Below are positions 1 to 64,000 of a stretch of DNA of 64,000 nt, piece by piece (within the stretch, counting starts at the first letter, position 1; every line of letters starts with the position of its first letter). The stretch is taken from positions 54,829-118,828 of the forward strand of contig JAFSTO010000075.1 in NCBI GenBank assembly GCA_017450435.1, written 5' to 3'. Origin of the DNA: Paludibacteraceae bacterium (GTDB lineage: Bacteria; Bacteroidota; Bacteroidia; Bacteroidales; Paludibacteraceae). The notes under the pieces were generated by a model that ran no database searches, had not been told where the DNA came from, and saw only the letters and a list, made by a program, of their open reading frames with translations. Both the position numbers and the translations under genes were made by a program.

Positions 1-2146
1 CACGATAGGTGCAGCCTTCTTTCCAACGTGAGCAGCCGTAGGCGGTGTTTCCCCTAATTATATATCCTTGTCGGCAGACCGGACAAACCATGCCCACCTT
101 ACTTGCCTTGACCTCATGCACAACCTCTTCAGTCATCTGCTTGAGTTCGCTAAGGAAGGTGGCGGCGTCCATCTCACCACGTTCTATTTTTCTGAGTTTT
201 TTCTCCCATTGTCCTGTCAGTTCGGCTGACTTGAGCAGTGGTGATTGAATGAGGGCAATGAGCCGTTCGCCGTTGGGGGTGGGGAAGAGCGATTTCCCCT
301 TCTGAAAGATATATTGGCGTTGGAATAGTTTTTTTATTATCTCTGCCCGTGTGGATGGTCTGCCTATACCATTGTCTTTCATCAGGTCGCGCAGTTCGTC
401 ATCGTCAACCAGTTTGCCGGCGGTCTCCATGGCTCGCAGTAGTGTGGCTTCGGTGTAAGGCTTAGGCGGGGTGGTCTGTCGTTCAACAAGTGATGGTTGA
501 TGAGCGCCGCTCTCTCCTTTGGTAAACTCCGGCAACGTTGTAGAACCTGCGGCAGCCGACGAGTCAGAACCATCGGATTCGTCAGAGGTATCAGAGTTGT
601 CAGATGTCGATTTGGCAGAAGCGAACACCTCTCTCCAACCGGGGGTAAGTACTTCTCTGCCGGATGTGCGGAACGGCACTTCGTTAGTAGAGTCATTGCC
701 TTTAACGCAGCCTGTAACGGTGGTCGTCGCCACCTGACAATCGGGGTAAAAAGCGGCTATAAATCGCAGTGCAACAAGGTTGTACACTTTTTTCTCTTCT
801 TCGCTCAGTGCTGCCGGGGCTTGACCGGTGGGGATAATGGCGTGGTGGTCGGTTACCTTGCTGTTGTCGAACACTTTTTTTGATTTGGGCAGTTTTTGTG
901 GCTTGCCGGTGCGTTGCTGCTCCTCGCGCATCAGTTCGCGCAGACGGCTTATCTGCGGGAAGTGCGACTCTATACCTTTGAAGATTGCGGGTACTTTGGA
1001 ATATTGGTCGTCAGGCAGGAAGGTGGTGTCAACGCGAGGGTAGGTGGTGGCATGTTTCTCATACAAGGACTGTATGAGTTGAAGAGTCTTGTCTGCGGAG
1101 AAAGAGTATTTTTTGTTACACTCCACCTGTAGCGAAGTGAGGTCGAACAGACGCGGTGCACCTTCGGTGCTTTTTTTCCGTTCTACGGATGTGACGGTAA
1201 AAGGTAGTGCCGACAGCCGTTTTACCAGTTCTGCGCCCGCAGAAGCATTCTCGATTGGCTCTATGCCTGTGTTTTTTGCTTGCAGTTCGGAAAGAGTGGG
1301 AATGTCCTTGGTTTTTCCTCCTTGTTCTTTGTTTTTTGCTGTTTTCTTCTCTTCCGCCTCTTGCAGCTTTTGTATGTCTGCGAGCAGCTCTTCTTCACTT
1401 TTCTTCACCACAGCTTTGAAAACCACCCCTCGATAGTCGGTCTGCAGTTCCCAGTAGGTGCGTGGCACAAAACGCGTTATCTCGCGTTGACGGTTGACGA
1501 TAAGGGCTAATGTGGGTGTCTGTACTCGTCCGACAGAAAGCGGCTGTTGGCGTTGCCGGTCCTGGCTCTTCCCTGCTGTTGTGATGTTGTTTCTTTGACT
1601 ATTTTGATACTTGAGGGTATAGGCACGTGTGCAGTTCATTCCTAACAGCCAATCGCCTATGGCGCGCATCAGCCCGGCTTCGTAGAGATGACGATATTCT
1701 GATTGGTCTTTGAGTCCCTGAAACCCCTCGCGTATGGCTTCGTCGGTGAGAGAGTTAATCCATAGTCGTTGTACCGGACACTTGACCCCCACTTTCTGCA
1801 TCACCCAGCGTTGTATAAGCTCTCCCTCTTGTCCGGCATCGCCGCAGTTGACTATCATGTCGGCGGCAAGCATGAGGCGGCGTATCGTTTCAAACTGCTT
1901 TTTTACGCCTTGGTCGTCCATTACCTTGATACCAAAACGCTCAGGAATCATTGGCAGTGAGCTCATGTTCCATCCGCGCCACTGTGGTGAGTAGTCCTGC
2001 GGCTCAAGCAGGGTACACAGGTGACCGAAGGTCCATGTGACCTGATAGCCGTTGCCCTCCATGTATCCGTCGCGCCGCTCATTGGCACCAAGAATACGCG
2101 CTATGTCGCGTCCTACTGACGGTTTCTCCGCAATGCATACAATCAT
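1..2146 (-). CDS. topB: DNA topoisomerase III (C-terminus cut by window edge)
   Basis: Type IA topoisomerase that passes single DNA strands through a transient break. The frame opens with MIVCIAEKPSVGRDIA, the TOPRIM start typical of TopB, and stays open for 715 codons to the window edge. The catalytic tyrosine is Tyr369 in TTYPRVDT. Near the end a zinc-ribbon-like segment is readable (CPVC, then YGCSRW and GC), so only about the last 10-20 residues are missing. An unusual Ser/Asp-rich stretch lies at about residues 505-540, just before the last core segment (NGIGRPSTRAEII). The ATG at 2146 is preceded on the minus strand by a Bacteroidota promoter. It is divergent from the SusC gene. Identity is secure. 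Confidence 0.95.
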   Translation of the reverse strand, partial: MIVCIAEKPSVGRDIARILGANERRDGYMEGNGYQVTWTFGHLCTLLEPQDYSPQWRGWNMSSLPMIPERFGIKVMDDQGVKKQFETIRRLMLAADMIVNCGDAGQEGELIQRWVMQKVGVKCPVQRLWINSLTDEAIREGFQGLKDQSEYRHLYEAGLMRAIGDWLLGMNCTRAYTLKYQNSQRNNITTAGKSQDRQRQQPLSVGRVQTPTLALIVNRQREITRFVPRTYWELQTDYRGVVFKAVVKKSEEELLADIQKLQEAEEKKTAKNKEQGGKTKDIPTLSELQAKNTGIEPIENASAGAELVKRLSALPFTVTSVERKKSTEGAPRLFDLTSLQVECNKKYSFSADKTLQLIQSLYEKHATTYPRVDTTFLPDDQYSKVPAIFKGIESHFPQISRLRELMREEQQRTGKPQKLPKSKKVFDNSKVTDHHAIIPTGQAPAALSEEEKKVYNLVALRFIAAFYPDCQVATTTVTGCVKGNDSTNEVPFRTSGREVLTPGWREVFASAKSTSDNSDTSDESDGSDSSAAAGSTTLPEFTKGESGAHQPSLVERQTTPPKPYTEATLLRAMETAGKLVDDDELRDLMKDNGIGRPSTRAEIIKKLFQRQYIFQKGKSLFPTPNGERLIALIQSPLLKSAELTGQWEKKLRKIERGEMDAATFLSELKQMTEEVVHEVKASKVGMVCPVCRQGYIIRGNTAYGCSRWKEGCTYR

Positions 2147-2187
2147 GAGTAGTTCTAACTTTTCAAATGTATATTGTTCGATTTTGA

Positions 2188-2218
2188 CAAAGTTACAAAG
2201 ATTTTATGAATTATGCAA
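2188..2218 (-). promoter_or_regulatory. Promoter of topB
   Basis: Read on the minus strand: CTTG (-33 part, TTG at 2218-2216), 20 nt, then TAACTTTG (-7 part, 2195-2188). This matches the Bacteroidota housekeeping promoter form TTTG-N19-21-TAnnTTTG and points at the topB start about 40 nt downstream. Confidence 0.6.
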
Positions 2219-2299
2219 GATATATTAGGAAAAAACGGCAAAGTGTAAAAATTGACGCAAAAATATCAAATAATCTACAATTACGTCCGTTTTTTTTAC

Positions 2300-2307
2300 T
2301 ACCTTTG
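2300..2307 (+). promoter_or_regulatory. Putative -7 element of the SusCD operon
   Basis: TACCTTTG fits the Bacteroidota -7 box and lies 65 nt before the SusC ATG. No TTTG is present at the usual -33 distance, which would fit a promoter that needs an activator. No HTCS, SusR or ECF sigma gene is in the window, so the regulator is unknown. Confidence 0.45.
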
Positions 2308-2371
2308 TGCTCGTATTTTGGCTATGTATGCTAAACACAGTCTTTAATTAAACAAAAATCAATATTTACAA

Positions 2372-5300
2372 ATGAAAAACAAACAATTTTTCTTCCGCGT
2401 CTTTTGTCTTGCGGCGCTCCTTGGTGCATGGGTTCTTGCAGAGGCAAAGGTTATTACCGGAACGGTGACCGACCAGACGGGTGAGACAATCATCTCGGCG
2501 TCGGTGTTAGTGAAAGGTACCACTATCGGTACTGTGACTGATTTTGATGGTAACTACATGCTTGACGTGCCTGATGATGCCACGATTCTTGTTTTCTCTT
2601 ACATTGGTCTGCAAACTCAGGAGGTGCCTATTAGCGGCTCCGTTATGAACGTTGTGTTGATGGAGAACAGCGAGGTGCTTGAGGAGGTGGTAGTGACAGG
2701 TTATGGTACCACAAAGAAGCGCGACCTTGTTACCTCTGTTGCTTCTGTTAGTGCAGACCAGTTGAAGGATATTCCGGTGACCAGTGCTGCCGAGGCATTG
2801 CAGGGTAAGCTCTCCGGTGTGCAGGTAACTACGACCGAAGGCTCGCCTGATGCTGACGTGAAGATTCGTGTACGTGGCGGTACGTCGCTCACTCAATCAA
2901 GTGACCCGCTTTACATCGTGGACGGATTTCCCGTATCTTCTATCGCTGATATAGCTCCGTCAGACATAGCTTCGATGGATGTACTCAAGGACGCAGCTGC
3001 TACCGCTATCTATGGTGCACAGGGTGCTAACGGCGTAATTATCATCACAACGAAGGATACCAAATCGTCTGATGCCGAGAAGATGACTATTCATGCTGAC
3101 TATAGCGGCTACATGGGGTGGCGCCGCATGGCAAAGAAATATAAGATGATGGACGGCGAGGACTATATTCGCACTCAGTATGAGTTCGCTTATATGGATG
3201 GCAAGGGCTCTGATGACAAGATGCTCAATAACTTTTATAAGATTTACGATACTCAGCACTATGACGGAAAGGCTAAGACTCATGGCACTTTCACGCAGGT
3301 GATAGACGATTGGCGTGCTATTCGCTCCGATGAGTCTGTTTTGACAAAAGTTTTCCCTCATGCTGATATGGACTTATACCACAGGTTTAAGGACGCTAAT
3401 GGTGATATAGATTGGCAGGAAGCCGCTTTCGGAGGTAATCACCTTAACTCCAACCACACCTTCAATGTGTCGGGTGGTATGAAGTCGGCAAACTTTAACT
3501 TTTCTTACAACCGTGTTGACGATGAGTCAATCATGTACGGCTCCAACTACAGCCGAAACAATCTTTCTCTGAAGACTAAATTCCAACCTATTAAGGGGCT
3601 TACCATTGCTGCTACAGCTCGTTATTCTAACACAAACGTGCTTGGCGCAGGTACAAACTCAGCGCAAGATGCCGGTTCGACTAACGAGGGTCGTCTGCGT
3701 AACGCCGTCAGCTTTGTTCCGCTGCCGGGTATTGAGGCTTATATCAAAAGTCTTGACGAAGACGATGATACCGACCTCGGTAACCTCTGGAACCCGATCA
3801 TTGCTATCAATGACAGCTACAAGAAGAAAATCGACAATAAGCTGACGTTGAACGGATACATATCATATAAGTTCGCTAAATACTTCACCGTACGTGCTGA
3901 GCTGGGTTATGAGAACCGCACTGTTACGCAGGACCGCTATTACGGTAAGACAACCTTCTACGCTCGCCAAGGCGATGGTAATGCCAATGTGGGACAGGGC
4001 TATGGCCATTCGATATCTACCAACGACCATACTTCGCGTCTGAAAGAGACAAACACCTTCGAGTATGCGCAGAAGTTTGTAAACAAAGCACATGACTTTT
4101 CGTTGCTCATCGGTGAGGAACAGACTATTAACAAAGGTGAGATTCGTACCACTTACGGATATGGTTTTGATCCGGCTTTGTCAGGAGCAGAAGTGTTTAA
4201 CCTTCTTGGTCAGGCGCAGAAGTCTGCCATCAGGACATACGTTGACCCGACTGACAACATGCTGTCGTTCTTTGCACGCGCAAACTATAACTATAAAGGT
4301 CGCTACTATCTGACCGCCACGTTCCGTGCCGATGGTTCTTCACGCTTCACCAAGGGTAACCAATGGGGTTTCTTTCCGTCTGTTGCCGCAGCTTGGCGTA
4401 TGGTGGATGAGTCGTGGATGGAGAATGCGCAAGACTGGCTGTCAAACCTGAAGTTCCGTCTGTCATACGGTACGGTGGGTAACAACAATGTTGACCTTGG
4501 TTATCTGCACTTCGACTACCTTGCTTCGCAGTCGGCTTATATGCAGGGAATGAGTACTATACTAACCGACGGCCAGAACGGTACAAGCAACTATCTTATT
4601 GCTGCTAATCCGAACCTGAAGTGGGAGACAACGGTGACTCGCGACTTCGGTATTGACTACGGTTTCTTCAACGAGCGGTTGAGCGGTGCTTTGGACCTCT
4701 ATTGGAACAATACCAAAGACCTTATTCTTCGTTATCGTTTAGCTACGGGTGGATATAACTACCAGTATCGTAATATCGGTTCTACCGACAACAAGGGTGT
4801 TGAGTTCTCTATCAAAGGCGTTATTCTCGACCATCGTAGCAAGTCGCTCTCATACGGCCTGACCGTTGATGCGAACATCTCTTATAACCACAACACTGTT
4901 GTTGACCTTGGTGGTATGGACTCATATCAGGTCAGCTCAGCTTGCTTCTCTACCTATTATTCTCAAGGCTACGAGTTTATGCTGACACCGGGCTCAATGA
5001 TTGGTGACGTTTATGGCTACAAGACCGATGGCTGGTACACGGCTTCCGACTTCGCTTCATATAACAAGAGTATCGGTAAGAGCGGCGGTTGGCATGATGC
5101 TGACGGAAATGCGATAAACACTCCTCTCGGTGAGGCATATCCGGGTATGCCGAAGATAGTGAAGAATGCTGATACCGATGGTGACGGGGTGGCTGACGGC
5201 TATGAGCTTGAGAAGATTGGCAACACAATGCCTATCGTCAACGGCGGCTTTAATGTCGGTTTCTTCATTGGTGGCGACAACTGGGGCAAGATTGACCTTG

Positions 5301-5857
5301 CTGCTAACTTCACCTACTCGGTTGGCAACGATGTTATCAACATGACAGCGCTCGACTATTCGTCTCTCTGCAGCTCTACCAAGAACCGCAACCTGCTTGC
5401 TTCAAAAGGTTTCGGTAAACGTTATTCATTATTCGATGCTGACGGTAAATTCATGCCTGTTGACGGTGTTTCTTATACGGGCAACGACCTTACGGGAGAT
5501 GCCTTCACGGCTATGGCTCTGAAGGTGGATGAGGCCAACGCAGGCGCTACGACAGCCAACCCGTATTGCGGCTCGCTTGTTCTGACTGACAAATATGTGG
5601 AGGACGCATCGTTTGTTCGTTTGGCTTCGCTTAACCTGGGTTACACTATCCCTACCAAATGGGTAGAGAAAGCGCATATCTCTAACCTGCGTGTCTTCTT
5701 CTCTGCTACCAACCTCTTTGTGGCAACCAAGTATTCGGGCGCAGACCCGGAGGTGGATACCCGCTCGAAAATCAACCCGTTGGCAGTGGGCGTGGACTTC
5801 TCCGCTTTCCCGAAGAGCCGTGGCTTCAACTTCGGTGTAAACCTCTCGTTTGAATAA
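2372..5857 (+). CDS. SusC/RagA-family TonB-linked outer membrane transporter
   Basis: TonB-dependent transporter that imports oligosaccharides across the outer membrane together with the SusD lipoprotein encoded next to it. The 1161-residue protein has a signal peptide (about 1-25), a carboxypeptidase-regulatory-like domain (VITGTVTDQTGETI to about residue 95), then the VVVTGYGTTKKRDL TonB-box/SusC signature and a plug with the VRVRGGTSL-type and PLYIVDGFP motifs at about 165-190. A long beta-barrel follows and ends in an aromatic residue-containing strand (VNLSFE). A DTDGDGVADGYE calcium-binding-like loop sits in the barrel at about residue 935. From the PL1 lyase and CE12 esterase downstream, the substrate is probably a pectic oligomer, which is inference. 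Length is typical for the family. Confidence 0.95.
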   Translation: MKNKQFFFRVFCLAALLGAWVLAEAKVITGTVTDQTGETIISASVLVKGTTIGTVTDFDGNYMLDVPDDATILVFSYIGLQTQEVPISGSVMNVVLMENSEVLEEVVVTGYGTTKKRDLVTSVASVSADQLKDIPVTSAAEALQGKLSGVQVTTTEGSPDADVKIRVRGGTSLTQSSDPLYIVDGFPVSSIADIAPSDIASMDVLKDAAATAIYGAQGANGVIIITTKDTKSSDAEKMTIHADYSGYMGWRRMAKKYKMMDGEDYIRTQYEFAYMDGKGSDDKMLNNFYKIYDTQHYDGKAKTHGTFTQVIDDWRAIRSDESVLTKVFPHADMDLYHRFKDANGDIDWQEAAFGGNHLNSNHTFNVSGGMKSANFNFSYNRVDDESIMYGSNYSRNNLSLKTKFQPIKGLTIAATARYSNTNVLGAGTNSAQDAGSTNEGRLRNAVSFVPLPGIEAYIKSLDEDDDTDLGNLWNPIIAINDSYKKKIDNKLTLNGYISYKFAKYFTVRAELGYENRTVTQDRYYGKTTFYARQGDGNANVGQGYGHSISTNDHTSRLKETNTFEYAQKFVNKAHDFSLLIGEEQTINKGEIRTTYGYGFDPALSGAEVFNLLGQAQKSAIRTYVDPTDNMLSFFARANYNYKGRYYLTATFRADGSSRFTKGNQWGFFPSVAAAWRMVDESWMENAQDWLSNLKFRLSYGTVGNNNVDLGYLHFDYLASQSAYMQGMSTILTDGQNGTSNYLIAANPNLKWETTVTRDFGIDYGFFNERLSGALDLYWNNTKDLILRYRLATGGYNYQYRNIGSTDNKGVEFSIKGVILDHRSKSLSYGLTVDANISYNHNTVVDLGGMDSYQVSSACFSTYYSQGYEFMLTPGSMIGDVYGYKTDGWYTASDFASYNKSIGKSGGWHDADGNAINTPLGEAYPGMPKIVKNADTDGDGVADGYELEKIGNTMPIVNGGFNVGFFIGGDNWGKIDLAANFTYSVGNDVINMTALDYSSLCSSTKNRNLLASKGFGKRYSLFDADGKFMPVDGVSYTGNDLTGDAFTAMALKVDEANAGATTANPYCGSLVLTDKYVEDASFVRLASLNLGYTIPTKWVEKAHISNLRVFFSATNLFVATKYSGADPEVDTRSKINPLAVGVDFSAFPKSRGFNFGVNLSFE

Positions 5858-5909
5858 GGAGTAAGACCAACATAATTGAATAGTATAAACAAGCTTAAAA
5901 AACAAAGAT

Positions 5910-7877
5910 ATGAAAAACATTAAATATATAATAGGCATTTCGGCTGTGGCACTGCTCAGTTCGTGCAAGGGTGACGGCTTTTTGAGCAACGAGTCGCCTT
6001 CGGCAATGGACGCCTCAACCGTCTATTCCAGTACCATTAATACTGAGCAGGCTATCTTCGGTGTGTATAACCTAATGGGGTCGAACAACTCCTATCGTAA
6101 TCGTATGGCATGCGGCTTTAATGGTCTGAATACCGATATAGAGTATAGTACCAAGTCTTCCAGTACTTCTGCCGGTGAGCCGGATTTGATGCTGTACGAT
6201 TGCACGGTGGCTAATACACGTGTGTCGAATGCCGGCGGCTCGGATATCTGGTCATACCTTAATACCATGATTGAGCGCTGCAATAACATTATAGAAGGTC
6301 TGGAGGAGTACGGCAATGTGGAGCAGCGCGACACAATGGCGGCATTCCTCGGTGAGGCGTACTTCTTGCGCTCGTTTGCTTACCTGGAGCAGGTTAAGTT
6401 CTGGGGCGACGTGCCTGCACGTTTCGTTTCTCTGGCCAAGGATGAGAAAGGTGTTGACGCCGTCAAGTCTGATCGTAACGAGATATATGCTCATTTACGT
6501 ACCGACCTGCTACGTGCAGCTGAGTTGCTTCCGTGGTCGCAAGAGCGCGTAGGTAGTGCGCAGAACAACGTGGGACGTGCTAATAAAGCAGCAGCTCTCG
6601 CTCTGCTCGCACGGGCTGACCTGATGTATGCCGGCAAGGCTGTGCGCCCGAATAGCATACAAGACCCGAGCGGATATAAGGTGGACTATAATGTGACTGA
6701 TGCCGGACTGAGAAAAGAGATTTATAAAGAGGCTCTTGATGCTTGTGCACAGATTATTAAGCACGACGATTACAAGTTGGCTTCTGACTTCGCTACACCG
6801 TTCAAACAAATCTGCTCGGATGTCACCTCTTACAAAGACATGGAGCATATTTGGGTTATGCCGTTTGCTGACGGCGCTCGCGGACAAGTGCTCAACTACA
6901 ATGCACCGAAGATTTCGTCCAACGGACAGAGTTCTCTTCCCGGTCATCTCCCCGGCTACGGTAGCGGCGGTTCATCTAACGGACATATTTGCGTGTCGCC
7001 GGCATTTGTATATGCTTTTGATAAGGATGACAAACGTCGTGACATTACGTATGTACCGGGTCAGTGGGAGTATGACAATGGTAGCGGCGAGTCTTCAACA
7101 GACTCTACTCGTCTGCTTATATTCCCTAACCACCACTTCAATGATCTTAAGCTTTATATGAAGCACAACCAGATAAACAACTTCTATCTTGGCAAGTTCC
7201 GCTTTGAATGGATGGCTGACGGCAGAACTCTCACCTCTACCGATGATGGTATTGATTTCCCTGTGCTTCGTTATGCTGACGTGCTGCTTATGTTTGCAGA
7301 GGCATCAATCGGTGGTATCAGTGGTGATGTGCCTGCTAATGAGACGGGCCTTGACCCGTTGGCTGAGTTCAACAAAGTGCGTACTCGCGCCGGTCTGAAA
7401 GGAATTTCAGCACTTTCGATGGATGCCATTATGAAGGAGCGTGCTTTCGAGCTTTGCGGCGAGTATGTTCGTAAGTATGACCTCATGCGCTGGGGCAACC
7501 TGAAAGAGAAGGTTATGGAAACGGCGAAGACGGTTCGTGATATGGGTAAAGCAGACTCACGACACGCTATGAATTTAGGCGATTCTATCTTCTACAAATA
7601 TCGTTTTGATGCTGAATTGAACGGATATGTGATGGATAGTATTTATGGTCTGAACTACGGCGAAGTGTCTCGTCCTGCTTATTTCAACAAGGCTACAGGA
7701 TGGCAGGCAAAAGAGTTCTTCTACTCTGAGTCAAAAGGAAATATTCTCAGCGAGAGCAATTACCCTATCTATTCATCGGAGGAGAAACTTGAGTCTCGCC
7801 AATATTGGCCTATCTTCTCAACCAATATCGCAGCTTCGAATGGTAAGCTGTGGAACAACTATGGTTACGGAGAATAA
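5910..7877 (+). CDS. SusD/RagB-family nutrient-binding outer membrane lipoprotein
   Basis: Surface lipoprotein that captures glycans and closes over the SusC pore. The 655-residue protein begins with a lipoprotein signal (LLSSC, Cys at about residue 19). The SusD TPR signature AYFLRSFAYLEQVKFWGDVP is clear at about 150-170, and the C-terminal family region with LRYADVLLMFAEA and RAFELCGEYVRKYDLMRWG follows. It begins 52 nt after SusC, so the two are surely co-transcribed. It is somewhat longer than many SusD proteins (500-600 residues) but shows no break. Substrate assignment to pectin rests on the neighbouring lyase. Confidence 0.95.
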   Translation: MKNIKYIIGISAVALLSSCKGDGFLSNESPSAMDASTVYSSTINTEQAIFGVYNLMGSNNSYRNRMACGFNGLNTDIEYSTKSSSTSAGEPDLMLYDCTVANTRVSNAGGSDIWSYLNTMIERCNNIIEGLEEYGNVEQRDTMAAFLGEAYFLRSFAYLEQVKFWGDVPARFVSLAKDEKGVDAVKSDRNEIYAHLRTDLLRAAELLPWSQERVGSAQNNVGRANKAAALALLARADLMYAGKAVRPNSIQDPSGYKVDYNVTDAGLRKEIYKEALDACAQIIKHDDYKLASDFATPFKQICSDVTSYKDMEHIWVMPFADGARGQVLNYNAPKISSNGQSSLPGHLPGYGSGGSSNGHICVSPAFVYAFDKDDKRRDITYVPGQWEYDNGSGESSTDSTRLLIFPNHHFNDLKLYMKHNQINNFYLGKFRFEWMADGRTLTSTDDGIDFPVLRYADVLLMFAEASIGGISGDVPANETGLDPLAEFNKVRTRAGLKGISALSMDAIMKERAFELCGEYVRKYDLMRWGNLKEKVMETAKTVRDMGKADSRHAMNLGDSIFYKYRFDAELNGYVMDSIYGLNYGEVSRPAYFNKATGWQAKEFFYSESKGNILSESNYPIYSSEEKLESRQYWPIFSTNIAASNGKLWNNYGYGE

Positions 7878-7891
7878 AGCGTAACAAACAC

Positions 7892-7933
7892 GTACACATG
7901 CGTACAACCGTCAATGGCTGTACGCATGCGTAC
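7892..7933 (+). repeat. Intercistronic stem-loop between susD and the PL1 gene
   Basis: A long hairpin: GTAC, then CATGCGTACA and CC on the left arm pair with GG, TGTACGCATG and GTAC on the right arm, with two single mismatches and a 6-nt loop. No T-run follows, so it is not a standard terminator. It may stabilise or partly insulate the SusCD message from the enzyme gene. Confidence 0.6.
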
Positions 7934-7966
7934 TATATATAAATATATGTCTAAACCAATCCGGTT

Positions 7967-9412
7967 ATGTATATTCGAGGAAAGTTCTTTTTGTTTGGCA
8001 GTTTGTTCTGTGTGGCTGCCATGTTGTCGTGCAAACCTTCTTCTGAGGTGAGTGATGACACCACTGACGCCAAGTTGGCTGCCGCTTGTGACTATATACA
8101 AGGTTGCGGGGCAGGAACAATAGGTGGCAAGAACGGTACAGTGTATATTGTCACTACTCTTGCCGACTCCATAGACGAGTCGGAAGACAAGCCTGTTGCG
8201 GGCACGCTGCGCTATGCTGTGGAGCAAGGCGAGGCGCGAGTGGTGTTGTTTAATGTGGCAGGAACTATATACCTGAAGAAACCTCTTAACATCACACGTG
8301 GCAACATTACTATTGCCGGACAATCAGCCCCCGGAGACGGTATCTGTATCGCTGATTATCCTATTATCATCAAAGGGGTGGAAAATGTTATACTACGCTT
8401 CCTGAGAGTGAGAATGGGCGACCGCTCAAGAGAGGAGTATGACGCCTTGTCTGTGAATAACTGCAAGAACGTTGTCATTGACCATTGTTCGTTCTCATGG
8501 TCCACCGACGAGTGTGTCAGCTGCTACGGCAACGAGAACTTTACCATGCAGTATTGTTTTGTGACAGAGTCGCTCCGTAGTTCGGTGCATGGCAAGGGTA
8601 CTCACGGCTATGGTGGTATATGGGGAGGAACGAATGCCACATTCCACCACAATCTTATTGCGCATCATGATAGCCGTAACCCTCGTTTCGACCATGACTA
8701 CGTCAATCACACTCATCGAGGACCGGTTGATTTTGTCAATAATGTTGTGTATAACTGGGGCGGCAACTCTGCCTATGGCGGAGAGAGTGTCAATACTCCA
8801 AGACAAATCAATTTCACAGCCAATTACTTCAAGCCGGGTCCGGCAACGAATAGCAAGGTGAGTGCCCGTCTTGTCAATCCTTGGACGTCGTGCGACAATT
8901 GCACGCACACTTTGTCGGGTACGGTGGTGCCGCCGAGTCTGTATCTCGCCGACAATTATATGTTCGGGTCCCAAGAGGTGACGGCAGATAACCGTAAGGG
9001 TTCCACTACAACGCAGGGCTTGGTCAGCTCACCTTTCAGCATGTCGGTCGAACTGAAAGCCGAGACGGCAGAGCAGGCTTATGAGACTGTTCTTGCCAAG
9101 GCCGGCTGTTCGCTCAAGCGCGATGCAATAGATGAGCGCATCGTCGGTGAGGTGAGAAACGGCACAAGTACGTGCAAGGGTTCCAACGGCTCTAAAGGGG
9201 GACTGATAGACACGCAGGCTGATGCCGGTGGCTGGCCTGACTATACCGGTACACGACAGAAGGATACTGACGGCGACGGCATACCCGACGACTGGGAGAC
9301 TGAGCACGGACTGAACCCGAAGTCTTACGCCGACAGCAAACAGCAGACCCTCGTCGCCGGCTATTCAAACCTTGAGGTGTATCTCAACGCCATTGTATCG
9401 CACCTGTACTAA
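7967..9412 (+). CDS. Pectate lyase, polysaccharide lyase family 1-like, lipoprotein
   Basis: Predicted to cleave polygalacturonate by beta-elimination at the cell surface. The 481-residue protein starts with a lipoprotein signal (AAMLSC, Cys about 22). A right-handed beta-helix of the PL1 type follows: AGTLRYAVEQ, TIAGQSAPGDG, VILRFLRVRMGD, VIDHCSFSWSTDE, and SRNPRF, where the conserved Arg is the expected catalytic base. Near the C-terminus, DTDGDGIPDDWE is a calcium-binding thrombospondin-3-like motif. It lies 89 nt after SusD across a hairpin and probably belongs to the same transcription unit. The family call is firm; exact substrate (homogalacturonan versus methylated pectin) is not visible. 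Confidence 0.9.
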   Translation: MYIRGKFFLFGSLFCVAAMLSCKPSSEVSDDTTDAKLAAACDYIQGCGAGTIGGKNGTVYIVTTLADSIDESEDKPVAGTLRYAVEQGEARVVLFNVAGTIYLKKPLNITRGNITIAGQSAPGDGICIADYPIIIKGVENVILRFLRVRMGDRSREEYDALSVNNCKNVVIDHCSFSWSTDECVSCYGNENFTMQYCFVTESLRSSVHGKGTHGYGGIWGGTNATFHHNLIAHHDSRNPRFDHDYVNHTHRGPVDFVNNVVYNWGGNSAYGGESVNTPRQINFTANYFKPGPATNSKVSARLVNPWTSCDNCTHTLSGTVVPPSLYLADNYMFGSQEVTADNRKGSTTTQGLVSSPFSMSVELKAETAEQAYETVLAKAGCSLKRDAIDERIVGEVRNGTSTCKGSNGSKGGLIDTQADAGGWPDYTGTRQKDTDGDGIPDDWETEHGLNPKSYADSKQQTLVAGYSNLEVYLNAIVSHLY

Positions 9413-9423
9413 CGCGGTTCTGT

Positions 9424-9447
9424 GTATCGCGCATTAATGCGCGATAC
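9424..9447. repeat. REP-like palindrome copy 1
   Basis: A perfect 24-nt palindrome whose half-site is GTATCGCGCATT. It lies 12 nt after the PL1 stop codon. Its core, ATCGCGCATT plus its complement, recurs four more times within 1 kb, three of them inside the transposase gene. Confidence 0.85.
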
Positions 9448-9448
9448 C

Positions 9449-9473
9449 ACGGGCAACCCCTACGGGCAACCCC
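9449..9473. repeat. Tandem ACGGGCAACCCC repeat
   Basis: Two exact copies of ACGGGCAACCCC (9449-9460 and 9462-9473) lie between palindrome copies 1 and 2. Related GGCAA words recur in the glycine-rich linker of the transposase downstream. Confidence 0.6.
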
Positions 9474-9485
9474 AAGCCGAAATGC

Positions 9486-9505
9486 ATCGCGCATTAATGC
9501 GCGAT
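9486..9505. repeat. REP-like palindrome copy 2
   Basis: A perfect 20-nt palindrome, half-site ATCGCGCATT, 67 nt upstream of the transposase start. Same core as copy 1. Confidence 0.85.
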
Positions 9506-9572
9506 AACAACCAACAACCAACTTGTCAACCAAGTCGTCAAACCCAACCTATAATCGAATTTTAGCAAAACA

Positions 9573-10778
9573 ATGGCGAGAAAGCATTATCTGACAGCAG
9601 ACGGACAGTGGAAGAGCGAGTGTAACCCGTATCTGCAACACCGTGCTTCAGGGCATGATTATTCGCAGCCGGGTACGTATATGATAACCCTTTGTACCAA
9701 CCGACGTGAACCGTTGTTTGGCAAGGTGGTAGAGAAATCAGGTGTTGTTGTTTTTGAGCCGTCAGCCGTGGGGCGCATGGTGGAGCGACGTTGGTGCGGC
9801 ATAGGTGAACATTCGCCTGAGATAACCATACAGGATTATCAGCTTATGCCCGATCATTTGCATGGTATCTTGTGGGTGCGCGAGCCGCTCGCTAAGCCGC
9901 TTGGGCAGGTTATCCGCGGTTTTAAGATGGGCGCCACAGCGGCTTATCGCGCATTAATGCGCGATAGCAACGTGGGCAACGTGGGCAATGTTGGCAGAGG
10001 TGGCAAGGGTGGCAATGATGGCAGTGCTGGCTATGATGGCAACAATGGCGGAGTGGAAGCGGTGTGGCAACCGAAGGAGGGCTATGCGAGTCTTGATAAA
10101 GAGCAGAGAGCGGCGGTGGCGGCTGAGTCGTTATGGGAAAACAATTACAACGACCGAATCTCTTTCACTCGTGAGCGGCTGGAGGTGCTTCGCACTTATA
10201 TACACGACAATCCGAGGCGTCTGTGGCTCAAGAGACAAAACTCAGAGTATTTCGCATTAATGCGAAATGTAAGGGTGGAGACGACTGCCGGCAGCATGCT
10301 TTTTTCCGCTATGGGCAATATGGCATTGTTAGAAACTGCTGATAAGCAGGTGGTGCAGTGTTCGCGGAGTATGAGTGGTAACCGCGCATTAATGCGCGAT
10401 GCGTTGTGCCAAGCCATGGAACGAGCGGAAAAGGGAGCACTGATTATCAGTGCCGCTATATCGAAGGGTGAGAAAGAGATTTGTAGGGCAATAAGGGAGG
10501 CGGGTTTTGCCTTGGTTGTCTTGATGAAGGACGGTTTTCCGGCGGCAGATAGTCCGCATAGCAGATACTATAAACCCGGTGGATTATATTTCGAAGCGTG
10601 TAGCAAAGGTCAGCTTCTTCTTTTGGAGCCGGAAAGAGACACCTTTCTGCTTCCTGACATACGTTTAGAAGTGGAGCGTAAGGCACCGCTTGCGGCACCG
10701 AATAGCAGTCGATATAGGTTTCTTGCATTGAATAGCATGGCGTGGAGGATAGCTGAGTTTTGCAGGGTGTGTCAATAA
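9573..10778 (+). CDS. REP-associated tyrosine transposase (Y1/HUH) fused to a DprA/SLOG-like domain
   Basis: The N-terminal half (about 20-220) is an IS200/Y1-type single-strand DNA transposase of the RAYT group. The metal-binding HLH motif is at 95-97 (LMPDHLHGIL), and the likely catalytic Tyr192 is in SLWENNYNDRIS, followed by LRTYIHDNPRRLW. A glycine/asparagine-rich linker (about 133-160) is inserted between these motifs. The C-terminal half (about 245-370) reads like a DprA/LOG Rossmann fold: a CSRSMSGN loop, GALIISAAISKGEKEI, ALVVLMKDGF, and QLLLLEP. That assignment is inference from the pattern. Three palindromes lie in frame inside the gene and encode ALMR peptides at about 125-132, 226-232 and 270-277. 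Two more lie just upstream. No flanking terminal repeats of a full insertion sequence were found. It interrupts the pectin locus. Confidence 0.85.
   Translation: MARKHYLTADGQWKSECNPYLQHRASGHDYSQPGTYMITLCTNRREPLFGKVVEKSGVVVFEPSAVGRMVERRWCGIGEHSPEITIQDYQLMPDHLHGILWVREPLAKPLGQVIRGFKMGATAAYRALMRDSNVGNVGNVGRGGKGGNDGSAGYDGNNGGVEAVWQPKEGYASLDKEQRAAVAAESLWENNYNDRISFTRERLEVLRTYIHDNPRRLWLKRQNSEYFALMRNVRVETTAGSMLFSAMGNMALLETADKQVVQCSRSMSGNRALMRDALCQAMERAEKGALIISAAISKGEKEICRAIREAGFALVVLMKDGFPAADSPHSRYYKPGGLYFEACSKGQLLLLEPERDTFLLPDIRLEVERKAPLAAPNSSRYRFLALNSMAWRIAEFCRVCQ
9945..9966. repeat. REP-like palindrome copy 3, inside the transposase gene
   Basis: A perfect 22-nt palindrome, half-site TATCGCGCATT, in frame, encoding YRALMRD at residues 125-131, between the HUH motif and the glycine-rich linker. 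Confidence 0.85.
9968..10050 (+). repeat. Degenerate GGCAA-type short repeat coding a Gly/Asn linker
   Basis: Repeated words such as GTGGGCAAC, GGTGGCAAG and GATGGCAAC encode a low-complexity Gly/Asn/Asp stretch at residues about 133-160. It probably arose by slippage next to the palindrome and separates the HUH motif from the catalytic tyrosine. Confidence 0.6.
10249..10268. repeat. REP-like palindrome copy 4 with compensated changes
   Basis: A perfect 20-nt palindrome with half-site ATTTCGCATT. Compared with the other copies, positions 3-4 are TT instead of CG and the matching positions of the other arm are AA instead of CG, so pairing is kept. It encodes ALMRN at the junction between the transposase and the SLOG-like domain. 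Confidence 0.85.
10383..10398. repeat. REP-like palindrome copy 5
   Basis: A perfect 16-nt palindrome, half-site CGCGCATT, in frame, encoding RALMR within the first part of the SLOG-like domain (residues about 271-275). Confidence 0.8.
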
Positions 10779-10813
10779 TTACACATTTTTCGGCAATATT
10801 TTTCAATATATTG

Positions 10814-10845
10814 TTTGTGTATTTCGAGAAAATGTAGTAATTTTG
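10814..10845 (+). promoter_or_regulatory. Promoter of the small exported protein gene
   Basis: TTTG (10814-10817), 20 nt, TAATTTTG (10838-10845): a full match to the Bacteroidota promoter. It starts transcription about 100 nt before the ATG at 10953, so this gene does not depend on the upstream SusCD promoter. Confidence 0.7.
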
Positions 10846-10952
10846 CAAAGTGAATGTGACAAATGCGGAAAATGGGCAGAGCCATCTACTTGTTACGCTC
10901 ATCTTAAATCAACTAAAATAACTTAATTAACCATATTAAATTTTATTAAACT

Positions 10953-11684
10953 ATGAAGAAATTTTTCTTTTTCGCAGCTGCTCTTGTTGCAGCGCTGACA
11001 GTTAACGCAGAGGTGAACGTTGTTCTTCTCTCAGACGTAGCTAACTATCTTGATTTCCAGGCTGTGAGTGCTTCTAATCCTAACTTGAAAGATGTTGTTG
11101 TAACCAGCGTTGCTCCTTATACGTTGGATAATGGTACTAAGCTTGTCGGTTTCCTTAAATCCGATGAAACTGAGGCCGCTAACACTTGGAACCTGAAAGA
11201 AACATACAACACCACTCTTCCTACTCCGTCATGGGATGGCGTTGACTCGCTGAAAGTTGGTTCTATGTTCCGTGCAGCTTCCGGTACAACTATCGAGCTT
11301 GGTGCGTTTACTACTACAGCAGCTGGCAAACTTGTTGTTTACTATCAGCCGAACGGCGATTCTGAGCGCGGTGTTGAAATCTATGTTTATGATGAGCCTG
11401 TTGCAGGTACTAACTTGACAGGTAGTGGTGCAAAACTTGACGGTATCCGTCCGGCTTACGCTGGTGAGATCAATCTTCCTGCAGGTTCGTATGATGCAGG
11501 TGACGTTGTTATCAAACTCGTCACCAACACCAGCAATATCTTCGGTGTTCGCATTGAGAACCTCGGTGGCAACGCTGTAGAGAACGTTAATGCTGACGTT
11601 AAGGCTCAGAAGATTATTCGCGATGGTCAGGTTGTTATCCTTAAGAACGGTGTTGAGTACAACGTGCTTGGCGCAAAGTTCTAA
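10953..11684 (+). CDS. Exported protein of unknown function with conserved C-terminal tail
   Basis: I do not recognise the main domain. The 243-residue protein has a signal peptide (MKKFFFFAAALVAALTVNA), then a Thr/Ser/Gly-rich body with alternating hydrophobic strands, consistent with a beta-sandwich such as a carbohydrate-binding module. The last residues, KIIRDGQVVILKNGVEYN followed by VLGAKF, match the tails of the acetylesterase at 11902-13761 and of the giant protein at 53385-63374, so the tail is probably a sorting or anchoring signal. It lies between the transposase and the acetylesterase of the pectin locus, with its own promoter and a terminator. A role in binding pectin is only suggested by position. 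Confidence 0.75.
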   Translation: MKKFFFFAAALVAALTVNAEVNVVLLSDVANYLDFQAVSASNPNLKDVVVTSVAPYTLDNGTKLVGFLKSDETEAANTWNLKETYNTTLPTPSWDGVDSLKVGSMFRAASGTTIELGAFTTTAAGKLVVYYQPNGDSERGVEIYVYDEPVAGTNLTGSGAKLDGIRPAYAGEINLPAGSYDAGDVVIKLVTNTSNIFGVRIENLGGNAVENVNADVKAQKIIRDGQVVILKNGVEYNVLGAKF

Positions 11685-11719
11685 TTGGATAGTTTGAGTC
11701 TTTCCTTTGCGAAAAACAG

Positions 11720-11750
11720 GGAGTCGCCTTTATGACGACTCCTTTTTTTT
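11720..11750 (+). terminator. Rho-independent terminator
   Basis: GGAGTCG (11720-11726) pairs with CGACTCC (11736-11742), followed by eight T. It ends the transcript of the 243-residue exported protein. Confidence 0.9.
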
Positions 11751-11780
11751 CTAAAGATTAAAGGAAGGAGTCGGATATAA

Positions 11781-11843
11781 TCGGAATAATCGGAATAGTC
11801 GGAATAGTCGGAATAATCGGAATAATTGGAATAATTGGAATTA
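11781..11843. repeat. 9-bp tandem repeat (TCGGAATAA), seven units
   Basis: Seven consecutive 9-nt units of TCGGAATAA with single changes (TCGGAATAG, TTGGAATAA, TTGGAATTA). Degenerate units (TCGGATATA, TCGGATAAA, TCGGATTAT) extend the array to about 11771-11871. It ends about 30 nt before the acetylesterase ATG, so a change in copy number would alter the promoter or leader of that gene. Confidence 0.85.
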
Positions 11844-11901
11844 TCGGATAAAATCGGATTATTTCGGATTTAACAAAGATAATCATTTAATTGAAGATAT
11901 C

Positions 11902-13761
11902 ATGAGGAAAACTGTTTTTTCTTTTCTTGCAGCTCTGTTGCTTTTTGCACCGATGTCAGCTAAGGTGAAGGTTCACACCATTGGTGATTCCACCATGGCT
12001 GATTACGACGAGTCCACCACCGACAAGCGTGGTTGGTGTACGTATCTTGGGTCGTTCTTCGACCCTCAGTTTGTTGAGGTGAATAACCGTGGTAAGTCGG
12101 GTGCTTCGTCCCGCACATTCTATGACCAGGCAGCCTATTGGCAGTCGGTCAAACAGCAGATGACAGCCGGAGATTATGTGCTCATTCAGTTCGCTCATAA
12201 CGATGAGAACAACAACGGCCTGGATGTGGTGGAGTACAATACCTACTTGACGAATAAGGGAGAGCAGCCTCTTACCGACCTTCGTGGCACTTGCCCTAAC
12301 ACTACATATAAAGAGTTTCTGCGATTGTATGTTGACGAGACACGTGCACTCGGTTGTACGCCGGTGTTGGTGGCTCCTATCTGCCGCAAATACTTCTCCG
12401 GCAACTCTATTCGCCGCAACGGTCAGCATGACCTTGGCGATAAGTTCAGCAAACTGGAGAATGGTGTCTTGTTAGAGAACCAGTCTGTACCCGCTACTGA
12501 TCATTCGATGGACTATGTATATCAGATGCAGCAGGTGGCACAGGAGAAGAACGTCACGTTCATTGACCTTACATCTGCTACTCGCGACCTTTATTTGGAG
12601 TATGGTGAGGCGCAGTGCACCAGTCTGCTCTTTTGCCAAGGTGATAATACCCATACAGCGACCCTTGGCGCTAACCTGATAGCACGCCTTGCAGCGCAAC
12701 TGCTGTCTGATGCAGGGGTGTTGTCGCAGTATATTGATATTCCTACCTCTATTACTGCCACTCCGGCGGCTCTGTCCATCGGTGATACTTATTCCGGCGT
12801 ACAGCAGAGTCGTGAAGTGCTGCTCACCGGATTTGGTTTGGAACCGGCTGCGGGAAATGTCAGCATTTCGGCAAGTGAGAACCTGCTTATATCTACTGAT
12901 AACGAGACTTTTGCCGCAACAGCCCAGGCTGCTTACGAAGGGAGTACTCTCTTCCAGCGTATCTATGTACATGCCCTTTATTCGGAGGGTGGCAATAAGG
13001 AGGACTCGTTAGTCATCACTTCCGGTTCGGCACGTATTGTAGTGCCTGTTACGGCAAACGTGCTCTCTCTTGCCGGTGGTACTGCTGTCAGTGCTCATTG
13101 GGCAATAGATGCTAAACCGGTTCCTGCTCCTGTCGTCACCGGACCGATAAGCGCGGAGATGACGTTAAGTAACATGGTGGCGTGGGATACTAAGTCTGAG
13201 TTTACTGATGGTGACGCTTCTGATGTACTCATGGTTCGCTTCCATAACGCCGATGCAGAGGGCGTGAAAACTAATTGGCCAAGTACGGAGATTGACGAGA
13301 ATGCAGCGCGTTATATTGACTTCGCCGTTACGGCTCCTTCCACTATGGATGTACGCCTTACGGGAATATCAATGATGCTGGCAGCGCACAGCACCAGTGC
13401 TATGTGTTGCCATATTAACACCGGATTTGGAGACGATTTAAACGGCGTTCAAACGATATTTGAACGAAAGAATTTCACCAATAAGACCATAGAACATCTT
13501 GCCCTCACTCCTATTCTTACTATTCCTGCCGGTGAGACACTGCATGTACGTATTCTGCCTTGGCATGAGAACACATCAGGCAGCGGTAAGTATATCTGCG
13601 TTAAGGATGTCCTAATTGAGGGACAGGCGTTTGAACCGAGTGATAATACCGCATTAGAGGGGACTGTTCAGCAAGGTACTCCGAACAAAATTATTGTTGA
13701 AGGTCAGGTCGTGATAGTAAGGGACGGAGTTAGATACAATGCTCTCGGTGTCAAACTCTAA
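11902..13761 (+). CDS. Rhamnogalacturonan acetylesterase-like SGNH hydrolase (CE12) with C-terminal tail
   Basis: Predicted to remove acetyl esters from rhamnogalacturonan outside the cytoplasm. After a signal peptide (about 1-20) the SGNH fold is clear: nucleophile Ser30 in TIGDSTMADY, Asn100 in FAHND, and the Asp248/His251 pair in GDNTHTATLG. This is the CE12 arrangement, and the enzyme domain ends near residue 275. Residues about 285-590 form two beta-rich domains I cannot name. The tail (about 597-619), KIIVEGQVVIVRDGVRYN then ALGVKL, matches two other exported proteins here. It lies in the pectin locus, downstream of a 9-bp repeat array that probably covers its promoter region. The catalytic call is firm; the exact ester is inferred from the family and neighbours. 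Confidence 0.88.
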   Translation: MRKTVFSFLAALLLFAPMSAKVKVHTIGDSTMADYDESTTDKRGWCTYLGSFFDPQFVEVNNRGKSGASSRTFYDQAAYWQSVKQQMTAGDYVLIQFAHNDENNNGLDVVEYNTYLTNKGEQPLTDLRGTCPNTTYKEFLRLYVDETRALGCTPVLVAPICRKYFSGNSIRRNGQHDLGDKFSKLENGVLLENQSVPATDHSMDYVYQMQQVAQEKNVTFIDLTSATRDLYLEYGEAQCTSLLFCQGDNTHTATLGANLIARLAAQLLSDAGVLSQYIDIPTSITATPAALSIGDTYSGVQQSREVLLTGFGLEPAAGNVSISASENLLISTDNETFAATAQAAYEGSTLFQRIYVHALYSEGGNKEDSLVITSGSARIVVPVTANVLSLAGGTAVSAHWAIDAKPVPAPVVTGPISAEMTLSNMVAWDTKSEFTDGDASDVLMVRFHNADAEGVKTNWPSTEIDENAARYIDFAVTAPSTMDVRLTGISMMLAAHSTSAMCCHINTGFGDDLNGVQTIFERKNFTNKTIEHLALTPILTIPAGETLHVRILPWHENTSGSGKYICVKDVLIEGQAFEPSDNTALEGTVQQGTPNKIIVEGQVVIVRDGVRYNALGVKL

Positions 13762-13785
13762 AGCAGGTTGGATGTTATATATTAG

Positions 13786-13828
13786 AAATTGTGGCTGTTT
13801 AACAAAAAATGTTAGACAGCCACAATTT
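13786..13828. terminator. Bidirectional hairpin between convergent genes
   Basis: AAATTGTGGCTGT (left arm) pairs with ACAGCCACAATTT (right arm). The stem continues through TTAACA/TGTTAG to an A-rich loop. It separates the acetylesterase (+) from the AI-2E-type permease (-) and probably ends both transcripts. Confidence 0.75.
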
Positions 13829-13845
13829 GTTTAATAGTATATACG

Positions 13846-14946
13846 TTATTGTTCCGCTTGTAAAGCATTCTGCATCTCCTCGTCTTTCAGAATAAATCGC
13901 TTGTAATAGGAAACGAAGAGCGTTGTTACCGGCAGTGCGATAATCATTCCTATCACTCCGAGCAGCGAGCCCCAAATAGAAAGTGTAAGCAACATCAGTG
14001 CGGGGTTCATACCTGTTACTCCGCCCATAATCTTCGGCGTCAGCACCATGTCTTGTGTTGTCTGTACCACCACAAAGACAGCAGCAATACTTAGCATTAC
14101 AATCCACAGCGGTCGCCCTGTCTCCACCGACTGAAGGATACCGAGCAGTATGCAGAAAGGTATGCCGAGTGCCTGCATATAAGGAACGAAGTTGAGAACG
14201 CCGATGATAAGACCCATTACTATACCCATAGGCAGTCCGATAATCTGAAAACCGATAGCGAAGAGAATACCGACGATGGCGGCTATTGATGCCTGACCGC
14301 GAAAATAGGCACTCATGTTCTGCTCGAAATCTGTCATCAGTGTCTGAGCCTTGGCACGGTAACGGATAGGTATGAGGCCGGGCCACGACTCGGAAATCTG
14401 CTCATGGTCGATGAGGATAAAGAAGATATACATCAGGCAGACGAACACAACAAGCAGTCCGCTGAGCATATTCATTCCGCCTGACACCCATCCCCATAGG
14501 GTAGGCGCAATCTTCTGCAAGGCTGCTCTCACATCATCGCTATGTATCAGACTGTTTATATCCATTGAGGCAATAGCGTTCTCCAAGTATGACTCTATTT
14601 CCGGACTGAGCCAGTCTGAGGCGTTAAAATTAGTAACAAATTCCTGCACATATTCTGACAATGTGACCAGCTCTTTGCCAATCATAGGTACCACCAATAG
14701 TACTGCCCCGACCAAAACACCAATCACCACTACAAGTGTGGTAATGACAGAGAGGGTTCTGTTCTTCATGCGGCATTTGTATTGGAAGAAATTTACAAGA
14801 GGTACCATCTGATATGCTACCAGCAGACTGATGCAGAACGGTAATAACACTCCGCTAAGACGGCGTATGAGAAAATACAATGCGACGAGCGTCAACACTG
14901 TTATGAAGCCTCGAATGAGATTTTCTCTTGTGTAGGGTGTTTGCAT
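13846..14946 (-). CDS. AI-2E/PerM-family membrane transporter (UPF0118)
   Basis: Polytopic inner-membrane protein of the AI-2E exporter/PerM family. The 366-residue sequence has paired helices at the N-terminus (ALYFLIRRLSGVLLPFCISLLVAYQ) and a second pair (VITTLVVVIGVLVGAVLL). A soluble middle (about 85-150) is followed by several C-terminal helices containing the family-typical GLPMGIVMGLIIGVLNFVPY. Family members differ in substrate (autoinducer-2, ions, or unknown), so none can be assigned. It lies 31 nt downstream of the glycogen synthase gene on the same strand and may be co-transcribed. Length is normal. Confidence 0.85.
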   Translation of the reverse strand: MQTPYTRENLIRGFITVLTLVALYFLIRRLSGVLLPFCISLLVAYQMVPLVNFFQYKCRMKNRTLSVITTLVVVIGVLVGAVLLVVPMIGKELVTLSEYVQEFVTNFNASDWLSPEIESYLENAIASMDINSLIHSDDVRAALQKIAPTLWGWVSGGMNMLSGLLVVFVCLMYIFFILIDHEQISESWPGLIPIRYRAKAQTLMTDFEQNMSAYFRGQASIAAIVGILFAIGFQIIGLPMGIVMGLIIGVLNFVPYMQALGIPFCILLGILQSVETGRPLWIVMLSIAAVFVVVQTTQDMVLTPKIMGGVTGMNPALMLLTLSIWGSLLGVIGMIIALPVTTLFVSYYKRFILKDEEMQNALQAEQ

Positions 14947-14977
14947 AAGAAAATGAGCTTAGCTGTTACTGATAGTT

Positions 14978-16609
14978 TTATTTATTCTTCAGAGCAATCT
15001 TATACGCTTCTTCGTAGTACTTGAAGAAATGTTTCCACTCTGCTTTTTCGGCAATGTATGCGGCCCCTTCCCGTGCTTTATCTATCATTTCGGGTGACAT
15101 AAGCGCATATCGGTATAGTGCATCGGCGATGTGAGTAATCATCTCGTCCCAGTTTGAGTCGGTGCGTGGCACTACTTCTACGCCATGTTCTATGTCGGCT
15201 GTCATGCCGGGCAGTGCGGCTACCCATTGTCCGAAGCCGGACAGGTTGGTGGTTATAGTAGGCACGTGGAATGCGGCTGACTCAAGCGGTGTGTAGCCCC
15301 ACGGCTCGTAGTAGGAAGGGAACACTGTCACGTCCATCCCGATGAGCAGGTCGTAGTATGACAAGTTGAAGATTCCGTCGTCACCGTTGAGATATGATGG
15401 CACATATACTACTTTTACTTGTGACGAAGGAGTGTTCCACAAGCCGAGTTGCTGGAAGGTGCGGATGACGGGGTCAGCCATGTAGTTGCATAGTTTATGT
15501 GTCGTCCAGTGGTCGTCTTTGCCAAGCACGTGTTTCGGTCCGCTGTGCCAACCTGGTATCATTATGTATGCTACGATGTTGCGCTGCGGATTCATGTCAG
15601 CAAGACGTTTGATGCTATAGAGGAAGGCGTCTATTCCTTTGTTGCGCCATTCGAAACGTCCTGACATACATACGCATATCGCCTCGTCCGGCAGTTTGTA
15701 TCCGCATACTTCCTCTGCAACGCGTCTTAGTGCTACACGTGCCGTCTTTCTCTTCTTTGCAAATGAGGTGCCTTTGGGCACGAAGTCCGGTTCAAAACCG
15801 TTAGGGGTGACGATATCCGGCCGTTTGTCAAGCAGTTGTTCGCATTCCCTGGCCGTCAGCTCGCTGACGGTGGTGAAGCAATCGGCGGCATGAGCGGCCT
15901 CGCGTTCTGCAGAGTGTTTGGAGACCATATTCAGTTCCTCAGCCATCTGGTTGCCGTTATAGCCGTGGAAGTAGTCATACAGCGGTTTGCCGTTGCCGGC
16001 TATTGAGCGACCTATACAAGTGGCATGAGTGGTGAAGATGGTGCCTATTTCCGGACAGTGTTCTTTGAGGTAGAACACGCCAAATGCCGTTTGCCATTCA
16101 TTGAAGTGTGCTGCTACAGGCTCGTTGCCGCAGATGTGGCGTTTGAGGCTGGATATAACCTCACCGGCATAGTATCCGAAGAGCGACGACTCGTCATAGT
16201 CGCCATAGGCGGCGTGTGAGCGTACGCCGAACCGCTCCCACACGTGAGCGTAGATGCTGTCTTTCTTTGGGTACAGACTGCGGAAGTCGATTAGTACTGC
16301 CATCGGTTTGCCCGGAACTAACCACCTGCCGGTACGCACATGCAAGCCTTCATGACCGGCTGCTTTGCGCCAGTCTTTTAGGACCTCGGCATCCTCCTCA
16401 AAGGTGGATGCAGGGGCTGCTCCGAAGATAGCCTGAAGGTCAGGGCCGATAAATACTACTTTGTCCTTCGCCATCTTCTGCATCGAAGCGGCACGTGTGC
16501 TGAGAACGGCGTAGATGCCGCCAACGCGGTTGCATACCTCCCAGCTGGTTTCGAAAATATACATATAGGTTGTGTTGTTATTTGTTTCTTTTTTTGATAC
16601 CTTACTCAT
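14978..16609 (-). CDS. Glycogen synthase, GT3 (eukaryote-like) type
   Basis: Cytoplasmic enzyme that adds glucose from a nucleotide sugar to glycogen. The start of the catalytic region, YIFETSWEVCNRVGGIYAVL, is the hallmark of GT3 glycogen synthases as in animals and fungi, not of the bacterial GlgA (GT5). Other features are FNEWQTAFGVFYLKEHCPE, TTHATCIGR, TPNGFEPDFVP, and the donor-site region FPSYYEPWGYTPLES with the conserved glutamates. Bacteroidota commonly use this type. The 543-residue protein lacks the long regulatory C-terminus of eukaryotic enzymes. Its first 8 bases overlap the end of the PKD lipoprotein gene, so translation may be coupled. Confidence 0.92.
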   Translation of the reverse strand: MSKVSKKETNNNTTYMYIFETSWEVCNRVGGIYAVLSTRAASMQKMAKDKVVFIGPDLQAIFGAAPASTFEEDAEVLKDWRKAAGHEGLHVRTGRWLVPGKPMAVLIDFRSLYPKKDSIYAHVWERFGVRSHAAYGDYDESSLFGYYAGEVISSLKRHICGNEPVAAHFNEWQTAFGVFYLKEHCPEIGTIFTTHATCIGRSIAGNGKPLYDYFHGYNGNQMAEELNMVSKHSAEREAAHAADCFTTVSELTARECEQLLDKRPDIVTPNGFEPDFVPKGTSFAKKRKTARVALRRVAEEVCGYKLPDEAICVCMSGRFEWRNKGIDAFLYSIKRLADMNPQRNIVAYIMIPGWHSGPKHVLGKDDHWTTHKLCNYMADPVIRTFQQLGLWNTPSSQVKVVYVPSYLNGDDGIFNLSYYDLLIGMDVTVFPSYYEPWGYTPLESAAFHVPTITTNLSGFGQWVAALPGMTADIEHGVEVVPRTDSNWDEMITHIADALYRYALMSPEMIDKAREGAAYIAEKAEWKHFFKYYEEAYKIALKNK

Positions 16610-18011
16610 ATACGGCTATAGCCGTTATGCCTGTAAGAGTATTGATGTGCTCGGGTAACTCTGTGTCGTGGTTGTTGCTTGAGGTGATGAGCGAATGGGT
16701 GTATATACCTTTACTGTTTGCCCATAAGACAAGGTTATTATTGTTGTCCACGGTTACGGTACTGACATCTGTGGCGTCGTCCAATGGCTGAATATTGCTG
16801 CCGTCGATATTACTAATGAAGAGTCCTGTAGAGGTGACAAAGTAAATCTTTCCCGCAACACGGTCAAGCGCAAAATGGCGAATATCTTTGTCTGTAAGGA
16901 TACTGCCGACTGCAGGCATCGTCCCGCTTTTGATATCGTCTTGTGTAAAACGGTATATGCCTTTGCCGTATGCGTAGAGCCATACTCCGTTGTGTAGAGC
17001 CAAGCCTGCAGAGCGTCCGCCGGCTGCAAGACCATAACCCAAGTCGGTGGCGTTGGCATAAACCATTGCTGGATCGCCGGCGGTGAAGGTCTGGGCAGGA
17101 CGCAGTGCTGTGTGGTAGATATTGTCACCGGCTATCCAATAAATCTCGCCGTCTTTGATAAGTCCTCCCTCAAACCCTTGTCCGCTACCCGCTTGGGCGT
17201 TGCGAATTATTTCCTGTCCGGCAGAACTGAGACCCGTCAGGTGAGCTATAGTGCCTGATGTAGTGGTGTCTGCATTGAAGATATACACGTTTTCTTCATC
17301 TACTAACAGTTGTCTTGGCAGAGACAGTGTTTCGTCGCTATATGTGCGGGCAACAGGATGTTCGTATGCTACGGGGAATATTCGTTGTGTGTACAGAGTG
17401 TCTTTCTTTGCGAGCAGAAGAGACGGGGCATGCTTGTCATTAACGAAAACAGTGTCGTACATTGTCCATTCTGTCTCACCAAGGTCAAGGTGGCATGAAA
17501 TGGGAAAAGACGAACCGTGTTCGCGGAAATAGACGGTCACTGATTGTGAGGCAGTGTCGCCGCTGACAATAGTGGCGCAGGAGGGGAATGACCAACTGTA
17601 CTTGAGCTTGTAAGAGAATGGATTGTAACAGTCGGCAGTAAAGGTCACCTTGGTGAATACATAGATAGTACTATCGCTCTGACTGATATTTGGCACCGTA
17701 TCATGGACCCGTATTGTAGCAGAGTATGTACGCGACTTCTTGTTGTCAACCTTTAGAACGACTGCATAACTGCCCGGTTGTCGATAGATATGTCGTGGCG
17801 ATTTGCTTGTAGAAGTACTGCCGTCGCCGAACGACCACGACCATTCCTCACCCTCGGAAGTGTTGTTCGTGAAAATAACGCTCTCGCCGGCACGAGGCTC
17901 GGCCGGACTAAAGGTAAATGACACATCGTCTTTCTTGCAGGAAGCAAGCAGTGAAAGTGTCAGTATTGTGAAAAGTAGCGGTATGTAGCTAACAAAAAAT
18001 CTTTTAGTCAT
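16602..18011 (-). CDS. PKD-domain lipoprotein with propeller-like C-terminus
   Basis: Predicted surface or periplasmic lipoprotein of unknown function. The lipobox is LLASC (Cys about 25). A PKD domain spans about 30-105 with the signature EWSWSFGDGSTSTSKSPRHIY. A second immunoglobulin-like segment follows (about 110-195). From about 205 to the end the protein has repeated strands such as GKIYFVTSTGLFISNIDGS and NNLVLWANSKGIYTHS, resembling YWTD/SMP-30-like beta-propeller blades. It ends 8 nt inside the start of the glycogen synthase gene. The pairing with glycogen synthase is positional only. The domain call for PKD is firm; the propeller is inference. Confidence 0.8.
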   Translation of the reverse strand: MTKRFFVSYIPLLFTILTLSLLASCKKDDVSFTFSPAEPRAGESVIFTNNTSEGEEWSWSFGDGSTSTSKSPRHIYRQPGSYAVVLKVDNKKSRTYSATIRVHDTVPNISQSDSTIYVFTKVTFTADCYNPFSYKLKYSWSFPSCATIVSGDTASQSVTVYFREHGSSFPISCHLDLGETEWTMYDTVFVNDKHAPSLLLAKKDTLYTQRIFPVAYEHPVARTYSDETLSLPRQLLVDEENVYIFNADTTTSGTIAHLTGLSSAGQEIIRNAQAGSGQGFEGGLIKDGEIYWIAGDNIYHTALRPAQTFTAGDPAMVYANATDLGYGLAAGGRSAGLALHNGVWLYAYGKGIYRFTQDDIKSGTMPAVGSILTDKDIRHFALDRVAGKIYFVTSTGLFISNIDGSNIQPLDDATDVSTVTVDNNNNLVLWANSKGIYTHSLITSSNNHDTELPEHINTLTGITAIAVYE

Positions 18012-18052
18012 ATATCTTTTGTCTTTTATTTCTTGTTCCTTGTTCCTTGTTC

Positions 18053-18961
18053 TCAGATATTGTCAATTTTGTGCTTTATTTGTTTCCATGCTTCATGACT
18101 GCTAAGGTCAATACGACAGATATCATTGTCGCGCCTGAACCATGTCATTTGTCGTTTGGCATAGTGGCGTGAGTTCTGTTTGATGAGTCGTGTAGCTTCG
18201 TTGAGGTTGATTGTACCGTCGAAATAATCGAACATCTCTTTGTACCCTACAGTCTGCAGGCTGTTCAAGTGTCTAAGGTGATAGACGCGGTGTGCCTCAT
18301 CTTCTAATCCGTCCTGCAACATCATGTCCACGCGTCGGTTGATGCGGTCGTACAGTTCTTCTCTGGGGCGGGTTAGCTCCAATTTGATTATATTGAAAGG
18401 TCTCTGTTTGTGTGTGGCAGTCCTGAATGACGAGTATGGCTGACCGGCCGCCATGCTTACCTCAAGTGCGTGTATGAGGCGTTGTGGGTTGCGGTTGTCT
18501 GCCATAGTGGCGAAGTAGCCGGGGTCGTATTGTTTAACTTCTTCTTGCAGCCAGTATAAGCCGAGTTCTTGATATTGTTGAGTTATCCTGTTGCGCAGTT
18601 CAGCAGGTGTTTGAGGAATATTGTCCAACCCTTGGCATACGGCATCAATATACATCATTGCTCCGCCCGCCATCACCAGCGCATCGTGTGAGTGAAACAA
18701 CTCGTCTAATAGTGCTATAGCATCACGCTCGTACATGCCGGCGTTGTAGGGGTCTCTTACACTTTTTGTTCCGACAAAATAATGCGGCACAAGTGCTTGT
18801 TCTTGTGCCGTAGGAGCTGCTGTGCCAATAGGCAGTTCTCGATATATCTGTCGGCTGTCGGCGTTGAGAATAGGGCTGCCAATATATTTAGCTAAGCTGA
18901 TGCTCAGCTCAGTCTTGCCCACACCTGTCGCACCGCATAGTACGATTAGAGTTTTTTTCAT
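18053..18961 (-). CDS. miaA: tRNA dimethylallyltransferase
   Basis: Transfers a dimethylallyl group to A37 of tRNAs reading UNN codons. The 302-residue protein has the P-loop GATGVGKTELS at the N-terminus, the NADSRQIYRELPIGTAAPT region that binds substrate, and the RNPQRLIHALEV and QNSRHYAKRQMTWFR motifs that are diagnostic for MiaA. Its start lies 3 nt from the stop of the upstream pRiA4b ORF-3-like gene, so the two are co-transcribed. The ATG at 18961 fits the family N-terminus. Identity is secure. Confidence 0.96.
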   Translation of the reverse strand: MKKTLIVLCGATGVGKTELSISLAKYIGSPILNADSRQIYRELPIGTAAPTAQEQALVPHYFVGTKSVRDPYNAGMYERDAIALLDELFHSHDALVMAGGAMMYIDAVCQGLDNIPQTPAELRNRITQQYQELGLYWLQEEVKQYDPGYFATMADNRNPQRLIHALEVSMAAGQPYSSFRTATHKQRPFNIIKLELTRPREELYDRINRRVDMMLQDGLEDEAHRVYHLRHLNSLQTVGYKEMFDYFDGTINLNEATRLIKQNSRHYAKRQMTWFRRDNDICRIDLSSHEAWKQIKHKIDNI

Positions 18962-18964
18962 GTG

Positions 18965-19519
18965 TTAGAACATTGTTCCGTCATCGAAGCTAAGGTCTTG
19001 GAAACCCTCCATATCCAGTTCGTCGGTGTCATACGAACTGTCGCCGTAGAAATCGTCCATGTCGAGATCGTCAGTGTTGCCGCCTTTGGCGGATGTGCCT
19101 GCAAGCGGATCTTCTGTGCGGAGCTGCTTGGGGGCCTTGCCTTTCTTTTCCACTAATTGTACCCCTGTCATGGTGCCGGGTTCAATCTGCGCAAGCGAGC
19201 CGAAGAAGAAACGCTCGAACATAGGGTCGAAGATATATATCAGTCGCTGCTTCTGCTCTGTCAGCAGGTCAGACAAGAGTGTGTCCTCCATCGTCATGTT
19301 GTCGTACTCAAAGCTCTTGTCCATAGGAACAAGTGTTATTTCCTGACCTTTCTCCCAGCGGTCGTTACAAATGAAGAAACTCGTCATCTGGTCGTCCGGA
19401 TAACCGGCGGCTGCAAGCAGAGCTTTGTGCAGGTCAAGGAACGAGGCGTCAGCATCAGCCTCAAATGTCAGTTTGAAGTCTTCCACTTCATCGCACATGA
19501 ATGTAAAGCGGTATATCAT
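18965..19519 (-). CDS. pRiA4b ORF-3-like (IS1096 TnpR-like passenger fold) protein
   Basis: Small cytoplasmic acidic protein of 184 residues. The N-terminal part (IYRFTFMCDEVEDFKLTFEAD, then FLDLHKALLAAAGYPDDQMTSFFI and LIYIFDPMFERFFFG) resembles the pRiA4b ORF-3 family, found alone in many Bacteroidales and of unknown function. The tail (about 150-184) is very rich in Asp and is probably disordered. It is the first gene of a minus-strand unit with miaA. Despite the family name no transposase genes are nearby, so it is not evidence of a mobile element. Confidence 0.75.
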   Translation of the reverse strand: MIYRFTFMCDEVEDFKLTFEADADASFLDLHKALLAAAGYPDDQMTSFFICNDRWEKGQEITLVPMDKSFEYDNMTMEDTLLSDLLTEQKQRLIYIFDPMFERFFFGSLAQIEPGTMTGVQLVEKKGKAPKQLRTEDPLAGTSAKGGNTDDLDMDDFYGDSSYDTDELDMEGFQDLSFDDGTMF

Positions 19520-19673
19520 TTTTGCAGTGATAAGTTTTTGGTGATAAGTTATGAGTGAAATTCGTGATGTTTAAGCAGCGTTTTTACATCGCATGCATAC
19601 CAACATACAAAGGTAATATATATTTTCGGAATACACAACTTTTTGAAAAAAAACAAAAAAAATGCGTTCGAAA

Positions 19674-19705
19674 TTTGTCTGAGTCGGAAAAAAGCAGTAC
19701 CTTTG
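19674..19705 (+). promoter_or_regulatory. Promoter of the rpsF ribosomal protein operon
   Basis: TTTG (19674-19677), 20 nt, TACCTTTG (19698-19705). Exact match to the Bacteroidota promoter. Transcription would begin near 19712, leaving a leader of about 105 nt before rpsF. Confidence 0.8.
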
Positions 19706-19714
19706 CAGTCCGTT

Positions 19715-19780
19715 TTGCGACTTTTTCGCAAGATTGTATCGTGCTTTTGTCAGACGTCAGACGTCTGATAGCCGAAAGTT
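19715..19780 (+). promoter_or_regulatory. Structured leader of the S6-S18 operon, possible autoregulatory site
   Basis: The leader holds two perfect hairpins: TTGCGA/TCGCAA (19715-19731) and TCAGACGT-CAG-ACGTCTGA (19750-19768). They are followed by GATAGCCGAAAG, which contains CCG. In other bacteria the S6:S18 heterodimer binds a CCG-containing structure in its own leader. That the same happens here is inference. Confidence 0.4.
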
Positions 19781-19815
19781 TAATTATTAACTTATTTATT
19801 TACATTTTATTATTT

Positions 19816-20166
19816 ATGTTAAACCATTACGAAACCGCTTTCATTCTTACTCCCGTTTTGTCTGAAAGCCAGATGAAGGAAGCGGTTGACAAGTTCGAGA
19901 AACTTCTCACAGAAAATGGTGCTTCCATTCTTAATCGTGAGGAGTGGGGTTTGAAGAAACTTGCTTACCCCATCCAAGGCAAGACCACGGGATTCTATGC
20001 CTTACTGCAGTTTGACGCAGAACCCTCGTTGGTAGCTACTCTCGAGACAGCCTACAGGCGTGATGAGCGTGTTGTCCGCTTCCTTACTTTCCGCCTCGAT
20101 AAGTATGCTTTCGAGTACTCACAGAAACGTCTTAATGTTCAACTTAAAAAACAAGAGGAGGCTTAA
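19816..20166 (+). CDS. rpsF: Small ribosomal subunit protein bS6
   Basis: Ribosomal protein S6, which pairs with S18 on the platform of the 30S subunit. The 116-residue product starts [17 protein letters not shown], matching the family start, and contains [23 protein letters not shown] and the C-terminal [16 protein letters not shown]. The start at 19816 is chosen because upstream in-frame codons would lie before the predicted transcription start. It is the first gene of rpsF-rpsR-rplI-rpmE. Confidence 0.97.
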
Positions 20167-20168
20167 TC

Positions 20169-20441
20169 ATGGCAGCAGAACAACAACAGGAATTCCGTTA
20201 TCTTACGCCTCAGACGCAAGAGACGAAGAAGAAAAAGTATTGCCGTTTTAAGAAAGCCGGCATCCGTTACATCGACTACAAGGACCCTGAGTTCCTCAAG
20301 AAGTTCCTCAACGAGCAAGGTAAGATTCTTCCTCGCCGTATTACCGGTACTTCTTTGAAGTTCCAGCGTAAAGTGGCACAGGCTGTTAAGCGTGCTCGTC
20401 ACCTCGCTCTCCTGCCATACGTTACTGACGGTATGAAGTAA
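20169..20441 (+). CDS. rpsR: Small ribosomal subunit protein bS18
   Basis: 90-residue ribosomal protein S18. The core [24 protein letters not shown] and the ending [30 protein letters not shown] are diagnostic. It begins 2 nt after rpsF, which suggests coupled translation of the two partners. Confidence 0.97.
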
Positions 20442-20484
20442 TTATAACCAAGTGTTTCACCTTATTAATTAAACGAATTGAATT

Positions 20485-20931
20485 ATGGAAATTATCCTCA
20501 AACAAGACGTCAAGAACCTTGGCTATAAAGACGATATCGTTAAAGTACGTGATGGTTACGGCCGTAATTATCTTATTCCTAACAAGATGGCTGTAATTGC
20601 CAGCGAGTCTGCAAAGAAGCAGCTGCAAGAGGAGCTTCGCCAGCGTGCTCACAAGCTTGCCAAACTGTTGGCTGATGCTCAAGAGTTGGCTCAGAAACTT
20701 GAGGCTGTGCAGGTTAAAGTGGAGGCTAAGGCTAACGAGAATGGAGCAATTTTCGGCTCTGTAACTACTGCTCAACTGGCTGAGGCTCTGGAGAAAGCAG
20801 GGGTCGTTGTTGACCGCAAGGTTATCACTATTCCTGAGGCACCTAAGGCTCTCGGCGAGTTTACAGCTGAAGCTCGTCTGCATAAGGAAGTAAAGGCAAC
20901 TATCCATTTTGAGGTAGTAGCTGCCGAGTAA
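20485..20931 (+). CDS. rplI: Large ribosomal subunit protein bL9
   Basis: 148-residue ribosomal protein L9. The N-terminal rRNA-binding domain reads [19 protein letters not shown] and [14 protein letters not shown]. The connecting helix (about 40-75) and the C-terminal domain ([13 protein letters not shown]) complete the family. Third gene of the operon. Confidence 0.97.
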
Positions 20932-20975
20932 GACAAAAGATGAAAGTCGAAAGACAAAAGAAAAAAATTGTAATT

Positions 20976-21230
20976 ATGAAAAACGGTATTCATCCTGATA
21001 ACTATCGCGTTGTAGTTTTCAAAGATATGTCTAATGGAGACCAGTTCTTCAGCCGCTCCACAGCTGCTACCAAGGACACTATCGAGATTGACGGCGTTAC
21101 CTATCCGCTCTTCAAACTCGAAATCTCCAACACCTCGCACCCGTTCTATACCGGTAAGTCAAAACTGGTGGACACTGCTGGTCGTGTGGACAAGTTCATG
21201 TCACGTTACGGCAACCGCAAGCGTGCTTGA
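20976..21230 (+). CDS. rpmE2: Large ribosomal subunit protein bL31, type B
   Basis: 84-residue type B L31. It begins [18 protein letters not shown] and ends SRYGNRKRA. It lacks the CxxC zinc motif of type A L31, as is normal in Bacteroidota. An upstream ATG at 20940 lies in an A-rich spacer and gives a non-conserved extension, so 20976 was chosen. A strong terminator follows. Confidence 0.95.
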
Positions 21231-21244
21231 TTATTCATTCTTAC

Positions 21245-21272
21245 AAAAAGCCCCGATACATCGGGGCTTTTT
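21245..21272 (+). terminator. Rho-independent terminator of the rpsF operon
   Basis: AAAAAGCCCCGA pairs perfectly with TCGGGGCTTTTT around a TACA loop. The flanking A and T runs make it able to work on both strands. Confidence 0.95.
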
Positions 21273-21361
21273 GTTGTCAATACAAATATTCCGGGTTTTT
21301 ATTCAGGCTAATCAGAAAACATGCATTCTGTTTTTTTAGAAAAGCCTTATATCTTTATCCT

Positions 21362-22300
21362 ATGCGCAAACAACCAACTATTATTCGTGTCAAGAGTAAT
21401 GATACTCTCGGTGCCGTTCTTGCCGCTCATCTGGGTGGTATGTCTCAAACCAGTATCAAGCAATTGCTTGCTCGTCGTGTTGTCAATGTTGACGGTGTGG
21501 TAGAGACACGTGCAGATTTGGCTGTTCCTGCCGGAGCAGAGGTGGTGATAGAGCAAGGCAGAGGAAACAATGCTCTCACGCATCCAAAGCTACGTATGGT
21601 TTATGAGGACGACTATCTGATTGTCGTGGAGAAGCAGTGCGGACTACTGACTGTAGCGGCTAACCCCGGCGGCAGGGAGACAACTGCTTTGTCTATATTG
21701 AAAGACTACGTGCGTCGGGAAGACAGACGTAACGGGGTTTTTGTGGTGCATCGTCTCGACCGTGAGACCAGTGGTCTGCTGGTCTTTGCCAAGACACAGG
21801 AGCTGCAGAACTATATGCGCGAATGGTGGCACGACCTTGTGACTAAGAGAACGTATGTGGCTGTGGTGGAAGGACGTGTTGAAAAAGACAGCGACACCAT
21901 CACCACATGGCTCACTGTGGATAATAAGACAACAATGGTGTACTCCTCGCCGGTGGACGATGGTGGTAAGAAAGCCGTGACACATTATAAAGTGATTAAG
22001 CGAACGGAGAATGTTCAAGCATGCGAGACGGGGAAAGCAGACTGCGCCGGACAGGGATATTCTCTACTTGAACTGAATCTTGAAACAGGCCGCACTAATC
22101 AGATACGCGTTCACATGGCGTCCATTGGTCATCCTGTGGTGTCAGACCGCAAATACGGTTTTGCAGACTCGAATTCTGCTTGCCCGTTGGATCGTCTTGC
22201 TCTGCATGCCCGTATTCTGGAGTTTACACATCCCGTAACTGAGCAGACGGTACATTTTGAAACACCTGTACCACGTAGTTTCCTTGCTCTTTTTCATTAA
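21362..22300 (+). CDS. RluA-family pseudouridine synthase
   Basis: Converts uridine to pseudouridine in rRNA or tRNA. The 312-residue product has an N-terminal S4-like domain (about 1-70, with SQTSIKQLLARRVVNVDG), then YEDDYLIVVEKQCGLLTVA. The catalytic signature HRLDRETSGLLVFAK holds the nucleophilic Asp, and LETGRTNQIRVHMASIGHPV follows. The ATG at 21362 lies after the rpmE2 terminator and matches the family start; an upstream in-frame ATG lies across that terminator. Which member (RluC, RluD or other) and which RNA site cannot be told. Confidence 0.92.
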   Translation: MRKQPTIIRVKSNDTLGAVLAAHLGGMSQTSIKQLLARRVVNVDGVVETRADLAVPAGAEVVIEQGRGNNALTHPKLRMVYEDDYLIVVEKQCGLLTVAANPGGRETTALSILKDYVRREDRRNGVFVVHRLDRETSGLLVFAKTQELQNYMREWWHDLVTKRTYVAVVEGRVEKDSDTITTWLTVDNKTTMVYSSPVDDGGKKAVTHYKVIKRTENVQACETGKADCAGQGYSLLELNLETGRTNQIRVHMASIGHPVVSDRKYGFADSNSACPLDRLALHARILEFTHPVTEQTVHFETPVPRSFLALFH

Positions 22301-22322
22301 GTTTTTTTTAAGCAAGTATATT

Positions 22323-23156
22323 GTGATTGATACCCATTGTCATATTGATGATCCTGTTTATGCACCTGAGCTGGATGTCTTTATCAGCAGACAGCAGGCC
22401 GCCGGAGTTTCTGCTATCATGGTGCCCGGTGTTACTGCCGGGTCATGTGAATCGGTAGTCAGCGTATGCTGTCGTTACCCTCGTTACCTGTTTCCTGCTC
22501 TGGGGTTGCACCCTGAAGAGGTGCGCTCTGACTATGAACAGCAGCTTGCTGTTATAAAGCATTCAGTGGATGAACTGATGCAAGTTCGCTCGGAAGAAGA
22601 CAAACCACATATAGTAGCTATCGGAGAAGTGGGGCTGGACTATCATTTCTCTACGGAGTTTAAGGCAGAACAGCATGACGCTTTTCGTGCTCAGTTGGGG
22701 TGGGCGGCTGAGCTTGACTTGCCGGTAATGGTTCATTCGCGCGATGCTACTGAGGATACATATAATATAATTAAGGAATGTTCGGCCGTGTGTGAAAAGA
22801 GTTACGGTCGTCCGTTACGCGGGGTGATGCATTGCTTTAGCGGTAGTTATGAGACGGCAATGATGTATGTGGCTATTGGTTGGAAACTCGGAATAGGGGG
22901 CGTGATAACCTTTAAAAACAGTAAATTATCAACCAATCTGTGTCCGCCGGACGGACGGAGTGCCGTCCCGCTCTCATCGCTTGTGTTGGAGACAGACGCA
23001 CCTTATATGACACCGGTTCCGTATAGAGGACAGACGAATGAAAGCCGATATATGTCTTATGTCGCGGAGCGAATAGCTCAGGCTTATGGTGTTAGTTACG
23101 ATGATGTAATTACAACGACAACAGCAACGGCAAATGCGCTTTTTATCGAAAAATAG
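22323..23156 (+). CDS. tatD: TatD-family metal-dependent DNase
   Basis: Mg-dependent TIM-barrel deoxyribonuclease. The metal ligands are visible: DTHCHIDD at the start, GEVGLDYHF, HSRDA, HCFSG and LETDAPYMTPVPYRG. The GTG at 22323 is chosen because the family begins immediately before DTHxH. An ATG at 22257 in the same frame would add 22 hydrophobic residues and overlap the preceding gene by 44 nt, which is less likely. The gene sits just downstream of the pseudouridine synthase and upstream of tRNA-Ser. Confidence 0.9.
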   Translation: MIDTHCHIDDPVYAPELDVFISRQQAAGVSAIMVPGVTAGSCESVVSVCCRYPRYLFPALGLHPEEVRSDYEQQLAVIKHSVDELMQVRSEEDKPHIVAIGEVGLDYHFSTEFKAEQHDAFRAQLGWAAELDLPVMVHSRDATEDTYNIIKECSAVCEKSYGRPLRGVMHCFSGSYETAMMYVAIGWKLGIGGVITFKNSKLSTNLCPPDGRSAVPLSSLVLETDAPYMTPVPYRGQTNESRYMSYVAERIAQAYGVSYDDVITTTTATANALFIEK

Positions 23157-23255
23157 CAAAAAAACAAGTTTTTTCGGGTAAATGTATTGCTATGTCAGAT
23201 ATTTTTTGTAATTTTACACTCGGTTTCGTTCTTGCCGCATTACGTGGTCAGTAAT

Positions 23256-23343
23256 GGAGAGATGCTCGAGTGGTTGAAGAGGCACGCCTGGAAAGCGTGT
23301 AAGCGCCGAAAGCGCTTCCGGGGTTCGAATCCCCGTCTCTCCG
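23256..23343 (+). tRNA. tRNA-Ser (GGA)
   Basis: Class II tRNA of 88 nt. Acceptor arms GGAGAGA (23256-23262) and TCTCTCC (23336-23342) pair, and GGTTCGAATCC is the T arm. A long variable arm (GCGCCGAAAGCGC-like) is present, and the anticodon loop CTGGAAA gives GGA. CCA is not encoded. Confidence 0.95.
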
Positions 23344-23452
23344 CAAGGATTTGCAAATCAGCGTGCCATGTTCGCTTGGCAAAGTGATTTGAAATATTAT
23401 AAATATTATTAAATTTAGAATAAAAACAACTAAAACTTAAAATCATAGAACA

Positions 23453-24283
23453 ATGAAAAAAGTATTTGCAACCCTTACGGTTCTTGCGATGCTCGCATTT
23501 GGCGGCGTTGCTGTAATGGCTCAAGATGAGGCTGCTCCTGCAGCTGCAGAAACAGAACAAATGGTAGAAGAGGCAGCTCCCGCTGCTGCTCCTGTCGAGG
23601 CTCCTGCTGTTGAAGAGGCAGCTGCTGAGGATGGCGGTTTGGTGGCTCTCCACAAAGCACTGAAGACTAAGTTTATTGAAGGTGGTGCCGGCTTTATGGC
23701 TGCTACGTTCCTCTGCTTGGTATTCGGTTTGGCTCTCTGCATCGAGCGTATCATTTATCTCTCACTTTCAAAGACTAACACCAAGGCTCTTCTTGCTAAC
23801 GTTGAGGCAGCGCTGAAGAGAGGCGGAATCAAGGAAGCTCTTGATGTTTGCCGTAATACACGCGGACCTGTGGCTTCTATCTTCTATCAGGGCCTGAGCC
23901 GTTATGACGAAGGCGTTGACGTGGTGGAAAAGACAGTTGCTTCTTATGGCGGCGTTCAGCTCGGTTTGCTGGAGAAAAACCTCTCTTGGATTACCCTCTT
24001 TATCGCAATCGCTCCTTCTATGGGTTTCATGGGAACCATCGTTGGTATGATCCAGGCATTCGATAAGATTCAACAGGTAGGTGATATGTCTGCAACAGTC
24101 GTTGCCGGCGGTATCAAGGTCGCTTTGTTGACCACTCTTGCAGGTCTTATCATTGCTATCATTCTGCAAATATTCTACAACTATATCCTGTCTTTGGTAG
24201 AGGGCCTTGTTAACGAAATGGAGGATAGCTCTATCTCTCTGCTTGACCTTGTTGTACGTTACGACGCAGAGCAGAAGAAGTAA
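23453..24283 (+). CDS. exbB: MotA/TolQ/ExbB proton channel protein with Ala/Glu/Pro-rich N-terminus
   Basis: Inner-membrane proton channel subunit that energises TonB-dependent transport with ExbD. The 276-residue protein starts with a hydrophobic segment (about 1-23) and an Ala/Pro/Glu-rich stretch (about 25-60). Three membrane helices follow: GFMAATFLCLVFGLALCIERI, then the pair SWITLFIAIAPSMGFMGTIVGMI and GGIKVALLTTLAGLIIAIILQI with the family GTIVGMIQAF motif. It leads a five-gene cluster (exbB, a four-helix protein, two exbD genes, a single-helix protein). Confidence 0.92.
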   Translation: MKKVFATLTVLAMLAFGGVAVMAQDEAAPAAAETEQMVEEAAPAAAPVEAPAVEEAAAEDGGLVALHKALKTKFIEGGAGFMAATFLCLVFGLALCIERIIYLSLSKTNTKALLANVEAALKRGGIKEALDVCRNTRGPVASIFYQGLSRYDEGVDVVEKTVASYGGVQLGLLEKNLSWITLFIAIAPSMGFMGTIVGMIQAFDKIQQVGDMSATVVAGGIKVALLTTLAGLIIAIILQIFYNYILSLVEGLVNEMEDSSISLLDLVVRYDAEQKK

Positions 24284-24369
24284 TATAATTAGTTGTGGCT
24301 GACAGCTGATAACTGACAGTTGATAGCTGAACATTTAACTCAATTCAATTAACTAATTATTTTACGACA

Positions 24370-24849
24370 ATGAAAAACTATAATTTGATATCCAGAGTAA
24401 CCCTGTGGGTGTTGATGGCATTTGGCATTATTGCTACAGCTGTCTTCTTCCTCGGCGGCAATCAAGCCGAGGGTTACGAGGTGGCCGGTGATATTCTTGA
24501 CGTGCCCAACTTTACAAACTTGTTCCTTGCAACAAACTATATTTATTTCTTCCTTGCTTTGCTTGCTACTCTGTTCTTCGTATGCGCAGGTTTTGTCAGC
24601 AAGTTCCAGCAGGACAAGAAACGCGCTCTTTTCTCATTGGGCGTGGTGGTAGCATTCGTGTTGCTCTTCGTTATCTGCTGGTTCCTTGGCAGTCCTGACA
24701 AACTTGATATTATCGGTTATGAGGGAACAGACAACCAAGGTTTCTGGGCACAACTGAGCGACATGATGATGTATGCATGCTATATCTTGGTATGCGGCGT
24801 TATATGCTCTATCGCGTGGGGAGCAATCTATACACGTGTGAAGAAATAA
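24370..24849 (+). CDS. Four-helix membrane protein of the Exb cluster, function unknown
   Basis: 159-residue inner-membrane protein with four predicted helices (about 10-28, 48-72, 84-105, 132-152). I do not recognise a named domain. It lies between exbB and two exbD genes on the same strand, an arrangement I recall for Bacteroidales, so it is probably an accessory part of that energy-transducing complex. No catalytic motif is visible. Confidence 0.75.
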   Translation: MKNYNLISRVTLWVLMAFGIIATAVFFLGGNQAEGYEVAGDILDVPNFTNLFLATNYIYFFLALLATLFFVCAGFVSKFQQDKKRALFSLGVVVAFVLLFVICWFLGSPDKLDIIGYEGTDNQGFWAQLSDMMMYACYILVCGVICSIAWGAIYTRVKK

Positions 24850-24880
24850 ATCAACGTTTAACAAAAGGAAAACAAGAACT

Positions 24881-25456
24881 ATGGCTAGAAAAGTTCCGGC
24901 AATCAACGCTTCGTCAATGGCGGACATCTCTTTCTTGCTGTTGATATTCTTCCTTATCACAACCTCAATGGATGTGAGCCAAGGTTTGTCGCGCCGTCTG
25001 CCTGCACCGCCTGACCCTAACCAGAAGGTGGAGGATATAGAGATTAACAGACGAAACCTCTTCGTTGTTAAGATTAACTCGGCCAACCAGCTTCTCGTAC
25101 AAGGTCAAGAGCTTAATATCAAGCAGCTTCGTGAGAGAGCTAAGGAGTTTATCATCAACCCCCATGACGATCCAAACTTGCCTAAGAAATTTACAGAAGA
25201 CATTCCCGGCTTGGGAATGGTAACTTATACTCCCGACCACGTTATCTCTGTTCAGAACGACGTCGATACCAAGTATCAGGCTTATCTTGATGTCCAGAAC
25301 GAGTTGGTTGCTGCTTACAACGAACTCCGTGATGAGTTCTCAAGGCAAAGGTGGGGAAAGGTCTTCAACGAACTGGAGGAAGACCAGCAGAAGTTGGTAC
25401 AGAAAGTGTTGCCGATGAAGATTTCAGAGGCTGAACCTAAAAACTACGGAAAATAA
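24881..25456 (+). CDS. exbD: ExbD/TolR-family biopolymer transport protein (first copy)
   Basis: Single-span partner of ExbB. The N-terminal helix SMADISFLLLIFFLITTSMD carries the conserved Asp that takes part in proton flow. The periplasmic domain follows (about 45-191). At 191 residues it is longer than common ExbD proteins because of a stretch after about residue 90. It lies 2 nt before a second exbD. Confidence 0.92.
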   Translation: MARKVPAINASSMADISFLLLIFFLITTSMDVSQGLSRRLPAPPDPNQKVEDIEINRRNLFVVKINSANQLLVQGQELNIKQLRERAKEFIINPHDDPNLPKKFTEDIPGLGMVTYTPDHVISVQNDVDTKYQAYLDVQNELVAAYNELRDEFSRQRWGKVFNELEEDQQKLVQKVLPMKISEAEPKNYGK

Positions 25457-25458
25457 TT

Positions 25459-25929
25459 ATGGCAAAGATTCGTAAATCAGAAAAACGGGAGATGCCGCAG
25501 CTTAACACGTCGTCTCTGCCTGACATTATCTTCATGTTGTTGTTCTTCTTTATGACAGTAACGTCAATGAAAGAGGTTACATACAAGGTTCAGATTAATA
25601 ATCCTCAGGCAACAGAGCTGACTAAGCTCGAGAAGAAATCTCTCCTTCGTTATATCTATGTAGGTACTCCTACACGTGAGTTGCAGAAGCAGTTCGGTGC
25701 AGAAACTCGTATTCAGCTTGACGATGCTTTTGCAGAAGTTAACGAGATTGAAGACTACATCGTAAACGAGCGCTCTGCTATGAAAGAGCAGGACCAGGGT
25801 TTCATGACAGTTGTTATCAAGGCAGACAAAGAGACACGTATGGGTGTTATATCCGACATCAAGCAGGCTCTTCGTCGTGCGTATGCACTGAAGATTTCAT
25901 ACGCTTCCACACCGAGAACCAACTACTAA
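25459..25929 (+). CDS. exbD: ExbD/TolR-family biopolymer transport protein (second copy)
   Basis: 156-residue ExbD paralogue with LPDIIFMLLFFFMTVTSMKE as its membrane helix and conserved Asp. The C-terminal TVVIKADKETRMGVISDIKQAL matches the family. Two different ExbD proteins with one ExbB suggest a hetero-oligomeric periplasmic part, as is usual in Bacteroidota. A terminator follows. Confidence 0.93.
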   Translation: MAKIRKSEKREMPQLNTSSLPDIIFMLLFFFMTVTSMKEVTYKVQINNPQATELTKLEKKSLLRYIYVGTPTRELQKQFGAETRIQLDDAFAEVNEIEDYIVNERSAMKEQDQGFMTVVIKADKETRMGVISDIKQALRRAYALKISYASTPRTNY

Positions 25930-25951
25930 ACCTGCGCGTTTACGCAGCATT

Positions 25952-25990
25952 AACGAGGCTGCCTGACATACGTTAGGCAGCCTCGTTTTA
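25952..25990 (+). terminator. Rho-independent terminator after the exb genes
   Basis: AACGAGGCTGCCT (25952-25964) pairs with AGGCAGCCTCGTT (25975-25987) and TTTTA follows. Ends the exb transcript. Confidence 0.9.
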
Positions 25991-26040
25991 TAAATTGGAT
26001 AATTTCTAAATAACTCATCCTTATTTAACAATCCGCTACT

Positions 26041-26382
26041 GTGTCTGTTTTATTCCCTAAGGTAAACAAAGCCCCTGAGTGGCATTGGCGTCCTATCTAT
26101 TACGACCCGAAGAAGGACGAGATGGACCGTAAACTGCGTGAACTGCAGCAGCGCCGCGCCGCAGAGGAGGAACACTCTGCAAAATCGAATTCATCCGACG
26201 AAGCCGTCTTGTCTGAAGATAAGATGCCGTCACGACCATATACACCAACCCTGCATCGTGGCTCGTTTCGTGAGTCGCATGAGGAGAACATGTCGCCTAT
26301 GCAGCGTGCTTCGCGACAATCGAAAGCTGCTTTCTGGATAGCTCTCCTTCTGATGCTCGCTTTTTTATATTGGTTGTTGTAA
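26041..26382 (+). CDS. Small protein with C-terminal membrane helix, function unknown
   Basis: 113-residue protein with a GTG start. It has a charged N-terminal part (WRPIYYDPKKDEMDRKLRELQQRR), a Ser/Asp/Glu-rich middle and one C-terminal helix (AAFWIALLLMLAFLYWLL), so it is probably tail-anchored with a cytoplasmic body. Similar small proteins with a YYDP motif occur in Bacteroidales, with no known function. It lies between the exb genes and mutL. Moderate confidence that it is expressed. Confidence 0.65.
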   Translation: MSVLFPKVNKAPEWHWRPIYYDPKKDEMDRKLRELQQRRAAEEEHSAKSNSSDEAVLSEDKMPSRPYTPTLHRGSFRESHEENMSPMQRASRQSKAAFWIALLLMLAFLYWLL

Positions 26383-26454
26383 CAATCTGTTTCGGGTGAC
26401 GGTGTTTCGTTTAAGACTCTGTTTGTTTTATTGATTATCCGTTTTATTATCGTT

Positions 26455-28332
26455 GTGGACGTTATTCATCTTTTACCTGATAGTGTAGCCAACCAGATTG
26501 CTGCGGGCGAGGTTATCCAGCGGCCGGCATCGTGTCTGAAAGAGTTGGTGGAGAACTCGCTTGATGCGGGTGCAACCACCGTGCAGGTTATCTTGTATGA
26601 TGCCGGCAGGACGATGATGCAGGTGGTGGATGATGGCAAAGGTATGACAGAGACCGATGCCCGAATGGCGTTTGAACGACATGCTACCTCTAAAATCCGC
26701 ACTGCCGATGACTTGTTCTCATTGCATACGATGGGGTTTAGAGGAGAGGCTTTAGCTTCGATATGTGCCGTGGCGCAGGTGGAACTGATGACAAGACGAG
26801 AGGAAGACGAGACGGGTACAAGGCTTGTTATTAACGGTTCGCAGGTGGAAGAGCAAGAGCCGTGTTCGTGCGCCAAGGGGACAAGTATAAAGGTGAAGAA
26901 CCTGTTTTTTAACGTACCTGCAAGACGGAGGTTTCTAAAAACAGATGCTACGGAGCTTAGAAATATCCTCAGCGAGTTCTACCGTATAGTGCTGGTTAAT
27001 CCGCAATGTCATTTCGTTCTCACTCACCAGGACGAGTTATTGACAGACCTTCCTTCGGGCAGTCTGAAGAGCCGTATAGAACAGGTGTTTGGTAGAGGAC
27101 ATCAAAAGCAGTTTACTGCCGGATTAGTGGATATAAGGTGTGAGACAGAATTGGTGAATATCTACGGTTATGTCGGTAAACCGGAGATTGCCTCTAAGCA
27201 GGCACAGCAGTATTTCTTTGTCAATAATCGCTTTATGCGTCACCCCTACTTCCACAAGGCGGTGATGACTGCCTATCAGGGAATGTTGCAGGCGGATATA
27301 CAACCACCATATTTTATTTATTTTGACATCAATCCTGAGGCGATAGACGTAAATATACACCCGACGAAGACCGAGATAAAGTTCGCTGATGAGCAGTCTG
27401 TTTGGCAGATACTGCTTGCGACTGTAAGAGAAGCTTTGGGTAAGTTCAACATCGTTCCATCGCTTGATTTCTCGGACAATTCGCAGCTTGATATACCTGT
27501 CGCTCGTATAGGGGCTTCTCCTGTCGAACAACCGCAATCTACTAATAACTCGGGTTATAACCCTTTCAATCAGCCATCTCGTTACACTCCTGACTGGTCT
27601 GGTGGCGGTTCCGGTCGTGACTCGTCCTCTGTTTGGTCGGAGCGACGTGACAGAACAGAGTCGCATGTGGCAGGTTGGCAATCGCTCTATCAGCCGCTCA
27701 CGGAAGAAAAGACTACAGTAGCGGAGAGTACATCGGCAGAGCATGTGGCATTGTTCGGTGTGGATATGTCGGAGTTGACACCACTGCAGGTTTCACAAAG
27801 ATTTATAGCATTATCTGTGCCGGAAGGACTATTACTCGTTGACCAGCATAGGGCACATGTTTGCGTGATGTTCAGCAAGATAAGCCTACTTCTAACCGAC
27901 CATCGTCTGCCTACTCAGCAGCTTCTTTTCCCTGAGGTGGTAGAACTGACAACAGACGAGATGCAGGTGATGCAGGAGGCTAAAAATGAGCTTGAGTGGT
28001 TCGGCTTCGAGTTGTCGCAGTTCAGTCCTACAGCGTTTTCCGTGGATGGCGTGCCTGCGTTGTTAGGCTCGGAGAACGTGACGGAGGTCATTAGGCATAT
28101 TCTTTTCAGTATCAGTGATGCCGGCATTTCGGCTCGCGAACAGTGGCGCAGACATATAGCATTGGTGTTAGCCGGTGATGTGGCTATTCCGGCGGGTCGA
28201 ACAATGAGCGTGGAAGAAATGAAGGACTTGCTGGGCAAGTTGTTTGCTATACCCGAGCACAATTATACACCTGACGGAAAGAGGGTGATGAATATTCTTT
28301 CCAACGAAGCAATGATGCGAATGTTACAATAA
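26455..28332 (+). CDS. mutL: DNA mismatch repair protein MutL
   Basis: Couples mismatch recognition by MutS to strand processing. The N-terminal GHKL ATPase has ELVENSLDAGAT, VVDDGKGM, GFRGEALASI and HPTKTEIKF. A Ser/Gly-rich linker (about 345-420) leads to the C-terminal dimerisation domain. The region reading LLVDQHRAHVCVMFSK lacks the second half of the DQHA(x)2E(x)4E endonuclease motif, and no CPHGRP is seen, so it may not nick DNA. The GTG at 26455 (giving MDVIHLLPD) fits the family start; a TTG at 26431 is possible. It is followed 9 nt later by a phosphoesterase gene. Confidence 0.95.
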   Translation: MDVIHLLPDSVANQIAAGEVIQRPASCLKELVENSLDAGATTVQVILYDAGRTMMQVVDDGKGMTETDARMAFERHATSKIRTADDLFSLHTMGFRGEALASICAVAQVELMTRREEDETGTRLVINGSQVEEQEPCSCAKGTSIKVKNLFFNVPARRRFLKTDATELRNILSEFYRIVLVNPQCHFVLTHQDELLTDLPSGSLKSRIEQVFGRGHQKQFTAGLVDIRCETELVNIYGYVGKPEIASKQAQQYFFVNNRFMRHPYFHKAVMTAYQGMLQADIQPPYFIYFDINPEAIDVNIHPTKTEIKFADEQSVWQILLATVREALGKFNIVPSLDFSDNSQLDIPVARIGASPVEQPQSTNNSGYNPFNQPSRYTPDWSGGGSGRDSSSVWSERRDRTESHVAGWQSLYQPLTEEKTTVAESTSAEHVALFGVDMSELTPLQVSQRFIALSVPEGLLLVDQHRAHVCVMFSKISLLLTDHRLPTQQLLFPEVVELTTDEMQVMQEAKNELEWFGFELSQFSPTAFSVDGVPALLGSENVTEVIRHILFSISDAGISAREQWRRHIALVLAGDVAIPAGRTMSVEEMKDLLGKLFAIPEHNYTPDGKRVMNILSNEAMMRMLQ

Positions 28333-28341
28333 CCAACTGAG

Positions 28342-29199
28342 ATGAAACGTTTTTTATATATATTTTTCTTAGCATGTCTGTTTTTTGGATGTGCTGCTCG
28401 ACGGGATAATGCCACTATTGTTATTCTTAGTACCACAGATACTCACTCTCAAGTAGAGCCGTTGGCTGCGGATGCCCCGCGTAATGCAGACATGGGCGGT
28501 TACGCCCGTCGGCTGGGATTGATTGAAAATGAACGAGAGAAATGTCCTAACCTGTTTCTTTTCGATTCCGGCGACTTCTCGCAAGGAACGCCGTATTTCA
28601 ATTTTTTCCGGGGAAGAGTGGAGATTGATGCTATGAACAGAATGGGGTATGATGCTGCTACATTAGGTAACCATGAGTTCGATAATGGTCTCGATACGTT
28701 GGCAATGTTGCTTCGTCTTGCCCGGTTTCCATTCGTGTGTGCCAATTACGATGTCAGCGGTACTCCGCTTGAAGGGTTGGTGAAGCCGTATGTGGTAATA
28801 GAACGTGGCGGTGTTCGTGTAGGAGTGTTCGGACTGGGGGTGGCTCCTGATGACCTTATATCTGCTAAGAACTTCGGCGGCATACGTTATCTCGAGCCGC
28901 TTGATTGTATCAACCGCACGGCAGCTCTGCTTCATGAGAAGGAAAAGTGTGACTTGGTGGTTTGCCTTAGCCACCTTGGCTCAACGGGTGAGGGCGTCAA
29001 AGGACATGAAGACGAGCGTGACATGACGCTTATTCCGCATACTCGTGGTGTGGATGTGTTCCTTGCCGGTCATTCGCACCAAGTGCTCAACGAACGACTA
29101 ACGAACGCAGACGGCAAGGAAGTGGTGTTGCTACAGTCCGGAAAGTCCGGTGTGTTCGTCGGAAAGTCGGTAATAGAGCTGAAAAAGCAAGCGCAATAA
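28342..29199 (+). CDS. 5'-nucleotidase-like metallophosphoesterase lipoprotein
   Basis: Calcineurin-type phosphoesterase exported as a lipoprotein (FFGCAA, Cys about 17). Metal-site motifs are TTDTHSQ, FDSGDFSQGTP, TLGNHEFDNG, and the paired histidines in CLSHLG and LAGHSHQV. The order is that of the UshA N-terminal domain. At 285 residues it lacks the C-terminal nucleotide-specificity domain of UshA, so the substrate may be another organophosphate. It is the last gene of the mutL unit. Confidence 0.9.
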   Translation: MKRFLYIFFLACLFFGCAARRDNATIVILSTTDTHSQVEPLAADAPRNADMGGYARRLGLIENEREKCPNLFLFDSGDFSQGTPYFNFFRGRVEIDAMNRMGYDAATLGNHEFDNGLDTLAMLLRLARFPFVCANYDVSGTPLEGLVKPYVVIERGGVRVGVFGLGVAPDDLISAKNFGGIRYLEPLDCINRTAALLHEKEKCDLVVCLSHLGSTGEGVKGHEDERDMTLIPHTRGVDVFLAGHSHQVLNERLTNADGKEVVLLQSGKSGVFVGKSVIELKKQAQ

Positions 29200-29229
29200 T
29201 TAACGATTGCAAATAATATATTAAATATC

Positions 29230-29260
29230 TTGCTATATTCACAAAAAAGCAGTATCTTTG
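29230..29260 (+). promoter_or_regulatory. Promoter of the nucleotide-metabolism operon
   Basis: TTG (29230-29232), 20 nt, TATCTTTG (29253-29260): Bacteroidota promoter form. The leader before the ATG at 29392 would be about 125 nt. Confidence 0.65.
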
Positions 29261-29391
29261 TGCTTTATTCGCTTTTTGTAGATTTTCTTATGCAAATTGA
29301 TATCGTCAAATGCTTGCATAAAGTTGTCTTATTGTAAGTATTAAATAGGAGTTATATTAAATCAAATAATACATTACTTCATTATTTTCTT

Positions 29392-31077
29392 ATGCACCAG
29401 AACAGCGACAACCTCATTCCCGTGTACTGCACCAACACCGGTGAGTACTACAACGTTCCTCGCGGTAGCAACCTTCTTGAGATTTACAAGGCGATAGGCG
29501 TCAAGCTTAAGTATCCCGTCGTAGCTGCGATGGTGAACTACAAGCTTGAGGACCTGGGGTACTACGTGTACAAGCCCAAGAACGTTGAGTTTGTCGATTG
29601 CAGTAGTCCGGCAGGTATGCGTTGCTATGTGCGTACGTTGTCTATGGTGCTGTCTGCTGCAATACATGAGTTGGTTGAAGGTGGTGACCTGCGTATAGAG
29701 CACCCTATATCCAAGGGGTATTACTGCAAGGTTCTGAAGGGTGAAGAGGAAGTGTCACTGACAGAAGAACAGGTGGCGCAAATCAAGCAGCGTATGCAGG
29801 ATATCATAAAAGCTGATATACCTATTGTGGCAGAGGAGAAACAGATGCAAGAGGTGATGAAACTCTTTGAGAACCGAGCGGACGGCGTGATGGGACTCTT
29901 CAAGACGTTCGGTGCACCGTATATGCGCTATTTTAGAATGGGCGACTATATTGACTATTATACGGACGTACTGATGCCGTCAACCGGATATCTGAATATC
30001 TTTGACCTTGAGCCTTATTTTGACGGAATGCTCCTCCGTATCCCTAATCGCGCTTGTCCGGACCATTTGGAGGATACTATTCATCAGGATAAGATGTTCG
30101 GTATTTTCAGCGAGTATGTAGGTTGGAATCATCTTCTGAAGATGTCGAACGTGGGGCAGCTCAATAGTATATGTAAGAGCAAGTCGGCGTTTGATATGAT
30201 TAAGCTGGCAGAGGCTCTGCATGAGAAGAAGGTGACTCAGATAGCCGATATGATTGCTAATCGTCCGGGTGGCAGACCGCAGTTCGTGCTTATCAGCGGA
30301 CCCTCATCGTCCGGCAAGACCACATTCTCAAAGCGTCTTACTATACAGCTTCTTGTCAACGGCATACAGCCTGTCGTTCTCTCAATGGACAACTATTTCG
30401 TCAACCGTGTCGATACACCTAAGGATGAGAACGGTGAGTACGACTTTGAACATATCAACGCTATTGACCTGCCGCTGTTCAGACAGCAACTGCAGGATCT
30501 TTTGGACGGCAAGGAAGTGTCGCTGCCAACCTTCAACTTCGAAGACGGTAAGCGTTACTTCCTCGGAAATAAGTTGAAGATTAGCAAGGATAACGTGATT
30601 ATTATCGAGGGAATACACGCTCTTAATCCGGATTTGATACCAAATATACCTCGCTCGGCAACGTTCAAGGTGTATGTGTCGGCACTTACTACTATCAATG
30701 TGGATAACCACAACTGGATACCCACAACCGACACACGGCTCATCCGCCGTATCGTTCGCGACTTCCGCTACCGTAATTACTCCGCTCGTGAGACAATAGC
30801 TCGCTATGAGAGCGTGATACGCGGTGAGGAGAAGTGGATTTATCCATTCCAAGAGAATGCAGATGTGATGTTCAACTCTGCTCTTATCTTCGAGTTGCCT
30901 GTTCTGAAACGTCATGCCGAGCCGATGCTTTCCGCTGTGCCTAAGTATTGTGCAGAGTATGCTGAAGCACATAGGTTGTTGAACTTCCTTTCGTACTTTG
31001 AATCAATAGCAGACAGGGAAATCCCGCCTACGTCTATGTTGCGCGAGTTTGTGGGTGGCTCTTCGTTCAGATACTAA
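29392..31077 (+). CDS. Uridine kinase-like nucleoside kinase with N-terminal TGS/ThrRS-like region
   Basis: The C-terminal half (about 285-480) is a P-loop kinase of the uridine kinase/phosphoribulokinase class: ISGPSSSGKTTFSKRL is the Walker A site, VVLSMDNYFVNR holds the catalytic Asp, and IIEGIHALNP follows. The N-terminal half resembles the TGS and second additional domain of threonyl-tRNA synthetase (IPVYCTNTGEYYNVPRGSNLLEIYKA; HPISKGYYCKV). This two-part layout is known in Bacteroidota and Firmicutes but its purpose is unclear. The 561-residue length is normal for this class. First gene of a six-gene operon for nucleotide metabolism. Confidence 0.9.
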   Translation: MHQNSDNLIPVYCTNTGEYYNVPRGSNLLEIYKAIGVKLKYPVVAAMVNYKLEDLGYYVYKPKNVEFVDCSSPAGMRCYVRTLSMVLSAAIHELVEGGDLRIEHPISKGYYCKVLKGEEEVSLTEEQVAQIKQRMQDIIKADIPIVAEEKQMQEVMKLFENRADGVMGLFKTFGAPYMRYFRMGDYIDYYTDVLMPSTGYLNIFDLEPYFDGMLLRIPNRACPDHLEDTIHQDKMFGIFSEYVGWNHLLKMSNVGQLNSICKSKSAFDMIKLAEALHEKKVTQIADMIANRPGGRPQFVLISGPSSSGKTTFSKRLTIQLLVNGIQPVVLSMDNYFVNRVDTPKDENGEYDFEHINAIDLPLFRQQLQDLLDGKEVSLPTFNFEDGKRYFLGNKLKISKDNVIIIEGIHALNPDLIPNIPRSATFKVYVSALTTINVDNHNWIPTTDTRLIRRIVRDFRYRNYSARETIARYESVIRGEEKWIYPFQENADVMFNSALIFELPVLKRHAEPMLSAVPKYCAEYAEAHRLLNFLSYFESIADREIPPTSMLREFVGGSSFRY

Positions 31078-31097
31078 TAAGAAACAAATTACCCGAG

Positions 31098-31559
31098 ATG
31101 GGTTGTTGTCAAATGAAAATGCGTAGATTTGTGATATTATTGAGTGCGATATTCGCAGTTATCGCTCTGCAAGCGCAGACTCGTGCGGATATCTATGCCG
31201 AGATGGAAGAGAACGTCACGTTCTACCAGGATTCTGCTATCACTCGTCTTTTGCAGGATTTATCGACCGGGGCAGAGCGAGAGTTGGTGCAGATACAAGG
31301 GTATCGTGTGCAGGTTTTTTCTTCCAATCGTCAGCGTAGCGCCAAGGATGAGGCTTTTGCGTTGGAGAAAAGGTTGCAAGACGCGCAGCTGCAAACGTCG
31401 GTATATGTTTTATATACACCCCCGTTCTGGAAGGTACGGTTAGGCGATTTCCGCACACAGGAGGAGGCTGTGATGCTGAAAGAGGAGATTTTGAGACGCC
31501 TGCCGGAGCTGCAGGGTGACACCTATGTTGTACGCGACAAGATTACAGTAACAAAATGA
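31098..31559 (+). CDS. Exported SPOR-domain protein
   Basis: 153 residues with a signal peptide ([20 protein letters not shown]; the second ATG at 31113 may be the true start). A SPOR domain spans about 70-150 ([46 protein letters not shown]). SPOR domains bind denuded peptidoglycan, so a periplasmic role at the cell wall or septum is expected. Its last 4 bases overlap the folE start (ATGA). Confidence 0.88.
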
Positions 31560-32140
31560 ATTTGCAAGAGTTTCATTCAGACCCGACTCTTAGTGCAGAG
31601 CTTGAGCAACAGGTGCAGAGTGTTATAAACGCTTTAGGGGAGAATGTGCGTCGCCCGGGGCTGCAGCGCACGCCGCATCGTGTGGCAGAGGCTATGCAGT
31701 TCCTCACTAAAGGCTATCATGAAGACCCGGAGGCTATTCTGCGCTCGGCATTGTTTGAGGAGGATTACAACCAGATGGTTGTGGTGAAAGATATAGAGTT
31801 CTATTCGCTCTGTGAGCACCACATGTTACCATTCTTCGGAAAGGCTCATGTGGCGTATATACCTAATGGTAAGATAACAGGACTTTCGAAGATTGCTCGT
31901 GTGGTGGATGTTTTCGCCCGTCGCTTGCAAGTACAGGAGCGTATGACAACACAAATCAAAGATTGCATTCAGCAGACGCTCAACCCGCTCGGGGTGATAG
32001 TAGTGGTGGAGGCAGAGCACCTGTGTATGCAGATGCGCGGAGTGCAGAAGCAGCATTCGCTCACCGTCACGTCTGATTTTACAGGGGTGTTTAACCAGGC
32101 CCGTACACGTGACGAGTTCATGAGTCTGATAAAGGGCTGA
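31556..32140 (+). CDS. folE: GTP cyclohydrolase I
   Basis: First enzyme of folate synthesis, converting GTP to dihydroneopterin triphosphate. The 194-residue protein contains [10 protein letters not shown], the zinc-site [18 protein letters not shown], the [20 protein letters not shown] region and [11 protein letters not shown] with the remaining Cys ligand. The overlap with the SPOR gene implies coupled translation. Confidence 0.97.
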
Positions 32141-32170
32141 CCGTTTGACACTTTTTAAAACTATAACACT

Positions 32171-32722
32171 ATGAATAGTAACAAAGAATTGCAGGTTGGC
32201 GGCCTTACTTTCGTTCCTTTTATCACGGAGGATATGATATCGGCGCGTGTGGCTGAATTAGCAGCAGAGATTGAGAAAGAATATGAAGGCAGTAACCCGT
32301 TGTATGTGGTTATTCTCAACGGCTCGTTTATGTTTGCTTCGGACTTTTTGCGTCAACTGAGTGGCGCTGTGGATACACAGTTTGTGCGTCTTGCGTCGTA
32401 TAATAATACTGAAAGTACCGGTAAGGTAAGACAGATTATAGGACTTGCTGATACTGAGATTGAAGGACGTGAGATAGTGGTGATAGAAGACATAGTTGAC
32501 ACCGGCACCACAATGCACTACCTTGTGCCGGACCTCTTCAATAAAGGAGCAGAGTCAGTGGAGTTGTGCTCACTGCTGTTTAAGCCTGACAAACTGCAGT
32601 TTACTGACGCAACACCCAAGTATGCAGGTTTCGTTATTCCGAATAAGTTCGTACTCGGATACGGACTTGACTACAATGGAGCAGGGAGAAACTTAAAAGA
32701 AATCTATAAACTTAAATCATAA
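32171..32722 (+). CDS. hpt: Hypoxanthine phosphoribosyltransferase
   Basis: Purine salvage enzyme. The PRPP-binding motif is VVIEDIVDTGTTMHYL, and the flexible loop region and the C-terminal FVIPNKFVLGYGLDYN match bacterial HPRT. 183 residues, normal length. It lies between folE and adk in the nucleotide operon. Confidence 0.96.
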   Translation: MNSNKELQVGGLTFVPFITEDMISARVAELAAEIEKEYEGSNPLYVVILNGSFMFASDFLRQLSGAVDTQFVRLASYNNTESTGKVRQIIGLADTEIEGREIVVIEDIVDTGTTMHYLVPDLFNKGAESVELCSLLFKPDKLQFTDATPKYAGFVIPNKFVLGYGLDYNGAGRNLKEIYKLKS

Positions 32723-32765
32723 ATAGTACTTGTATAGTACACTTTGTAAAAATTAGTCTGTTTTT

Positions 32766-33344
32766 ATGCGTAACATTATTCTTTGCGGTGCCCCGGGATG
32801 TGGTAAGGGGACGCAGTCAGAATTTATAGTGGAGAAGTATGGCCTGACCCACCTCTCCACGGGTGACATCATGCGTGCTGAGGTTAAGTCAGGCAGCGAA
32901 CTCGGCAAGTTGATTTTTTCTTACACCGGTGTCGGGCACCTTGTTCCGGATGATGTGACTATTCGTCTGTTGGAGCAACATCTTGATTCGCTACCTAAAG
33001 ACACTAAAGGGGTTATCTTCGATGGTTTCCCGCGCACCTTGGCGCAAGCCAAGGAGTTAGAGAGTCTGATGGACCGTCGTCCGGATGACTCAACAGCTGT
33101 TTTGATTGATATCAACGTTCCTGAGGATGAGATTATCCGTCGTCTTATAGAACGTGGAAAGACGTCCGGCAGAGCTGACGACAACCTCGAAACAATAAAA
33201 GAACGTTTGGAAGTTTATCACGACCAGACACGTCCGGTTGACGCGTATTACGACTCGCTCGGCAAGTACGCACGCATCAACGGACTCGGCACCATACCGG
33301 AGATTTTCTCACGTATATGCGAGGTACTTGATAAACTGTATTAA
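32766..33344 (+). CDS. adk: Adenylate kinase
   Basis: Interconverts AMP, ADP and ATP. The P-loop is GAPGCGKGTQ, the AMP site THLSTGDIMRAEV, and FDGFPRTLAQAKEL is diagnostic. At 192 residues with a short LID (GKTSGRADDNLETI) and no zinc cysteines it is the short form common in Bacteroidota. Confidence 0.97.
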   Translation: MRNIILCGAPGCGKGTQSEFIVEKYGLTHLSTGDIMRAEVKSGSELGKLIFSYTGVGHLVPDDVTIRLLEQHLDSLPKDTKGVIFDGFPRTLAQAKELESLMDRRPDDSTAVLIDINVPEDEIIRRLIERGKTSGRADDNLETIKERLEVYHDQTRPVDAYYDSLGKYARINGLGTIPEIFSRICEVLDKLY

Positions 33345-33382
33345 ATAAATCGTACATCGTACATCTATAAATCGTAAATTCT

Positions 33383-34639
33383 GTGACAAACTTCATCGAC
33401 TACGTTAAGCTCTATTGTCGTTCAGGCAAGGGTGGGGCAGGCAGCAGCCATTTCCATCGTGCGAAGTATGTCCCTAAGGGAGGTCCTGACGGAGGTGATG
33501 GCGGCCGTGGAGGACATGTCATTCTGCGTGGCAACAGGAACCTTTGGACACTACTCCACCTCAAGTATCAGAAACACGTCATGGCGGGCGATGGCGGTCA
33601 TGGAGGCGAGTCACGCTCCTTCGGTAAGGATGGTGAGGACAAGGTGATAGAGGTGCCTTGCGGTACTGTTGTTTATGATGCCGAAACTGGCGAGTTTATT
33701 TGTGAGGTGAAGAACCACAAGCAGGAGATTGTTCTTCTGCGCGGCGGTAGAGGCGGACTGGGTAATTGGCATTTCCGCACAGCTACCAACCAAGCACCTC
33801 GTTATGCGCAACCCGGTGAGGAACGGCAAGAGCGTTCGGTAATTCTGCAACTAAAGGTGTTGGCTGATGTCGGATTGGTGGGATTCCCTAATGCCGGTAA
33901 ATCCACGCTACTATCTGTAGTGTCTGCCGCTAAGCCGGAGATTGCCGACTATCCGTTCACTACGTTGACACCGCAACTTGGTATAGTGCGTTATCACGAC
34001 GACCGCTCGTTCTGTATGGCAGACATACCGGGAATTATTGAGGGAGCTGCAGAGGGCAAAGGTCTCGGACTCCGCTTTCTTCGACATATAGAGCGTAATT
34101 CGGTGCTCCTTTTCCTTGTACCGGCTACTACCTACGATCTTGAGGGCGGTATAGGCACGCCTGAGGCTGTTCTTCGGGAATACGAGATACTGTTGGACGA
34201 GCTTCGCAAGTATAATCCGCAGTTGCTAACTAAGGCACGTATCCTTGCTGTTTCCAAGTGCGATACTATGGAGCAGGCAGCGTTGTCGTCACTTCGTCAG
34301 TGGTTCGATACAAATCCGTTATATAACCCTGATGCTGCGGCGTTAGCGCCAGAGTGGCATAATGACGAGGAGGAAGATGCCGGCAAGGTGCCTGTGTGTT
34401 TCTTCTCATCACTCGCTCATCAGGGATTGGACGAACTGAAAGACGTCATCTGGCGCGAACTGAATAAGGAGTGCAATCAGGTGATTGAGATTTCTCATTC
34501 GCCGATAGATGTGGTAAAGATTGAACGTGAGGAAGAACCTTCCTCTACAGAGGAAGATGAACCGCATACTATCTACATGAATGAGGTGGACGAGGAGTGG
34601 GATCTCTCTAAGTACAAGGGTATAGGTTGGGACGAATAA
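33383..34639 (+). CDS. obgE: Obg-family GTPase (ribosome assembly)
   Basis: GTPase for 50S maturation and stress response. It starts with GTG, giving [18 protein letters not shown]. The glycine-rich Obg domain (about 1-160) is followed by the G domain with [11 protein letters not shown], the DIPGIIEGA switch and the KCDT specificity motif. The tail (about 355-418) is acidic and unlike E. coli ObgE, as in other Bacteroidota. Last gene of the operon, with a terminator 106 nt downstream. Confidence 0.96.
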
Positions 34640-34744
34640 ATGTGAAGTAGACAAGGCGTTCCTCAAAAATGAGATATTGAGAGCTTAGGCTATTGATATA
34701 TTTTTACCAAGGGTGAGAGTTAATCCTAAATTACGAAACATAAT

Positions 34745-34775
34745 AAAAGACGGTCAAAAGCATGACCGTCTTTTT
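34745..34775 (+). terminator. Rho-independent terminator after obgE
   Basis: AAAAGACGGTCA pairs with TGACCGTCTTTT, with AAAGCA as loop and a T-run. It may also end the convergent minus-strand transcript of the lipoprotein gene. Confidence 0.9.
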
Positions 34776-34814
34776 CGTTTCTTTTTGTTGATGCGAACAA
34801 CTCCTTATATTCAA

Positions 34815-35720
34815 TTATTTGTATAAGTTCAATACGTTGGTTGAGTCGGTATCAACAAAATAGTACTCGGTGTCTTCACCGTACCATTTGAACTTGTATA
34901 ACGTCATTTTTTCGAATATCCCGTCAAATCCGCATATAGCAGTGTAGTAGGTATGTCCCGATTCAAAACCGAGATATGATTGTTCGCTGAAGTCTGTGTT
35001 TTCTGTTGCGTGAACGCCGTAATACACTTCAGCGTATGCAGGATACCGGAATTGATCATATGTCCATTCAAGAATCATATTTTCAATTGACTCGAAATCT
35101 TCTTCCTTGGTCAGTTCTGCACTGTCACGGGTAGTGGCGATGTACGGAAAGTACTGAAGAATATTGCCGTTTGAATCTACGGGGTAGATGTAGTCCCACA
35201 CACCTTTTATTCGGTATTCAAAATGCACATCAACGATACCCTCTTCCGTTGTTTGTATCTCTTTAATGTATAGTTTGCTTATTGGTTGTAACGTCTCAGG
35301 GTTGACGGCAAATGCGTATATCCAATATTTCTCATCAAAAATCAATCCTGTGAAGAAATGTTTAATGGAGCCGTACTGTAATGAGTGGCTGGCAAAGGGA
35401 GCAATATTAAATTCGCCTTTCTTGAGCAGATGGTTTCGCCACTCCATATACTTAAGGTTGGCAGAGTCCAGAGCAAGCATCATGAATTGCTTGGGCTGTG
35501 TAAACGGGTCAACATCCGTCGGGTTGTTTTTGTCAACATGCTGTATGGCAATGAGGTAATAACTCTCGTGGTTGGTGGAAAAGTCACACTCCACATATCC
35601 TGCAGACACCACTTTGGGGGTTATCGTTATTTCGATATCCTTGTCAGTCCAGGTGGCTTCAGTCGAACAACTGCATATAATGAAGCCGAGCAGCAATATA
35701 ATGATATGTTTGTTATTCAT
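34815..35720 (-). CDS. Lipoprotein of unknown function
   Basis: 301 residues with lipobox ICSC (Cys about 18). The body is rich in aromatic residues and has alternating strands; segments such as DKYWIYAFAVNPETLQPIS hint at fibronectin III-like folds, but I cannot name the family. Its start overlaps the end of the alpha/beta hydrolase gene by 8 nt, so the two are co-expressed and may act together at the cell surface. Confidence 0.75.
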   Translation of the reverse strand: MNNKHIIILLLGFIICSCSTEATWTDKDIEITITPKVVSAGYVECDFSTNHESYYLIAIQHVDKNNPTDVDPFTQPKQFMMLALDSANLKYMEWRNHLLKKGEFNIAPFASHSLQYGSIKHFFTGLIFDEKYWIYAFAVNPETLQPISKLYIKEIQTTEEGIVDVHFEYRIKGVWDYIYPVDSNGNILQYFPYIATTRDSAELTKEEDFESIENMILEWTYDQFRYPAYAEVYYGVHATENTDFSEQSYLGFESGHTYYTAICGFDGIFEKMTLYKFKWYGEDTEYYFVDTDSTNVLNLYK

Positions 35721-37050
35721 ATTTCTTCACTTCTTGTTCTTCTTCTATTATTAGTGATTGCACGGTATAGATAAACCGCAGTGCGCATTTGATATGCGAG
35801 CCGTAGTGCCCGAAGTTGTACTGAATATTGGCGTCTTTCCACCTTGCTTTGGCGTTAGAGGCGTTGGTGTATGGTACAACCTCATCATCCATTGAGTGCA
35901 TTATATACACGCTGGCCTCGGGTGACCAGTAGTATGATGTGATGGAATTGATAGTCATTGCCTTATATAGTTCTGCCACTTTTCTTGACGTCTGGTCCAT
36001 TCCTTCGGGTTTAAGTACATCGTGCGTGTGATATGTGCCAATAAGCGCATTAATCTGTGCAGCAGTGTATTTTTTGCTGTTCACCCAGTTGTCCATCTTG
36101 TCGCAGAGCCAGTCTTTCATCATGTCGTTAAGTTGCATATTCAGGTTGTTGCCAAGAATCATTCCTTGCAGCACAAGCGGAACGGCCACCGGATAGCGGG
36201 CGGTGTCAGTATTGACAAAGCGCTCGTAGGTGGCTTTCACGTCGTATGGTCCACCACCGGCAAAGACGCGGTGTATTTTTATATAGCCGTCTTCGTATGA
36301 AGGATCATTGTACTCTGTTTCTATCAGGTGCTCGATAGCCATGGTTGTCGCGCCGCCTTGGCTGTAACCCATCAAGTAGATATCGTCATTCTCAGGGGTC
36401 ATGTTAACTGTTTTGAGCCATTCGCGAACATAGATATACATGTCTAACACATTGCGGGCTGTTTGGTCCATCACTAAATACGGGTGCACTTGGTCGGCGG
36501 TGATGCCGTAGCCCATATAATCGGGAATGATAAGTCCGTATCCGAGTTTGACGAGCACTCCTTCCAACGAGAAACTGTTGCTGGGCGCCTCGGCGTTGGA
36601 GCATACGGTATAGTGACTGACGAGAATCAAACGCTTTGGTCTGCGACCTGTCGGAAGCATCACTTTGCCGGAGAGTGTGATGGGATTCCACTCACTATCA
36701 AAACTCGGATATGTTCCCACAATCTCCGTCACTCTGTTTTGATTGCCGTACTTGAGCAGTTGTTGCAGGAGATTGGCACCCGTTGTGCTATTGGTGTATC
36801 GTGGAGAGAGTGTGGTATCCGACGATTCGGCATGCTCTGCCGCTGCGTAGGCGTTGACAGGAGTGCCGTCGGGCAGATAACAATCGTCGGGAAAGGCATT
36901 GTCAAGCACGGTCTCACGCTGACCGATTACTTTGAACGACAAGCCCTGAGCCGAGTTGTAGTTTTGGAAGTCAATAAACTCATCTTCTCTGAAATGACAA
37001 CTTGCCATTAGAGGCAGGAGTAGGAGAATGATGTGTATTTTAGTTTTCAT
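35713..37050 (-). CDS. Alpha/beta-hydrolase lipoprotein (lipase/esterase-like)
   Basis: Predicted exported esterase or peptidase of the alpha/beta fold. The lipobox is LMASC (Cys about 18). PDYMGYGIT is followed by the nucleophile elbow GYSQGG at about residue 228. A catalytic Asp candidate is in MHSMDDEVVPY and a His in FGHYGSH, giving a full triad. The layout resembles secretory lipase (LIP)-type hydrolases. In a pectin context it could be a carbohydrate esterase, which is inference. 445 residues with no sign of damage. Confidence 0.82.
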   Translation of the reverse strand: MKTKIHIILLLLPLMASCHFREDEFIDFQNYNSAQGLSFKVIGQRETVLDNAFPDDCYLPDGTPVNAYAAAEHAESSDTTLSPRYTNSTTGANLLQQLLKYGNQNRVTEIVGTYPSFDSEWNPITLSGKVMLPTGRRPKRLILVSHYTVCSNAEAPSNSFSLEGVLVKLGYGLIIPDYMGYGITADQVHPYLVMDQTARNVLDMYIYVREWLKTVNMTPENDDIYLMGYSQGGATTMAIEHLIETEYNDPSYEDGYIKIHRVFAGGGPYDVKATYERFVNTDTARYPVAVPLVLQGMILGNNLNMQLNDMMKDWLCDKMDNWVNSKKYTAAQINALIGTYHTHDVLKPEGMDQTSRKVAELYKAMTINSITSYYWSPEASVYIMHSMDDEVVPYTNASNAKARWKDANIQYNFGHYGSHIKCALRFIYTVQSLIIEEEQEVKKYE

Positions 37051-37118
37051 ATCTGTTATTGCTCTGAGTTTATGTTGTTTATGTGGAGTTACAATCTGCT
37101 ATCGCTATACGATGTTGT

Positions 37119-37775
37119 TCAGAACCGTGCACCAATGCTCACGTTGATGATTCTTGACGATGCCATGAAGATGGTGTTTGCATCTTTCAGTGCGTACATT
37201 CCGCCAAAGTCGAGTGTGGCGAACCAGCGTTGGTAGTTAGCACTCACTCCTATGACGGTGAGGTTGAGGGCTGCTCCTACATCGGTCTTCTGTCCCTTGC
37301 CGTTGGTTTCCGTTCCGCCATTGATATCTAATCCGACACCGAGGCCGGAATAGAGGTTGACGTAAAGAGTGTGTAGGTAAGTGAACCGGATGGTAGGCAT
37401 GAGGACAAGGTTGTAGAAGTAGTGACCGCCATCTCTTTTTAGTTCCTTGCCGGTGCCGTCGCGGGTGACATCTTTCCAGTTTACTTCACTTACATCCATC
37501 ATGCCGCCGTATGAGAACCATCTGTTGTGGCGACGTTGATACTCAATCCATAGGTGTTGGTTGTGCCGATAGTTTTCGTGGTAGGTGAACCGGTTGGATG
37601 CGGGCTGGTTGGTGATAATGTAGGTAGGGTTGTGCCAGATGAGACTCTCAAAGAGCTGGTCACCCCAACCAATACGTATCTCGTTGGGCCACAATTCACG
37701 TTGTTCTGCTACCTCTGCCGCTGCTGTGAGCGATATAAGGCAGAAGGTAAGGATGTATAATAGTTTGTGTTTCAT
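37119..37775 (-). CDS. Small outer-membrane beta-barrel-like protein
   Basis: 218 residues from the ATG at 37775, which overlaps the stop of the DUF4861 gene as ATGA and fits the signal peptide MKHKLLYILTFCLISLTAAA. An in-frame ATG at 37790 would lie inside the upstream gene. The body shows alternating amphipathic strands (LWIEYQRRHNRWFSYGG; TLYVNLYSGLGVGLDI) and ends in VSIGARF with a terminal Phe, typical of an outer-membrane barrel. Function unknown. Confidence 0.78.
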   Translation of the reverse strand: MKHKLLYILTFCLISLTAAAEVAEQRELWPNEIRIGWGDQLFESLIWHNPTYIITNQPASNRFTYHENYRHNQHLWIEYQRRHNRWFSYGGMMDVSEVNWKDVTRDGTGKELKRDGGHYFYNLVLMPTIRFTYLHTLYVNLYSGLGVGLDINGGTETNGKGQKTDVGAALNLTVIGVSANYQRWFATLDFGGMYALKDANTIFMASSRIINVSIGARF

Positions 37776-38929
37776 AATTCTTGTGCCCATCTTTTTAGAA
37801 ACAGGCTAAACTCGTCCGGGTCTTTGCAAGGAGGATTTTGTTCTTTTTGTGCCACTACAGTGAAGAAGTACTTGGCATAGAAAATGTTATGCTGTCGTTG
37901 TTGGGTATATTCGTGTATGGCGGGGCATGGAACGCCTTCCGTGTCCCAATTTGTGTAGTCGGCGAGTGACTGTAGTCGGAGCAAAATGAGTTGGTTATGT
38001 TTGTCGTTTTTAGTTTTTCCGGCAAAAGGCACAGGCACGCATACTGCCAGTCCGACTGTTTCTTTGCCGTATTTGACGGTGTCGTTGACCGGAAAGGCTG
38101 TTCCCCATGTGCTAACCATCTTATTTTTCTTAGAATATGTGAAGAAACCTCGTTTGCAGTCTTTGCCTATCAGTTGCACTCCTGTACATAGCTGTGGCAG
38201 AGAGTCTGCACTATTCACCGTTTTTTTCCCAAAGGCTGCTGTATCCGTTTGCTGCATGGTATTGCCTGTTGGTTGTGAAAGAAAGACCTCAGCCATCACA
38301 TCGCGGTGTCCTGCATATAAGGTGTAACGTGTGGTGATGTTGTATCGCCACCCGTCAGGAGCAAGCCACAAACTGTCTTCCACCTCGCAAACGGTGCGTT
38401 GCGGACCATTCTCCACGATACGCTGTGTGCGGGCAAGAACGTCGTCGAAGTGCGTCATCTTCTCGCCGTTAAAAGGCTTGCAACTGCCTACACCTATCCA
38501 GCCACTCACTCGAAGGATGTCGTCGCCGAACCCTTGACGCAGTTGTTTATCAGTAGGGTACCATGTGCAGGAGGCAAGCTCCAAGCGTGGAGTCTTTTTG
38601 GCATATACATCTATCGTCTGTTTCTTGTCAAAGTAGATGCGGTACGCCATTAACTCCGATTCAAACGCCACTCCGTGGTGGTGCATGGACTGGTAGGAGT
38701 CTTCACCGGGGTAGAACGTCTGTTGCGACACCGGACGCATATAAAACGACTTGCCCTCTGCCTCGTGATATATGTAGCCCTCTTTCGGTGTTTTGGATTT
38801 CAGAAACATCTCCGCATAGACCTTAGGATTCTTTGTTGTCTTGTAAGCCACACTACCGCTTTTAGGTACGTTGCAGGCAGTAGTGAGAAGAATACTTAAC
38901 TGCAGAAATATTATGAATCGTTGTTTCAT
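37772..38929 (-). CDS. DUF4861-like exported protein
   Basis: 385 residues from the ATG at 38929; a TTG four codons earlier is less likely. The lipobox is TTAC (Cys about 18). The sequence, with FYPGEDSYQSMHHHGVAFESELMAYRIYFDKKQTIDVY, resembles the DUF4861 family, which is often found in Bacteroidota pectin or ulvan-type loci. Its biochemical role is not settled. It follows a GH28 polygalacturonase gene on the same strand and has its own promoter. Confidence 0.75.
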   Translation of the reverse strand: MKQRFIIFLQLSILLTTACNVPKSGSVAYKTTKNPKVYAEMFLKSKTPKEGYIYHEAEGKSFYMRPVSQQTFYPGEDSYQSMHHHGVAFESELMAYRIYFDKKQTIDVYAKKTPRLELASCTWYPTDKQLRQGFGDDILRVSGWIGVGSCKPFNGEKMTHFDDVLARTQRIVENGPQRTVCEVEDSLWLAPDGWRYNITTRYTLYAGHRDVMAEVFLSQPTGNTMQQTDTAAFGKKTVNSADSLPQLCTGVQLIGKDCKRGFFTYSKKNKMVSTWGTAFPVNDTVKYGKETVGLAVCVPVPFAGKTKNDKHNQLILLRLQSLADYTNWDTEGVPCPAIHEYTQQRQHNIFYAKYFFTVVAQKEQNPPCKDPDEFSLFLKRWAQEL

Positions 38930-38967
38930 GTTTATGATCAATTAATAATGTTTGTACTCCTCGTTTG

Positions 38968-38997
38968 CAAAGTTACAAAAAAAACACCAAATACAAA
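38968..38997 (-). promoter_or_regulatory. Promoter of the DUF4861-like gene
   Basis: On the minus strand, TTTG (38997-38994), 18 nt, TAACTTTG (38975-38968). The spacing is slightly short. The -33 part lies inside the terminator hairpin of the GH28 gene. Confidence 0.5.
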
Positions 38998-39006
38998 AGT
39001 ATTTGG
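38987..39006 (-). terminator. Terminator hairpin after the GH28 gene
   Basis: CCAAATAC (38987-38994) pairs with GTATTTGG (38999-39006). On the minus strand the stem is followed by TG and eight T. The plus strand also has a T-run, so it could act both ways. Confidence 0.75.
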
Positions 39007-39079
39007 CATTTTTTTTATATATGATATTTACGTAGCGAGTAGGTGATAAGGCGTGATCGCAGCGCAGCGGTCTCACTTT

Positions 39080-40636
39080 TTATTTCTCAATCGTTACGTT
39101 TTCTACGGTGTTAGAGAGTACGAGTGGTTCGCCTTTCTCTGCTGTAATATGTAGCCCGCTGACAACGAGCCCGTTAGTCTGGTTAAAGATAGCGCCTTCG
39201 GTAGCAGTCATGGAGATGTTGCGAAGTGTAACGTTTTCTATCTTCTGTTCGGGTAGTCCGTTGAAATAGATGGCTCGTTTGGTGCCTTTGCAGATGACGT
39301 TTTCGATAACGATATTCTTGAAAGCCGGTGTTGTCTCGTCCGGCTGTGGTATGGCTCCTGCCATGCGTGCGGCTATCTCTTCCTCTGTCTCTTCCCCTGC
39401 ACCTTTGCCACCGTAGAAGAGGTCGAATACAAGACCTTCGTTGGGTATGTCGGTCATAGTGATGTTGCTGACAAAGATGTTTTCTACAACGCCGCCTCTA
39501 CCTCTTGTTGACTTGAAGCGCAGTCCGACATCCGTTCCGATGAAAGTACACCCGTTGACGTTGACGTTCTTCACTCCTCCGGACATCTCCGAACCGACAA
39601 CGAATCCTCCGTGTCCGTGATAGACGGTGCAGTTGTTGACACATACATTCTCTGCCGGTATGCCTCTGCGGCGTCCGTCTTCGTTCTTACCTGATTTCAT
39701 GCATATAGCATCGTCTCCGACATCGAAGGTGCAGTCGGTGATGATGACATTTTTGCAACTCTCAACGTCCACTCCATCGCCGTTCTGCGAGTACCACGGG
39801 TTGCGTACCTGTAGGTGTGACATAACAAGGTTCTCGCAGCAGAAAGGATGTAGGTTCCATGCAGGGGAGTTTTCAAAGCAAACACCCTCAAGCAGTATGT
39901 TCTTACATCCGATGAAATTCAGCATTACCGGTCTGAGGAACGAGCGTATAGCATCCCAGTCCTCTTGTGTGGCGTTGTCCGGCAAGACGGGCACGTTCTG
40001 ATCCTGACAGAGCGATGCGGCATATAGTGAGGCGGAGTCAGGATACCATACGTCTTTATCTGATACAACGCCTGTCTGCAGTTTCTTCTTCCACTGCGAA
40101 GCCGTCACTTTGCCTTTTTTTAGAGGCCGCCACGAATAGCCGTTACCATCGAAGGTTCCATATCCGCAGATAGCTATGTTCTCGGCGTTGCGTGCGGATA
40201 TGGGTGACTGGCAACGTTTGGTATCCAGGCCCTCGAATGATGCATCAAGAACGGGGTAGAGAGTGAAATCATCAGAGAAGATGACAAGCGAATTGTGCTC
40301 CGTGTAAAGACGAACATTGGATTTGAGTTCGATAGGACCTGTCACATATACTCCGGCGGGTATGATGACTGTTCCACCTCCGGCGTTATTGGCGTCGTCA
40401 ATAGCATGCTGTATAGCTTCGGTGGAAAGGTTGATGCCGGCGGGGTCGGCGCCATAATCCAGTACGGAGAACGATTGTTCGCTGATGACGGGCAGGCGCA
40501 ATGACGGCATATCAAATGGCGCGGCTGCGATGATGTCGTCAATGTGTTGCTGGCAAGTGCGTTGGTACTTGAGCGGCTTTGAAGAGCAGCCTGCAAGAAG
40601 AGCAAGGGCTGCAAGGTAAATGAGTGTCTTTTTCAT
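39080..40636 (-). CDS. Glycoside hydrolase family 28 polygalacturonase, lipoprotein
   Basis: Hydrolyses alpha-1,4-galacturonosyl bonds of pectin. The lipobox is LAGC (Cys about 17). The GH28 beta-helix and catalytic sites are readable: NGDGVDVESC, GDDAICMKSG with the paired Asp, GHGGFVVGSEMSGG, and RFKSTRGRGG. The 518-residue length and FSVLDYGADPAG start are normal. Exo- versus endo-action cannot be told. With the DUF4861 gene downstream it forms a second small pectin cluster, about 25 kb from the SusCD locus. Confidence 0.93.
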   Translation of the reverse strand: MKKTLIYLAALALLAGCSSKPLKYQRTCQQHIDDIIAAAPFDMPSLRLPVISEQSFSVLDYGADPAGINLSTEAIQHAIDDANNAGGGTVIIPAGVYVTGPIELKSNVRLYTEHNSLVIFSDDFTLYPVLDASFEGLDTKRCQSPISARNAENIAICGYGTFDGNGYSWRPLKKGKVTASQWKKKLQTGVVSDKDVWYPDSASLYAASLCQDQNVPVLPDNATQEDWDAIRSFLRPVMLNFIGCKNILLEGVCFENSPAWNLHPFCCENLVMSHLQVRNPWYSQNGDGVDVESCKNVIITDCTFDVGDDAICMKSGKNEDGRRRGIPAENVCVNNCTVYHGHGGFVVGSEMSGGVKNVNVNGCTFIGTDVGLRFKSTRGRGGVVENIFVSNITMTDIPNEGLVFDLFYGGKGAGEETEEEIAARMAGAIPQPDETTPAFKNIVIENVICKGTKRAIYFNGLPEQKIENVTLRNISMTATEGAIFNQTNGLVVSGLHITAEKGEPLVLSNTVENVTIEK

Positions 40637-40769
40637 GGAGACAAGTTAATTATTGTGAATGATATTTGGCACTATGTTGCCGCAGACGTGCAGTCTGCAT
40701 CTTGAATCGTCTGCAAAGATAGTACAAAATATCGGTATTAGTGTGTATTATTTGACGGAAAATGTGTAA

Positions 40770-41552
40770 TTAGTGCACAAATATATCTTCCGGATAGGTT
40801 ATGTTGGTGAGGAAGAGTCCTTCTGCCGGCATTGACTCTCCGGCGTTAGAGCGGTTGTGACTATGTATGGTGTCTTGAAATTGCTCTATCGTCATTCGGT
40901 GTCGCCCAACTTCCATTAGTGTCCCGACTACAGCCCTTACCATGTTTCTAAGGAAACGGTCGGCTTCGATGGTAAAGACCCAGTGCTGTTCGCTGAGTTG
41001 TTGCCAGCGGGCTTGTTTGAGGTGGCAGATGGTTGTTTTATTGTCGCTGTGTGCTTTGCAGAAGGCTGCGAAGTCGGTTTCGTTGATGAGTAGTGTCGCT
41101 GCTTGGTTCATCAGTTCGAAGTCCGGCGTGTGAAACAGCCTTGTGGCGTGATTGGTTAGAAACGGGTCTTTTTGTGTGATGACGTGGTATTGGTATGTGC
41201 GTGAGATGGCATCAAATCTGGCGTGGGCATCATTTCTCACGTGCACTATGCGTTGTACTGCAATGTCCTGCGGTAAGACGCCGTTGAGCCGGAAACCGAG
41301 CGAGCATAGTGCTTCTTCTATCTGTGGGTTATGCTCACTGAACATGTCGTTGTCCGGCAGGTCAGCATGTGCCACCATCATGGCAGCGTGCACGCCTGTG
41401 TCTGTTCTGCCGGCTGCCACTGTGCTGACCTGTTCGCGCAGTAACAAACGAAGAGCGCCCTCAAGCGTCTCTTGGACGCTGAGAGCGTTGGGCTGATACT
41501 GCCACCCGTGGTAGCGGGTGCCGTCGTAGGAGAAGTAAATGAATACTCGCAT
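40770..41552 (-). CDS. truA: tRNA pseudouridine(38-40) synthase
   Basis: Modifies the anticodon arm of tRNAs. Starts FIYFSYDGTRYHGWQYQPNA, with catalytic Asp in AAGRTDTGVHA and the C-terminal FLRNMVRAVVGTLMEVG. 260 residues. It begins 7 nt after recA ends on the same strand, so it is probably co-transcribed with recA. Confidence 0.96.
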   Translation of the reverse strand: MRVFIYFSYDGTRYHGWQYQPNALSVQETLEGALRLLLREQVSTVAAGRTDTGVHAAMMVAHADLPDNDMFSEHNPQIEEALCSLGFRLNGVLPQDIAVQRIVHVRNDAHARFDAISRTYQYHVITQKDPFLTNHATRLFHTPDFELMNQAATLLINETDFAAFCKAHSDNKTTICHLKQARWQQLSEQHWVFTIEADRFLRNMVRAVVGTLMEVGRHRMTIEQFQDTIHSHNRSNAGESMPAEGLFLTNITYPEDIFVH

Positions 41553-41559
41553 GAGGCCT

Positions 41560-42573
41560 TTATTCTTTGTTGCGCACAGCCTCCATTATCTTCTGTTCTA
41601 TCTCGTCAGCGAGGTCGGGATTTTCGCGGAGCAGGTTCTTCACCGTCTCTCGTCCTTGCCCGAGACGTGTGTCACCATAGGAGAAGAATGAGCCGGATTT
41701 CTTTATCACGTTGTGCTCAACACCAAGGTCGATGAGCTCTCCTACCTTGCTGATTCCTTCACCGAACATAATGTCGAACTCGGCTTTTTTGAAAGGAGGC
41801 GCCACTTTGTTCTTCACTACTTTGACCTTAACGTTGTTTCCAAGCACGTCGTCTCCGTCTTTGATGCTGCCGGTGCGGCGGATGTCAAGTCTGACGGAAG
41901 CGTAGAACTTGAGTGCGTTGCCGCCTGTCGTTGTCTCGGGGTTGCCGAACATCACGCCTATCTTCTCGCGCAACTGGTTGATGAAGATGCAGCAGGTGTT
42001 GGTTTTGTTGATGGTAGCGGTCAGTTTGCGCAGTGCTTGTGACATCAGTCTTGCCTGTAGTCCCACTTTGTTGTCTCCCATCTCGCCGTCCAATTCTGCC
42101 TTGGGCGTAAGTGCTGCTACTGAGTCCACTACTATAAGGTCGATGGCGGCGGAGGAAATGAGGCGGTCAGCAATTTCCAATGCCTGTTCACCGCTGTCGG
42201 GCTGTGAGATAAGCAGGTTGTCAATGTCAACACCAAGCCGCTCCGCGTAGAAACGGTCAAAGGCATGTTCGGCGTCAATGATGGCTGCTATGCCGCCTTG
42301 CTTCTGCACCTCAGCGATGGCGTGAATAGCGAGAGTGGTCTTGCCTGATGACTCAGGACCGTAAATCTCTATCACCCTTCCTCTCGGGTAGCCGCCTACC
42401 CCAAGGGCGAGGTTCAGTCCTACAGAACCGGTGGGAATGACGGGTATATCTTCTATCTGTTCGTCTCCCATTCGCATGATAGCGCCTTTGCCGAGAGATT
42501 TTTCAATATCTGCCATTACATTACTCAGGGCTTTGAGCTTGTCGGCAGGTGCGGTTTTCTTTTCTGTTGCCAT
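41560..42573 (-). CDS. recA: Recombinase RecA
   Basis: Strand-exchange protein and coprotease. Walker A is GPESSGKTT, followed by [43 protein letters not shown] and [15 protein letters not shown]. The N-terminus starts with a short Lys/Ala segment. 337 residues, slightly short C-terminal tail, normal for the phylum. Confidence 0.98.
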
Positions 42574-42609
42574 TTGTTTGGAGTGATTTTTGATTAGTTA
42601 TATGTGGTG

Positions 42610-42640
42610 CAAAGGTACAACTTTTTTACGAATTATGCAA
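42610..42640 (-). promoter_or_regulatory. Promoter of recA
   Basis: On the minus strand, TTG (42640-42638), 20 nt, TACCTTTG (42617-42610). The -33 part falls in the last codons of nth. No LexA-type operator is evident. Confidence 0.65.
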
Positions 42641-43273
42641 GTAAAAACGACAATGTTGCGCAAGATTGCATCTGTCGCAATGCGGCCGTCGGGCAGTACA
42701 TGTGTATCTGCCGTGTAAGAGTATCCAATGGTGTGCTTTGGGAATAAGGTCAGCGGATATGTGTTTGACAAGTTGTTTTTCTGTTTGCAGGGGTGAACGA
42801 CTGCCGGTTGTCAGTCCTATTCTTTCAGCTACACGGAAGATATGTGTGTCCACTGCCATAGTCGGCTGCCCGAACAGCACGGCGCACACCACGTTTGCCG
42901 TTTTTCTCCCTACGCCGGGAAGTGTGGTCAGTTGCTCCACGGTCTCAGGTACCTCGCCATTAAAGTCGCTCATTATCTTACGGGCTGTGGCACTAAGGTG
43001 TGCCGCTTTGCTGTTGGGATATGAGACTGAACTGATATGTTGTAGAATATCGTCAACAGTGGCCTTTGACATCGCTTCTGCATCGGGATAGGCTTCAAAC
43101 AGTGCCGGTGTGACCAGATTAACTCTTTTGTCTGTGCATTGTGCCGATAGCATGACTGCTACAAGCAGTTGAAAAGCGTTTTGGTAGTGCAGTTCGCTCT
43201 CAGGAGACGGCATCTCCTTTGCCCACTGTTGTAGGCAGTAGTCGTAGAGAGCCTGTGTTTTCATCTTAGCCAT
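42626..43273 (-). CDS. nth: Endonuclease III
   Basis: Base-excision glycosylase/AP lyase for oxidised pyrimidines. The helix-hairpin-helix LPGVGRKTANVV holds the catalytic Lys, VDTHIFRVAERIGL the catalytic Asp, and four cysteines in C-x6-C-x2-C-x5-C near the C-terminus bind the 4Fe-4S cluster. 215 residues. Located upstream of recA. Confidence 0.96.
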   Translation of the reverse strand: MAKMKTQALYDYCLQQWAKEMPSPESELHYQNAFQLLVAVMLSAQCTDKRVNLVTPALFEAYPDAEAMSKATVDDILQHISSVSYPNSKAAHLSATARKIMSDFNGEVPETVEQLTTLPGVGRKTANVVCAVLFGQPTMAVDTHIFRVAERIGLTTGSRSPLQTEKQLVKHISADLIPKAHHWILLHGRYTCTARRPHCDRCNLAQHCRFYLHNS

Positions 43274-43352
43274 AAAGCAGTATAATAGTGCCTTAATTTA
43301 GTTAATGAGTTTTTTCTAAACATCAGCGAAGCGCTCATTTTCAGAAAAGCTG

Positions 43353-43814
43353 TTAAATAGTTTGTTTCTCCCTATATGCAAGGGCGAGTGTTCGCATCAG
43401 TGAGCTTACCTGTTGTTGTGTGGTTAAGGTGGCGCCGGAGATAGGTTGTTTGCGTAGTCGAAGCAGCATTATGTCGTAAAGGAAAGTGAGACATGCTTTC
43501 ATATCTGACATGGCAGGTTCGTCGGTTTTGGCTTTGAACGCCGTTATCTGTGGCAACAATGCCAACCACGCGGCTTTGTATGTGGCATCAGTGGCGTACA
43601 ACTCACTATGCAGCTGTTCCAATTCGCTTAGTGCCACCAGACTGACCTGTGTGTGCCCTTTAACTATTATACCCTCACCATAGAGCATATCGCGAATCTC
43701 TGAGAGGAAACGGTTGGTGCGGACATCTTCGCTGTCGCCCATAGCTCGGACGTAGTCCTCGGCCTGCCAAAGAAGGAGGATATGTTCAACAATGTTTTCT
43801 TTCTTAGTTATCAT
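43353..43814 (-). CDS. DUF4924-like conserved Bacteroidota protein
   Basis: 153 residues from the ATG at 43814 (MITKKENIVEHILLLWQAEDYVRAM), which overlaps the S4 gene by 11 nt. The sequence is helical throughout and resembles DUF4924, a family restricted to Bacteroidota with no known role. Its position after a heat-shock S4 protein gene suggests co-translation with it. Confidence 0.75.
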   Translation of the reverse strand: MITKKENIVEHILLLWQAEDYVRAMGDSEDVRTNRFLSEIRDMLYGEGIIVKGHTQVSLVALSELEQLHSELYATDATYKAAWLALLPQITAFKAKTDEPAMSDMKACLTFLYDIMLLRLRKQPISGATLTTQQQVSSLMRTLALAYREKQTI

Positions 43815-44220
43815 ATTCGATATCGTCAAGGTCATCTTCGTATTCGTCGGAGATGAACGAAATAATGTCTCGTCTGTCTTTTTTCGTGGGGCGTCCGGTG
43901 CCTCTGTCTCTAATGCCGCTCATTGCGCCTAATCGAGCCAGTTCAAGCAGTTCGAGTTGGTCTTGTGAGGTGATGTTCTCCATATATTCCGGAACAAGTT
44001 TTGCCCCGAGTCGGTTCTCGCTTAGTTGCAGAATTCGGTAGGTGTAGGTGATAGGACCTTTTCTGACGCTGAAGATGTCACCTACGTGAAAGGTCTTGGC
44101 AGGTTTGAGGTCTGTGCCGTTCATTTTGACTCGTCCTTTCTTGCAGGCGTCTGCCGCTATAGTGCGAGTCTTATAGATTCGCATCGCGAAAAGATATTTG
44201 TCAACTCGTTCTTCGTTCAT
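43804..44220 (-). CDS. S4-domain RNA-binding protein, Hsp15-like
   Basis: The S4 domain (RVDKYLFAMRIYKTRTIAAD, CKKGRVKMNGTDLKP) matches heat-shock protein 15, which in E. coli rescues 50S subunits carrying nascent chains. The ATG at 44220 puts the S4 domain at the N-terminus as in the family; an ATG at 44259 would add 13 residues. The C-terminus ends in an acidic tail (SDEYEDDLDDIEYDN). It lies just downstream of pth, which fits a ribosome-rescue context. Confidence 0.85.
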   Translation of the reverse strand: MNEERVDKYLFAMRIYKTRTIAADACKKGRVKMNGTDLKPAKTFHVGDIFSVRKGPITYTYRILQLSENRLGAKLVPEYMENITSQDQLELLELARLGAMSGIRDRGTGRPTKKDRRDIISFISDEYEDDLDDIEYDN

Positions 44221-44277
44221 GGTTGTGATGGTGTAAGTCGGTTGTCTGTCATCGCTCATAACTCGTCACTCTCTTTC

Positions 44278-44841
44278 TCACTTTCCGTTATAGAGATTCA
44301 TCGTTCTGTCTATTCCTTGCAGGCAGAACGATTGGATTATCTCCGTACACAAGTCAAGCCGTTCCTTGAGTTTGCTCTCTTCTTCGGGTTGCCACTGCCC
44401 GAGTACATAGTTGATTTGTGCGCCTTTGCTGTAGTCGGCACCTATACCGAAACGTAGTCTGTTATAGTTGGGCGTACAGATACATTGCTCTATGTTCTTC
44501 AGACCATTATGTCCTCCGGCAGACCCTTGTTTACGCATTCTGATAGTGCCGAACGGGAGGTTCAGGTCATCAACCAGTACCAGCATGTTCTCAAGAGGAA
44601 TCTTCTCTTGCTGAAGCCAATACCTCACAGCAGTTCCGCTCAGATTCATAAACGTTGAAGGCTTGAGTAGCACCAACTCGGCGTTTTTTACGCGGCATCG
44701 GCATATAAAACCATACCGCCGGTCTTCCCATGTGGCACCGAGCTTACTGCTTAGAGCATCAACGATGCGAAAACCGATGTTGTGACGTGTTTGACGATAC
44801 TCGTCACCGATGTTGCCAAGACCGACTATCAGATATTTCAT
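44278..44841 (-). CDS. pth: Peptidyl-tRNA hydrolase
   Basis: Releases tRNA from peptidyl-tRNA that drops off ribosomes. Has [18 protein letters not shown] with the catalytic His, [12 protein letters not shown], and the [19 protein letters not shown] region. The usual GLGNPG is GLGNIG here. 187 residues. It follows rplY, a common bacterial gene order. Confidence 0.96.
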
Positions 44842-44882
44842 TTTTATGGGTTTAATGTTATAAAGGGAAGTAAGATATTAAA

Positions 44883-44921
44883 AATTACGAATTACGAATA
44901 TGGTATTCGTAATTCGTAATT
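44883..44921. repeat. Long perfect inverted repeat between rplY and pth
   Basis: AATTACGAATTACGAATA, TGG loop, TATTCGTAATTCGTAATT: an 18-bp perfect stem that itself contains the direct repeat AATTACG. No T-run follows. It may be a remnant of a small repeat element or an mRNA-stabilising hairpin. Confidence 0.7.
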
Positions 44922-44960
44922 AGCCTCATTGGTTTGGTTGTTCTTGCTGTAGTTGTCGGC

Positions 44961-45518
44961 TTAAGCCTGTTTTGAGGCACGTGTAGCCCTAACCTGTGCA
45001 ACCATCTGTCCGGGAACGTTCATAATCTTGTAGTCCTCGAAGTGCAGGTCGCAGACTTGGATTTTCTTACCGAGTCCGAGGTTGGTCACATCTATAACAA
45101 CGCGGTCGGGCAGTTTAGTGTAGATGGCGCTAACCTTGAGTTTGCGTGTCTCCAGCGACAATTTACCGCCGGCTTTAACACCCTCTGCAAGACCGGTCAA
45201 CTGTACAGGAACCTCAACGGTTACAGGTTTCTCTTCGTTGACAGCAAGGAAGTCAATGTGGAAGATGAGCTCTTTTACGGGGTGGAACTGCAGCTCTTTT
45301 ACAACGGCGTTGTATTTCTTGCCGCTAATCTCCAACGCTACAACCTGTGTGTCAGGCGTGTAGATGAGCTTACGAACATCGTTGGTCTGCACGGTGAATG
45401 TAACGTTTTCGCCGAGACCATAGAGGTTGCAAGGAATAAGATCTTGTTTGCGGAGAAGTTTGGCGGCTTTTTTGCCGTAGTCGGAGCGGAGTTCGCCCTT
45501 CAGTTCGAATGTTTTCAT
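44961..45518 (-). CDS. rplY: Large ribosomal subunit protein bL25 (Ctc form)
   Basis: 5S rRNA-binding protein. The N-terminal L25 domain starts FELKGELRSDYGKKAAKLLRKQ and a C-terminal Ctc-type beta domain extends to 185 residues (VEVPVQLTGLAEGVKAGG; LDLHFEDY-like end). This two-domain type is usual outside the enterobacteria. Confidence 0.95.
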   Translation of the reverse strand: MKTFELKGELRSDYGKKAAKLLRKQDLIPCNLYGLGENVTFTVQTNDVRKLIYTPDTQVVALEISGKKYNAVVKELQFHPVKELIFHIDFLAVNEEKPVTVEVPVQLTGLAEGVKAGGKLSLETRKLKVSAIYTKLPDRVVIDVTNLGLGKKIQVCDLHFEDYKIMNVPGQMVAQVRATRASKQA

Positions 45519-45646
45519 TTTATTTTGTGTTACTTAATATGGGGCAGTTTTGCAGGTGTGTAAGACTTGATAACAACATAATTTTGTTGTGAATTGTCTT
45601 CTGTGTGCCTGTTGTGTGGCTGCCCGTATCCCATCACACGAAAAAA

Positions 45647-45714
45647 GTACTTCGTACATCTGTCCTCGTACTCAGTCTCGTTTGGCAATACCTTGTACTT
45701 CGTACATCTGTCCT
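45647..45714. repeat. 20-nt direct repeat in the rplY/tRNA-Gln spacer
   Basis: GTACTTCGTACATCTGTCCT occurs exactly at 45647-45666 and 45695-45714, with further TCGTACT words following each copy. The rest of 45519-45730 has no gene that I can support. Confidence 0.7.
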
Positions 45715-45730
45715 TCGTACTTCTTTTGTT

Positions 45731-45802
45731 GTCTAACCTGGAATCGAACCAAGATCTTCAGAACCAAAATCTGACGTAATAGCCTTTATACCATTAGACA
45801 CT
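45731..45802 (-). tRNA. tRNA-Gln (TTG)
   Basis: 72-nt tRNA on the minus strand. Acceptor arms TGTCTAA and TTAGACA pair, GGTTCGATTCC forms the T arm, and the anticodon loop TTTTGGT gives TTG. CCA is not encoded. It lies upstream of rplY and reads in the same direction. Confidence 0.93.
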
Positions 45803-45914
45803 GCTAAATGCAATAAATGCTTTTTTTCAAAAGCGGCTGCAAAGTTACAACTTTTTTCTGATATACACAAATTTTATTAAAAAAAAACGTTATGCGATTT
45901 TTTTATATTATATT

Positions 45915-45946
45915 TTTGTGTATTTGAGGTAATTGTTGTATCTTTG
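45915..45946 (+). promoter_or_regulatory. Promoter of the SpoIIE/STAS operon
   Basis: TTTG (45915-45918), 20 nt, TATCTTTG (45939-45946). Exact Bacteroidota form. It places the transcription start near 45953 and so rules out an in-frame TTG start at 45944. Confidence 0.75.
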
Positions 45947-45967
45947 CATAAAAGTTTGAATAATTGT

Positions 45968-48085
45968 ATGATTGAGGTAGATAAGAAACAAGTCTCTACG
46001 TTGATGAAGAAGAATGGGCACAGCGGTTTGTGGATGCTTATTCTTGTTGCGGTTCTGTTGGAATCGACTGCATGTATTCAGTATTTTTACACGCGAAATG
46101 TAGTTCGCCAGGAAACTATTCGTCGTGCAGAAAGCGAATTGCGCCGTGCAGAGTTGGAAATCAATGTTGTGACAACCCAGGTGGAAATGGCTGTGAAAAT
46201 GATGGCCTATTTGGCAGAGAGGGAGTTGCAACATCCTGATTCGATGTTCAGTATCACTCGTATGATGGTGGAGCAAACACCGAATATGGTGGGAGCGGCA
46301 ATAGGGTTTGTGCCTGACTATTATCCCGACAAAGGCAGGTTGTTTGAGGCATACAGTCATGAGGAGGAGAATAATGATAAGACTCGTATCCTGACTCGGC
46401 AAATTGGTAGCGAGGAGCATAACTACCTGTCAATGGAGTGGTTTGAGAACGGTATGTCGATTGACAGCTGTTGGTGGTGCGAGCCTTATTATGACAATGC
46501 GGGAGCAAAGCAGACGTTGGTTAGCTGTTCTTATCCTATACGTGATGCCTCGGGGCGTATTGTGGCTGTGGCTTTGGCGGATGTGGCAATAGCTCACTTG
46601 CAGCGTGTGTCAGAGTACCTGAAGGTCTATCCTGAGTGCTTCTATTCAATCACTTCAGGCAAGGGAAATCACCTTGTTGAAGCACCGGATACGTTGCCCG
46701 GACGAAAGTACAGCGTGTTTAGTGAATTTATCGAATCTACAGGATGGGATATTGCAATCATCATTCCGGATGATGTTATTTATGCTGACCTTCGGAGAAT
46801 GGGGCGTTTCGTTACCATCATGATGATAATCGGCTTGCTGCTGCTGTTGTTCATAGTGTATCGTTCTGCTGTCAACATATTGAATTTATTTAAGATAAGC
46901 GGTCAGAACGAGCGAATGGGGAGCGAACTCCGTATCGCAAGCAAGATTCAGGAGTCAATGCTGCCGAAGATTTTCCCGCCGTTCACCAACTGCCGCAATA
47001 TGGAGATGTATGGCTCTATTATCCCGGCAAAAGAGGTTGGAGGCGACTTGTATGACTTCTGTGTGCATGACAAAAAGTTGTTCTTTTGTGTGGGAGATGT
47101 GAGCGGTAAAGGCGTACCTGCATCGCTTGTAATGGCGGTTACGATGTCACTGTTCAGATATATGACTGCGCATGAGGCGGAACCGGCAAGGATAGTAACG
47201 GAGATGAACAACACTCTGGCGGATATGAACGACAGTAATATGTTCGTCACTTTGATTGTATGCGTGTTGGATACGGAGAATGGTACACTCAGGTATTGCA
47301 ACGCCGGACATAATGCTCCGTTGCTCTGTTCGCAGGGGGACCTGCGTTTTCTTGACGTGGAGGCTAACCTTCCTTTGGGAATTTTGTCAGGTTTCTCGTT
47401 CAAGTCACAGCAGGTGACAATCAGTCGCGGTGATACCTTGTTCCTATATACAGACGGTCTGACAGAGGCTGAGAATATTGAGAAAGAATTATTTGGTGAT
47501 GATAGACTAAAGGCTGTTTTGGCAAGTGATAAGTTTGTGGAATTGTCTGCTAAAGCGCAGGTGGAGAAAGTGAGAAATGAGGTTGGCTCATTTGTGGGCA
47601 AGGCTGAGCAAAGCGATGACCTTACGATGCTTAGTGTGCGTTATTTACAGGTGGATGAGTCGGATGACTCGCTAAAAGATGAGACGCTTCGTTCCTCGCT
47701 TGTTATGCGCAATGATATACAGCAGATTCCTACTCTTGCTGAGTGGGTTGATACGCTATCTTTGCCGGACGCCTTGAATATGACTATTAACCTCGCGCTT
47801 GAAGAGGCGGTCAGCAACGTGATGCTCTATGCCTATCCGGAAGGAAAAAGCGGTAGCGTCCTGATTGATGCTACTAAAACAGAACATGATGTGACGTTCG
47901 TTATTTCAGATAGCGGTAAGCCTTTTGACCCGACTCAGCAGAAGGAAGCGGACATTACACTCTCTGCCGAGGAGAGAAATATAGGAGGCTTGGGAATACA
48001 CCTTGTAAGGCAGATAATGGACGAGATAAGTTATGAACGCAAAGATGATAAGAATTATCTTACTCTTGTGAAGAAACTTTCATAG
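45968..48085 (+). CDS. Sensor SpoIIE/PP2C-type phosphatase fused to HATPase (RsbW-like) domain
   Basis: Membrane signalling protein with three parts. An N-terminal helix (GLWMLILVAVLLESTACIQYFYT), a periplasmic Cache-like sensor region to about 270, and a second helix (FVTIMMIIGLLLLLFIVY) come first. A SpoIIE phosphatase follows with the metal-binding motifs AKEVGGDLYDF (about 355) and CVGDVSGKGVPASL, and YTDGLTEAEN and QSDDLTMLSVRY. The last part (about 565-705) is an anti-sigma-type ATPase with ALEEAVSNVMLYAYPEG, VISDSGKPFDP and GGLGIHLVRQIMD. It thus carries both the dephosphorylating and the phosphorylating activity of a partner switch, aimed at the STAS protein encoded next. The start at 45968 follows the promoter by about 15 nt. 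Confidence 0.92.
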   Translation: MIEVDKKQVSTLMKKNGHSGLWMLILVAVLLESTACIQYFYTRNVVRQETIRRAESELRRAELEINVVTTQVEMAVKMMAYLAERELQHPDSMFSITRMMVEQTPNMVGAAIGFVPDYYPDKGRLFEAYSHEEENNDKTRILTRQIGSEEHNYLSMEWFENGMSIDSCWWCEPYYDNAGAKQTLVSCSYPIRDASGRIVAVALADVAIAHLQRVSEYLKVYPECFYSITSGKGNHLVEAPDTLPGRKYSVFSEFIESTGWDIAIIIPDDVIYADLRRMGRFVTIMMIIGLLLLLFIVYRSAVNILNLFKISGQNERMGSELRIASKIQESMLPKIFPPFTNCRNMEMYGSIIPAKEVGGDLYDFCVHDKKLFFCVGDVSGKGVPASLVMAVTMSLFRYMTAHEAEPARIVTEMNNTLADMNDSNMFVTLIVCVLDTENGTLRYCNAGHNAPLLCSQGDLRFLDVEANLPLGILSGFSFKSQQVTISRGDTLFLYTDGLTEAENIEKELFGDDRLKAVLASDKFVELSAKAQVEKVRNEVGSFVGKAEQSDDLTMLSVRYLQVDESDDSLKDETLRSSLVMRNDIQQIPTLAEWVDTLSLPDALNMTINLALEEAVSNVMLYAYPEGKSGSVLIDATKTEHDVTFVISDSGKPFDPTQQKEADITLSAEERNIGGLGIHLVRQIMDEISYERKDDKNYLTLVKKLS

Positions 48086-48151
48086 TCACCTTGAAAAGTA
48101 CATAGATTTTAAAGGACGTTTAAATAGAATCCAAAACACATTTATATAAAA

Positions 48152-48454
48152 ATGAAGACAACAATCGAACAAAACGGCAATCAGTATATTGCGCGTTTTT
48201 CAGGCAGGTTAGATACTGCTGCTGCGGTGCAGACCACAGAAGATATCAGGCCTCTGCTGCAAGTGGCAAACGGCGAGATTGTGCTCGACTGCGCAGAGCT
48301 GGAGTATATATCTTCTTCCGGCTTGAGAATTTTTCTGACAATAAGGAAAGAAGCGGCAACGCATAATAGTAAGGTTATTGTACGGAATATTGCTGCCGAC
48401 ATAAGGCAAGTGTTCGTCATGACCGGTTTTATCAGTTTGTTTGAAATTCAATAA
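48152..48454 (+). CDS. STAS-domain anti-sigma factor antagonist-like protein
   Basis: 100-residue single STAS domain. IVLDCAELEYISSSGLRIFL holds the conserved Ser that is phosphorylated in SpoIIAA/RsbV. It lies 66 nt downstream of the phosphatase-HATPase gene and is the obvious substrate of both of its activities. No sigma factor is encoded nearby, so the output target is unknown. Confidence 0.92.
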   Translation: MKTTIEQNGNQYIARFSGRLDTAAAVQTTEDIRPLLQVANGEIVLDCAELEYISSSGLRIFLTIRKEAATHNSKVIVRNIAADIRQVFVMTGFISLFEIQ

Positions 48455-48465
48455 GTACTGAGCTG

Positions 48466-49539
48466 ATGGATTTGCTGAGCCAATTTATTCTTGACGAGTA
48501 TAGTGAGTCATTGCCGCAAATGGAAAAACTGCGGGACATTGTTGTCCGAATGCTTTCTAATGCTATCGAACAGAATGGCATAGAGGTGACCACTGTGTCT
48601 GCTCGTGTTAAGACAAAAGATAGTCTTCGCGGGAAGCTGGCTATAAAGGGAGGTAAGTATCACTCACTGTCCGACATAACCGATATTGTCGGAGTGCGGG
48701 TTATCACTTTTTACACTGACGATGTTGACCGTATAGCAGCAATGGCAGAGCAGATATTTGATATTGACTGGCAAAACTCGGTTGACAAGCGCCGTCTTCA
48801 CCAGTTGGATAGCTTCGGCTATAACTCGTTGCATTACATCTGCCGCTTGCCATCATCGGTATATAAGGACGCTCAGTATCCACTGCTGAATAATATTCCG
48901 TTTGAACTGCAGATTCGTACCACTCTGCAACATGCCTGGGCAGCTATCAACCACGATAACGGCTACAAGTCGGGGGTGGAAATCCCACGCGAGTATATGC
49001 GACAAATGAACCGACTTGCGGGAATGTTGGAGTTGGCTGACGACGAGTTTAGCCGTATCCGCACAGATATAAACGACTATCGCAGACGTGTCAAACAGCT
49101 GCTTCAAAACGGTAAGTTGGACGACCTCCAACTTGACGGTGAGACTTACCGCAGTTACCTTGAGGCTAAGCCTTTTGACAAGTTGAACAAGCGTATTGCA
49201 GCCATTAATCAGGCTGAAATACAACAGGTGCCGCTTAGCGAATATTTGCCTATTCTGCGTGCATTAGGTTGTAAGACCATAGGCGATGTGGGTAGAATGG
49301 TTAAGGAATATGAGGAACCGGCATACCGGCTCGCACGGCATCAGTTGGGCACGACCGACCTTGATATAATATCTTCCTCGCTCGGATTGCAGAATGTTTG
49401 TATAGCCTGCCTGCTAAAACAAGGGGCCGGAAAAATCGGACTTAAACGCTTATATGAAGCCCTTAACGGAGAAAACGACCAAAACGATGCTTTAGCTGAA
49501 ATGACTTATTCGCAGGCTGCCGCTATTTCGTTAGTGTAA
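48466..49539 (+). CDS. RelA/SpoT-domain (p)ppGpp synthetase, small-alarmone-synthetase-like
   Basis: Predicted to make (p)ppGpp. The synthetase fold is at about 20-190: ARVKTKDSLRGKLA, the ITDIVGVRVITFY strand, DSFGYNSLHYIC, and FELQIRTTLQHAWAAINHD. No HD hydrolase domain precedes it. The C-terminal part (about 200-357) is helical, includes EYLPILRALGCKTIGDVGRMV, and matches nothing I can name, so it is not a typical TGS/ACT regulatory region. It begins 11 nt after the STAS gene, which ties alarmone synthesis to the partner-switch module. Confidence 0.9.
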   Translation: MDLLSQFILDEYSESLPQMEKLRDIVVRMLSNAIEQNGIEVTTVSARVKTKDSLRGKLAIKGGKYHSLSDITDIVGVRVITFYTDDVDRIAAMAEQIFDIDWQNSVDKRRLHQLDSFGYNSLHYICRLPSSVYKDAQYPLLNNIPFELQIRTTLQHAWAAINHDNGYKSGVEIPREYMRQMNRLAGMLELADDEFSRIRTDINDYRRRVKQLLQNGKLDDLQLDGETYRSYLEAKPFDKLNKRIAAINQAEIQQVPLSEYLPILRALGCKTIGDVGRMVKEYEEPAYRLARHQLGTTDLDIISSSLGLQNVCIACLLKQGAGKIGLKRLYEALNGENDQNDALAEMTYSQAAAISLV

Positions 49540-49576
49540 TATCTGTTCGCACAAATAATCAACTGAAATTAGTTTT

Positions 49577-50416
49577 ATGAACCCTATTCACATTGATATC
49601 AACGACTACGTTCAGTCGGGTGAAGGCGCTAATGGCGCAAGTTATAACCACAAGACCGATTCGTCAATTCTGCTCAAGATGTATTTCCGTAACTTCGAGT
49701 TCGCAGCCCGCGAGTTGGAGGTGGCGCAGAAAGTTTACGCCGCGGGTATCCCGACGCCGGAACCGGGGGACCTTGTTACTGACGGGGAGCGCGTGGGAAT
49801 ACGTTTCCGCCGTATGGAGGGTAAACGTTCATACTCGCGTGCATGCGGAGACGAACCGGAACGCACGGAGGAATATGCACGGGAGTTCGCACGGTTGTGT
49901 AAGAAACTACACAGCACTCATGTTGATATAAAGCAGTTTGACAGTGTTAAGGACAGGCTGTACAAGATGCTTGACGATAATCCTTTTTTTTCTGCTGAGC
50001 AGAAAGAGAAGATTCGTGCGTTTATTACCGCTGCTCCGGATTCGGACACGGCTATTCATGGCGACCTGCAGTTTAGCAATGGTATTTTTACGGAGAAGAA
50101 TGGCGTCAGAACTCCGTATTTCATCGACCTCGGCGATTTCTGCTACGGATATTATATGTTCGATATAGGTATGGTTTACCTTTGCTGCTGTCTCAATGAT
50201 GAGTCTTGGACTCAAGAACAATATCACATGTCCAATGCAACGGCGGCCCGCTTTTGGGATGCTTTTGCGTCGGAGTATTTCGGGGCTGAAGCTGATATGG
50301 AGAAGGTGATGCGAGAGGTGAAAATCTACGCCGGGCTGAAGACCTTGATAATAGAGCGGGACACTCATTGCCCGATGCCGCAGTTTAGGGCGATGTTGGA
50401 AGGAACGGTGTATTAA
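49577..50416 (+). CDS. Aminoglycoside-phosphotransferase-fold kinase
   Basis: 279-residue kinase-like protein. Brenner motif AIHGDLQFSNGIF at about 156-168 and the metal-binding YFIDLGDFCYGYYMFDIG are typical of the APH/choline-kinase fold, similar to the TIGR02172-type paralogous family. The N-terminal part has a short glycine-rich turn (SGEGANGASY) and a Lys in LLKMYF that could bind ATP. The substrate is unknown; antibiotic resistance is not suggested by context, since it lies in a signalling operon with the alarmone synthetase. Confidence 0.85.
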   Translation: MNPIHIDINDYVQSGEGANGASYNHKTDSSILLKMYFRNFEFAARELEVAQKVYAAGIPTPEPGDLVTDGERVGIRFRRMEGKRSYSRACGDEPERTEEYAREFARLCKKLHSTHVDIKQFDSVKDRLYKMLDDNPFFSAEQKEKIRAFITAAPDSDTAIHGDLQFSNGIFTEKNGVRTPYFIDLGDFCYGYYMFDIGMVYLCCCLNDESWTQEQYHMSNATAARFWDAFASEYFGAEADMEKVMREVKIYAGLKTLIIERDTHCPMPQFRAMLEGTVY

Positions 50417-50437
50417 GTAGCGGGAAATAATTTACGG

Positions 50438-51145
50438 ATGTCTGACAAACACCCTTTACATATATCTAAGGAGCAAGTGCAAGAGATGCCGCTTGCTATT
50501 TTTGACGGTGAGACAATAGTTGTGGAACATCTCAGTCAGGTGCCGGAGGCGATGCGTTATCTCAACCGCCAACGTGTTGTCGGTGTTGATACAGAGACAC
50601 GACCGGCATTCCGCAAAGGCGAGCATTATCCTGTGGCTTTATTGCAGATAGCAACGCTCAAACGTTGCTATCTGTTTCGTTTACATTTATTGGGCTTACC
50701 GGACAGCCTTGCATCTTTCTTTGCTAATTCCCGTATCACGAAGGTGGGGCTGGCGTTTCGTGACGACCTTGCGGCTTTGCGGCAACGTACACCCTTTGAG
50801 CCGGACAACTGCGTTGATGTACAGTCAATGGTTTGCAGGTATGGCATTTTCGAACTCGGACTGCAGAAACTGTTTGCTTTGCTATTCGGGAAAAGGGTGT
50901 CAAAGTCGCAGAGGCTGACCAATTGGGAAAACCTGGCACTCACTCCGGAACAAGCGCGTTATGCTGCTACGGACGCATGGGCTACATTGCTTATTTATAA
51001 GAAGCTATGCGGCATGAAACCTCTGACGAAACGTGAGGTGGAGAATCTCAAGAGAGAAGAACATGAGCGGCAACTGCAACATCAGCAAGAGGTGATAATG
51101 GGCAGTGAGAATGCACTGAATAATAAACACAGGACAAGAGAATAA
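50438..51145 (+). CDS. 3'-5' exonuclease, RNase D/DnaQ-like (DEDDy)
   Basis: 235 residues. The exonuclease motifs are VVGVDTETRP (Asp/Glu), ITKVGLAFRDDLAALR, and YAATDAWATLLIYKKL (Tyr and Asp of the DEDDy class). The C-terminus is a charged helix (REVENLKREEHERQLQHQQE). It lacks the HRDC domain of RNase D. It lies 21 nt after the APH-fold gene. Confidence 0.9.
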   Translation: MSDKHPLHISKEQVQEMPLAIFDGETIVVEHLSQVPEAMRYLNRQRVVGVDTETRPAFRKGEHYPVALLQIATLKRCYLFRLHLLGLPDSLASFFANSRITKVGLAFRDDLAALRQRTPFEPDNCVDVQSMVCRYGIFELGLQKLFALLFGKRVSKSQRLTNWENLALTPEQARYAATDAWATLLIYKKLCGMKPLTKREVENLKREEHERQLQHQQEVIMGSENALNNKHRTRE

Positions 51146-51152
51146 GGCAGGT

Positions 51153-52436
51153 ATGACTGATATTGTTTTAAAAAAGAAAAAGGAAGAGTCGCTTTTGCGT
51201 TTCCATCCTTGGGTGTTCTCAGGTGCAATACAAAAGGTGGTGCTTGACGCACATGGCTCTACTTCGGTTCCTGAAGAGGGGAGCGTCGTTGCGGTAAGAA
51301 GTTGTGATGGTGCTTTGTTAGGCGTCGGACACTGGCAGATAGGCAGTATAGCCGTTCGTATATTGGTTTTCTCCAACGACGAGACTCTTCTGCAAACATT
51401 CGTAGCAGGGGTGCCGGATTCTTTCTTTATAGAACGTCTTAAACGGGCTTATCAGGTAAGAATAGATGCCGGGCTTGTCAGGGAAGATAACACTGCTTAT
51501 CGTCTTGTGCATGGAGAGGGGGATTTCCTGCCGGGTTTGGTAGTGGATATATACGGTGCGACAGCAGTCGTCCAAGCTCACTCCGTTGGAATGCACCAAT
51601 GTGTGGATGCTATATCACGAGCTCTGTTGAAGGTGGTCGCCGGGCTGAAAAACGTTTATTATAAGTCTTCAGCTACTTTGCCTTTTAAGGCACCTGTCCC
51701 TGTCATGGAACGAGAGGATAGGTATATTATATATAATGGGAAGCCGGCTGTAACGCAACCTTCTGTGACGGATGAGGATTGCATTGCTGTAGAAAACGGA
51801 TTACGCTTTGGTATTGATTGGCTGCAAGGGCAAAAGACAGGTTTTTTCCTTGACCAACGGGACAATCGCGCATTAGTGGAGTATTATTCAAAGGGGAAAA
51901 GTGTGTTGAATATGTTTTGCTACACAGGCGGTTTTTCCGTTTATGCCTTGCGAGGCGGTGCTCTGGAGGTTGACTCTGTGGATGTATCGGACAAAGCGGT
52001 ACGGATAGCTGAACGTAATGTACTGCTAAATTTTCCTGATTGCAAAGCGCATCATGCTTATGCGGAAGAGGCTTTCCGTTTCTTCGCAAACCCGCCGGCT
52101 GCAGAGGGTGGAAAGGAGAAGAAATATGACCTTGTCATTCTTGACCCGCCGGCATTTGCCAAGCATCGTGATGCCGTCAAAAATGCGTTGCAAGGCTATA
52201 AGAGAATTAACGCAAAGGCATTTGAGAAGATTAAGAGCGGAGGCGTTTTGTTTACTTTCTCTTGCTCGCAGGCGATAGATAAGGAGATGTTCCGCCTGGC
52301 AGTGTTCTCGGCTGCCGCAATGAGCGGAAGACGCGTGCGTATCTTGCACCAATTGCATCAGCCTGCCGACCACCCGATAAATATCTATCACCCCGAAGGA
52401 GAGTACCTCAAAGGACTGGTTCTATATGTGGAATAA
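51153..52436 (+). CDS. rlmI: RlmI-type 23S rRNA cytosine-C5 methyltransferase
   Basis: SAM-dependent methyltransferase with an N-terminal PUA-like domain (about 1-80; RFHPWVFSGAI, GALLGVGHW). The catalytic domain has FFLDQRDNR, VLNMFCYTGGFSVYALRGGA, LDPPAFAKHRD and the FSCSQ segment holding the catalytic Cys. The E. coli homologue methylates C1962 of 23S rRNA. 427 residues are slightly longer than the E. coli protein. Last gene of the operon. Confidence 0.93.
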   Translation: MTDIVLKKKKEESLLRFHPWVFSGAIQKVVLDAHGSTSVPEEGSVVAVRSCDGALLGVGHWQIGSIAVRILVFSNDETLLQTFVAGVPDSFFIERLKRAYQVRIDAGLVREDNTAYRLVHGEGDFLPGLVVDIYGATAVVQAHSVGMHQCVDAISRALLKVVAGLKNVYYKSSATLPFKAPVPVMEREDRYIIYNGKPAVTQPSVTDEDCIAVENGLRFGIDWLQGQKTGFFLDQRDNRALVEYYSKGKSVLNMFCYTGGFSVYALRGGALEVDSVDVSDKAVRIAERNVLLNFPDCKAHHAYAEEAFRFFANPPAAEGGKEKKYDLVILDPPAFAKHRDAVKNALQGYKRINAKAFEKIKSGGVLFTFSCSQAIDKEMFRLAVFSAAAMSGRRVRILHQLHQPADHPINIYHPEGEYLKGLVLYVE

Positions 52437-52518
52437 CGGTTAAATCGTGGGTGAAGCGGTTATGATAGACTCGTTTGAACAACGTAGTGCATTTTTTTTG
52501 CATTTTTTTTGCGAAATA

Positions 52519-52550
52519 TTTGGTCAGTTCAAAAAAAAGCAGTACCTTTG
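52519..52550 (+). promoter_or_regulatory. Promoter of the tRNA-Gly gene
   Basis: TTTG (52519-52522), 20 nt, TACCTTTG (52543-52550). Exact Bacteroidota form, about 120 nt before tRNA-Gly. No protein gene lies between 52437 and 52671. Confidence 0.75.
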
Positions 52551-52671
52551 CACCCGCTTTCGAGAAGGAAGCACTAATCTTTGAAAGTCTGCGGAAGTCA
52601 TGACGTGAGTAACTAAATGTTTGCATTTGTTATCCAAGCGTCATTAAGACTCTCGCGATTTCAAGGAAATC

Positions 52672-52744
<73 letters not shown>

Positions 52745-52765
52745 CACACTTTGGAAAAGCTTGTA

Positions 52766-52793
52766 ATGCAGAACAGCGGTTCTGCATTTTTTT
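52766..52793 (+). terminator. Terminator after tRNA-Gly
   Basis: ATGCAGAAC (52766-52774) pairs with GTTCTGCAT (52779-52787), followed by a run of T to 52793. Confidence 0.85.
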
Positions 52794-52898
52794 CCGAAAA
52801 GACAATTTGAACAGTGGACATTTGAGGAGCCGGAGTGATGCTTAAAGGCGTTATAACGAAAACGATACTCTGAGAATGTGAACCTGTAGTTGCCCTTT

Positions 52899-52983
52899 GC
52901 CCGAATGGCGGAATTGGTAGACGCGCTCGTTTCAGGTGCGAGTGTTTAACCACGTGCAGGTTCGAGTCCTGTTTCGGGCACCA
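52899..52983 (+). tRNA. tRNA-Leu (CAG)
   Basis: Class II tRNA. GCCCGAA and TTCGGGC pair, GGTTCGAGTCC is the T arm, and the anticodon loop TTCAGGT gives CAG. The CCA end appears to be encoded (52981-52983). Confidence 0.93.
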
Positions 52984-52985
52984 AT

Positions 52986-53069
52986 GCGCAGGTGGTGAAA
53001 TTGGTATACACGCTACTTTGAGGGGGTAGTGGCCGCAAGGTCGTGTGAGTTCGAGTCTCATCCTGCGCA
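52986..53069 (+). tRNA. tRNA-Leu (GAG)
   Basis: Class II tRNA, 2 nt after the previous one. GCGCAGG and CCTGCGC pair, AGTTCGAGTCT is the T arm, and the loop TTGAGGG gives anticodon GAG. Confidence 0.93.
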
Positions 53070-53071
53070 CG

Positions 53072-53108
53072 AAAGTGATGTAATCGCAAGATTATGTCAC
53101 TTTTTTTG
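53072..53108 (+). terminator. Terminator of the tRNA-Leu pair
   Basis: AAAGTGATGTAATC pairs with GATTATGTCACTTT (two G-T wobbles) around GCAA, followed by a T-run. Confidence 0.85.
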
Positions 53109-53249
53109 TATCTGTACACGCTGATTGTGAAGTGTAGTGAAAATGACAATGTTTTCCGCGATATTGTCAACCCTGCATAGCAATTTGTTACTTTTATCGC
53201 TGTTTTTGCATTATAAATACAACTTTTTGAAAATTTTTTAAGAAAAAAC

Positions 53250-53280
53250 TTGTTTATTTTAGCAATTTTTTTTAAATTTG
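53250..53280 (+). promoter_or_regulatory. Promoter of the giant exported protein gene
   Basis: TTG (53250-53252), 20 nt, TAAATTTG (53273-53280). This leaves a leader of about 95 nt. The region 53109-53249 otherwise holds only AT-rich sequence. Confidence 0.6.
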
Positions 53281-53384
53281 CAAAATTTATGTAATAATTT
53301 ACATACACATATAGAAAAAAGTCCCCGCCTAAACTACTACAGGGCAATAGAAAAGTATTATTGTTCGTAAAATCAAAATGAGGT

Positions 53385-56300
53385 ATGAAGTATATGAGTA
53401 AGTTATTTTTCAAGCATTCATCCGTTATTCGGATTCTTATAGTTAGCATGGTGTTGTTTACCGCGCCACGTATGTTCGGTGTGGGTTGGACACCGACGGA
53501 TGCCGGTTTGGTAGTGAATCTGGAGCAGGGCGAACGGTTCTTGCTGTCGGTATGGGTGGATAAGAACAGTAACGGCACAGAAGAAGACGGCGAGGAGTTC
53601 TTCGTTAGTAACTATAACCGCTATTCGGGTGGATATTTCAGCTATTCGGCGGGTTCGTTTATGAAACTTCTCCCTGCCACAGAAATAACAGAGATGAACG
53701 AATGGTCGGTGGGTGCGCCGTTGAATCGTGGTAATAAAGCGTTGGGCGGTATTGTTTATACGATTTGGAACGACGGTAAGACACTGAAAACGAGTGATTC
53801 GTTTAAGTTCCTGGGTGACCTGACGAGTGATTACAACGATGCAAAGGCCTGTGATGTCGTGTTCGTTGTTCCTACCGAGCGCGGTGTGCCTACGGTAGAT
53901 GGTCGTGCCGGTCTCTCTTCTTTTGACCCGCTAGCCCCGAGCGGTACGTTGGGCCGAGGCACGGCTCCTTTTAACGGAAGGATGGGAACGGGTTTCCTGG
54001 GCATGACCTACCGCGAGGTCTATATGTTCGAAATCCCGAAAGCCAACAGTCCGCAATCCTATACCAATGCAGGCTTGGTGACTTTCAACACAACGCTGTC
54101 GACCTGGAATTTAAGTTCAGGTGCAGGCGAGATAGCAAAAGGTAAAGCAGCTTATGCTTATGCGGATAGCAAGCACGATAAGACCCCTCGTACGATCTTC
54201 CGTCTCTATCTCTTGGATGATCCTATTAACAGTTGCAGCAGCTATTTCTTTGCAACGGACGAGCAGGACGATGTGCGCTACCGCAAGAATGAAAACGACC
54301 CGCAGAAACCGTCCGATAGTACTGCGGTTAAGAGAATCTACACGATGGATCGCCTGATGTGTATGAGCCGCGATGGCAGCACGAAGTATTACCGGACGGA
54401 TCTGATGCATGTGCCGGCGCCGGACAACACGTATTACTATGTAGGTTATAACGACAAGTATAAAGACGATGACGGAGAGTCAATGGGAACGAGTGGTGCT
54501 AAGTCCCACTTCACCAACATACGCGAACTGCCAATGAAAGACCTGTCGGGGTTCAAGGCTCCTGCAGGTGCATACGGACAGATGGTGGTGGATACGACAT
54601 CGGCGGCGGATAACTTAGGTGTAAGTTTTGAGCCGGTGGGATACTTCCTGAAAATCAAAGAGACGGGCAAGAACATCCGTCTGCACAAGACAGGCGACAA
54701 CACATGGACGTGCGAGGAGATGTGGACGATCAGCGGTTATTATGCCAGTTTGCATATTCGAACGATGCTGATGACCGGTTCAGAGTTCCGTGAGGACGAC
54801 GAGGGTGCACCTATTGAAGGCTGGAGTAAATGGGTGCGTGGTGATAGCGTACCGACGAGTGACGGCAAAAGTATCGTTGGTAAGTCCGGTTATGCACAGA
54901 TTACTGTCAATAATACCGACTCGAACGGCCATATGGTGTTTATCTTAGGAGATAACACGAAATGGATTCGGTATGACAACAACGGATTCATGGGGTTGGA
55001 GATGCCGTTGCAGTATCCCTTATCCGGTGAAAATAAGGTGACAATCATGGCACCGCGTATCAAACCCGAATATACCTTCCTTGGCTGGACGAAGAATGCA
55101 GATGGATCGGGAGATACGTTAAAGGTGGGAGATGAGTTTACGTTTACGGAAGCCGGCGAAGTAAAACTCTATGCGCAAGCGCGGTATGACGGCACCTTGC
55201 AGATGGCTATTTCGTTCATGCAGGGTGGCAAGCGTTACTTCCTGACTCACCCGGGTCGCGAGGCACCGCGTTATGCTCGTGCACGCCATTTTGATTATTG
55301 GGAGAACACATGGCAGGGTATGGAGAATGCGGAGAACGAGGATCCGAACTACCTCAGTACATATGAACTACGCTGTCCGATAGCCGAGATCAAGCGAAAG
55401 GACGGTGATATACCTGATCTGGATATTAAGGAGCATGTGTTAGGCCCGCGCCACTATACGATGAAGGGTTATACGGATTCGCTGACGTTCTATGAGAATT
55501 TTACTCCGGCTAAAAATGAGTATATCGGTTTGTATTATGAAGAGGCGTTCAACACTATCCTTGCGAACAACACGTGGGCTGGTTTGTTTACGACGACGAG
55601 TAAGGCCACCGAACTCAGTTGGCCGAACTACAAAGTGCCGTATATAACGGGCGTCAAAATCAAATCCGAGCGATACGTGGAGGAATATGATCCTGTGAAC
55701 AAACCCGACTCGCTGATTCTGAAGGTGCGCGCCAACAGGGATAAGTCTTACGTCAAATACGATCCTGTGCGTAACCAGTTCAACGGTCAAGCCGATTCGG
55801 CAAGTGCTACCACGTTTGACGTCTCGGCAGTGATTGTAGCCGACGAGCACTATATCATCCTGCCAGACACTTCGGAGGTGTGGCGCGACTCACTTCTGTT
55901 CGATTTCCATAGGGACGAACAGCAACGCGAAGCGATATGGTCGAAACTGATCGGCAAGCAGCTGATGGCTGTGATGATTGTGGATGGCGATACGGTATAT
56001 TTCCACCCGAGCCGCGATCCGCGCAAGAACATCAATGACCCGAACAACTTGTACCTGTCGCCGGACTTCCGTGTGACGCAGAACTTTGAGTTGATCCGCG
56101 ACAGCCGTGTGAGCGGCTCGATAACCCCGGGCGACAGCGCCCGGATGGAAGCAACCGATCACTATTGGCACTACGATATAGTAAGCGGTCAGAGCAGCCC
56201 GATCAATGTGAAAGACGCCGGAGGCAACTATATTGATGTCGTCGATACGTTCCGTATTACGCTCAGTCAGGGCGCTATCAGTAAGATCAAGGAGTACCGC

Positions 56301-59300
56301 GGCCGTTGGAATAGAAATGCAGCGGGACTGGAGATAAACAAAGACGGTTCGCGTTATCGCGACGTGATTGTCCACACGAAGACGTATCACTCAGGAGACA
56401 CACTAACGCGAACGGTACTCAAAGCAGCGAAAGAGAGATATAGTTTTGGTCCATTAGCAGGACAGACTCAACAAATCAACTTCCTGCTCACGCGTGAGAC
56501 GTACCACCAGATGCTGGATAAGGATGGTAATCCGGAAGGCGAAAACATACTGTCCGTCGATACACTGACTTCCGGATGGAAGATGAAGGCTACGGGGTGC
56601 GGTTTTGCCAAGGGTAAAGATACCTACTACAAAGTGGCAAGTGCTGTAGGAAGTCTGGTCACCTTGAATGTCGAGAAAGAGAACACATCCGGCATTAACT
56701 ACGACACGCTTGTTATCTCCACCATTTTTGTGAACGAAGTAGACAGCGTTTTGACAGTGCCCGTACGTGTGCCTTTGGTGCAAGCTGCATTGGAGGGCGA
56801 CGAACTGATCTGGTCGGCTGTATATAACAAGCAGCGGTACTACATCATGGCAGGTTCAGACGGACTGATTGCCCGCAAATACAACCTGAAGGACAATACG
56901 CTCTACAAGGAGGGAACGACAACCCACCTGATCAAAGGCATGAAGAATGATGCGAATAGTGACAAGCAGTATATCACTCCGTGGCAGTATGATTATCACC
57001 CTATAGCGGAAAAGCAGACGGATACGCTGATGCTGAAAACCAAGCTGCCGGGCGGTACAACCAAATACTTCTGCATCACAGGCGAAGGATCAAGCGCAAG
57101 AGGAGTATTGGGCGCCACGCCATCGCTGTTGATATACAAGTACGTCAATGTCTATGCGAACGACAACACGAACTTCGAGGAGCAGGTACGCATCCGATAT
57201 GGTGCAGACGGATGGCTGAAGTTGACGGGCGTATCAGGCACCGTGCCGACCATCGAGTTGACGACTACCGAATCCGAAGGCACAGTCTTCTCGTGGGGCT
57301 ATCTGCATGACGAGTACAGTCTGCTCAACAACGGCTCGTACCCCAGCCAAGAGAGCGTAGAGTTCGGCTATAACCGAGTAGCTCCGGCATCCGTGCAGAC
57401 GCTCTATAAAGCCCGGCACGAGTACTCGATGCTGGTGGATAACACGATGACCTACCTCTGCCAGAGAGAACAGACACGTATCGACAGCCTGACTTCCGCC
57501 TCTCGGGAGTGGAAGACACAATACAGGATCGACACGATTCGTGACCATCGCGTGGCAACCCTGAGCGCCTTGAATAACACCACTGTCGATTCCACACTGA
57601 CTACGACCATCACACCCGTCGGTACCAGCCCGATGAATGTGACCTATGGTGGCGAGTACGTGAATATTGTGGATACATTGCGAGTAACCCTCTCGTTGCA
57701 GGATGGTGCTCCTGCCTACCGATTCAAGGACGGATGGAGTAAGTTCACCAAGATCAGCGACGCGAACCTGAAAATCCCTCTGATACGTCGAACCTACCAC
57801 GAGGAGCCTTATAACGGAGTGGAGTGCTCTGTGGAGGGCGATGAGGATATATACACGTTCCCTGCCACGATTGTTGCATCAGGCACCGGCAAGAACGACA
57901 CACATACGTTCACCTTTCACACCACGAACAATACAGGTGCGCAGGTGGTGAACGTATATGGTGAAGTTGCTGCGACCAGAAAGACCTCATCTGTCGATTT
58001 GACCGGCGCGATGAATCTGAAGAACCACTCACTCGCCCAGGTTAGTCTGGCGGACGAAAAGGGTAATATACCTTCGTGGTGCGTACTGAGCGATACGACA
58101 GCAAACACCGTGACGGTCAAGTGTACTGAAAGCGGTATCCGTTCGTCGCGTATCGCCTATCTGTACTTGGCATATATCGTGATGATCGATGCAGTACCGC
58201 ATTTCGTTAACTTCCGCATCACGATATCACAACAGAGTTTGTTCGAGTATGCTAACAACCAGCACCTCGTACACAGCGCCGGTGCGTCGGGCGACGACTT
58301 GCGGCCTGACGGTATGCAGCAGGTGCATGAGAACAGACGCATCCTTTATTACTACCCCGAGCAGGATGTGGAGTTACCTGTTCGCGAACGCGCGTTCTAC
58401 GGCTGGTGGCGCTGGTATCGCGAGGGCAAAGGCGATATAGGCGACTCGGATGTACCGGATTCCCTGTGGCGTGTGTTCCCGCGTAATATCGGTAAATACA
58501 ACTTCCCCTATCGTATCATCGGTGACTCGGTAGATGATGGCGCGGGCGGTAAGAAACTCGTGACGATGGGACGTTACACCGTGTTCCACTATCCGTCGAA
58601 AGACTATGGCAACAAGAACGACCCGCCATCCAAGTCAGCACGTGTAGCTCCGCCGGTCACAACGCTGGGCGCAGAACGCAAAGATACCGTTACGTATGCC
58701 GTCGATATGAGTAACTACTACGACAACCTGCCTATGTCCCTTAAGAATAAGAACAATGTGGATATAGAAATGATGGATACGATGACGGCTATCATCGAGC
58801 CCACGCTATCTATCCGCGAGGTGTTCGAACTGCATCCGTGGACAGAGATGGCTGCTAAGTTGGACGGCTACAAATACACCGATGCAACCAGTAATGGCAG
58901 TGACTCGTACATGAATGCCTACATGGAGGAGCATGAGGTCATGGCTCCTATCGGCAACCGTCTGCTGCTGCGCACCGAACAGCGCTATAACTACGAGAAC
59001 CTCACGAAGCATGGGCACTCGGAGTCGTTGCTGGGTTACTACATGCGTGATGACAACTGGAGTACAAGCGGATGGGATGCAGCTCGTCAAGACTCGATGA
59101 TCTGGTGCGGCGGATGGGATGCGGACTGCCGGTGGTTCAGTTACAACACCATGACAAAGACATATGCTGCATGTACGCACAGCATATCCACCGAAGAGGA
59201 CTTCCTTGTCGTGCCCGCACGAACAAGTATATCCGAAGGACATAAGTTCGATACCATTTATTACTTCCTAAGAGCACGCAGTAAGAGGACAACTACCGTT

Positions 59301-62300
59301 GCAGGCAAGGATACAACTGTTGACGGAGGCAACTGGTTCAACATCTGCCGGTACAAGATCATCTATCATCAGAAAGACCTGTACGGCCCGAAGGAAGAAA
59401 CGGCACCCAAGGGTGAAGTCAAGGCACTGATCACCAATGACGAGATAGAGCAGAACTACGAGGTACTCGAGCGCCTGAACTTCGATTATAACAAACCCGG
59501 CACCGGTTACACCATCTATCCGCACCCGCTGCCGTGGGCGGACGCGTCGTACGGCTACACCTATCCGGAGACCTCCGACCTGCCGCACAACCGTTACCAC
59601 GATCAGTCGGACTTCCCGAACCACGGTGAGTATGGTCTGATCAACCGTATTCCGTACGACCAATACTGGCGTAAAATGGAGCAACACGGCGGCGCAGCCA
59701 ACGGCTATATGATCTACTGCGACGGTATGGCTTCTGCCGGACAGGTGGCAGCCCTCTCGCTGAACACCCAACTGTGCGAGGGACAGAGTATGTACTTCTC
59801 CGGCTATGTAGGCAACCCGAGTAGTCAGACCGGTAAGTCCGATCCGAACTTCATCTTCAGTGTGCAGGGATCGACCGACGGCTCGACATGGGAAGATATA
59901 ACCTCGTACATGACCGGCGATATCAAGCCGTCGAACAACTGGTATCAGATCTATTTCCCGATCAACCACAACCGCAAAGGTGGCAAGACGGAGTATTCGC
60001 ACTTCCGCGTGCAGATATTCAACGTGGCTGCTAACTTCGACGGCAATGACTTTGTCATCGACGACATGTGTATCTTCGCTACCAAGCCGCCGTTGCTTGC
60101 GTACCAAGCCAACACCCAATGCGTTGAGGACAGCAGGAACGACTCTATCACGCAGGTGGTGCTCCGTCTGGACTACAAGGGCTTTACCGATAAGAAATAC
60201 AACAACGCTAACGTATATTACACGATAGTGCAGTCCAAAGCCGGCAGCGCGGATACGACCTTCGTCAAGATGGATGACGGTTACTTGCATGAAGCTACCA
60301 TAGCCGGAACGCCGGATACCATCTACGGCTATATCGAGGTGCCGGAAGCTGGCTATATGCCGATTGTGGGAACAGACTCTATCTACCCCAATATGGGTAC
60401 GCTCGTCGCGCGCTTTGAAGCGAACGCTGCACATAAGACAGGCTACATTTACGAAACCTTGGACGGCGTGTCACGTCCTGTACTGTACGTGATCCATCAG
60501 GCGAAGATGGCTGCTAACAAGAAGTACAACGTGCATATGGCACTTTCCTACAGCGACATGCTGCGTAGTATATGCGCTATGACCAGCGAGTTGAAGGTCA
60601 CCAACCGAATGATGCTGGAACTCAACGGCGAGGAGCAGCAGAACCGCGAGGAAAACGTGTGCCCGAACTCGACCTACACCCTGAGCATGCGCGTCAAAGG
60701 TACACAATATGTTGAGGGCGCTGCACCGCTTGACCTTACAGGCTCGTGCGTCAACGACTGGCTGCTCTACGGCGACACGGCGGAGGCGTCCAGCTATGTC
60801 CGTTACGGTCATTACTACAGCGACATCGTCAAGGTGGTGAAGGATATTCTGCGTGCAAATGATCCGTCGAACACCAACCATTTTGCGCAGAACCTGTCGG
60901 ATGTGAACCGCAACGTGATGGTTCGCATGCAAGGCGCTATGACACTCAAGCAAAGTATAGCAGCATACGACCTGCTCGCAGATATGGTGAACAAGGGCTA
61001 CCTGACCTTGTATAAGTCGAAGATCGATGCCACCGTGATGACAGGCAGTGAACTTGAATACGTTGTATTCCCTATTATCGGTTCGGGTTCGAAGGAAATG
61101 GAGGATGCCGGCATCGAGGTATGTCCGCAACCGATACACATCAAGCTCACGCCCAGCGGCTCTACATCCGCTCCAATAGTCATTGGCGGCATCAACCGCG
61201 ACGAGACACAACTGTCGCAACCCCTGGTGCTCCTTGCCAATGAGCAGAACGCCAACAAGCAGATCACGATCCACATCGACGACATACAGGCGGACCGCGC
61301 TATCCACTCCGTCAGCCTGCTCTCGACCGATGATCCGAACTTCCTCGAGGGCTCGCACACATTGAACCTGTTGCCCAACAAGGTGTACGGCGAAGGGGCT
61401 TATTACACCCGCGGCGATGATATCCTCTTGCGTCCCGCAAGCGCATCCACGTATCACATGCGCCCGGGATACAACTATACGTTCATTATCACCATGCAGA
61501 CGTCGGTAGGCGCCACAACGCTCGGTGGCGGATGTCCTGTTGGTACGATCCCGTTCACCGTATCCGTTGTGCCGGATTACCTGCGCTGGGATCCGAAGAA
61601 CAACGAGAGCAACCGCTGGAACAACCCGGGGAACTGGGTAGGCGTAAGCGACGCGAACGAGAAGATCCACGACAATGCACACTTCGCACCGCTGGCTACA
61701 TCGAACGTGATCATTCCCACCCTGGATCCGGGACTGCCTTACCCCGAAGTGCCTAACCTCGCGGATAAAGCATCGTATGACTCGATCAAGCAAGTCGGAT
61801 TTGAGTACAACAAGTGTAATGTCATCCGCTTCATGCCGGGTGCAGCTATGGGACAACAGCAGCGCATGAACTACAACAGGGCGGTTGTTGACCTGAGCAC
61901 GCCGCACGAGAAGTGGGCACTACGCGCGGCACCGGTCACGGGTATGCTCAGTGGCGATATCTTCATGGCGAACGATGATCTGAGTGATGTGACCTCGCCT
62001 TGGGAGGTCGGCTACTTCGATGCCGAAGGACGTAACAAGAACACCGGCAACGCATCGTTCTGGCTCTCGGTATATAACACCGCAACCGTCGATAAGGGTA
62101 ACGGTCACGACGTCAAAGACTCAGCGCGCACTGCATCCGCCGAGTGGTCGAAGGTAACGAACGGTATGACACTCTCCTTGCCGCCGGCAAGCGGATGGGC
62201 AGTCTATACCCGAACGACTTCGCGCAAAGATGCTATAATACGACTACCTAAGAACGACGACATCTATTACTACTACAACCAAGACGGCGATAGGATGGAC

Positions 62301-63374
62301 GACATCTACGAGCACAATCTGCAATACATGCGTGATACATGCGCAGGGGAGGTCGGAGGTAGCGGCAAAGCCGGTAAGTTGGCATATCCCAACGGAGCAT
62401 CACAAAACTACACCCTCAAAAACGGCATGGCGTCCACGATGTTCGTATTCGGTAACCCGACGATGGGATATATCGACATCTGGGGATTCATGGATGATAA
62501 TCCGGGTCTATCGCGCGAGTTTGATTATATTACTTATACAAAATCCGACGATACGGGTTCGTATATAACGGTACCGGAATCTATTGCAGTTGCTACAGTA
62601 GATACTATTACGGAGAAGAAGCGCTACTTGCCGCCTATGCACGCGATAGTTCTCAAGGCAACATCCGGCACTTCGCTTACGGTGACGCTTGACTCCAGTC
62701 GTGTGGTTACCTCGGCAAGGGATGATATTGTTAGTCCTTCGTCAGCACCGAGCCGTATGAGTGCGTCGGGACGCAGACAGGGTTTCATGACGGTGACGGC
62801 GATCAATCCGCTTACGTCGGCAAGTAAGTCGCGTCTGCTGATCGGTCAGGGATACCACAATGCGGTACGCGATGGCGAGGACGCCATGCTAACTACGATA
62901 AACATTAACGAGTACAACTCTTCTGCACCTTCTACACTATTCAACATCTATGCTTCGGAAGGTGAGTACGGACTGAGCGTTGATCTGTTGGACGAGATAG
63001 TGAACGTGCCCGTATCGTTCTATAACATGAGCGGGGTTCCGTTTGAGCCGGTAACAGAATTGTGGTTCACGGGAGTGAATAACATCGACGACGAGCTGGT
63101 ATTCTACGATGCGCTGACCGGTAGTGAGCAGACGATTGTCGATGGTATATGCATCAAGATTCCTACACCGGAGCAGAATCACGAGAAACGGTACTATATC
63201 CGTCGTCGCGGCTTTGATCCCAACGATCAAGGAACCTCGATTGCTACAGATATTGATCCGGCAAGCCACTATGAGATGGATGGTGCTACGGCTGTGAAGA
63301 TAATCAAGGACGGACATGTGCTCATCCTACGTGACGGGCATGTATATACGATGTTCGGACAAAAACTGAGATAA
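53385..63374 (+). CDS. Giant exported protein (3329 residues) with InlB-like repeat and conserved C-terminal tail
   Basis: Predicted surface or secreted protein, perhaps an adhesin; no enzyme motif was recognised. A signal sequence (about 5-32) is followed by long beta-rich regions. An InlB/Flg_new-type repeat is clear at about 555-600 (YTFLGWTKNADGSGDTLKVG). Two related segments, GGNYIDVVDTFRITLS (about 946) and GGEYVNIVDTLRVTLS (about 1422), show an internal duplication. A RWNNPGNWVGV motif near 2745 and WALRAAPVTGMLSGDIF near 2845 are of the kind seen in large Bacteroidota surface proteins. The end, KIIKDGHVLILRDGHVYT then MFGQKLR, matches two exported proteins of the pectin locus. The start may be the ATG at 53394, which is better spaced from GAGGT. 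The frame is unbroken over 9990 nt. A small anchored protein is encoded 2 nt downstream. Confidence 0.88.
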   Translation: MKYMSKLFFKHSSVIRILIVSMVLFTAPRMFGVGWTPTDAGLVVNLEQGERFLLSVWVDKNSNGTEEDGEEFFVSNYNRYSGGYFSYSAGSFMKLLPATEITEMNEWSVGAPLNRGNKALGGIVYTIWNDGKTLKTSDSFKFLGDLTSDYNDAKACDVVFVVPTERGVPTVDGRAGLSSFDPLAPSGTLGRGTAPFNGRMGTGFLGMTYREVYMFEIPKANSPQSYTNAGLVTFNTTLSTWNLSSGAGEIAKGKAAYAYADSKHDKTPRTIFRLYLLDDPINSCSSYFFATDEQDDVRYRKNENDPQKPSDSTAVKRIYTMDRLMCMSRDGSTKYYRTDLMHVPAPDNTYYYVGYNDKYKDDDGESMGTSGAKSHFTNIRELPMKDLSGFKAPAGAYGQMVVDTTSAADNLGVSFEPVGYFLKIKETGKNIRLHKTGDNTWTCEEMWTISGYYASLHIRTMLMTGSEFREDDEGAPIEGWSKWVRGDSVPTSDGKSIVGKSGYAQITVNNTDSNGHMVFILGDNTKWIRYDNNGFMGLEMPLQYPLSGENKVTIMAPRIKPEYTFLGWTKNADGSGDTLKVGDEFTFTEAGEVKLYAQARYDGTLQMAISFMQGGKRYFLTHPGREAPRYARARHFDYWENTWQGMENAENEDPNYLSTYELRCPIAEIKRKDGDIPDLDIKEHVLGPRHYTMKGYTDSLTFYENFTPAKNEYIGLYYEEAFNTILANNTWAGLFTTTSKATELSWPNYKVPYITGVKIKSERYVEEYDPVNKPDSLILKVRANRDKSYVKYDPVRNQFNGQADSASATTFDVSAVIVADEHYIILPDTSEVWRDSLLFDFHRDEQQREAIWSKLIGKQLMAVMIVDGDTVYFHPSRDPRKNINDPNNLYLSPDFRVTQNFELIRDSRVSGSITPGDSARMEATDHYWHYDIVSGQSSPINVKDAGGNYIDVVDTFRITLSQGAISKIKEYRGRWNRNAAGLEINKDGSRYRDVIVHTKTYHSGDTLTRTVLKAAKERYSFGPLAGQTQQINFLLTRETYHQMLDKDGNPEGENILSVDTLTSGWKMKATGCGFAKGKDTYYKVASAVGSLVTLNVEKENTSGINYDTLVISTIFVNEVDSVLTVPVRVPLVQAALEGDELIWSAVYNKQRYYIMAGSDGLIARKYNLKDNTLYKEGTTTHLIKGMKNDANSDKQYITPWQYDYHPIAEKQTDTLMLKTKLPGGTTKYFCITGEGSSARGVLGATPSLLIYKYVNVYANDNTNFEEQVRIRYGADGWLKLTGVSGTVPTIELTTTESEGTVFSWGYLHDEYSLLNNGSYPSQESVEFGYNRVAPASVQTLYKARHEYSMLVDNTMTYLCQREQTRIDSLTSASREWKTQYRIDTIRDHRVATLSALNNTTVDSTLTTTITPVGTSPMNVTYGGEYVNIVDTLRVTLSLQDGAPAYRFKDGWSKFTKISDANLKIPLIRRTYHEEPYNGVECSVEGDEDIYTFPATIVASGTGKNDTHTFTFHTTNNTGAQVVNVYGEVAATRKTSSVDLTGAMNLKNHSLAQVSLADEKGNIPSWCVLSDTTANTVTVKCTESGIRSSRIAYLYLAYIVMIDAVPHFVNFRITISQQSLFEYANNQHLVHSAGASGDDLRPDGMQQVHENRRILYYYPEQDVELPVRERAFYGWWRWYREGKGDIGDSDVPDSLWRVFPRNIGKYNFPYRIIGDSVDDGAGGKKLVTMGRYTVFHYPSKDYGNKNDPPSKSARVAPPVTTLGAERKDTVTYAVDMSNYYDNLPMSLKNKNNVDIEMMDTMTAIIEPTLSIREVFELHPWTEMAAKLDGYKYTDATSNGSDSYMNAYMEEHEVMAPIGNRLLLRTEQRYNYENLTKHGHSESLLGYYMRDDNWSTSGWDAARQDSMIWCGGWDADCRWFSYNTMTKTYAACTHSISTEEDFLVVPARTSISEGHKFDTIYYFLRARSKRTTTVAGKDTTVDGGNWFNICRYKIIYHQKDLYGPKEETAPKGEVKALITNDEIEQNYEVLERLNFDYNKPGTGYTIYPHPLPWADASYGYTYPETSDLPHNRYHDQSDFPNHGEYGLINRIPYDQYWRKMEQHGGAANGYMIYCDGMASAGQVAALSLNTQLCEGQSMYFSGYVGNPSSQTGKSDPNFIFSVQGSTDGSTWEDITSYMTGDIKPSNNWYQIYFPINHNRKGGKTEYSHFRVQIFNVAANFDGNDFVIDDMCIFATKPPLLAYQANTQCVEDSRNDSITQVVLRLDYKGFTDKKYNNANVYYTIVQSKAGSADTTFVKMDDGYLHEATIAGTPDTIYGYIEVPEAGYMPIVGTDSIYPNMGTLVARFEANAAHKTGYIYETLDGVSRPVLYVIHQAKMAANKKYNVHMALSYSDMLRSICAMTSELKVTNRMMLELNGEEQQNREENVCPNSTYTLSMRVKGTQYVEGAAPLDLTGSCVNDWLLYGDTAEASSYVRYGHYYSDIVKVVKDILRANDPSNTNHFAQNLSDVNRNVMVRMQGAMTLKQSIAAYDLLADMVNKGYLTLYKSKIDATVMTGSELEYVVFPIIGSGSKEMEDAGIEVCPQPIHIKLTPSGSTSAPIVIGGINRDETQLSQPLVLLANEQNANKQITIHIDDIQADRAIHSVSLLSTDDPNFLEGSHTLNLLPNKVYGEGAYYTRGDDILLRPASASTYHMRPGYNYTFIITMQTSVGATTLGGGCPVGTIPFTVSVVPDYLRWDPKNNESNRWNNPGNWVGVSDANEKIHDNAHFAPLATSNVIIPTLDPGLPYPEVPNLADKASYDSIKQVGFEYNKCNVIRFMPGAAMGQQQRMNYNRAVVDLSTPHEKWALRAAPVTGMLSGDIFMANDDLSDVTSPWEVGYFDAEGRNKNTGNASFWLSVYNTATVDKGNGHDVKDSARTASAEWSKVTNGMTLSLPPASGWAVYTRTTSRKDAIIRLPKNDDIYYYYNQDGDRMDDIYEHNLQYMRDTCAGEVGGSGKAGKLAYPNGASQNYTLKNGMASTMFVFGNPTMGYIDIWGFMDDNPGLSREFDYITYTKSDDTGSYITVPESIAVATVDTITEKKRYLPPMHAIVLKATSGTSLTVTLDSSRVVTSARDDIVSPSSAPSRMSASGRRQGFMTVTAINPLTSASKSRLLIGQGYHNAVRDGEDAMLTTININEYNSSAPSTLFNIYASEGEYGLSVDLLDEIVNVPVSFYNMSGVPFEPVTELWFTGVNNIDDELVFYDALTGSEQTIVDGICIKIPTPEQNHEKRYYIRRRGFDPNDQGTSIATDIDPASHYEMDGATAVKIIKDGHVLILRDGHVYTMFGQKLR

Positions 63375-63376
63375 TC

Positions 63377-63784
63377 ATGAAGGGAAGATTGACTACATAT
63401 AAATGGTTGACAATGGTCTTGCTGCTGTGTTGCAGCACCTTGTCGCATGCGTTCACCTACGAGCAGCCTACGCAGCCTGCATCGTGGGAAAGAACGATTA
63501 CATTCAGTGATGACGTTCAGCCGTCATACAACTTCCGTTCGACTTCGTCGTACTCGTCTATAGTGGGTACAACCTCATATATGTCTGATGGCAGTGGTCC
63601 GATCATTTCACCGCGCAGAGCCAGAATGGCTTGGGGGGCGCCGAGCGATGATGATAATCCTGTAGGTACAGTGTCGAATGTACCCATCGGAGAACCGCTC
63701 GTACTGCTTGTACTGGCTTTGCTCTATATTGTATTAAGGAAAAAGCCTACCCCCAACCCCTCCCTGAAAGGAAGGGAGATATAG
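63377..63784 (+). CDS. Small exported protein with C-terminal anchor segment
   Basis: 135 residues: signal peptide (about 1-26, ending SHA), a Ser/Thr/Pro-rich middle, then VPIGEPLVLLVLALLYIVLRKK. This last part has a short motif (PIGE), a membrane helix and a basic cluster, like the tripartite sorting signals of PEP-CTERM or GlyGly-CTERM type, though the motif differs. The final 14 or so residues are coded by a C-rich/G-rich hairpin repeat and may be accidental. The 2-nt gap to the giant gene implies co-translation and a joint role. Confidence 0.7.
   Translation: MKGRLTTYKWLTMVLLLCCSTLSHAFTYEQPTQPASWERTITFSDDVQPSYNFRSTSSYSSIVGTTSYMSDGSGPIISPRRARMAWGAPSDDDNPVGTVSNVPIGEPLVLLVLALLYIVLRKKPTPNPSLKGREI
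63760..63778. repeat. C-rich/G-rich hairpin at the end of the small anchored protein gene
   Basis: CTCCCT (63760-63765) pairs with AGGGAG (63773-63778), within a CCCCAACCCCTCCCT stretch of a kind often seen as a dispersed intergenic repeat in Bacteroidales. Here it forms the last codons of the gene. Confidence 0.5.
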
Positions 63785-63789
63785 AGGAT

Positions 63790-63820
63790 TTTGCACGGCG
63801 AAGCAAATCGCTCGTGCAAA
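63790..63820. repeat. Stem-loop after the giant gene operon
   Basis: TTTGCACG and GCGA pair with TCGC and CGTGCAAA with one bulged T. No T-run follows. The rest of 63785-64000 has no gene that I can support. Confidence 0.55.
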
Positions 63821-63901
63821 GCGAGATAAGAAATGTGCTAATTATACATGGCAAAATGATATAGTTTCCATTTAGAAACGCAATTTTTTAGTAACGAAGA
63901 A

Positions 63902-63950
63902 TCTCTCTGTCAGTCCTGTGGAGGGTACCGGAACAGGACTGACAGAGAGA
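63902..63950. repeat. 18-bp perfect inverted repeat near the right window edge
   Basis: TCTCTCTGTCAGTCCTGT pairs perfectly with ACAGGACTGACAGAGAGA around a 13-nt G-rich loop. An A-run follows on the plus strand, so it does not look like a terminator in that direction. Confidence 0.75.
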
Positions 63951-64000
63951 CGAAAAAAGTCCGACAGCAATGCAAGATGACAAAAAAAACGGGAAAGGCT

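Follow-up and report, generated by a model that had tools for sequence, protein, structure and literature searches.

A RAYT-like gene family of Bacteroidales with probable recognition hairpins inside its own reading frame

A RAYT-like gene in a Paludibacteraceae genome has perfect palindromes upstream of its reading frame and also within it, and in-gene hairpins are a real and widespread feature of the RAYT family to which it belongs, beyond this one gene. The palindrome is probably recognised by the gene's own RAYT-like protein. We interpret the locus as a self-contained REPtron that keeps REP sequences inside its own frame, the palindromes in front of and within the gene being cognate recognition hairpins, and we give this reading a probability of roughly 0.75. 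It draws on hairpins that recur in place and in frame, on stems with compensatory changes, on copies that change in parallel, on hairpin types that follow the RAYT tree, and on a few dispersed copies.

The stretch of DNA analysed here, 64 kb in length, is referred to as the window. Scanning all of it, we found five perfect zero-loop palindromes built on GCATTAATGC, between positions 9424 and 10398 (Table 1); these are the only zero-loop palindromes of at least 16 bp in the window. This agrees with the initial annotation, which had placed two palindromes upstream of the gene and three in frame within it, the in-gene copies always giving an ALMR peptide. Three copies within the open reading frame are far above chance, since 2000 synonymous-codon shuffles gave a mean of 0.011 palindromes and a maximum of 1. 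Relative to copies 1-3, palindrome 4 has two stem pairs changed on both arms (CG..CG to TT..AA).

Table 1. Positions of the palindromes and of the RAYT-like gene and its motifs in the window
Feature	Position	Strand	Length	Remarks
Upstream palindrome 1	9424-9447	n/a	24 bp	
Upstream palindrome 2	9486-9505	n/a	20 bp	
In-gene palindrome 3	9945-9966		22 bp	Reads YRALMRDS; linker start, about residue 128
In-gene palindrome 4	10249-10268		20 bp	Reads YFALMRN over invariant F227
In-gene palindrome 5	10383-10398		16 bp	Reads RALMRD; C-terminal domain
RAYT-like gene	9573..10778	+	401 aa	HUH/Y1 domain, variable linker, C-terminal domain; no family matched
Presumed HUH motif DHLH, residues 94-97	9852..9863	+		D94, H95 and H97 invariant in 66 aligned homologues
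Y209 of YIHDNP, presumed catalytic tyrosine	10197..10199	+		Invariant in 66

We take DHLH to be the HUH motif from what is established about Y1 HUH enzymes, and N213 is likewise invariant among the 66 aligned homologues. Comparison with the Y motifs in the table of PMC6006769 makes Y209 the presumed catalytic tyrosine. The call of a RAYT-like gene with a palindrome family inside its frame held up: the NCBIfam model NF047646 (REP_Tyr_transpos) matches residues 30-126 of the window protein with an E-value of 2.4e-9 (37 bits, below the curated cut-off of 80), and all 66 aligned members match it at E<=0.01. Pfam Y1_Tnp matched the window protein with an E-value of 0.023, under its cut-off too. Conserved residues run on to about N387 of 401 in the alignment of homologues; the C-terminal 159 aa matched no Pfam family, giving only sub-threshold chance matches in two of seven fragments, and no PDB sequence. 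The window protein had no match in a defence library, in which 10 of the 66 family members weakly matched a Cas5d model (best E-value 0.0022). Plasmid and phage searches returned one partial match each, covering 25% and 18% of the query. Against an IS200/IS605 insertion sequence, the window's own genome holds no near-identical transposase copies; three relatives there matched in both halves, the best reaching 44% over residues 186-395, with one further weak partial match. The neighbouring genes presumably form a SusC/SusD and polysaccharide-lyase set. In a translated comparison, the RAYT gene of genome G101 adjoins, in the opposite orientation, a cluster like the one upstream of the gene in the window, which suggests that the gene has long stayed at the same place.

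Of 178 genomes searched across the genus, 112 hold relatives at E<=1e-10. We studied 113 genes, namely that of the window, three paralogues from its own genome, 29 loci returned by this search, and 80 further matches picked down the E-value list blind to hairpins. A scan of more genomes confirmed at least 518 relatives, of which we used the best 80; titles among these best 80 of at least 518 include Bacteroidales, Bacteroidaceae, Prevotella, Prevotellaceae and Paludibacteraceae, with many from rumen and one Ruminococcus. Some genomes being duplicates, 193 genes were reduced to 103 non-redundant homologues, mostly from rumen Bacteroidales. Hairpins were scored at a stem of at least 8 and a loop of at most 4. 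Whole stop-to-stop frames held a hairpin in 68 of the 103 non-redundant genes (125 in total), and for the 113 genes such frames held 140 hairpins against 10.3 expected (maximum 15 in 30 shuffles). Since stop-to-stop frames may include leader sequence, we counted the aligned part of the protein separately, and found 99 hairpins in 62 of the 103 genes against a mean of 7.9 and a maximum of 14 in 20 codon shuffles; the aligned part of the other 41 had no hairpin at this threshold. Hairpin density per kb was 1.05 in frames, 0.96 in the 600 bp upstream, 1.20 in the 300 bp downstream, and 0.17 further away. A sister of at least 80% identity in the flanks was found for 38 of 122 in-frame hairpins, as against 9 of 366 control segments. 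We reject chance as the cause of the in-gene hairpins. Separately, one RAYT relative (L115) has an open frame of 540 aa with nine hairpins, eight of which belong to two repeated types.

We mapped 132 hairpins from 106 full-length proteins onto the residues of the window protein. Two clusters, of 36 hairpins at residues 120-149 and another 36 at 170-189, lie at either end of the variable linker that joins the HUH motif to the tyrosine motif. A further 32 lie at the N-terminus or in the open frame ahead of it, and the remainder are scattered; the five hairpins at residue 229 and the four at 273-277 belong to the window and its nearest relatives only. In one large clade, the FxRIF clade, both linker sites are mostly constant in place and frame, and their stems vary yet stay paired. 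At site 178, which was located by protein motif and not by pairing, 94% of stem pairs are formed, compared to 44.7+-2.5% expected from the codons, and 20 of 32 stems are perfect. A perfect 8-bp stem occurs in the linker before site 178 in 21 of 31 sequences, where 0.15 would be expected, and in 20 of the 21 it is at site 136. The best hairpins share one frame in 29 of the 31, and 25 of those 29 lie 31-36 residues past the HUH motif. Covariation at the two linker sites was 0.441 against 0.137 and 0.853 against 0.257 in shuffles, with none of 500 shuffles as high. The site-136 windows are the best-pairing window of each linker, and hence covariation at that site leans towards pairing; the expectation of 0.15 allows for this choice. 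Two of the five covariation measures did not stand out strongly; for the weaker measures, 21 and 105 of 500 shuffles were as high for pairs changed on both sides, and 18 and 336 of 500 for further pair types. Sites 136 and 178 form an inverted pair with an ANNA loop, whose A..A is invariant in 27 site-136 sequences, and a similar 3' tail like A(A)RTGCAC.

Compensatory stems at recurrent coding places look just as RNA constraint would, and the upstream copies sit where a leader is expected. One alternative is that the in-gene and 5' leader hairpins are mRNA elements that set how well the RAYT message is translated or how stable it is, perhaps with the RAYT itself bound to them. We consider this unlikely as the main explanation, given where other copies lie: a linker cassette copy follows the stop codon in L104 (read by eye), the in-gene hairpin is repeated in upstream arrays in L095 and L045, and further copies occur at unrelated loci. 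Moreover, an inverted pair with a similar tail is the anatomy of a REPIN.

A second alternative needs no function at all, in that template switching during replication corrects quasi-palindromes, so that mutation alone keeps the stems perfect. Template switching can make or mend perfect hairpins with multi-base compensatory changes, according to the part of PMC8794818 used here, and the changes that we observed keep length and, mostly, frame. However, it leaves unexplained the sequence shared by separate copies in gene and flank, and the roughly sixfold higher hairpin density at these genes compared with more distant sequence. It also fails to account for hairpin type, which largely follows the RAYT tree: we counted 6 changes of type on the tree against a shuffled mean of 20.6, and none of 200 shuffles was as low. 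Of the five types, two are scattered, with 4 and 3 changes on the tree, and 49 of the 102 rows are without a type. We regard template switching on its own as an improbable cause, and it may be the mechanical part of the self-contained REPtron.

The window's own genome contains CGCATTAATGCG seven times, five of them at this locus. The two outside copies precede genes that we read as FtsL-like and SufC-like. There are 18 copies in 16 of 177 other genomes, and with only two outside copies at home the spread of this REP has been slight. The nearest relatives, a clade whose members are 52% identical to the window protein (L021 and records of its clade), provide a comparison. Four of them (L019, L020, L021 and L024) have five copies each: a single copy precedes the gene, and the others lie within it at residues 26, 128, 229 and 277. 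Every copy has TGCATTAATGCA where the window has CGCATTAATGCG (T..A for C..G). In both lineages the copy at 229 has TT..AA instead of CG..CG, with F227 encoded by the left arm and the right arm following it. The last copy is broken in L020 and L021, two of these four close orthologues, among which the palindromes are not significantly more conserved than the rest of the gene (six pairs, P 0.10 to 1).

We found CGTGCATTAATGCACG in 9 of 178 genomes. Of the 24 copies in the four genomes with an L021-type RAYT, 14 are at the RAYT and the other 10 are spread over 7 distinct sites; 5 of the 174 other genomes have a single copy each. Four of these five share their site with one of the four genomes, two by alignment (ileS) and two by similar flanks. 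The initial annotation had made a REP role depend on copies of the core elsewhere in the genome: in the window's own genome it is nearly absent outside the locus, whereas the nearest relatives do carry it away from theirs. Paralogues in the window's own genome have types of their own: that of the C9 paralogue has six copies at its own locus and a further copy at the C52 paralogue, and elsewhere its stem matches three times with different loops; that of the C68 paralogue has four at its own locus and a tandem array on C27. One paralogue hairpin is CAGCCAATATTGGCTG. The C27 array (58158-58406, L285) lies between two genes and consists of about seven 39-bp tandem units, four exact to the pattern, with the CAGCCAA..TTGGCTG hairpin of the C68 RAYT. 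Both core variants are found just before a gene that we read as FtsL-like, at C37:24800 in the window's own genome and at C4:18917 in G108, with differing upstream neighbours. The RAYT genes of G101, G108, G154 and G175 (L157/L158/L159; L019-L021, L024) are about 96-97% identical, whereas identity between the flanks of G108 and G101 is 80-88% in parts; transfer of the gene from species to species, or strong constraint on it, may account for this.

The expectation that the in-gene palindromes occupy poorly conserved points fails at 10249-10268, which covers F227, invariant in 66 homologues. Nor do the data support simple insertion of the element into its own gene, as a palindrome lies on aligned codons with no gain in length at three places: residues 226-232, the relatives' N-terminal site, where HRALMHD aligns without a gap to HRASGHD of the window, and a gene that we read as ileS. 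The ileS palindrome is exact in four genomes (G101, G108, G013 and G106) and has one changed base, at the centre, in G175; six others (G154, G104, G122, G129, G100 and G000) have other codons, and all 11 rows are of the same length there. Rows with the palindrome read ALMH (SQRALMHV against TTDALLHV), while five of those free of it read ALLH and that of G000 reads ALLR, so the target was already partly alike. The pattern among species departs from overall similarity, which leaves recombination between species, repeated gain, or loss as candidates. In two further genomes, G021 and G057, the search hit short repeats and nothing that matched ileS.

Two further sites were aligned, in genes that we presume to be AddB-like and radA-like. 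Among eight rows of the AddB-like gene (partly read by hand), the row with the palindrome is not longer, and two rows carry an extra 18 nt. One relative codes for RALMHD without the palindrome, owing to two synonymous differences (translated by hand); this could be a decayed copy or the prior state. Of nine genomes aligned at radA, five, including the query genome, have a hairpin or near-hairpin, two have other sequence of like length, one lacks the stretch and one has another gene; a tenth, the window's own, matched solely beyond the site. In none of these three genes (ileS, AddB-like and radA) did we see a clean empty-site pair, one row having an insert of about 20 nt that the other lacks. 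The same genes hold other repeats. The ileS-like gene (L143, 1250-1282) has a 33-nt low-complexity repeat of the TATCAACTGTCAACT... type, in frame and in a loop whose peptide varies among relatives; an 801-base query gave 69 matches in G100, and most of the matches listed are to this repeat. The radA-like gene (L147, 1642-1707) has another dispersed repeat (GCGAAGCGGTCTGTCA...) in a variable loop, and nine of ten genomes have 7 to 42 matches each to an 851-base query, those listed falling mostly within the repeat stretch.

A third alternative is that a mobile palindrome inserts at random, and in frame, into loops that tolerate it, in the manner of Rickettsia palindromic elements. Linker length differs greatly among genes, and in-frame REP insertions are described for subclass 2.4 in the relevant passages of Quentin et al. 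(2018). Against this, we set the near-constant frame and distance from the HUH motif in the FxRIF clade, and the unchanged length at residues 226-232 and at ileS; we think random insertion a poor candidate. The ileS, N-terminal and F227 sites lead us to suggest, tentatively, that the RAYT system might spread its hairpin by overwriting too, a single-stranded REP copy, or a template switch onto such a copy, replacing the aligned bases of a target that already matches in part, with no change in length. In-gene copies would then be a heritable master for renewal, with RAYT and REP specificity held in one locus.

Last, the ALMR peptides might be constrained in the protein and the palindrome a by-product of codon choice; in-gene copies of the clade always read R/F-ALM, and the RALMHD of the AddB-like relative has non-palindromic codons, but the codon shuffles, the variable peptides of other clades at the same place and the non-coding copies with the same sequence make this very improbable, and we dismiss it. 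The initial annotation had reasoned that ALMR at the same places in all homologues, with varied codons, would mean such constraint. We found other clades with different hairpins and different peptides at the linker sites (e.g. NQPILADY, HQPYMAD, SGGKNAAE and SPELNSG), and thus what recurs there is the hairpin and not the peptide. Overall, its interpretation is partly supported.

The family shares with RAYT/TnpAREP proteins an HUH motif and a single tyrosine in a Y1 core (66 aligned, the window protein scoring under the curated cut-off), and hairpins that flank the gene. Recognition and cleavage of REPs are described for proteins of E. coli, Stenotrophomonas and Marinomonas in the passages used of PMC8266576, and REPIN excision is reported in those of PMC3116915. 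As in the REPIN/RAYT system of Pseudomonas and the E. coli REPtron, the gene encodes a Y1 HUH protein and has presumed cognate palindromes close by, inverted pairs occur, and each RAYT has a REP type of its own; the differences are that few copies of this type are dispersed and that REPs lie inside the ORF. The closest likeness is to tnpAREP subclass 2.4, for which the sections used of Quentin et al. (2018, PMC6006769) describe REPs in frame inside the gene, generally between HUH and Y, call this unique to 2.4 and count Bacteroidetes among the hosts; some members of subclass 2.8 carry an insertion (same sections). REPs lie in frame between HUH and Y here as well. However, the listing for 2.4 gives NH[IFV]H, WQ, YIxNNP, a table length of 194, no extension after the core domain and a GT[AG]G foot (PMC6006769), whereas our family has DHxH (D94 invariant), a YIxDNP-like motif (D212 in at least 90% of 66) and about 400 aa with a C-terminal domain. 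Its palindromes of 19-24 nt, or short-loop hairpins, have no GTAG foot: we saw no canonical 5' GTAG beside the five window palindromes (flanks read by eye), and the ANNA-loop hairpins have the 3' A(A)RTGCAC-like tail in place of a canonical 5' GT[AG]G. The window's clade has additional sites within the gene, one near the N-terminus and others past the tyrosine and in the C-terminal domain. Subclass 2.6 shares the host phylum (Bacteroidetes) and atypical hairpins without GT[AG]G, but its entry in that paper gives NHxH, WQ and 179 aa and describes no in-gene copies. Rickettsia palindromic elements and intragenic REPs, as presented in the portion used of PMC3733652, are also in-frame palindromes in coding genes; the Rickettsia elements are insertions in various genes, whereas here the gene is the RAYT itself.

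Under the self-contained REPtron reading, the gene product would be a Y1 HUH single-strand endonuclease of the RAYT/TnpAREP type with an added C-terminal domain. In single-stranded DNA, for instance on the lagging strand, each palindrome would fold into a hairpin of about 20 nt to be bound, nicked and rejoined by the protein. Homogenisation would keep in-gene and flanking copies alike, and now and then a copy would be made at another locus. With the REP inside the ORF, gene and target would be inherited together and so diverge together. We infer, in this scheme, the binding and nicking of single-stranded REPs by the protein, the copying, and the benefit of co-inheritance.

The system is of a known kind, REPs inside tnpAREP genes, but its lineage has an additional C-terminal domain, its stems are compensatory at fixed sites, and the gene contains an inverted hairpin pair; there are also signs that copies can arise by overwriting without a change in length. 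In the literature that we searched, we found no report of this RAYT family, of covarying in-gene REPs or of REP overwriting, with possible overlap in Figure S10 of Quentin 2018, and work on gene conversion and on Rickettsia palindromic elements offered nothing closer than the work discussed above.

The spread of REPs and the retention of RAYT genes are open questions in the field. A large family with its target in coding sequence makes the co-evolution of an HUH enzyme and a DNA hairpin directly readable, and it offers dozens of natural enzyme-hairpin pairs, including paralogues of different type in one genome. The ileS case provides a testable alternative to insertion for the origin of REPs at new places. 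If overwriting does occur, the recognition hairpin would be written into conserved coding sequence, and RAYT and REP specificity would co-evolve as one locus.
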